In this document: in pieces, positions 1 to 24,980 of the stretch
How the letters are laid out: every line of letters starts with the position of its first letter
Position numbering within the stretch: position 1 is the stretch's first letter
Virus record (IMG/VR): IMGVR_UViG_3300007541_000201
Location: 1-24,980 of that record
Length of the DNA stretch: 24,980 nucleotides
From: a virus
Reading direction: 5' to 3' (one strand)
Notes under the pieces: generated by a model
Told to the model about the DNA's origin: nothing
The model's database searches: none
The model's input: the letters and a program-made list of their open reading frames with translations, nothing else
Program-made: the position numbers and the translations under genes

Positions 1-990
1 GAAAAGAGCGATAAGAGTTTCTCGCTGGCGCTTGCCCGCCACTTTTTGGATAATGTCGGCCTGAGTGACATCATCTAAATTTTTAAACTCTCTCGACAAA
101 TCCTCAAGAACGGCTGTTGTCGAACGAAAATTCCCTTCGGCGTCTCTTACGGCGACCCCAATTGCTTCAACGGCGTTAATCGCCTCCGAACCTTGTAGTC
201 TTGCGAAAATAGTTCGAAGGGCATTACCGATAACAGAACCTCCGCGAGCGGTACGTTCCTGAACAACCGCAATCATAGAGGCCAGCTCCTCAAACGATAC
301 CCGAGCTTGACCAGCAGAACCACCAGCGCGCTCGAGACCCTTAATCAAATCCTCTGAACTAACAGCGAAAGCAATGTCAAGTTCAGCAAGCTTGTTGATA
401 ACTTCTCCAGTAGTTATCCCTTCCTTCTTAAAGGTATTTACCGCAGCAGTCAAACCTTCAACAGACTCCGTTACATCTAAGCCAGTAAGACGAGTGAGAA
501 TCAAAGCGTCATTGATACGCTTCAAAGACTCTTCCATGCTCAAGCCCTGACGAGCGAACTCCAAGGCTCCTTGAGCCACAGTGTCAAAGCTTTGGGCAGT
601 GTTTCTTGCTACATCAAAAATTCCATCCCCAAACCTTTTTAGGTCTTTCTGGCTGGCATTCAGCACAATGTTAATATCAGCAAAGGTCTTTTCTACTTTA
701 GCCGTTGTGACCAATAGGGACTTAAAGGCGTCAGAAACACCATTAATAATTGCCACGGAAGCGCCGAAGGCAATAACACGAGCGTTAGAAGCGGCAAGGG
801 ACTTGGTAAATTCGTCGGCCTGACCCGTAATTTTACCAAGGGGGCGCGAGATACCCTCGATTTGTCGACCGTCAATCGTTACGGACGAGCGCATACGATT
901 AGAAACCCTGCGTGCAGCCTGTTCAAGACTGCGGTTATCAATCGTTACCCTTGCTTCAAGTCCAATATGTTTTGTTCCGATTCCTGCCAT
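1..990 (-). CDS. Phage tail tape measure protein, N-terminal part (runs off window)
   Basis: The frame is open from an ATG at 990 down to base 1, giving 330 residues without a stop; the C-terminus is outside the window. The product sets tail length and acts inside the tail tube. The N-terminus reads MAGIGTKHIGLEARVTIDN, followed by a long helical, Ala/Ser/Thr-rich region. Phrases such as VNTFKKEGITTGEVINKL and GLERAGGSAGQARVSFEEL are typical of the TP901-type tape measure core, where repeated helical segments carry a conserved (A/G)(R/Q)xSFEEL-like block. It lies directly downstream of the two chaperone-like genes, which is the usual order in long-tailed phages. A GTGTAATTAC box lies 27 nt upstream. 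Identity is read from family pattern, not from a search. Confidence is high for tape measure and lower for the exact subfamily. Confidence 0.88.
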   Translation of the reverse strand, partial: MAGIGTKHIGLEARVTIDNRSLEQAARRVSNRMRSSVTIDGRQIEGISRPLGKITGQADEFTKSLAASNARVIAFGASVAIINGVSDAFKSLLVTTAKVEKTFADINIVLNASQKDLKRFGDGIFDVARNTAQSFDTVAQGALEFARQGLSMEESLKRINDALILTRLTGLDVTESVEGLTAAVNTFKKEGITTGEVINKLAELDIAFAVSSEDLIKGLERAGGSAGQARVSFEELASMIAVVQERTARGGSVIGNALRTIFARLQGSEAINAVEAIGVAVRDAEGNFRSTTAVLEDLSREFKNLDDVTQADIIQKVAGKRQRETLIALF

Positions 991-1007
991 TACCAGTACC
1001 TTTACAG

Positions 1008-1017
1008 GTAATTACAC
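1008..1017 (-). promoter_or_regulatory. Possible late-promoter motif upstream of the tape measure gene
   Basis: GTGTAATTAC on the minus strand, with its first G 27 nt before the ATG at 990. It matches the GTGTA box found upstream of other units in this window, but the spacing is longer than the 14-15 nt seen in the best examples. A weaker CTGTAAAG lies nearer the start. Treated as a tentative member of the motif family. Confidence 0.35.
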
Positions 1018-1098
1018 AGGAAATCATAGTTCTTTATCGCTTTTGCGCAAATTATCTATCGCCCACAATGGTTGAAGAAAATGGAAGAAAATAATATT

Positions 1099-2106
1099 TT
1101 AATCAATATCTCCTGTCATGCGCATCATTTGCTCCATGTTCATGCTTCCTCCATGTTTTTTCAACTGGTCATGGAGGGAAACCACCTTTTCTCCCTTCCC
1201 CGCCATTTTCTTGATGTCTTCCTTGTTTGCTCCAAAATAGGTTGAAGCCCCCTTATCTGAAGGCTGTTTTTGAGCAGGTCGAGACGGCCTATTTCTCTGG
1301 CTCCTTTCATCCATACTTTGCGCCTCGATATATTGGATAATGGCATCAGGGTCTTTTCGTATAACCTCCGGAATATCCGTATGATTTTTAAGAATATTGA
1401 AGAACAGTTTCGAAAATGAAATAAGCTTCACCTGAAAAACCGTCATCTTGACAATAGGCTTCCCGATAAAGTCCATAGGGCTTTCTGAGAACGGCATGAA
1501 TGACGAAAAGAAATCTCTTAAAACAGCATGAGAAATATTTTCGTCGTTGTACGCATTGTAAACCTTCGTTTGCATATTCCGAACCTCCGCAAACTCCTGA
1601 GAGGAACAGTCTTCTCCCTCTACAAATGGAGTTAAGAATTCGGGGTCTTTAAACAGAATTCCTTCCATAAATCTGTTATGAGTTTTCTGATACGCCACGC
1701 CTTCAGCAGTATACTCCAAAATGGCCTCTCTCTCTTCTTTCTTTTTCGTAAGCTTATCCTTATACTCTTGGATGATTTTCATTTGCTGTTCCCGCTGGCT
1801 AGGAATTTTCATGTGCTGGGCGGCCTTTGTCAGGGCAACGATTTTCTGGTTTTGCTCCTTAAAGAAGGATTCATCCTTATCTGACCAATCCCCGCGAGAC
1901 ACGGCTTCCTTGATAGCCTCTTCTTCAGTGGGAATGCCTTGAGCCACGGCCTCCTTTTTGAATTTCTGAAAAAATCTCGGAATCTCAGCTTGCTGACGAA
2001 AATCGTGATGCTTGATAAAAAGAGAACGGCCCCGCCACTCAAAAGTAGCGAAGCCGTCTATAATTTGACCAACCAAATCAATATAGAATCTATCTTCGTC
2101 GTGCAT
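1099..2106 (-). CDS. Putative second tail assembly chaperone / pre-tape-measure protein
   Basis: A 335-residue charged, mostly helical protein without recognisable enzymatic motifs. The middle part (about residues 100-135) is Lys/Glu-rich and probably coiled coil. Residues around 270-320 are low-complexity and basic (Arg, Pro, Gln, Lys), ending in a short Met-rich tail. Its ATG shares one base with the stop of the preceding gene (TAATG), so translation is probably coupled. Its place between a smaller Glu-rich gene and the tape measure gene is the classical site of the tail assembly chaperone pair (lambda G/GT, T4-like equivalents). The function is inferred from position; sequence alone does not prove it. 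No clear -1 slippery heptamer was seen at the junction. Confidence 0.55.
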   Translation of the reverse strand: MHDEDRFYIDLVGQIIDGFATFEWRGRSLFIKHHDFRQQAEIPRFFQKFKKEAVAQGIPTEEEAIKEAVSRGDWSDKDESFFKEQNQKIVALTKAAQHMKIPSQREQQMKIIQEYKDKLTKKKEEREAILEYTAEGVAYQKTHNRFMEGILFKDPEFLTPFVEGEDCSSQEFAEVRNMQTKVYNAYNDENISHAVLRDFFSSFMPFSESPMDFIGKPIVKMTVFQVKLISFSKLFFNILKNHTDIPEVIRKDPDAIIQYIEAQSMDERSQRNRPSRPAQKQPSDKGASTYFGANKEDIKKMAGKGEKVVSLHDQLKKHGGSMNMEQMMRMTGDID

Positions 2107-2834
2107 TATTCATCGACGCTTTCAGACTCCTTTTCGCCTTCTTCTTCGCCCTTGTCAGCCTTTTCCCCGTGCTCTGCTAGGAACTCCTTGAGGGCCAAAT
2201 CAAACTTTTCCTGAGAAAGTCCCTGATTGAAATACCAGAACGCGATTACTGTCCCCGCGCGTTGCATAATGTCGATATACTCTTCATTATCTTCTTCATC
2301 TTCGCGCTCGTAATATTGTTCCAGCTTATCAACGAAATCAATTCCATCGAAAAACGGCAACCACTCTCCCGCAATCTTTTCATGCAAAAGATGAGTGACG
2401 TACCAAATCAAAATCTTGTTTTGGGCCCTTGATTCGGCGGTATTACTGAAAAGGCTAAGATTTGCGCTTTCAACCTCGACAATGTCCCTGCGTACCTTGA
2501 CCATATCTTCTTCAAGCGATTGGAGACGGTCCTTATTGGCCTTTGTTTGAGCCTTCACAGTTTGCAACCTAGCTTGTTCCGAAATAAGCTCATTGAGCTT
2601 ATGGTACATGCCAGACAATTGCTTCGCGGCTTCCTCAGTGAGAAGACCCCCGCTGTCTTCGTATTTCTTTGCCAACATATTCTTGGTTAGAATACCCTTT
2701 CGCACGCATTGAGACATCTCCACGGCGTATTGAGTATCTGCATCCTCCATTTGTCGGCGAGTTGGGCGGCGCAAAACAAACTCTCGCTTCTTTTTACCTT
2801 TCCCCGTTGTATAACTATATATTTCTTTTTTCAT
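2106..2834 (-). CDS. Putative tail assembly chaperone
   Basis: A 242-residue protein. The first 30 residues are basic (KGKKKREFVLRRPTRRQMED), then comes a long predicted coiled coil (about residues 75-125, with heptad-like Leu/Ile and many Glu, Lys and Gln). The C-terminus is very acidic (about residues 190-242, with runs of Glu and Asp). The N-terminal wording, in which a strand-forming segment meets an 'RRPTRRQMEDAD' turn, resembles phage proteins that process tail or tape-measure substrates, but this is a weak resemblance. The ATG follows an AAGGATTAAGG purine stretch that serves as a ribosome site. It overlaps the next gene by one base. Chaperone is the most likely role from gene order. 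Confidence 0.55.
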   Translation of the reverse strand: MKKEIYSYTTGKGKKKREFVLRRPTRRQMEDADTQYAVEMSQCVRKGILTKNMLAKKYEDSGGLLTEEAAKQLSGMYHKLNELISEQARLQTVKAQTKANKDRLQSLEEDMVKVRRDIVEVESANLSLFSNTAESRAQNKILIWYVTHLLHEKIAGEWLPFFDGIDFVDKLEQYYEREDEEDNEEYIDIMQRAGTVIAFWYFNQGLSQEKFDLALKEFLAEHGEKADKGEEEGEKESESVDE

Positions 2835-2836
2835 CC

Positions 2837-3127
2837 TTAATCCTTTTTAAATATAAACGATACTTGGAAATTTTCTAGTTCAGATTGGTAATCTCGTAAA
2901 ATTTCGTTACCTAAGTCTAAAACCTTCTTCCGATATGAGGAAAACCTTTCGTCATCGAAATAGTCTGCCATATCTATCAGGTCTTCATCCTCTGGCAAAG
3001 CGTTTCTTAATTTTTCAAAATTAATATTATGCTCCCTGTGGATGTCTTCCAGTATAATTAAAAATCCTTTGAACAGCGACCGCAAGGCCCTATCTGATTT
3101 ATCAGCCAAAAAATTCTGAGCGTCCAT
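2837..3127 (-). CDS. Small conserved-looking phage protein of unknown function
   Basis: 96 residues if the ATG at 3127 is used, mostly helical and acidic (PEDEDLIDMADYFDDERF in the middle). An upstream in-frame GTG at 3172 would add 15 residues, but that extension runs through the promoter motif at 3141-3153, whereas the ATG at 3127 has an AAGGA ribosome site with about 8 nt spacing. I therefore prefer the ATG. The gene ends two bases before the start of the chaperone-like gene and heads the minus-strand tail transcription unit. No motif allows a functional call. Confidence 0.7.
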   Translation of the reverse strand: MDAQNFLADKSDRALRSLFKGFLIILEDIHREHNINFEKLRNALPEDEDLIDMADYFDDERFSSYRKKVLDLGNEILRDYQSELENFQVSFIFKKD

Positions 3128-3140
3128 AACCTTATTCCTT

Positions 3141-3153
3141 ACATATAATACAC
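3141..3153 (-). promoter_or_regulatory. Late-promoter motif heading the minus-strand tail operon
   Basis: GTGTATTATATGT on the minus strand, 26 nt upstream of the ATG at 3127. It forms an inverted pair with the plus-strand motif at 3159-3172, so a single short region would start transcription in both directions. The unit it heads carries a normal AAGGA ribosome site. Confidence 0.55.
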
Positions 3154-3158
3154 TTACG

Positions 3159-3172
3159 GTGTAAAAATTCAC
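3159..3172 (+). promoter_or_regulatory. Late-promoter motif abutting the start codon of the plus-strand neck genes
   Basis: GTGTAAAAATTCAC occupies exactly the 14 nt before the ATG at 3173. The same spacing is seen at 7847, 13828, 20551 and 20584. There is no Shine-Dalgarno sequence between the box and the ATG. If the TAAAAA core serves as a -10 element, transcription would begin about at the start codon. Confidence 0.55.
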
Positions 3173-3631
3173 ATGGATTATTTATCTTCTTCCGTAAGAA
3201 CCCAAATTTCTGAGATTTTTGACAATGTTCACGAGACGTTGAAACAGACCATTACCGTTTACAAGGATTCGGAAAATACCATTACGGCCATGACCCCATC
3301 CTATAATTCAATCTACGGTTCTGGCGGGAGCACGCCCCTTTCAATCACAAAAACCTCGGTCTCCCGCTCAGTTGGCGCACGAATAAAATATTTGTCCAGC
3401 GAAGAGGATTATTTTACCTCAAGCGAAGTAAACTCTCAAATGAAGATTACAATCCCAAAAGGAAGCATAAGAATCAAGGTGACTTCTGATGATTTTGATT
3501 TTATAAAAGAAGCTAAAAGAATAGAATTCAACGGCGTCCGTTACAATATAATATCGGATGGACTGCCCATCGGCCCGTTTTCTCCGGAATATTATTCCAT
3601 ATTCTTAACACCAATCGACGAAAGTGCCTGA
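3173..3631 (+). CDS. Putative head-tail joining / neck protein
   Basis: 152 residues. An N-terminal helix (about 1-28) is followed by a Ser/Thr-rich strand region and a C-terminal half that looks all-beta. It contains 'VRYNIISDGLPIGPFSPEYYSIFLTPID', a pattern common in head-closure and stopper proteins, where a small beta barrel ends in a strand describing 'YRV...D'. No enzyme motif. It begins the plus-strand block and overlaps the next gene by 8 nt. Neck/stopper is an inference from size, composition and its place between capsid-side and tail-side genes. Confidence 0.5.
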   Translation: MDYLSSSVRTQISEIFDNVHETLKQTITVYKDSENTITAMTPSYNSIYGSGGSTPLSITKTSVSRSVGARIKYLSSEEDYFTSSEVNSQMKITIPKGSIRIKVTSDDFDFIKEAKRIEFNGVRYNIISDGLPIGPFSPEYYSIFLTPIDESA

Positions 3632-4202
3632 TAGAAACATTCCAATTATCAAAAAGGGAGTCCGCGCGGCGGCCCCACACTTATTCGTTGCAGAACTAAG
3701 AACGGAAACAAGCAGAGCTTTTCTCAGTATTCGCAACCAAATGATTGCAGAGTTTTTAAGTCATCCCATTACCCAAGAAATTATGGCGGGACCAAACGCT
3801 CCAAACATAAGCGGGACACTCAGGGGCAGAGGCAACCTGTTTTCTTTTATTGGGTTTGAAGAAGGCGACGACCCTGTTCAGCCTATCTTGAAGGCTCTTC
3901 AGTCCAGCGAAATCGTCTTTGATAAAATCACTGCCACAGGAATATACAGCAGGGCGTTTATCCCGACCGCTGACGAGATTTTCTCCATTACCCCTATGCC
4001 TTGGGCAGAAGGACGAAGTTGGGCTCATGGCATTGAAAGCGGCATTTCCGGACTCGGGTGGTACATTAGCAAGCGGGGCCTTGGCCGCTCTGGGGGAGGT
4101 ATACAATCTTCCCAACAGACGCTTGGTAATGTAAAGTTTAAAAACGTACAATATATTTCCGCCCTACTCAACAAATATACCAAAATTATCAAATCCTTAT
4201 GA
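3624..4202 (+). CDS. Putative tail completion / neck protein
   Basis: 192 residues, starting with a GTG at 3624 that overlaps the end of the preceding gene. An N-terminal basic segment is followed by a helix with 'FLSIRNQMIAEFLSHPITQEIMAGPNAPNISGTLRGRGNLFSFIGF', which resembles the opening of minor tail/neck proteins of the HK97 gp10 or neck type 1 sort. The C-terminal half contains 'PWAEGRSWAHGIESGISGLGWYI', a conserved-looking aromatic/Gly segment. No catalytic motif is visible. It overlaps the following gene by 4 nt (ATGA). The assignment rests mainly on gene neighbourhood. Confidence 0.5.
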   Translation: MPDRNIPIIKKGVRAAAPHLFVAELRTETSRAFLSIRNQMIAEFLSHPITQEIMAGPNAPNISGTLRGRGNLFSFIGFEEGDDPVQPILKALQSSEIVFDKITATGIYSRAFIPTADEIFSITPMPWAEGRSWAHGIESGISGLGWYISKRGLGRSGGGIQSSQQTLGNVKFKNVQYISALLNKYTKIIKSL

Positions 4203-5041
4203 AGCCCACATTTCACCATTCACTATCTACCAGCTTTATGCTTTGGGCCGACCATTATCTCCTAGACAAGGGAGAGGCATACTACAATACCACAGGTCAA
4301 TTTTTCAATTATTCTGACCCTCGAGTTCCAAGCTCTCACGAAGTTTTTGGAAGTGCATACAAGCAGTTCGTCAACGACTCTTCTATCACGGGGGCGAACA
4401 TATTCAGCGGAGCTTACGTTGATTCGGTATGGACCCCAAGAGGGTCGGGCTTTAACATTGATTATGCCAACGGACGAGTTATCACAACTGGAATTGCCTC
4501 CTCTGGTGTCATTACAGGGTCTTTCGCCGTTAAGGACTTCAACATCTATTATGTGAACGAAACGGAAGAAGATTTGATTGTAGAGCGAAAATATAAACCG
4601 ACCTCGTCCTTCCCATCTTCCAACACTAAAGTAGACCCTTACGATTATACCGTCCCCGCAATTTTTGTTAATATGGAAACCTCCCAGAATGACCCATTTG
4701 CCTTCGGGGGAGAAGACAAAACAAGAACATCAATCAAGGCGGTGATTCTTTCCGATGACGTATATAAACTAGACGGAGTATTGAGTATTTTCTCTGACGC
4801 CAGAAATGAAACCTTTAAGATTTTGCCATTTGAAGCGGACCCAACCAATGAATGGGGAGACCTTAAAGACCCACCGTACAACTATACGGGCCTAGCCGCC
4901 GCATCGGGCAACGGATTATTTTATATCGACAGAGTCTTTGCGTCGAAACTCTCAGACCGCTCCAAAAAGGCCTTACAAACCGATTTATTCGTAGGGTTTT
5001 TGGATTTCGATATCTACACTCATAGATTTCCAAGGCTATAA
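4199..5041 (+). CDS. Structural protein of unknown role, possibly tail terminator or tail sheath-proximal
   Basis: 280 residues, rich in Tyr, Phe, Asp and Ser, and predicted mostly beta with no signal peptide, transmembrane segment or catalytic motif. Start overlaps the stop of the preceding gene (ATGA), so it is translated as part of the same unit. It lies between neck-like genes and tail-tube-like genes, where a tail terminator or tail completion protein is usual, but it is larger than most tail terminators. I do not recognise the family. Confidence 0.45.
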   Translation: MKPTFHHSLSTSFMLWADHYLLDKGEAYYNTTGQFFNYSDPRVPSSHEVFGSAYKQFVNDSSITGANIFSGAYVDSVWTPRGSGFNIDYANGRVITTGIASSGVITGSFAVKDFNIYYVNETEEDLIVERKYKPTSSFPSSNTKVDPYDYTVPAIFVNMETSQNDPFAFGGEDKTRTSIKAVILSDDVYKLDGVLSIFSDARNETFKILPFEADPTNEWGDLKDPPYNYTGLAAASGNGLFYIDRVFASKLSDRSKKALQTDLFVGFLDFDIYTHRFPRL

Positions 5042-5096
5042 TTTCACATAGTTTGCATTTCAATGTAAAAACAGAAGAATTTCAACCAAATAAATA

Positions 5097-6197
5097 ATGT
5101 CAAGAAATCGCGTAATTTACCAAAGTGAAGCCCTCTGGGTGAGCAAGCAATACGATTCAACTGGCGCTATTGACCACGAACAGCTTCGTCGTGTTCAATC
5201 CGCCAATTATTCGTTCTCCGTATCGAGACAAGACATCAACCAATTTGGTCAATTGGCTCGAATTGACTCTTTGGTGCTCGAATCTCCTACTGTTTCTTTT
5301 GATTTTTCTTACTATGTGACCGATGGCCGCAACGAACGCGCCCTTGGTTTCTATGTCCAAACTGGCGCTGCCGCGCAAGGAGGCTTTGCATCTGGCCATA
5401 TGACCAATGAATCTGGACGTAACTTCTTCATCGTTACCGCCCCAGAAGGCGAAGACCTCAATGGTCAAGCCCTTGCCAACACAGAGTCGGTTATTGGTAT
5501 TGGCAACGGTTTCTTGTCCGACTATACCCTTGAAGCCGCTGTTGGCTCCATACCGACCGCTTCTGTGTCGATTGAAGCCCTTAACATCCGCTCTGACACT
5601 GGAGCAGCTTCAATTAACCACCCTGCCGTTCTTCCTCAAAGCGGAACATCATTGGATGACCCAGTTGTTCTGCCTGACGCAGAAGCTGGTACAGGCGCAA
5701 GCGTCATTTCTGCCCTTCGCCCCGGAGACATCGTTCTGAGCTTTGGTGACTTTGAAACCGATACTACTGGACAGATTGTTACTCTTGGCGGCGCAAATGG
5801 GGCCCACGTTCAAAGTGTTTCCCTCTCCCTTCCTCTTTCTCGTTCATCTCTTGAAAAGCTGGGAAGCAGATTCGCTTACGCTCGTTCCGTTGATTTCCCT
5901 GTTACCGCGACTCTTTCGGTAAATGCTATTGTTAATGAAATCGACGAAAAGAACCTTGTCGACCTTCTTGATGATGAAACCGAGCGCAACATTACAATGA
6001 CCCTGAAAGACCCTGACGGCGGCACAGGTCTCCTTGTCACCCTTAAGGGATGTGTTCTTCAGGACGAGTCTTATAGTTCTGCAATCGGTTCGAATAAGTC
6101 TGTTGATTTGACCTTCACTGCTCAAATCGGCGGCCCGAACGATACGGCTCACAACATCCTTGTTAGCGGGTCCAATAGTGACGCCCTTTGGGCATAG
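5097..6197 (+). CDS. Tail tube-like major tail protein, first of two tandem paralogs
   Basis: 366 residues. It is clearly homologous to the next gene from end to end: the N-termini align as MSRNRVIYQSEALWVSKQ with MARNRIIYQSEALYISQF, both share FSVSRQDINQ(F/Y)GQL, and the C-termini share LHVQS, LSR, KLG, GGT and SSxIGSNK blocks. The composition (beta-rich, Ser/Thr/Gly/Asp rich, few Cys, no signal peptide) fits a tail tube subunit. The gene is followed at once by a strong terminator, which suggests high separate expression, and its codon choice looks more selected (many C-ending codons) than its paralog's. No ribosome site is visible before ATAATG. A variant box, ATGTAAAAACAG, lies about 30 nt upstream. 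Tail tube is probable, not proven. Confidence 0.65.
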   Translation: MSRNRVIYQSEALWVSKQYDSTGAIDHEQLRRVQSANYSFSVSRQDINQFGQLARIDSLVLESPTVSFDFSYYVTDGRNERALGFYVQTGAAAQGGFASGHMTNESGRNFFIVTAPEGEDLNGQALANTESVIGIGNGFLSDYTLEAAVGSIPTASVSIEALNIRSDTGAASINHPAVLPQSGTSLDDPVVLPDAEAGTGASVISALRPGDIVLSFGDFETDTTGQIVTLGGANGAHVQSVSLSLPLSRSSLEKLGSRFAYARSVDFPVTATLSVNAIVNEIDEKNLVDLLDDETERNITMTLKDPDGGTGLLVTLKGCVLQDESYSSAIGSNKSVDLTFTAQIGGPNDTAHNILVSGSNSDALWA

Positions 6198-6208
6198 CCC
6201 TTTACCTT

Positions 6209-6233
6209 AAGGGGGCTTCGGCCCCCTTTTTTT
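6209..6233 (+). terminator. Intrinsic terminator between tail-tube paralogs
   Basis: AAGGGGGC-TTCG-GCCCCCTT hairpin with a stable UUCG tetraloop, followed by a run of seven T. It starts 11 nt after the stop of the first tail-tube gene and ends 7 nt before the ATG of its paralog. Confidence 0.93.
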
Positions 6234-6240
6234 ATCTCTT

Positions 6241-7392
6241 ATGGCTAGGAATAGAATAATATACCAAAGCGAAGCGCTATATATTAGCCAATTCGCCCAG
6301 TCCAACAGCGTTGATGAACACATTCAGCTTTCTCGTATTCAATCATTTAATTATGGCTTTTCAGTATCTCGGCAGGATATAAATCAATATGGACAACTGT
6401 CTCGAATCGGGGTACTGAGCCTTGAAGACCCCGTAGTTAATGCGGATTTTTCATATTATCTTACTGATGGCTACAACGAAAAGGGGATGGGTTTTTACGT
6501 CAGAGATACAGGCTCTGCGCTCGGCTTTCTTAGGTTTCTCCCGCGCGATGAAGATGGGGTTAATTTGTACCTGTTGACTTCGCCAGAGGGAGAGGATATT
6601 AACTCTAATACTGGATTATACCCCTACGTTGCCATCGGTAATGCCTATCCGACGGATTATACCTTGGAAGTTTCCGTGGGAAGTATCCCTACCGTTTCCG
6701 TTTCCTTCGAGGCCTCCAACATCCTGTCTTCCACAATGACAGGCTCCCAGCAGGTTAATAATCCAGCGTATGACCTCGACGGAAACCCATATAACACAAC
6801 GGCCATTCTTCCTAACCCTTCTCCTCTTACAGGAGCGGCGATTCCCGGCGCGCTAAGGCCCGGAGATTGCTTGTTGACCATTTCTCCGACTACTGGCTCG
6901 ATTTCCAATCTTGACCCATCTACAGGGCTTCATGTTCAGAGCTTCAGCCTTAACATTCCCCTGTCTCGAGATGCATTATCGAAGCTGGGAAGAAATTACG
7001 CTTACACTCGCGCTATTCAAACACCAATCAACTCTCAAGGAACAATTGAGGCGATTGTTGGAGATGTCCAAGCGGCAAATGTCGCAGAGATTTTGAATAG
7101 CACGGAAGAATTCGACATAAGCCTTTCTATAAATGACCCAACAGGAGGGACGGCATTTTCTCTGGATATCAAGGGGGCCGTATTGCAAAGCGAATCCTTC
7201 TCGTCCTCAATCGGTTCGAATAAAACCTCAACCCTCGTGTTTGAAACTCAAATCGGCGGGATAGAAGACACCTTCTCGAATGTTCTGGTTAGTGGCTCAC
7301 ACGCATCAGGAGCATATCCCTATGACGCATACCTCCTTAACAACAACGAGGTATATGACGCAAGCGGGAACCTGATTCTTGTAGAATCTTAA
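6241..7392 (+). CDS. Tail tube-like protein, second tandem paralog
   Basis: 383 residues, homologous to the preceding gene along the whole length but with a longer middle insertion and about 25 extra C-terminal residues rich in Tyr, Asn and Asp (after LVSGSHASGAYPYDAY). The start lies only 7 nt after the upstream terminator's T-run, with no visible promoter motif or Shine-Dalgarno sequence, so expression probably depends on readthrough or on an unrecognised element. This suggests a minor structural role, such as a tail-tip or tube-initiator subunit, beside a more abundant paralog. The stop codon overlaps the stop of the convergent minus-strand gene in a CTTAAG sequence. Confidence 0.65.
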   Translation: MARNRIIYQSEALYISQFAQSNSVDEHIQLSRIQSFNYGFSVSRQDINQYGQLSRIGVLSLEDPVVNADFSYYLTDGYNEKGMGFYVRDTGSALGFLRFLPRDEDGVNLYLLTSPEGEDINSNTGLYPYVAIGNAYPTDYTLEVSVGSIPTVSVSFEASNILSSTMTGSQQVNNPAYDLDGNPYNTTAILPNPSPLTGAAIPGALRPGDCLLTISPTTGSISNLDPSTGLHVQSFSLNIPLSRDALSKLGRNYAYTRAIQTPINSQGTIEAIVGDVQAANVAEILNSTEEFDISLSINDPTGGTAFSLDIKGAVLQSESFSSSIGSNKTSTLVFETQIGGIEDTFSNVLVSGSHASGAYPYDAYLLNNNEVYDASGNLILVES

Positions 7393-7847
7393 GAGCTCGC
7401 CGCTCCCGTGCCGACCTCATATCCAACCACTTGCCGTGGTCGAGCCTCATACATATTGTATGAATGGATAAGGCGCATTGCCTCATCATGAGAGTCTCTC
7501 GAAAGCCCCCGATAGGTTTTCCCGATTTCTCCCTTGTTGGCGAATCTTACGGTAGTGTCTCCCTCTGTAACCTCTACAAGACTTCCCGAATCCTGCGTGA
7601 CTCCGCGCAATGCGCTTCTTGACATTTTCTTGTAATATTCTGCCAAGTACAATTGGGTGAAAATAGCATTTTCTTCGTCCTCGAGGCCGGGGTCCGTACC
7701 ACTAAAGTCAGTGTACAGATAGGTATTCAGCAACCCTATATTGTGCTGGAGCCATCCTGATATAGAAGAAATAGAAGTTATAGTGGAATCAGAATCGAAT
7801 TCCGACACAAATATTCCGCTTGCAAGCGTGCCGATTTCATTTGCCAT
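7389..7847 (-). CDS. Putative head-tail connector (adaptor) protein
   Basis: 152 residues, mostly helical. 'LQHNIGLLNTYLYTDFSGTDPGLEDEENAIFTQLYLAEYYKKMSRSAL' looks like the helical core of adaptor proteins that bind under the portal (gp6/gp15 class): a flexible N-terminus, helices with an acidic loop, and an aromatic 'QLYLAEYY' helix. This is a pattern resemblance only. The gene has its own upstream promoter motif 14 nt before the ATG. It converges with the plus-strand tail block, overlapping by 4 nt at the stops. Function is inferred from context and secondary-structure pattern. Confidence 0.5.
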   Translation of the reverse strand: MANEIGTLASGIFVSEFDSDSTITSISSISGWLQHNIGLLNTYLYTDFSGTDPGLEDEENAIFTQLYLAEYYKKMSRSALRGVTQDSGSLVEVTEGDTTVRFANKGEIGKTYRGLSRDSHDEAMRLIHSYNMYEARPRQVVGYEVGTGAASS

Positions 7848-7861
7848 GCTCTTCTTTACAC
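7848..7861 (-). promoter_or_regulatory. Late-promoter motif abutting the start codon
   Basis: GTGTAAAGAAGAGC fills the 14 nt directly before the ATG at 7847 on the minus strand. It also contains GAAGAG, which could act as a weak ribosome site, so this copy is ambiguous between promoter and leader. Confidence 0.45.
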
Positions 7862-7902
7862 TGTTTTCGTAAAATATAGATTACGATAAAAACAAATTCC
7901 GA

Positions 7903-8490
7903 CTAACGGGAAGAGCGCCGCTTCCAATCTTGAGAAAATTCTTCCACCAAGGTTTCAATTGTTCTTCCCCTGTCAAAAGATGGATTAAAGCCCGCCTTTG
8001 CGGCCAAGTGCTGCAAGTCAGACAGGGTATATGTATTCAACAGTTTCTTGAAAGACTCTGGGGTGTCTGTAGGATATTCCTTTTCAAATACAGATTTGGT
8101 TCGAGCGTAGTCCAAGCTTTCGAGAACCTTCTTGCTGCTCTTCTTCCGCATGTCCATCTTACTTTCCTTGGCCTTTCCTTCGAAATAGTTTGGAGGATTT
8201 TGAGACTGATACGCCCTGAAGCCGTCCCTCAAATGTCTCCTTTGTTCTTCCACATTCGCCGCAACAATTACCCCAGCCTTCAGGGCCATGCTATTTAATT
8301 TCTTCAGGGTCTTCATTTCTCTTTCGTGAGGGGAATCAGTATCCTTTCCCTCTATCTTATTTATCTTTTCTTCAAAAATTGGCCCATAATTCGTCCCATA
8401 TGGACTTGTCTTATCTATACCATAAACTTGTTCAAGTTGTCTGATGCGCTCCGTTTCTCCACGGACTTTTCCATCTGCATAATGTTTCAT
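7903..8490 (-). CDS. Uncharacterised phage protein with a possible C-terminal SAP/Rho-N-like motif
   Basis: 195 residues, strongly basic and helical. The N-terminal part is Lys/Glu-rich with no clear domain. The C-terminal region (about residues 150-188), YTLSDLQHLAAKAGF...TIETLVEEF, has the spacing of a short helix-extended loop-helix motif as in SAP or Rho N-terminal domains, which bind nucleic acid. This is suggestive, not certain. It lies just after the capsid-gene terminator and has its own TATAAT-type element before the ATG. No Shine-Dalgarno sequence. Its place next to the capsid gene suggests a virion-associated or head-related role. Confidence 0.55.
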   Translation of the reverse strand: MKHYADGKVRGETERIRQLEQVYGIDKTSPYGTNYGPIFEEKINKIEGKDTDSPHEREMKTLKKLNSMALKAGVIVAANVEEQRRHLRDGFRAYQSQNPPNYFEGKAKESKMDMRKKSSKKVLESLDYARTKSVFEKEYPTDTPESFKKLLNTYTLSDLQHLAAKAGFNPSFDRGRTIETLVEEFSQDWKRRSSR

Positions 8491-8505
8491 ATTAATATTA
8501 TAGGT
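8491..8505 (-). promoter_or_regulatory. TATAAT-type promoter element abutting the start codon
   Basis: ACCTATAATATTAAT immediately precedes the ATG at 8490 on the minus strand. The TATAAT core is placed like that in the portal-gene promoter, but the GTG part of the box is missing. A promoter is needed here because the capsid terminator lies just upstream. Confidence 0.4.
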
Positions 8506-8523
8506 TAAAGTAGTCTTTATTCC

Positions 8524-8558
8524 ACAAAAAAAGAGGGCTGGAAACCCAGCCCTCTTTT
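8524..8558 (-). terminator. Intrinsic terminator after the major capsid gene
   Basis: On the minus strand a 13-bp stem (AAAAGAGGGCTGG with CCAGCCCTCTTTT, 4-nt loop) runs into a T-rich tail of eight T. It lies 20 nt after the capsid stop. The plus strand also has a short T-run after the stem, so it may work weakly in both directions. Confidence 0.92.
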
Positions 8559-8577
8559 GGTTAAATGTGGAAACTGA

Positions 8578-9702
8578 TTAGATAATCTTCCCGACAAGAG
8601 CGCGGTCGTCGATACACACGCGGCCTTCTTCAAGACCACCGTACCAGCCGATTTTGCCCTGACGAACAGACCACTGGTCATCAACAGCGATAGAGAAGGT
8701 GCCGTCATCTTCGTCCACGGCGATAGCCTTAAGAAGACTGTCGCGAGTACGGTCGATACCGACAAGAACCTGCTCGGTTGCGCCATCGAACACACCGGTG
8801 TTACCACCAGTTGCGTCAGTGAAGGAAGTCGACCCAGCAGCAGTGTCAAACACCGTGTTGAAGGACTCGCCCACACCGAATTCATTGAATTCCATGATAG
8901 AGATACCGTAGAATTCAGGAATACCAGCGTTACGGAAGATGCTCATACGCATTTCGTCCGGAGCAACAATACCCTCAGCACTTGTACCGCCCAAAGGACC
9001 GGTGTTAGTGTTGATTGGGTTGTAAGCCATGCTGCGGATTTTCTCCACGATTTCAGGAGAAACAATCAGGTCAGTGATTCCGCGACCACGGCTATCAGGA
9101 GTACCGCCGTACCAAGAAGTCAGGATTCTCTTAGCGAGAGTCAAGATTTCATTGAGGTCTTGCAGAACAAAGTAGCCCGGGTTTTGAGTACGCTGAACGT
9201 GCTTCTTGCTGTTGGTTTCAGCGTTAGCAAGAGAAGTCATAATGACATTAGCGGACATACGATTCTGCTTAAGCAGGATTTCCTGTACAACGCGAGTCAT
9301 AGTCTTCGAAAGAACGTCAAGACGGCTCTTAGCAGCATACTTTTTGTCAAAAGAGACAGCAGTATCAAGGCTGTAAGTGCTGAGCTTCATTTCGGACATC
9401 GTTGGGAGCACGGTTGAGGTCGGAAGACCACCAGCCTGTGCCTGACTCCAAACTTCAACGTAGTCTTCGTCAGTTACGTCGTAGTAAAGGTCAAGCGGGA
9501 TGCTCACGTTGTCATCCTTATTGAAGCGGATTTCAGTGAAGAGATTGCTAAGGACAGGGGCCTGATTAATCACTTCAGCCAACATGGGCTGAATTAACAC
9601 CGCAAGAGCAGCTTGTGCTTCGTATGCGGTTTCGCGATTCTTAGAGGCCATAGCCTTAACAAGCTCAATTTGTTCAGGGGTATAATCAAATGTGATTTTC
9701 AT
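8578..9702 (-). CDS. Major capsid protein (HK97 fold probable)
   Basis: 374 residues, the usual size for a phage major capsid protein. The first 70 residues are helical, then comes an E-loop-like charged strand segment (LYYDVTDEDYVEVWSQAQAGG, beginning about residue 73). It continues with mixed alpha/beta, 'GRGITDLIVSPEIVEKIRSM' and 'AGIPEFYGISIMEFNEFG', which are typical of P-domain and A-domain strands. The C-terminus is beta-rich. It sits after protease-scaffold and decoration-like genes and is followed by a dedicated strong terminator, as expected for the most abundant virion protein. AAGGAA about 10 nt before the ATG can serve as the ribosome site. The HK97 fold is inferred; the capsid role is well supported by context. 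Confidence 0.85.
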   Translation of the reverse strand: MKITFDYTPEQIELVKAMASKNRETAYEAQAALAVLIQPMLAEVINQAPVLSNLFTEIRFNKDDNVSIPLDLYYDVTDEDYVEVWSQAQAGGLPTSTVLPTMSEMKLSTYSLDTAVSFDKKYAAKSRLDVLSKTMTRVVQEILLKQNRMSANVIMTSLANAETNSKKHVQRTQNPGYFVLQDLNEILTLAKRILTSWYGGTPDSRGRGITDLIVSPEIVEKIRSMAYNPINTNTGPLGGTSAEGIVAPDEMRMSIFRNAGIPEFYGISIMEFNEFGVGESFNTVFDTAAGSTSFTDATGGNTGVFDGATEQVLVGIDRTRDSLLKAIAVDEDDGTFSIAVDDQWSVRQGKIGWYGGLEEGRVCIDDRALVGKII

Positions 9703-9715
9703 TAAATTGGATTCC

Positions 9716-10345
9716 TTACTTAAGCTTGATTACCAAATATTCTCCAGCGAACTGGTCGGTATTTGTTTGCGAAGTGCGTGACCCAGTTCCAAGAACGGTG
9801 GCAATAGCTGAAGCGTCGCTCGGAGCAACACCAGTTACCTTACCTCCACCATTATCGGAGATTGTGAGTCCAGTACCAATCGCATAGTCTCCACCAGTGA
9901 TGCTTCCATCGAAAGCATTGGCACTGATAGTGAAGATTCCGCGAGTGGCAATCGGCACGGCTTGTCCCGGCAGAACAGCATGGAGGTCAGCAGCCTTAGC
10001 AGGGTAGTAAGAGAGCTTTTCGCCATTTTCGTCGTACTTAGCCGTTTGTGACAAGGTGATACCAAGAACGAGAGCAGCCTCACCGCTTGCGGCAGGAGCT
10101 ACCTTCTTGGCAACCTTCGGATATTGGTTAAAGCCGACATGAGGATAGTCGGTTTTACCCAAGTAGGAGTCTGCACCATACGCAACAGGGTCAGCATTGA
10201 AGTCACCAGTAGTGACCTTAACAAATACCCCATTGTCTCCGCTGCCAACTCCCGTTACATTTTCATTAACACTTCCGTCCTCAAGGGCGAACATGTTAAT
10301 CACGTCGATATCGTGATATTGTCTGTATGGTAGTAGTCTTAACAT
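9716..10345 (-). CDS. Putative capsid decoration / head-stabilising protein
   Basis: 209 residues, rich in Gly, Ala, Thr, Val and Asp, and predicted to be nearly all beta. The C-terminal half contains alternating small-residue segments (AGEYLVIKLK at the end; GDYAIGTGLTISDNGGGKVTGV in the middle) as in head decoration or fibre-like beta proteins. It lies between the protease-scaffold gene and the major capsid gene, the classical place for a lambda gpD-type decoration protein, but it is larger than gpD. No ribosome site is clear before the ATG; it is 11 nt from the preceding stop. The assignment is from context and composition. Confidence 0.6.
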   Translation of the reverse strand: MLRLLPYRQYHDIDVINMFALEDGSVNENVTGVGSGDNGVFVKVTTGDFNADPVAYGADSYLGKTDYPHVGFNQYPKVAKKVAPAASGEAALVLGITLSQTAKYDENGEKLSYYPAKAADLHAVLPGQAVPIATRGIFTISANAFDGSITGGDYAIGTGLTISDNGGGKVTGVAPSDASAIATVLGTGSRTSQTNTDQFAGEYLVIKLK

Positions 10346-10356
10346 AATAGTTTAGA

Positions 10357-11898
10357 TTAAAGTTCGATTTTTACGTTTTCCTTGGTAATAGCCTTAGAAA
10401 ACTTTTTCACAAAGGATTCTCCTCCGTCGCCACTGTTGTTTGGCAGAGTTCCTTCTTCGTTAGCTTTTGCGTGCTTCAGAGCCTCTTCGTCAGAAGAAGC
10501 CTTAGCTTCCTCCTTTACGGGCTCTTCTTCCTTTGCAGAAGCCTTAGCTTCTTCAAGTTTCTTTGCTTCAGCTTCTTCCTCGGCCTTCGCGGCCAAAGCT
10601 TCTTTGTTCTTGTGGCGAAGCAGCACACTAAGTTTTCTAGCGAAAGCTTCGAAAGCCTCGTCTGAAGTAACATCAAAACTGGAGAGTTCTGCGATAATAA
10701 CCTTGCGGTCTTCGTCGTCCAGTTCATAAAGAGAGTCAATCTGCTCTAGGCGTTGGTCTCTTGCGATTGCCAAAGATTCTTCAGCTTCTTTGTTTTTAAA
10801 TTCTTGGATAGTATTCTCGGCAGCTTGGAGCTTTTTGCTGATTTCTTCAACTTGGCTCTTGAGTGCTTCGCGTTCTTCCAATTCTTTAGCAATGGCCTCA
10901 TCCTTTTCGGCCAGCTTTTGGCGATATTCCACATCGGCCTCTTTAATCTTTTCCGCGAATTGCTTTGCAATATTCGCAGCGACTTCTTCAGTCACCTTGT
11001 CTTGACTAGCGAGCGCCTCTTTGAGTTGTTTAAGTAATTCTTCCATAGATATTTTCGAATCATGACTTTTTACATTACTTTTTTCCGATTGTGAAATATT
11101 GGAATCTTTATTCGCAATAAATTCGTCCTTTTTTGCGGAGATTTTGTCTTTTTCGGTACATTTCCCCTCATCTTCGTAATGATGGATACCTTTAACGTCT
11201 GCCGCAGGGTTTTTAACGAAGCCAATTCCCAGCGGATAAACGTCGCCAGTAATCAGACGATAAACCCGCCTTCCGTCTTCGGTATATCCTTTTCCGCCGA
11301 ATGCTCTCAAATATTGAGCATACTTTGCTACCTCAATAGGATTTGTAATGATTTCCGCGTGTTGAACCTCTTGGCTTCCCAGCGCAATTGCAAAACTATT
11401 AAAGCCAACCTCCCAGCTTGCAGAAATAGAATGATAGCTTGAAGAACTCGGGTCCATCGACTCCTCTAATTCTTCATAAAAATCACTGTCAACCATTTTG
11501 TAAATAAACCCGCCCAAGGACAAATTATAAGGAGAGGCCAACTTTTCTGCGTCCTCGTTCCAAATAAATTCGTGAGTGCTCCTGTCCGTGCAGGCCGCGC
11601 TGGTAATGTGGCCAATAATTCTAGTTCTATCATGCTCAATATTGATAGGTTTATGCGCGAACTTGTCCATGACCTGAACGGCGACATTAGAAGCTATCCC
11701 ATCATCATTAGCGTTAAACTGATTAACCACTGCGCCATCAAACGCCACAGCAAGCAGGTCGATATTCTTAGCTTCCCAATAAGCAGGGGCCAACTCTTTT
11801 AATGAGGCGATAGACTCTTTTTGGTGTGCTGAAAATTCTGGCACTTGTTTGGCCGCGAAAATTTCCGCGCTGAATTTGGCAGTATGATTAAATTTCAT
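10357..11898 (-). CDS. Prohead protease fused to capsid scaffold
   Basis: 513 residues in two parts. Residues about 1-240 look like a phage maturation protease of the S78/gp21-like class: INIEHDRTRIIGHI places a His at 89, and YHSISASWEVGF supplies candidate Ser residues at 157-159. From about residue 285 the protein changes to a long coiled coil (EELLKQLKEALASQ, then Lys/Glu/Ala heptads) and ends in an acidic Ala/Glu/Lys tail with a short basic terminus (KKFSKAITKENVKIEL), the hallmark of a scaffold that contacts capsid subunits. An internal ATG at 11046 (Met285) could give a separate scaffold as in lambda C/Nu3, but no ribosome site is seen there. Overlaps the portal gene by 11 nt. Confidence 0.83.
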   Translation of the reverse strand: MKFNHTAKFSAEIFAAKQVPEFSAHQKESIASLKELAPAYWEAKNIDLLAVAFDGAVVNQFNANDDGIASNVAVQVMDKFAHKPINIEHDRTRIIGHITSAACTDRSTHEFIWNEDAEKLASPYNLSLGGFIYKMVDSDFYEELEESMDPSSSSYHSISASWEVGFNSFAIALGSQEVQHAEIITNPIEVAKYAQYLRAFGGKGYTEDGRRVYRLITGDVYPLGIGFVKNPAADVKGIHHYEDEGKCTEKDKISAKKDEFIANKDSNISQSEKSNVKSHDSKISMEELLKQLKEALASQDKVTEEVAANIAKQFAEKIKEADVEYRQKLAEKDEAIAKELEEREALKSQVEEISKKLQAAENTIQEFKNKEAEESLAIARDQRLEQIDSLYELDDEDRKVIIAELSSFDVTSDEAFEAFARKLSVLLRHKNKEALAAKAEEEAEAKKLEEAKASAKEEEPVKEEAKASSDEEALKHAKANEEGTLPNNSGDGGESFVKKFSKAITKENVKIEL

Positions 11899-13828
11899 TG
11901 TCTAAACTATAATAAAGAAGGGTTGCAGAAGAAACAGATGGAAGATTATGTTTCTCCCTTAGAGCAGATATCTCTTCCTTTACACGCAATTCGCCCAATT
12001 GCTCAGGGCATTTTAAACAAGCCTTAAAGGTATTCAGCCACTCTGACTCATCCTTAGACGCCATAATCTTCTGGCAAGCCTCATACAAAACCTCTCTCTG
12101 CTCTTCTCCGTAGTTTTCGGAGCCAACAAACTTTTTCATTGCCCTTTCTGCGCTATTATAAAAAGAGTTGGCCACGCTCCAACTTGCCGCCATCTTCTTT
12201 ACTGTCGTTTTCGAAGACGGCTCTTCTTTTGCGCCCATTGGCCGTCCTTTTGACCCCGGAACGGCTGCGGCCTTTTGCTGGGCGTTCTTATCAATAGGAG
12301 GAGAAAAAGTCGGAACGCCGCCAACCATTGGGTTGAAGTATCCCTTCTTTCTTTTCTTGATGTACTCCTCTTGCGCTTCACTCAACTCTTCGGAAGAAGG
12401 AAGTTCTCCTCGTCTCAAGAAGTCCATTCCCTGCTCCGGAGTAAGAATAGATAACTCCATAAGCCTTGTTCCGACCCTCATAAGCTGAAGGTCGTCCTTC
12501 ATGTCGATTTCCTTGAACTTGGCAATAGGGGCCTTTCTAAAATTCAGCCCCTCTGAAATTCTGTCAATTTCCTTTTGCAGAAAATCATTCAAGAACTGCT
12601 GGCGAGCCTCCCTCAATCGGTCGAGAAAGATTTTAACCTTAACGTCGGCGGTAGCGTGCGCGTCATCCGCGAGCATAATATTCTGGAGACCGTCCTTAAT
12701 GTCTTGATTAAGAACTTCGTATTTTTCCTTGCCCAGTACCTTCTTGAGGTCCGGAATAATGAATTCTCCCTTAGTTGTGTAGTCGGCAACAAGGACTCTC
12801 CCCGTTGTTTCATTTCCAAACAGGGCCTGCAAGTCCCCAATGGTCTGAGGATTAATGCCCCCATCATCTGGCTTGGCTCCATTCGTTACGAGAAGAATAA
12901 CATCCTGAACGGTTCTCATTATAGAGGCGTCCATGTTTTTAAACTCCTGCTTCATATTCAAGTCCGCTAAAACTGGAAACCCGAATGGAATAGCAAAAGC
13001 CTCGTAATCTTGTTTCTTGTAGAAACTGAAATACAACTTGGATGGGTCGAGCTTCACATGGATTCCATCCCCTTGATAGTAGCCCCTTTTAATTTGGTCT
13101 TTAGTTTGGGGCGGCAACGACTCAAACAACTTTTTGTCCTCCGGATGGGTTGACGTTGCCAACCTTTTAAGGTCGTATTGAGATAATACCTTTTCGTATG
13201 ACTCTCCATCATATGAGGAAACGTGTTTGGCGGAGATTTCTCGCGGGTTCAAAAGAATATACTTTAGGGGTATAGTATTCTCCTTTGCTCCACGCTTACT
13301 AACCATGTTTAGAAAGTCCTTTTCTTGAAACTTTCCGTCTACCCTCCACAAAAAGACGTTGCCGCCCCTGAAGTATTCCCTGAAATATTGGTCAGAAAGA
13401 TTCCAAATATTGATTTTCTTCAGCCAAGCAGAGAAAAATTTCTTTGATTCTTTCGTTCCTCCTTCGAAATAAATTTCGTTGTTCGAAAATTCCGACATCA
13501 TGTCGATAACATTTCTAAACAAAGCAATGTTAGCATAAGCCTTTTGACACAATTCAATAGCCTCCCTTACGCTGATTCCGTCGCTGGAATGTTCCCACGG
13601 GAGCATCCCTTCTGCGATATTGCTATATCTATCATCCAAAATTGTTTTGGATGACTGATTTCTGCGCCGAGTTGTTCTCCCTTCCCCAGAAGAGAAGCGA
13701 GCTTCTGCTCTCAGCAGGGCCGGAGGGGCGTATGCCGCCATGGAAGTCTGCATCGTGCCACCTGACCTGTCTTTACCAAATTGCGACCAATAAGCTTCGT
13801 CTCGCTTTGTGTATGTGCGTTTTGCCAT
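11888..13828 (-). CDS. Portal protein
   Basis: 646 residues, in the range of large portal proteins. After a basic, disordered N-terminus (about 1-60) comes IELCQKAYANIALFRNVIDMMSEF, the typical first helix of portal cores, then FFSAWLKKINIWNLSDQYFREYFRGGNVFLWRV, a standard portal signature. The middle contains a long helical stem region and the C-terminus is helical with a Cys-containing tail. It forms the dodecameric channel for DNA at the unique capsid vertex and docks the terminase encoded just upstream. The start at 13828 is set by the promoter motif 14 nt before it and by the lack of any upstream in-frame alternative. Overlaps the protease gene by 11 nt. Confidence 0.88.
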   Translation of the reverse strand: MAKRTYTKRDEAYWSQFGKDRSGGTMQTSMAAYAPPALLRAEARFSSGEGRTTRRRNQSSKTILDDRYSNIAEGMLPWEHSSDGISVREAIELCQKAYANIALFRNVIDMMSEFSNNEIYFEGGTKESKKFFSAWLKKINIWNLSDQYFREYFRGGNVFLWRVDGKFQEKDFLNMVSKRGAKENTIPLKYILLNPREISAKHVSSYDGESYEKVLSQYDLKRLATSTHPEDKKLFESLPPQTKDQIKRGYYQGDGIHVKLDPSKLYFSFYKKQDYEAFAIPFGFPVLADLNMKQEFKNMDASIMRTVQDVILLVTNGAKPDDGGINPQTIGDLQALFGNETTGRVLVADYTTKGEFIIPDLKKVLGKEKYEVLNQDIKDGLQNIMLADDAHATADVKVKIFLDRLREARQQFLNDFLQKEIDRISEGLNFRKAPIAKFKEIDMKDDLQLMRVGTRLMELSILTPEQGMDFLRRGELPSSEELSEAQEEYIKKRKKGYFNPMVGGVPTFSPPIDKNAQQKAAAVPGSKGRPMGAKEEPSSKTTVKKMAASWSVANSFYNSAERAMKKFVGSENYGEEQREVLYEACQKIMASKDESEWLNTFKACLKCPEQLGELRVKEEISALREKHNLPSVSSATLLYYSLDNEI

Positions 13829-13842
13829 ACCATATTATACAC
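13829..13842 (-). promoter_or_regulatory. Late-promoter motif abutting the portal start codon
   Basis: GTGTATAATATGGT fills the 14 nt before the portal ATG on the minus strand and contains a perfect TATAAT. No Shine-Dalgarno sequence lies between it and the ATG. It is one of the clearest members of the recurring family. Confidence 0.65.
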
Positions 13843-13869
13843 GGAAAGTCTACTTTTTTCACTTTAAAG

Positions 13870-15789
13870 TTACTTTATGAAACGAGGGCGGAATCTGGGC
13901 ATCTCCGCCTTCACTTTCATCATGTCATAATGGGTTCCCATCATCCAGTTCCCTAAAACCAGTGCAGAATAAGAGTCTTTGCGGGTTTTATTGCGCCCCG
14001 TTTGACTTCTTAATTCTCTCGGCAGGTCGAAACTCTGAGTCCCCTGCGGAGATGTCGTAACCTCAATAAGGGCGCATTGTGACTTTGTAAGCTCTATGTT
14101 TTCCTTCTGAATCTCCAGAAAATCAATCATCCTGCCCCGATTGTCTTGTCCCTTAATCTCGTACTCCTCTCCGCAGAACGAAATCCCGCTAATGTCTATG
14201 GGGCTGGAAATCTGTTGAATATAGTGTTGCGGCCCATTTTTTGTATCCAAGGCCATACCAGCAAAAAGAATCCTCTTATGGTCGAAGGCTGCCTGCAAGG
14301 ATTCATTCGCGTTACGAATCCAATTTGAGCTTGGCTTTCTTAGGATACAAATCCTATAGTCCTTCAAGTTGTATTGCCTGCGGGCCTCCATAAGGGCCTT
14401 GTTGTATTCCTGCGGGTTATCCAAGTCGGCCTCGATGGTTTTGATTTTTATCCCTCTTTCAGCAAACTCAGCGCTTTCGTTTATTGAACTTAAAAACTGT
14501 TGACCGCCATTATAGTCCATAACGATTGAGACGATATTGAAATTGTCCAAGACATACAACATATAGGCGATATGCTTTTTCAGGTTTGTCCCGCTCATGG
14601 CGTAACTGTGGACGACAACCGCGCCCTCCCTGTCTGGCTCTAGCTTCAAAATTTGCATAGCAAAGTCGTCAGAACTATCACTTTCCGACCAAGAAGGGTC
14701 CACGGCAAGAATATACTCTGCTCCAGCTTCTCCACGAATTTCCACGCTTTGTCCCTCCCCATCCTCAATAGAACAGGCTTTCATCCTGCTTATCTTGAAA
14801 TATCCGCTCGAATCATCCGTAAACTTCGCCCCGAATTCTCTTTCGAACTGAGAAATCGACATGGTAGACTTGGCGTGCTCCAGCAAGTTTTCGTCATACA
14901 AATCTCTGGGGGCGATATCGTAAGCAAAGTGAGTAATAATTCGAAAGGCTTGTTTTTTCTTTTGTTTCCTATCGTCCTCGGAATCAAATAAGGAAGACGC
15001 TGACTCCGGATTCAATATAAGTCTTTCGTAGTCGCAATATAGCTTATAGAGATATTCAAATTTGTAAGATGCAGAAGAAAGACCAATAAGTTTATTGTTC
15101 GGGAACACGGTCATATCTTCCGGTTTCAATTTCCCCATTCTCACCAGCGCCTCTTCTGCCTCTCTCACCTTTTTTCTTTCCGTAGGGTTTTGAACTACGC
15201 CCAAGAAGGGAATGATGACTTCGTTGATAATCTTTTCTGGCATCAGCAATAACTCGTCGATAATCATCACATGGAAACGAAAACCGCGCAATTTTTCGCC
15301 ATCGCCCAGAGGCAGGGCTCGAATAGTGCTTTTCCCGATGTGCATAACCCATTCATCGCTACTTTTCCTCACATTAGTTATGGCTTGAGAGAAAAAAGTG
15401 GCCTTCGGGTCGCCAGCGATATCCTCAATTTTTGAGAAAATCATCTTAGCCTGACGAAACGACTTGCTGATGATGCCAATGCTCACCCCCTGCTCCATAA
15501 TGGCGTATAGGGCCGCGAAGATACCCGTTGAGAATGACTTTGATAGGCCACGGGCCCAAATCCCCATGAAATAATCCGCAAGCATCATACCCTTAATGCT
15601 CATGTGCTGGAAAGGAAACAGGTCCACCCCCATTAACATCTTTGTAGTGAACGTGACGTTCTCCTTCAAGAATTCGTAAAGCAATAGCTTGGCCTCCTTC
15701 TCCTCCAAGAAGCCATCAATCTGCAATAGTTTTTCATTTAAATCCCTATTGGCTTTTCTACGAGTCTGTTGTCCTACTTCCCAAGCCAT
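13870..15789 (-). CDS. Terminase large subunit (DNA packaging motor, ATPase plus nuclease)
   Basis: 639 residues. The N-terminal ATPase has a terminase-type Walker A, WARGLSKSFS (about residues 78-87), and Walker B with catalytic Glu, VMIIDEL (about 174-180), in which Asp178 and Glu179 are visible. The C-terminal RuvC-like nuclease has ILAVDPSWS (Asp364) and IVMDYNGGQ (Asp424), both metal-binding positions in terminase nucleases. FPFQ near residue 58 resembles the adenine-binding Q motif. It cuts and pumps phage DNA through the portal, whose gene follows. The start overlaps the nuclease gene upstream by 16 nt. All core motifs look intact. Confidence 0.95.
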   Translation of the reverse strand: MAWEVGQQTRRKANRDLNEKLLQIDGFLEEKEAKLLLYEFLKENVTFTTKMLMGVDLFPFQHMSIKGMMLADYFMGIWARGLSKSFSTGIFAALYAIMEQGVSIGIISKSFRQAKMIFSKIEDIAGDPKATFFSQAITNVRKSSDEWVMHIGKSTIRALPLGDGEKLRGFRFHVMIIDELLLMPEKIINEVIIPFLGVVQNPTERKKVREAEEALVRMGKLKPEDMTVFPNNKLIGLSSASYKFEYLYKLYCDYERLILNPESASSLFDSEDDRKQKKKQAFRIITHFAYDIAPRDLYDENLLEHAKSTMSISQFEREFGAKFTDDSSGYFKISRMKACSIEDGEGQSVEIRGEAGAEYILAVDPSWSESDSSDDFAMQILKLEPDREGAVVVHSYAMSGTNLKKHIAYMLYVLDNFNIVSIVMDYNGGQQFLSSINESAEFAERGIKIKTIEADLDNPQEYNKALMEARRQYNLKDYRICILRKPSSNWIRNANESLQAAFDHKRILFAGMALDTKNGPQHYIQQISSPIDISGISFCGEEYEIKGQDNRGRMIDFLEIQKENIELTKSQCALIEVTTSPQGTQSFDLPRELRSQTGRNKTRKDSYSALVLGNWMMGTHYDMMKVKAEMPRFRPRFIK

Positions 15790-16706
15790 TCGTCATCTCT
15801 TTCAAGAAAATATTGGACATCGACCTTCCAAAGGTCTTTCCCGCAAGCAAGTATTTTAGGAATAATCCAAGCACTATTGGTTCTTCCTCCACTAAACACA
15901 AACTGACAATCCCCCGGAAACTCATTTAAAATTTCCCGCATATTATGCCACAGATGATGGATGTTTACCTTTGAACGAGAAAACATAAGCTCCTTGGCCA
16001 CCCCTTTCATTGTTGCATCCACAACAACGAACAAATATCCCCCAACGGAGCAACATCTCTCTATCTCCTTCTTGAATCTCTCTGTACTCCCTGAAAACGT
16101 CCCGATAAAATCAGCCGCAGACTTTCTGTCCACAAAGGTGTGTGAAAAATCATTCCCACCAAAAGTATAATCACCACTATCCAGCTTGACCTCTCGTGTT
16201 GGGTTGATAAATTTCAGGGGTTTTTGCTCCCTTGTATCCACCCAAACCTCCTTGTCGGTATGGTCTTCATAAAACTTTTTGGGGATATCAAATCCAAACT
16301 GAGGAGGATAGCCTACCGTATCGCAGAAATTCTTGAAAGAACCGAACAGGGCCTTTATGTCTGATACATCAGGCCATCCATAAGACTTTAATTGAGCTTG
16401 TCCCATGACAACCGGAGAAGACTTCTCCTTAATCTTTTCTTTCATTTTATCAACAAGGTATGCCCTAACAACGTCTTCGTTCTCTTTCAGACACCACTTC
16501 TTGAAATTTGAAGCGGTATTGAAATCCGTAGACAAATATTGTTTCGGGGTCTTGAATTTTATTGCATCATGAGAGTATAGGTCAAACCTTGGGAAATGCT
16601 TAAGGTAATACTCCTGAACGGTGACCTTGTGTTTCTTCAAGTGTCCGTGCAGGCTTTTTTCTGTTTCGAATTCCTCTCCACATTCTTTGCACCTAAATAA
16701 GGTCAT
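15774..16706 (-). CDS. ERCC4-type nuclease with N-terminal C2H2 zinc finger
   Basis: 310 residues. Residues 6-26 form a zinc finger (C6-x2-C9-x12-H22-x3-H26). The middle is helical. Residues about 153-260 show an ERCC4/XPF nuclease: VDTREQ (Asp157, Glu160), LDSGDYTFGG (Gly178-Asp179) and FVDRKSAADF, an equivalent of the (E/D)RKxxxD active site with Asp193, Arg194 and Lys195. XPF-family enzymes cut branched or flapped DNA; a phage enzyme here could resolve or nick replicated concatemers before packaging. It sits between the probable small terminase and the large terminase, overlapping both (14 and 16 nt), so it is made with the packaging motor. Domain call is strong; role is inferred. Confidence 0.85.
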   Translation of the reverse strand: MTLFRCKECGEEFETEKSLHGHLKKHKVTVQEYYLKHFPRFDLYSHDAIKFKTPKQYLSTDFNTASNFKKWCLKENEDVVRAYLVDKMKEKIKEKSSPVVMGQAQLKSYGWPDVSDIKALFGSFKNFCDTVGYPPQFGFDIPKKFYEDHTDKEVWVDTREQKPLKFINPTREVKLDSGDYTFGGNDFSHTFVDRKSAADFIGTFSGSTERFKKEIERCCSVGGYLFVVVDATMKGVAKELMFSRSKVNIHHLWHNMREILNEFPGDCQFVFSGGRTNSAWIIPKILACGKDLWKVDVQYFLERDDEWLGK

Positions 16707-17739
16707 CTTTTTCCACTCCTAAAATTCTCGCCATCATGATATCCATATTCTCAAGTCTGTCCGCCTCTCCAGCGATAGCTTCTTTCTGAATCTGGGCGAT
16801 ACGAATCATATTTTTTCTTTCCTTTTCGTCTTGAAACATCTGCACAACCGCGAGAATTGAAGCATTGTCCCTATGCTGTCTCTTCATTCTTTCGCCACGC
16901 TTGCCCTGAAGGGTGGTTGTCAAGCTCGCGATTCTATTCTCACACTTATGATATTCGTCGCTCTTCGTCTTGATTAGTTCGGACAGACGCATGGTCATGT
17001 CCGTTTGGTTTTCTATGCTTTCAAATTCCTTGTTTAGCTTTTCTAAATGCTTCGATATAATCTCCATATGAATGTATTCCTTGCACACATTCATATAGAG
17101 ATTAACTTCGTCTGCGGTCAAATCGGGCTTATCCCAAGTCAATCGAATGAATTCCTGCTCAAACAACTCCCTCTTTTTAATGTCTTCGTAGTTGTTGATG
17201 ATTGCCAAAAATCTGGAATTATTCAATCGAACCCCAAGCTTTTGGACGCAGGCTTCAATTTGTCGGGGCATCTTTTTATGGTCTATCTCTCCCCCCGTGG
17301 CCTGATTAATCTTCATTACGATTCTGCTAGGAGCATTAGGAGCGGAATATTCTGATATTGCGCCAGCTTTCGGGCCATCCAAATCAGGATTGATTGATTT
17401 AAGGTGAGCCATTACCGCCCGTTGCTCCATTCCCAACTTCTTAACCTCTCGGTCTGGGAACAAAACTCTGGCGATTTGATAGCTACTAACGCCCTGTTCC
17501 GCTTTTTCTTCCACCTCTTCTTTCTGCTCGTCCGAAAGACTGACAGGTTCAACCTTCTTGTGTTTTGTTGTCTTATATCGAAGGCCCTTTTCTAACAAAT
17601 AATCCCTGACGGCCTTTCCTTCCTTGCTAGAACCCTTCAGGGTTTCGTCACCGAAGACCTCCCTTGTTATTTTTATCAAATCGGGGTGCTTATGAAATGC
17701 GGCCTCAATTTCCCGCTTTTGTTCCATTGTCAGCTTCAT
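16693..17739 (-). CDS. Probable terminase small subunit (DNA-binding)
   Basis: 348 residues. The N-terminal 110 residues hold two helix-turn-helix-like segments (MEQKREIEAAFHKHPDLIKI and LSDEQKEEVEEKAEQGVSSY at about 69), the second followed by 'QIARVLFPD', a typical recognition-helix wording. The C-terminal half (about 200-330) is highly charged and likely coiled coil, suited to oligomer formation. It lies upstream of the nuclease and large terminase genes, overlapping one by 14 nt and sharing one base (TGATG) with the sigma-like gene. Terminase small subunits recognise phage DNA and start packaging; this assignment is by domain pattern and position and could instead be another DNA-binding regulator. 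Confidence 0.55.
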   Translation of the reverse strand: MKLTMEQKREIEAAFHKHPDLIKITREVFGDETLKGSSKEGKAVRDYLLEKGLRYKTTKHKKVEPVSLSDEQKEEVEEKAEQGVSSYQIARVLFPDREVKKLGMEQRAVMAHLKSINPDLDGPKAGAISEYSAPNAPSRIVMKINQATGGEIDHKKMPRQIEACVQKLGVRLNNSRFLAIINNYEDIKKRELFEQEFIRLTWDKPDLTADEVNLYMNVCKEYIHMEIISKHLEKLNKEFESIENQTDMTMRLSELIKTKSDEYHKCENRIASLTTTLQGKRGERMKRQHRDNASILAVVQMFQDEKERKNMIRIAQIQKEAIAGEADRLENMDIMMARILGVEKDDLI

Positions 17740-18428
17740 CAGACTATAATATCCTCAGATTTCAAGATATCAATAACGTGTTGCCTGAACGTCTCTTTCA
17801 GATTCTTGATTTGTTTGTATCCTGCTTTTCTGTTTTTCTCGCTAGACTTGTATCCCATAAATTGTGCGACCTCCTCGTCGGAACAAGACTTTACACACAT
17901 CATCAAATAAGCGGAATAATACCTCTCAGACAGCCTTTCTCTCATTCTCTCGTTCACCTTCCCCATCAACCGCTCTAGGTCGGTGTATTCCTTATCGTTT
18001 GGCTCCAATTCATGGACATGCCCCTCTAGGGATACGGGGAGTTTCATATTGTACCCCTGCTTCTTCTTTTGGGCCCACTTGCTATACAGGGCGCAGGATT
18101 CGTCCTGTGTTCTTGATTTGGTAATCAAGCAGTCCTCGCCTCCCGCATTATGCGGACAATGCAAGCATGGTCTTGCAAAGTTCTTGTAGTTATTTCTTAA
18201 GAGGTTTCGAATTTGATTCGTGATGATTCTATTCGCCCAAGGCCCAATAGGCTTTGAGGGGTCATACATGTGCCACTTTTTGAAAATGTGCAAAAAAATA
18301 AGCTGCTTAACATCATCGTAGTCCATCCATGCCACGGCCTTCAACATCCATTTTCTCCTCTGCTTTTCCAGAAGAGAATCAATGGTGCCTATATGTTGTT
18401 CATATTCCTGCGGCGATATTTTCGACAT
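17739..18428 (-). CDS. Phage sigma-70-like factor with Cys cluster, probable late sigma
   Basis: 229 residues. Residues about 35-80 (DYDDVKQLIFLHIFKKW, GPWANRIITNQIRNLLRNN) match sigma region 2: an aromatic/acidic core-binding helix followed by a basic DNA-binding helix. Residues about 165-215 (ERYYSAYLMMCVKSCSDEEVAQFMGY, then a basic helix) resemble region 4 with its helix-turn-helix. Between them is a Cys cluster (C88, C91, C100, C112) that could bind zinc, unusual for housekeeping sigmas. The protein would direct host RNA polymerase to late promoters. Its stop overlaps the next start (TGATG) and its own start overlaps the zinc-ribbon gene (TAATG). The recurring GTGTA promoter motif is its plausible target. 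Confidence 0.75.
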   Translation of the reverse strand: MSKISPQEYEQHIGTIDSLLEKQRRKWMLKAVAWMDYDDVKQLIFLHIFKKWHMYDPSKPIGPWANRIITNQIRNLLRNNYKNFARPCLHCPHNAGGEDCLITKSRTQDESCALYSKWAQKKKQGYNMKLPVSLEGHVHELEPNDKEYTDLERLMGKVNERMRERLSERYYSAYLMMCVKSCSDEEVAQFMGYKSSEKNRKAGYKQIKNLKETFRQHVIDILKSEDIIV

Positions 18429-18721
18429 TAAAATGAAGTGTTTCGCTTGTCAAATTTCTTCTTTTCAAACGAAAACCCCTTCTTTTCGTCGAAGCTCATT
18501 GATAGAACATTACTATCGTATTCTACATTGGCTTTCAATTTGTCGATTTTCGGGACACTATCTGCCTCTTCTTCTTCGTCAATTTTTGGCGACGTACGAT
18601 GGTCAAAGTCTACTTGTGCTCCACGCGCAGTAGATGAACCGCAATTTGAACAAAATTTCGGAGGGGCGAACTTAAAATCGAATTTATGACCGCAGTTAGG
18701 GCAGAATTTTAACTTAGACAT
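18428..18721 (-). CDS. Small zinc-ribbon protein
   Basis: 97 residues. Two CxxC knuckles at C7-C10 and C24-C27 (FCPNCGHKF, FCSNCGSS) form a zinc ribbon. The rest is charged with no fold visible and an acidic stretch at about 50-54 (EEEEAD). Its stop overlaps the start of the sigma-like gene by one base, so both are probably made from the same message. A small zinc-ribbon partner beside a sigma-like factor suggests a transcription co-factor, comparable in principle to a T4 gp33-type bridge, but no homology to that protein is claimed. Confidence 0.7.
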   Translation of the reverse strand: MSKLKFCPNCGHKFDFKFAPPKFCSNCGSSTARGAQVDFDHRTSPKIDEEEEADSVPKIDKLKANVEYDSNVLSMSFDEKKGFSFEKKKFDKRNTSF

Positions 18722-18727
18722 GGCTAA

Positions 18728-18741
18728 GTTATTATTTACAC
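18728..18741 (-). promoter_or_regulatory. Late-promoter motif upstream of the zinc-ribbon/sigma/terminase unit
   Basis: GTGTAAATAATAAC on the minus strand, its first G 20 nt before the ATG at 18721. The predicted transcript would carry a leader of only about 5 nt. It heads the run of overlapping genes down to the large terminase. Confidence 0.55.
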
Positions 18742-18755
18742 AAAATTATTTTTTT

Positions 18756-19463
18756 CTACTGCTGCTGGAATTTCGATACAATAAACTTAACTAATTTGCT
18801 TCGAACAATGTCATCTACTCCTAAAACAAACCGATAAATACCCATGTCTTCACTGTCTTTATCTTTAAATTTGTCGCAGACCTCTCTTAGTCCGCTATCG
18901 CCAATGTCTGGCTGCATCATATCCCCGCAAATAATGACTTTCGTTCCTTCTCCTGCCCTTGTTAATGCGGTTAATAGGTTTTCTCTGGTCAAATTTTGAG
19001 CCTCATCTATAATTACAATTTTATCCCTCCAGCTTGCGCCTCGAAGGTAGTTAATCGGCAAAGGAGAAATATATCCGTTTTCTTTCAGGAAATTTGCGTC
19101 ATGTGGATGCAAAAATTCTTCTAACTTATCTTCAAGCGGAGTAGCAAATGGCCCGAATTTCTCATATACGGCCCCCGGAAGCGCCCCGAGTTTTTGTCTC
19201 GCACTTTCTACTATAGAGCGAAGATAAAGAAGACTTTTGCCTTTGCTAACGATTTCCTGAAGGGCGGCATATACAGCAATGTAGGTTTTGGCGGTTCCCG
19301 CTGGTCCTTCGATTATAACGATATTGGTCTTGTCGTCTAGTACCGTTTTTAGGATATCCTGCTGTACATTCGTTAGCTTTTTCTGTCGATTAATCTTGAT
19401 GGTTCTCTCCATTTGAGGAATCTCAAAGGAGCTATCTTTTTGCTCGGCTTTCTTTTTTGCCAT
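18756..19463 (-). CDS. PhoH-like P-loop ATPase
   Basis: 235 residues, one PhoH domain. Walker A is GPAGTAKT (residues 53-60) and Walker B is IVIIDEAQN (149-157), both followed by the family signatures (RSIVESARQKLGALPG and VIICGDMMQPD). PhoH-like proteins are frequent in large phages and are thought to be RNA-acting ATPases; their phage role is not settled. It stands directly downstream of the tail-tube-like gene, separated by 20 nt that contain its own promoter motif, so it is probably a separate unit. Length and motifs are complete. Confidence 0.93.
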   Translation of the reverse strand: MAKKKAEQKDSSFEIPQMERTIKINRQKKLTNVQQDILKTVLDDKTNIVIIEGPAGTAKTYIAVYAALQEIVSKGKSLLYLRSIVESARQKLGALPGAVYEKFGPFATPLEDKLEEFLHPHDANFLKENGYISPLPINYLRGASWRDKIVIIDEAQNLTRENLLTALTRAGEGTKVIICGDMMQPDIGDSGLREVCDKFKDKDSEDMGIYRFVLGVDDIVRSKLVKFIVSKFQQQ

Positions 19464-19478
19464 GTGCTATATTTACAC
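19464..19478 (-). promoter_or_regulatory. Late-promoter motif abutting the phoH-like start codon
   Basis: GTGTAAATATAGCAC fills the 15 nt before the ATG at 19463. It has no Shine-Dalgarno sequence. The copy ahead of the tmRNA unit, GTGTATATATAG, matches it in 11 of 12 positions. Confidence 0.65.
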
Positions 19479-19483
19479 TGACC

Positions 19484-20551
19484 TTATAGCAGATTTTCTA
19501 TAATTGTGAAACTTTTAGACATTAGCCCAGCGCCGGGAACGTCAAAACTTTCGTCCCTCACTTCGCCAGAAACCGTGTCAGAAAATACTTCCCCGGCCTG
19601 CGAACCCAAGGAAACAATAAAAGTGTCAGGGGCGTCCTGCAATACGGGGGTGGATGGGCCCCATCCTCTGAAATTCAAGGTTTTAACCGCCCTTGAGGTC
19701 TTGATTTCATAAACATTCTTTTTCCCGATTACATATCTTGGAACTCTTTCCGCGACGATTTCCCAACTAATTTCTTGAACGTCACTTATCCCCGTCACCC
19801 CAGAATAATAACTAAACATTCCGTGGGCTAAAGATGTCGGAGATATGGAAATACTCCCCTCCCCTGATGTAAATGCTCCAGTGACAGGGTTGAAAATATC
19901 AAAACTAGCATTGCAAATGACAGGGGAAAACGGAGATATTGCGAAACTTAAAGATGTAAGCGCCGCGCCGCTTGCAAATGCATTGCCCCCTAAGTAAATA
20001 GTGGAGCCCGTTAGCGCCCCCAAGGTTCCTGCCCTGCTTACTTCCCCTGTCCCCGACTCAAGGGCCCCAGAGCCCGTCCAGTACCCCGTACCGAAGACAT
20101 CGTCCCCTGTCAGCCAAGAACCTCCGGAAACTGCGGCCTTCCACAGAAGGACAACGTCAGAATTTGGGTCGTACCTGAAAGAATAAGAGTGATAATCTCC
20201 GATATATTCGTAAATGCTTCCAGTAACCTCTGGGTCAAGCCTTCTCTTGAAGACCTTTCCTTCAATTTCCTCGAAGCCAGATACTCCTGACAAAACATTA
20301 ACGCTGTAGGCATCTTCTCCGTTTAAAAGCTGAAAAATAGGATTTTCCCCTGTAGCGCTCCCCGTTAAGTAAAAGCTCACGTTCAAACTGGACTTTTGAG
20401 GGCCATTAACCAAAAAGTCCTTCCCGCCGATTTCTTTTCCCAGCCGCCTATCTTCAACCAAAGGGAAAGAAGAAGAAAATGATAGCGATGTTGCCGCAAT
20501 CTCTGTCCCGTCTATCCCTACAGAAATGTCCTCTGCCCTATAAATTGCCAT
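19484..20551 (-). CDS. Tail-tube-like beta-rich structural protein
   Basis: 355 residues, rich in Gly, Ser, Thr and Val, nearly all beta. The N-terminus (EDISVGIDGTEIAATSLSF, then QKSSLNVSFYLTGSATGENP) resembles the opening of the two tandem tail-tube paralogs (LESPTVSFDFSYYVTDG), and its end (EVRDESFDVPGAGLMSKSFTI) resembles their VLQDESYSSAIGSNKSVDL segment. It is probably a diverged member of the same tube fold, for example a second tail tube or a tail-tip protein. It heads its own unit with a promoter motif 14 nt upstream and sits apart from the other tail genes. The homology call is by eye and moderate. Confidence 0.55.
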   Translation of the reverse strand: MAIYRAEDISVGIDGTEIAATSLSFSSSFPLVEDRRLGKEIGGKDFLVNGPQKSSLNVSFYLTGSATGENPIFQLLNGEDAYSVNVLSGVSGFEEIEGKVFKRRLDPEVTGSIYEYIGDYHSYSFRYDPNSDVVLLWKAAVSGGSWLTGDDVFGTGYWTGSGALESGTGEVSRAGTLGALTGSTIYLGGNAFASGAALTSLSFAISPFSPVICNASFDIFNPVTGAFTSGEGSISISPTSLAHGMFSYYSGVTGISDVQEISWEIVAERVPRYVIGKKNVYEIKTSRAVKTLNFRGWGPSTPVLQDAPDTFIVSLGSQAGEVFSDTVSGEVRDESFDVPGAGLMSKSFTIIENLL

Positions 20552-20565
20552 AGAATGTTTTACAC
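20552..20565 (-). promoter_or_regulatory. Late-promoter motif abutting the tail-tube-like gene
   Basis: GTGTAAAACATTCT fills the 14 nt before the ATG at 20551 on the minus strand. It forms a back-to-back pair with the plus-strand copy at 20570-20583; only four bases (CATC) separate the two. Confidence 0.6.
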
Positions 20566-20569
20566 CATC

Positions 20570-20583
20570 GTGTATAATACTTC
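20570..20583 (+). promoter_or_regulatory. Late-promoter motif abutting the lipoprotein gene
   Basis: GTGTATAATACTTC fills the 14 nt before a GTG at 20584 and contains a perfect TATAAT. The constant spacing supports the GTG, rather than the ATG two codons later (20590), as the start of the lipoprotein. Confidence 0.6.
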
Positions 20584-21174
20584 GTGAGAATGTTTAAAAA
20601 CACCTATAAACTTCTTTTGCTGTTCTTTCTCGTGGGATGTTCTCCTGAGCCGAAGGAAACGGTAGAGGTTCCCGTATTAAGCCCCGCGCGCGTTGCAATG
20701 ACAGAGGAAGGCAAGCCTCAAATTGTTACTAGAGACGACGTGGCTGAAACAATCTGGGAATTGTCTCAGCAATACGAGATAAAGTTCTCTTATAGGTTTT
20801 TGAGTCAAGATTCCAAGTATGTCGTGGTCGACCACGATTGGATGCTGGAATTTGTTGATTGGTGGAACAGGGTGAAGTTTCTTTTCGGGATAAAATATGT
20901 GGCAGAAGGATTCGACTGTGACAATTTTTCTGATTTCGTCTCTATCGCGGCAGACTTCAGCAATCGGGACATTCAGGCAGAACTCCTTATCGGCTCCATA
21001 CAGGTTCAACAAAAATACGCTTTCGGAGGAGTCCCTTCGGGGGGAAATCACGCCCTTAATTTCTTTGTAAGCAATAAAGGAATATTCGTTCTGGAGCCCC
21101 AAGGCGGGAGTTCCGTGATTATTGAGCTTGACAAATACCCAAATAAAACAACCATATACCAGATAGATTTATAG
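20584..21174 (+). CDS. Phage lipoprotein with papain/transglutaminase-like Cys-His-Glu pattern
   Basis: 196 residues. The first 19 form a lipoprotein signal peptide (basic start, LLLLFFLVGC) with a good lipobox LVGC and Cys19 as the lipidated residue; Ser follows, so in a Gram-negative cell it would go to the outer membrane. The mature domain contains GFDCDNFSDF (Cys112), GGNHALNFF (His156) and FVLEPQGG (Glu171), spaced as in papain-like/transglutaminase-like cysteine hydrolases. DNA-side neighbours are tail genes on the other strand and a tRNA. A surface lipoprotein in a phage may alter the host envelope or exclude other phages, or help lysis; none is proven. Its promoter motif abuts the GTG start. 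Domain call is by pattern. Confidence 0.78.
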   Translation: MRMFKNTYKLLLLFFLVGCSPEPKETVEVPVLSPARVAMTEEGKPQIVTRDDVAETIWELSQQYEIKFSYRFLSQDSKYVVVDHDWMLEFVDWWNRVKFLFGIKYVAEGFDCDNFSDFVSIAADFSNRDIQAELLIGSIQVQQKYAFGGVPSGGNHALNFFVSNKGIFVLEPQGGSSVIIELDKYPNKTTIYQIDL

Positions 21175-21225
21175 CCATGGATTAATGAGCTTAGAAAAGT
21201 CTATCCTTCACCGCGTACCAGTTCT

Positions 21226-21301
21226 GCCCCTATGGTGTAAAGGATTAGCATAAGTGAATTCTACTCATTTGGTCTAGGTTCGAGTCCTAGTGGGGGTGCC
21301 A
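21226..21301 (+). tRNA. tRNA-Arg (anticodon UCU)
   Basis: 76 nt cloverleaf: acceptor GCCCCTA with TGGGGGT (two G-U pairs), D arm GTGT/GCAT, anticodon arm AGTGA-ATTCTAC-TCATT with TCT at positions 34-36, and T arm CTAGG-TTCGAGT-CCTAG. The discriminator is G and CCA is encoded. The D-arm wording (TGGTGTAA..GGAT) resembles T4 tRNA-Arg. It decodes AGA, which looks frequent in the AT-richer genes downstream. A run of seven T follows the CCA. Confidence 0.93.
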
Positions 21302-21312
21302 TTTTTTTCTTG

Positions 21313-21345
21313 ACTTAGTCCCTACTTAGTCCCAACATAGTCCCA
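21313..21345 (+). repeat. Three tandem 11-bp repeats ending at a start codon
   Basis: ACTTAGTCCCT, ACTTAGTCCCA and ACATAGTCCCA follow one another without gaps and the last A is the first base of the ATG at 21345. The period is about one DNA helical turn, as expected for an operator bound on one face. A TTGACT hexamer (21310-21315) overlaps the first copy, so it could act as a -35 box, but no good -10 follows at the usual distance. Confidence 0.75.
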
Positions 21346-21539
21346 TGACTTATAATAAGATAAGACGAGCCAAGCTTATCGACGACTTGGCAAAACGAGA
21401 CGGGTTCCAAACTATGGATGAATATCGCTATAATCATTGGGGCAAAGCCCGCTGTGAGTATTATGTGAAAATCGTCCCCCAGCACCCCCTTTGTGAAAAA
21501 GCTAAAAACGCCTTGGAATGGGCGGAAAACAATAAATGA
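21345..21539 (+). CDS. Small uncharacterised protein
   Basis: 64 residues, basic N-terminus then helical (RRAKLIDDLAKRDGFQTMDEYRYNHWGKARCEYYVKIV). No motif recognised. The ATG follows directly after the tandem repeats and has no Shine-Dalgarno sequence. It overlaps the next gene by 4 nt (ATGA), which supports it being real. Probably an early or accessory phage gene. Confidence 0.6.
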   Translation: MTYNKIRRAKLIDDLAKRDGFQTMDEYRYNHWGKARCEYYVKIVPQHPLCEKAKNALEWAENNK

Positions 21540-21799
21540 AGAAAATTAAAGGAGAACACGAGGACATCATTTATCCCGTCCGCGAATTCATTTGCCGCCT
21601 TGGCCGCGTTCAAGATGAGAAATTCAAAGAATTGCGCCAAACTTTAGTGGCAGACGGTTTCCCCGACGATGAGGAAATGACAAATTGGCTGTTTGATTAT
21701 TGCTTCAACTCAGACATAGATGAAGAAACAGTCTCCCTTGAGGAATACTGCGATAGCGACTTCATGCGGGAATATAGAGAGAATAAGTGTAAGGAATAA
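21536..21799 (+). CDS. Small acidic uncharacterised protein
   Basis: 87 residues, helical, with a strongly acidic second half (FPDDEEMTNWLFDYCFNSDI, EETVSLEEYCDSDFM). Starts inside the stop of the preceding gene (ATGA), so translation is probably coupled. Acidic small phage proteins often bind host factors or mimic DNA, but no such function can be read here. Confidence 0.6.
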   Translation: MKKIKGEHEDIIYPVREFICRLGRVQDEKFKELRQTLVADGFPDDEEMTNWLFDYCFNSDIDEETVSLEEYCDSDFMREYRENKCKE

Positions 21800-21812
21800 T
21801 GTCATGTTGTAG

Positions 21813-22070
21813 ATGACTAAACAACATAATCAAACACACGGGGCGCTGACCGAAGAGTTCGGACGCTCATTAACTGTATGGATGTATACCGATGTGGACG
21901 CTTGGAAGCGCCCCTATCGAAATCGTCTCGGCACCCACTGGAAGCGCCATGGACGCTCCACATGGTTTCGTCAAGAAAAACGCATCCAGAATAAACGTGA
22001 GCGTAAGCGTGCCCGCATTGACCCCGAATGCGCCCCTTTTTACAGAAAACATTATGGGTGGTATTGGTAA
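21813..22070 (+). CDS. Small very basic uncharacterised protein
   Basis: 85 residues, rich in Arg, His, Lys, Trp and Tyr; the second half (RHGRSTWFRQEKRIQNKRER) is strongly basic and probably binds nucleic acid. No known family recognised. It follows the acidic gene after 13 nt and ends just before the promoter of the RNA unit. Its composition makes it somewhat less certain as a real gene than its two overlapping neighbours, but no longer frame competes. Confidence 0.5.
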   Translation: MTKQHNQTHGALTEEFGRSLTVWMYTDVDAWKRPYRNRLGTHWKRHGRSTWFRQEKRIQNKRERKRARIDPECAPFYRKHYGWYW

Positions 22071-22084
22071 TTTTACTTGACTTA

Positions 22085-22096
22085 GTGTATATATAG
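22085..22096 (+). promoter_or_regulatory. Late-promoter-like motif driving the RNA unit
   Basis: GTGTATATATAG, nearly identical to the box at the phoH-like gene. It follows a TTGACT hexamer (22077-22082), but the spacing to any -10 is wrong for a host promoter made from that pair. Transcription would begin about 22099, just before the boxA. Confidence 0.5.
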
Positions 22097-22111
22097 AGTA
22101 GCGTAAGAATA

Positions 22112-22126
22112 GTTCTTTAACAATTT
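22112..22126 (+). promoter_or_regulatory. rRNA-type boxA antitermination element
   Basis: GTTCTTTAACAATTT agrees with the proteobacterial rRNA boxA (E. coli rrn leader TGCTCTTTAACAATTT) at all but one or two positions. In hosts, NusB and NusE bind it in nascent RNA and protect structured untranslated RNA from early termination. It sits two nt before the closing stem of the structured RNA. Confidence 0.75.
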
Positions 22127-22127
22127 A

Positions 22128-22308
22128 GCAGTGGGGGCCAGCTTCTTAAGCTGACATGGAAAAATAACCGTTATGTGATACATGATGGTTCAGAGATTCC
22201 GAAACACGCGCATGGCTAAGGAACCTTGCGGAGTACGAATCTGTCAGGCGTCTGGCCGAAATCAGACTTTGTCGGGACGAGATTCCCCGCCCCCACTGCG
22301 CTTTTTTT
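22128..22308 (+). ncRNA. Putative structured RNA ahead of the tmRNA, family not recognised
   Basis: GCAGTGGGGGC (22128-22138) pairs perfectly over 11 bp with GCCCCCACTGC (22289-22299), enclosing about 150 nt, and is followed by GC and seven T (22302-22308). Inside are a 6-bp hairpin (22139-22153), a hairpin of 11 bp with three G-U pairs and a 3-nt loop (22166-22190), a 6-bp helix AGATTC/GAATCT (22194-22199 with 22237-22242), and a 5-bp hairpin GTCTG/CAGAC (22250-22267). No convincing open reading frame or tRNA cloverleaf is present. It could be a stable RNA ended by a stem and T-run, or a processing leader of the tmRNA. The folding was done by eye. Confidence 0.6.
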
Positions 22309-22650
22309 GGGGATGTTATTGGAATTCGACCTTTGGCGGATTTCATTTGATGCATGTGGGAGTTAGTCGAAGGCTCCCTAAAAATCGACCAAACAATAGG
22401 TGAAGAACCTGTACTCCTTGCAGCTTAAACTATAAAGCTGCGCTGAACGCCGTGGATTCCGATAAGCGGTTAGTAGGCTCGACTATCGGATAGGATGGCG
22501 ATACCGAAATATCGCGCTAGGTTATCACTACCCAAGTGTTCGCGGTCTGCGTTACGCCCAAAGTGTGCTGGCACCAGAAAACCAGATAAACATGTAGAGT
22601 CAGTGAATGAACTCAAAGACACGAGGGTTCGAGTCCCTCCATCTCCACCA
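22309..22650 (+). ncRNA. ssrA: tmRNA (one-piece, phage-encoded)
   Basis: 342 nt. The 5' end GGGGATG pairs with CATCTCC near the 3' end in a 7-bp acceptor stem that has the G-U at the third pair, the alanine identity signal; discriminator A and CCA are encoded. The T arm GAGGG-TTCGAGT-CCCTC and the 5' block ATTGGAATTCGAC match the tRNA-like domain. TTAGTC at 22363-22368 marks the resume codon GAA (22369), after which the frame reads EGSLKIDQTIGEEPVLLAA and stops at TAA (22426-22428). A 7-bp hairpin GCAGCTT/AAGCTGC brackets the stop as in bacterial tmRNAs. It would rescue stalled ribosomes with host SmpB and tag the product for proteolysis. The long tag and non-Ala resume codon are unusual. Confidence 0.96.
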
Positions 22651-22656
22651 TTTTAG

Positions 22657-22684
22657 TTGAAAATGGTGGCATTTTGGTTATAAT
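22657..22684 (+). promoter_or_regulatory. Sigma70-type promoter for the sugar-modification genes
   Basis: TTGAAA (22657-22662), 16-nt spacer, TATAAT (22679-22684). The ATG at 22693 lies 9 nt after the -10 box, so the transcript would be leaderless or nearly so. A CCATTTT/AAAATGG stem at 22648-22667 overlaps the -35 box and the tmRNA 3' end; it lacks a T-run. Confidence 0.65.
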
Positions 22685-22692
22685 CTGAAGAG

Positions 22693-23760
22693 ATGATTAT
22701 ACCAATTTATAAGCCTTGGATAACAGAATTAGAAAAAAAATACTCTAAAGAAGCGATAGAGTCTGAATGGATTTCTTCTCAGGGGGCCTATATTAGGCGC
22801 TTTGAAGAGGCTTTTGCGTGTTTTATTGGGTGTAAACACGCTATTGCCGTCAATAACGGAACCTCCGCCTGCCACTTGGCTTTACTTTCTTGTGGAATCA
22901 AAGAAGGGGACGAGGTAATCATTCCTGCTTGCACCTTTATCGCTACGGCTAATGCGGTTAAATACTGTGGGGCGAAGCCCGTTTTGGCGGATATTGACCG
23001 CGAAACATGGAATGTTAGCCTAGAAAACATTAAAAAAGCGAGAACGAGAAAAACAAAGGCCGTTTTCTTGGTTCATCTTTTAGGGAATCCTTGCGATAAA
23101 GAAATTTATGAATGGTGCGAAAAAGAAGGTATCATTTGCATCGAAGATGCTTGTGAATCAATTGGAGCGTCTTACGGAAAAACAAGAACAGGAAATATGG
23201 GTCTTGTATCAGCCTTTAGCTTCTTTGGAAATAAAAACTTGACTACCGGAGAGGGAGGGATGGTCACGACAAACAACGATGTTGTTGCAGAAAAATGTAG
23301 GTTGTTAAAGGGACAAGGCCAAGGAGATAAAAGGTATTTTCATACAGACGTTGGATACAACTATAGAATGACTAATGTTCAGGCGGCGATTGGTCTCGCC
23401 CAAGTGGAAAGAATACAAGAAATTTTATCAGAGAAAAGGAGAATTTTTCAACACTACAGTAGGGAGCTGGCTAATATTGCTATAATGCAAAAAATTAAAG
23501 AAGGGACGGAGCACGCATGTTGGATGTTTGGGATTGTCTCTAAGTATCGAACGGAAATAGAAGAAGAATTAAGAAAAGAAGGAGTAGACACGCGCCCGAT
23601 GTTTTATCCTATTAACGATATGCCTCCATATTTCTCAGAGGAAATATTTCCTTGCTCAAGGACATTAAGCAAATACGGCTTGATGCTTCCGTCTTTTCCC
23701 GAGCTAAAGGAAGAAGAAATAAACAAAATTTGCTCAATCATCAAGCATGTCGCAGGTTGA
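22693..23760 (+). CDS. DegT/DnrJ/EryC1-type sugar aminotransferase
   Basis: 355 residues, full length for this PLP enzyme family. It shows GAYIRRFEEAFACFIG near 31, VNNGTSACHLAL near 53, EVIIPACTFIATANAV near 74, IEDACESIG near 150, and the PLP-lysine block SFFGNKNLTTGEGG with Lys181. These enzymes transfer an amino group to a 3- or 4-keto nucleotide sugar in the making of perosamine-like, viosamine-like or related sugars. The neighbouring acetyltransferase and glycosyltransferase genes overlap downstream, so the three probably make and attach an amino sugar. The substrate cannot be read. The region looks more AT-rich than the structural genes, which suggests separate acquisition. Confidence 0.93.
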   Translation: MIIPIYKPWITELEKKYSKEAIESEWISSQGAYIRRFEEAFACFIGCKHAIAVNNGTSACHLALLSCGIKEGDEVIIPACTFIATANAVKYCGAKPVLADIDRETWNVSLENIKKARTRKTKAVFLVHLLGNPCDKEIYEWCEKEGIICIEDACESIGASYGKTRTGNMGLVSAFSFFGNKNLTTGEGGMVTTNNDVVAEKCRLLKGQGQGDKRYFHTDVGYNYRMTNVQAAIGLAQVERIQEILSEKRRIFQHYSRELANIAIMQKIKEGTEHACWMFGIVSKYRTEIEEELRKEGVDTRPMFYPINDMPPYFSEEIFPCSRTLSKYGLMLPSFPELKEEEINKICSIIKHVAG

Positions 23761-24172
23761 AATTAAAGAAATTCACGACGGGAATCTTAGTCTTTTAACT
23801 GAATTTCTTGAAAAGTTTAAGTTAAACAGCTTAGGCTTTTTCAGATATTTTGACAATAGAGATTTTGAGTGCTTAAAAAACCATTACACAACCGTGGTTG
23901 CCGTCAAAAACGAAGAGGCTGTTGGGTACGGCCATCTAGATAGTGAAACACACATTTGGCTGGGGGTGGCTGTTCTGCCCGAACATGCTGGAGAAGGGAT
24001 AGGAGAAAGAATAGTTAGAGAGCTTCTTTCAAGGGCCAAAAAACTTAAGATAGAAACCATTAGACTTTCTGTCGATAAAGATAACCTTGTCGCAATTAAT
24101 CTATACAAAAAAATTGGTTTTTACAGGGTAATGGAAAACTCAAAATCGTATTTTTATGAAATTAAAACCTAG
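23747..24172 (+). CDS. GNAT-family N-acetyltransferase
   Basis: 141 residues, one GNAT domain. Motif A, GVAVLPEHAGEGIGERIVRE, carries the acetyl-CoA pyrophosphate-binding G-x-G-x-(G/E) loop in the form H-A-G-E-G-I-G, and motif B follows as LSVDKDNLVAINLYKKIGF. The start overlaps the aminotransferase gene by 14 nt and the end overlaps the glycosyltransferase by 17 nt. By context it probably acetylates the amino group made by the preceding enzyme, but GNAT enzymes have many substrates and protein or antibiotic acetylation cannot be excluded. Confidence 0.9.
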   Translation: MSQVEIKEIHDGNLSLLTEFLEKFKLNSLGFFRYFDNRDFECLKNHYTTVVAVKNEEAVGYGHLDSETHIWLGVAVLPEHAGEGIGERIVRELLSRAKKLKIETIRLSVDKDNLVAINLYKKIGFYRVMENSKSYFYEIKT

Positions 24173-24917
24173 AATAGTTGTTTGCTCCCTGTTTAGGGAT
24201 AGTATGCTTTGGCATGGAGTAGAAATTAATCAAGTCCATCGCTATTTTCGACAGATAAAAGAACAGGAAACTTCTTATGGGCAAGAATTTTCTATTATTG
24301 CCGTTGAGGGGGGCTCAGTAGATAATACAAGAGAAACTCTTGTTAATTATCAAAACAACAAAAATTTAACTATTTTAGATGACGATGTGAACTTTGTTGA
24401 GGTTAAATCTGTCGCCTCTAAGGAGCGATTCGAAAGCCTCGCGAGGGTCGCCAACATCGGTCTCAACGCCGCGAAAAAAGTTGATGCAGAATATATTCTT
24501 TGGTTAGAATCAGACCTAATTATTGATAAATTTAACGTCATAGACCAATTAGTTTCGAAAATGGAAGAAGAGAAAGACATTGCCGCAATTTCCCCCCTGA
24601 TTACAATGAAATTTCTGCCCCCCTCCCCCCAAAAATACATTTTTTACGATACATGGGGATATGTTTTTTCTGATGGCTCAAGCTGGGGGAATATTTCCAT
24701 CCAAGACACAGATAGAAATCCAAGGTATAGAGAAATGCTTTCGGTTGGGTCATGCTGTCTAATGAGAAGCAAGGATATGGATGATGTTGATTTTGGAACA
24801 GGATGTTTCAGGGAACTTTGCGAAAAGATAAAACTGAAAGGCAAAAGAATTGTTTTAGATATGCGCTCAGACGTTTATCATCCCTCTGATTTCTATATTC
24901 AAGGCAGAAGAATTTAA
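24156..24917 (+). CDS. Glycosyltransferase, GT-A fold, Anp1/GT62-like pattern
   Basis: 253 residues. The N-terminus RIVVCSLFRDSMLWHG, the following IIAVEGGSVDNTRE and the central YILWLESDLIIDKF have the arrangement of GT-A enzymes; ESD stands where the DxD-type metal site is expected. LARVANIGLNAAKKVDAEY resembles the Anp1-type mannosyltransferase segment. The C-terminus includes VLDMRSDVYHPSDFYIQGRR, perhaps acceptor-binding. No signal peptide or membrane segment, so it works in the cytoplasm. It closes the three-gene cassette and may attach the amino sugar to phage DNA, a virion protein or a lipid carrier; none of these can be distinguished. Confidence 0.78.
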   Translation: MKLKPRIVVCSLFRDSMLWHGVEINQVHRYFRQIKEQETSYGQEFSIIAVEGGSVDNTRETLVNYQNNKNLTILDDDVNFVEVKSVASKERFESLARVANIGLNAAKKVDAEYILWLESDLIIDKFNVIDQLVSKMEEEKDIAAISPLITMKFLPPSPQKYIFYDTWGYVFSDGSSWGNISIQDTDRNPRYREMLSVGSCCLMRSKDMDDVDFGTGCFRELCEKIKLKGKRIVLDMRSDVYHPSDFYIQGRRI

Positions 24918-24934
24918 TTTTTTTCAAAAACTAC

Positions 24935-24964
24935 TTGACTTTTCCAAATTCTATGTAATTATAC
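24935..24964 (+). promoter_or_regulatory. Strong sigma70-type promoter at the window edge
   Basis: TTGACT (24935-24940), 18-nt spacer, TTATAC (24959-24964). It overlaps ATGTAATTATAC, which also resembles the late-motif family. Nothing lies between the glycosyltransferase stop and this promoter except an A/T-rich stretch. Confidence 0.6.
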
Positions 24965-24968
24965 GTCA

Positions 24969-24980
24969 TATAGTTCTTTA
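24969..24980 (+). promoter_or_regulatory. Start of a second boxA, cut by the window end
   Basis: TATAGTTCTTTA at the last bases of the window repeats AATAGTTCTTTA from the element ahead of the tmRNA (22109-22120). Its continuation is outside the window. Confidence 0.5.

Follow-up and report, generated by a model that had tools for sequence, protein, structure and literature searches.

The 181 nucleotides that separate a boxA motif from the tmRNA gene of a large uncultured phage hold an element of about 172 nucleotides (22128-22299), closed on itself by a perfect helix whose two arms exactly mark both borders of the gap. The element is non-coding and unclassified, and it is probably expressed. 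We lean, with slightly better than even confidence, towards reading it as a stand-alone gene for a structured RNA, added as a further cistron between the boxA and the tmRNA of a phage RNA operon; its product would be synthesized processively with the aid of Nus factors, released by RNase P, and put to use in trans.

The boxA-tmRNA region

The window, that is, the whole stretch of DNA that was analysed, is a linear virus record of 24,980 bp from IMG/VR. Among its phage genes are those for PhoH and for a sigma-like protein; its terminase shares about 22-34% identity, over partial length only, with those of the isolates in the phage collection. The boxA, the tmRNA gene, the promoter-like sites and the element between boxA and tmRNA are all on the + strand.

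The tmRNA gene (22309-22650) is called by two methods, ARAGORN and Rfam (RF00023, 83.1 bits). It is complete and standard (not permuted), with an encoded CCA and the tag EEPVLLAA. Genes for tmRNA are abundant in phages (L009-L128), where ARAGORN called 46 permuted and 37 standard ones, and several of them have very long tags, such as ADEEYRDLLAEAEQIFNNADAYVPEEALLAA.

The boxA, GTTCTTTAACAATTTA at 22112-22127, is of the rRNA-operon type and closely resembles the one in the rRNA leaders of gammaproteobacteria; in other phages, too, the motif stands ahead of tRNA arrays and tmRNAs. Upstream of it, the -35-like hexamer TTGACT (22077-22082) has a poor matching -10, and no site of this region passed a promoter consensus scan: by consensus, the promoter is weak. 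A similar TTGACTT, placed 34-37 nt before AGTTCTTTA, is seen again at 24935-24980, where a second promoter-like site and the start of a boxA (TTGACTT ... AGTTCTTTA) are cut by the end of the contig; another RNA operon may begin there.

Anatomy of the element

The closing helix pairs positions 22128-22138 (GCAGTGGGGGC), which abut the boxA directly, with positions 22289-22299 (GCCCCCACTGC). All 11 pairs are Watson-Crick, their pair probability is 1.0, and 150 nt are enclosed. Inside, hairpin P2 (22139-22153) consists of CAGCTT-CTT-AAGCTG and a flanking C-G pair (22139-22144/22148-22153, probability 0.67-1.0). Hairpin P3 (22158-22200) has a 4-bp base (22158-22161/22197-22200) and an 11-bp stem with two G-U pairs (22166-22176/22180-22190), with probabilities of 0.76-1.0. 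Hairpin P4 (22209-22230, paired as 22209-22215/22224-22230) reaches 0.91-0.96, and P5 (22237-22285, paired as 22237-22255/22262-22285) is interrupted, with most pairs at about 0.6-0.73 and a competing pairing. After the 3' arm come two nucleotides, GC, and a run of seven T (22302-22308) directly followed by the first base of the tmRNA; this run can be read as an RNase P leader or spacer, or as a U-tract.

An earlier examination of the letters, which we call the sequence-only reading, had described a GC-rich perfect 11-bp helix around 150 nt and seven T adjoining the tmRNA, and had both right, coordinates included. The further helices that it announced are also there, among them the 11-bp one with two G-U pairs, but whether these pairs are "compensating" cannot be called from one sequence.

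Stability of the fold

The 181-nt segment has a minimum free energy of -71.7 kcal/mol and a z-score of -4.5 (-4.7 on repeat), and none of 200 shuffles is as stable. The signal comes mostly from the closing helix: folded without it, the interior gives a mildly unusual z of -2.1. The reverse complement of the segment folds well too (z = -3.7), and 5 of the 396 other 181-nt windows reach -4.4 or lower, in noisy estimates based on 20 shuffles. Thermodynamics alone is suggestive, and not decisive, of a real RNA.

When this segment was shuffled 2000 times, 8 of the shuffles contained a perfect helix of at least 11 bp with a span of at least 60 nt. The whole window has two such helices, against 0.42 expected, and of these two only the closing helix is G+C-rich. 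What lifts the element above chance is the coincidence of both arms with the ends of the boxA-tmRNA gap.

The fold scan has its most stable 181-nt window (z = -6.6) elsewhere, at a near-perfect 18-bp hairpin (17058-17104, 94% complementary) within the coding sequence of a 348-aa protein.

Coding potential, families and homologues

Neither ARAGORN nor RF00005 finds a tRNA or a cloverleaf in the element, and its ORF list holds nothing convincing: ORFs of 69 and 73 aa run into the tmRNA, and the rest are trivial ones such as MEK*. The match to RF00023 (model 1-374) spans 22309-22650, so the element, which ends before it, lies outside the tmRNA. No family of Rfam 15, GOLLD and ROOL included, matches the element at gathering score, and at E<=10 there is one chance lncRNA match of 11.4 bits. 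That the element lacks a convincing ORF or cloverleaf had been claimed beforehand and is borne out; the family search adds that it matches no known family.

Homologues were sought in several ways. BLAST of the RNA against 50,697 phage and 72,556 plasmid records returned a 22-nt match to the boxA only; the exact pattern of boxA plus RNA and a combined pattern of tmRNA 5' and 3' ends had zero matches; a looser pattern, boxA-gap-TTTT-GGGGATGT, had 8, which were judged chance, none of them with a tRNA or tmRNA. Scans with the single proteins terL and PhoH gave 100%-identical fragments or nothing. An alignment search with terL led to 80 loci with relatives, and a search of genome contigs with a terL alignment to two relatives at 55-57% and a distant one at 24%, none closer. 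Besides a fragment of the same virus, the closest relative is L256, with 86% identity in terL and 74% DNA identity over 10 kb; its contig stops inside orf85, about 200 bp short of the position of the RNA. More distant terL relatives (55-67%) have no match.

A covariance model, R1, was built from the window sequence alone. Searches with it of the fetched phage loci (tRNA-array, tmRNA and the 80 terL-relative loci, about 2.9 Mb) and of 88 whole records yielded no homologue, and its best match outside the window, at 11.8 bits, is at chance level. The reach of a model made from one sequence does not extend beyond moderately close relatives, so this result means that there is no close homologue in the fetched sequences, and not that the RNA is unique.

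boxA ahead of RNA genes in other phages

A scan of viral contigs for a promoter followed by GTTCTTTAACAA yielded at least 81 non-redundant sites. Among those listed, a tRNA starts 18-35 nt downstream of the boxA at 11 sites, and 86-777 nt downstream at 17 more. Among the listed matches with enough flank, a tRNA lies within 700 nt downstream at 23 of 68, versus 9 of 68 upstream; when the boxA is extended to AATTT, 13 of the 20 matches listed have a downstream tRNA.

Most of the long boxA-tRNA intervals contain a perfect helix of 13-24 bp around some 75-220 nt, longer than in 40 of 40 shuffles, and this helix sometimes begins at the base after the boxA (L228 and L242). In most stem-closed RNAs of this class, the 3' arm is not followed by a run of T. 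At the same loci, the 18-23-bp closing stems CCATATTGAAGCACATT...AGTGTGTTTCAATATGG of 24 related modules show compensatory changes, for example G-C/A-T/C-G at one pair. The Rfam matches listed for 14 of these loci are to tRNA, GOLLD and group I intron. A boxA followed by a stem-closed RNA and tRNAs is thus a recurring layout in phages; unrelated phages whose tRNA arrays begin with it seem to have copied the rRNA-operon design for RNA production. We found no description of this layout for phage RNAs in the open-access literature.

Two groups of these RNAs can be described further. Arrays L182, L188, L191, L241, L153, L212, L237, L133, L203 and L242 carry a family of modules of 60-150 nt with 18-23-bp stems CCATATTGAARCACATT...AGTGTGTTTCAATATGG and compensatory changes; the interior of some modules resembles a tRNA, T-arm (GGTTCGATTCC) included. 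The leader RNAs that follow the boxA in L113/L170/L198, L148 and L175 share GGTTACCTA..CCGTTAGG ... GTAATGA and look like one RNA family, with no Rfam match among those listed. A GCGGAG core in L113 had looked like the window RNA, and was dropped as unsupported by the covariance model.

The coupling of boxA to tmRNA recurs as well. The motif TTCTTT(A/G)A stands 13-17 nt before the first base of 6 of the 67 non-redundant phage tmRNAs, against 0.36 expected, with no RNA inserted between the two. These six include terL relatives; L323, L342 and L343, all three terL relatives, have boxA, spacer and tmRNA with nothing inserted, as was read directly in L343. With boxA and tmRNA directly coupled in relatives, the window appears to carry an added RNA cistron between them.

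The sister phage L256 has T-rich spacers ahead of most of its RNA genes. It also has an apparent attenuator (1421-1280, - strand) ahead of a tRNA-Pro/Asn/Lys/Met/Arg cluster that is led by a boxA: upstream of this boxA lie a terminator hairpin and an antiterminator hairpin that competes with it, and a leader ORF, MIINNNKPNIRKPRNSWGLVAM*, begins just past the -10. Codons 4-15 of this leader are all decoded by the tRNAs of the cluster itself (for ATA, on condition that the CAT tRNA is Ile2); in the 5803 codons of the window's ORFs, no such run is longer than 5. The arrangement suggests that the expression of phage tRNAs may be controlled by tRNA supply, a type of attenuation for which our literature search found no paper. 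Between tRNA-Asn and tRNA-Lys of L256 (1036-1102, - strand) there is a small stem-closed RNA (AAAATCGGCAGG...CCTGTCGATTTTTT) with a run of T that abuts the tRNA.

Alternative explanations

The main rival to a stand-alone RNA is a cis-acting leader that controls the tmRNA in the manner of an attenuator or a riboswitch. The closing helix and the U7 would then together be an intrinsic terminator, its loop a folded stretch of 150 nt, and boxA, a ligand or a stalled polymerase would set the read-through. The G+C-rich 11-bp helix, the 2-nt gap and the U7 speak for it, as does the classical type of attenuator apparent in L256, by which this lineage may control its RNA operons through transcription attenuation. 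However, a loop of 150 nt is far beyond those of ordinary terminators, and the element is not among the matches of a terminator scan for loops of 3-8; nor does it have a leader ORF with a convincing ribosome site. The T run is mostly missing past the 3' arm in the stem-closed RNAs of the boxA class, and the one seen here is not special, because T-rich spacers precede most RNA genes throughout L256, which weakens it as the signature of a terminator. On balance we consider such a leader unlikely.

It is also conceivable that there is no functional RNA at all, and that the fold is a chance product of an intergenic insert in which an 11-bp inverted repeat happens to occur. Comparable helices do arise in the shuffles (8 of 2000), other windows have similar z-scores, and no homologue exists in the loci and records that were searched. 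Such an insert would not have to have its arms on both borders of the gap, as they are here, nor would many other phages be expected to show the same layout; moreover, phage genomes rarely keep 180 idle nucleotides inside an RNA operon. We regard a chance fold as quite improbable.

Least probable of all is a maturation domain, in which the closed stem would be a target of RNase III or RNase E that frees the 5' end of the tmRNA: the element does lie directly 5' of the tmRNA, behind a boxA and with a leader helix as in rrn operons, but the stem does not enclose the tmRNA, the enzyme known to make tmRNA 5' ends is RNase P, and related and unrelated phage tmRNAs with a boxA 13-17 nt upstream have no such domain, which counts against a necessary role of the element in tmRNA maturation.

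The sequence-only reading had left the choice between this processing domain, likened to rRNA leader stems, and a stable noncoding RNA produced along with the tmRNA. As a general requirement, the domain is disfavoured by the six boxA-led phage tmRNAs that lack it, and of the likeness to leader stems there remains the layout, a boxA with the 5' arm of the closing helix directly behind it. The stable RNA is the better-supported half: it is non-coding, unclassified, headed by a boxA, and laid out like those before many phage tRNA arrays, and it is presumably co-transcribed with the tmRNA.

A proposed stand-alone RNA and its possible synthesis

For the stand-alone RNA, we infer transcription, Nus recruitment, release by RNase P and a function in trans, along the following lines. 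Transcription would start near 22085-22110, and the nascent boxA (22112-22127) would recruit a host complex of the NusB/S10 type, as in rRNA operons, making the untranslated transcript processive. The 5' arm would be kept close to the polymerase while the rest of the element, up to and including the 3' arm, is transcribed, so that the RNA of about 172 nt can close on itself. A cut by RNase P before G1 of the tmRNA (22309) would then free the RNA upstream of it, which would end in a 3' oligo-U tail. The most likely role of this RNA would be to act in trans in the infected host, a guess suggested by GOLLD/ROOL and by RNAs C and D of phage T4.

Several observations weigh against this reading: the promoter is weak by consensus, the interior fold is only mildly unusual (z = -2.1), the closing helix of 11 bp is short next to the more than 17 bp reported as critical in E. 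coli pre-16S (PMC10250234), and the RNA is an orphan, with no homologues in the searched loci and records and hence no covariation to support its fold.

The pattern at the level of the class is of more interest than the single RNA. Phages might build mini rRNA-operon cassettes, made of a boxA, a closing helix around a private RNA, and tRNAs or a tmRNA. The rRNA-specific Nus/SuhB machinery of the host would thereby be hijacked for the synthesis and folding of a large repertoire of stable phage RNAs, most of them undescribed and the window RNA among them; we offer this tentatively, as a generalization with somewhat less than an even chance. If boxA is a general switch of phage RNA operons, a short searchable motif would give access to a large set of undescribed phage RNAs, and it would become directly testable what the host's Nus/SuhB factors do in phage infection. 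A boxA-coupled RNA beside a phage tmRNA also raises the question of whether it helps phage ribosome rescue.

Comparison with known systems

RNAs C and D of phage T4, two small stable RNAs with no known function, lie in a tRNA cluster and are transcribed along with the phage tRNAs. T4 is not known to have a tmRNA. A comparison limited to sequence, in the phage collection, found no similarity between these RNAs and the window RNA.

GOLLD and ROOL are structured non-coding RNAs of unknown function found near phage tRNA islands (PMC12286853). The likeness of GOLLD (RF02032) and ROOL, from phages and prophages, to the window RNA is that of a structured non-coding RNA near phage tRNA-type genes; they are conserved and hundreds of nucleotides long, whereas the window RNA has about 172 nt and matches neither. 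One locus, L203, holds both GOLLD and a boxA-led tRNA array. The window RNA is an orphan member of a loose kind, the structured RNAs of phage tRNA islands.

In rRNA operons, boxA-bound NusB/NusE and SuhB are reported to tether the leader to the polymerase and to aid the correct maturation of rRNA, rather than mainly preventing termination (PMC4807359). The leader-trailer helix is essential there, the spacing from boxA to the leader strand is conserved, and in E. coli pre-16S more than 17 bp of helix are reported to be critical (PMC10250234). The window shares with these leaders an untranslated operon in which a boxA, here GTTCTTTAACAATTTA at 22112, stands directly before the 5' strand of a helix that closes, at long range, on a structured RNA. 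It differs in that its helix has 11 bp, against the more than 17 bp of PMC10250234, that 150 nt are enclosed and not 16S or 23S rRNA, and that no boxB is shown.

A further parallel is found in the boxA-led phage tmRNAs L323, L342, L343, L037, L046, L089 and L098, which have TTCTTT(A/G)A just upstream: there, boxA and tmRNA follow each other without an RNA between them, whereas the window has an insert of 181 nt.
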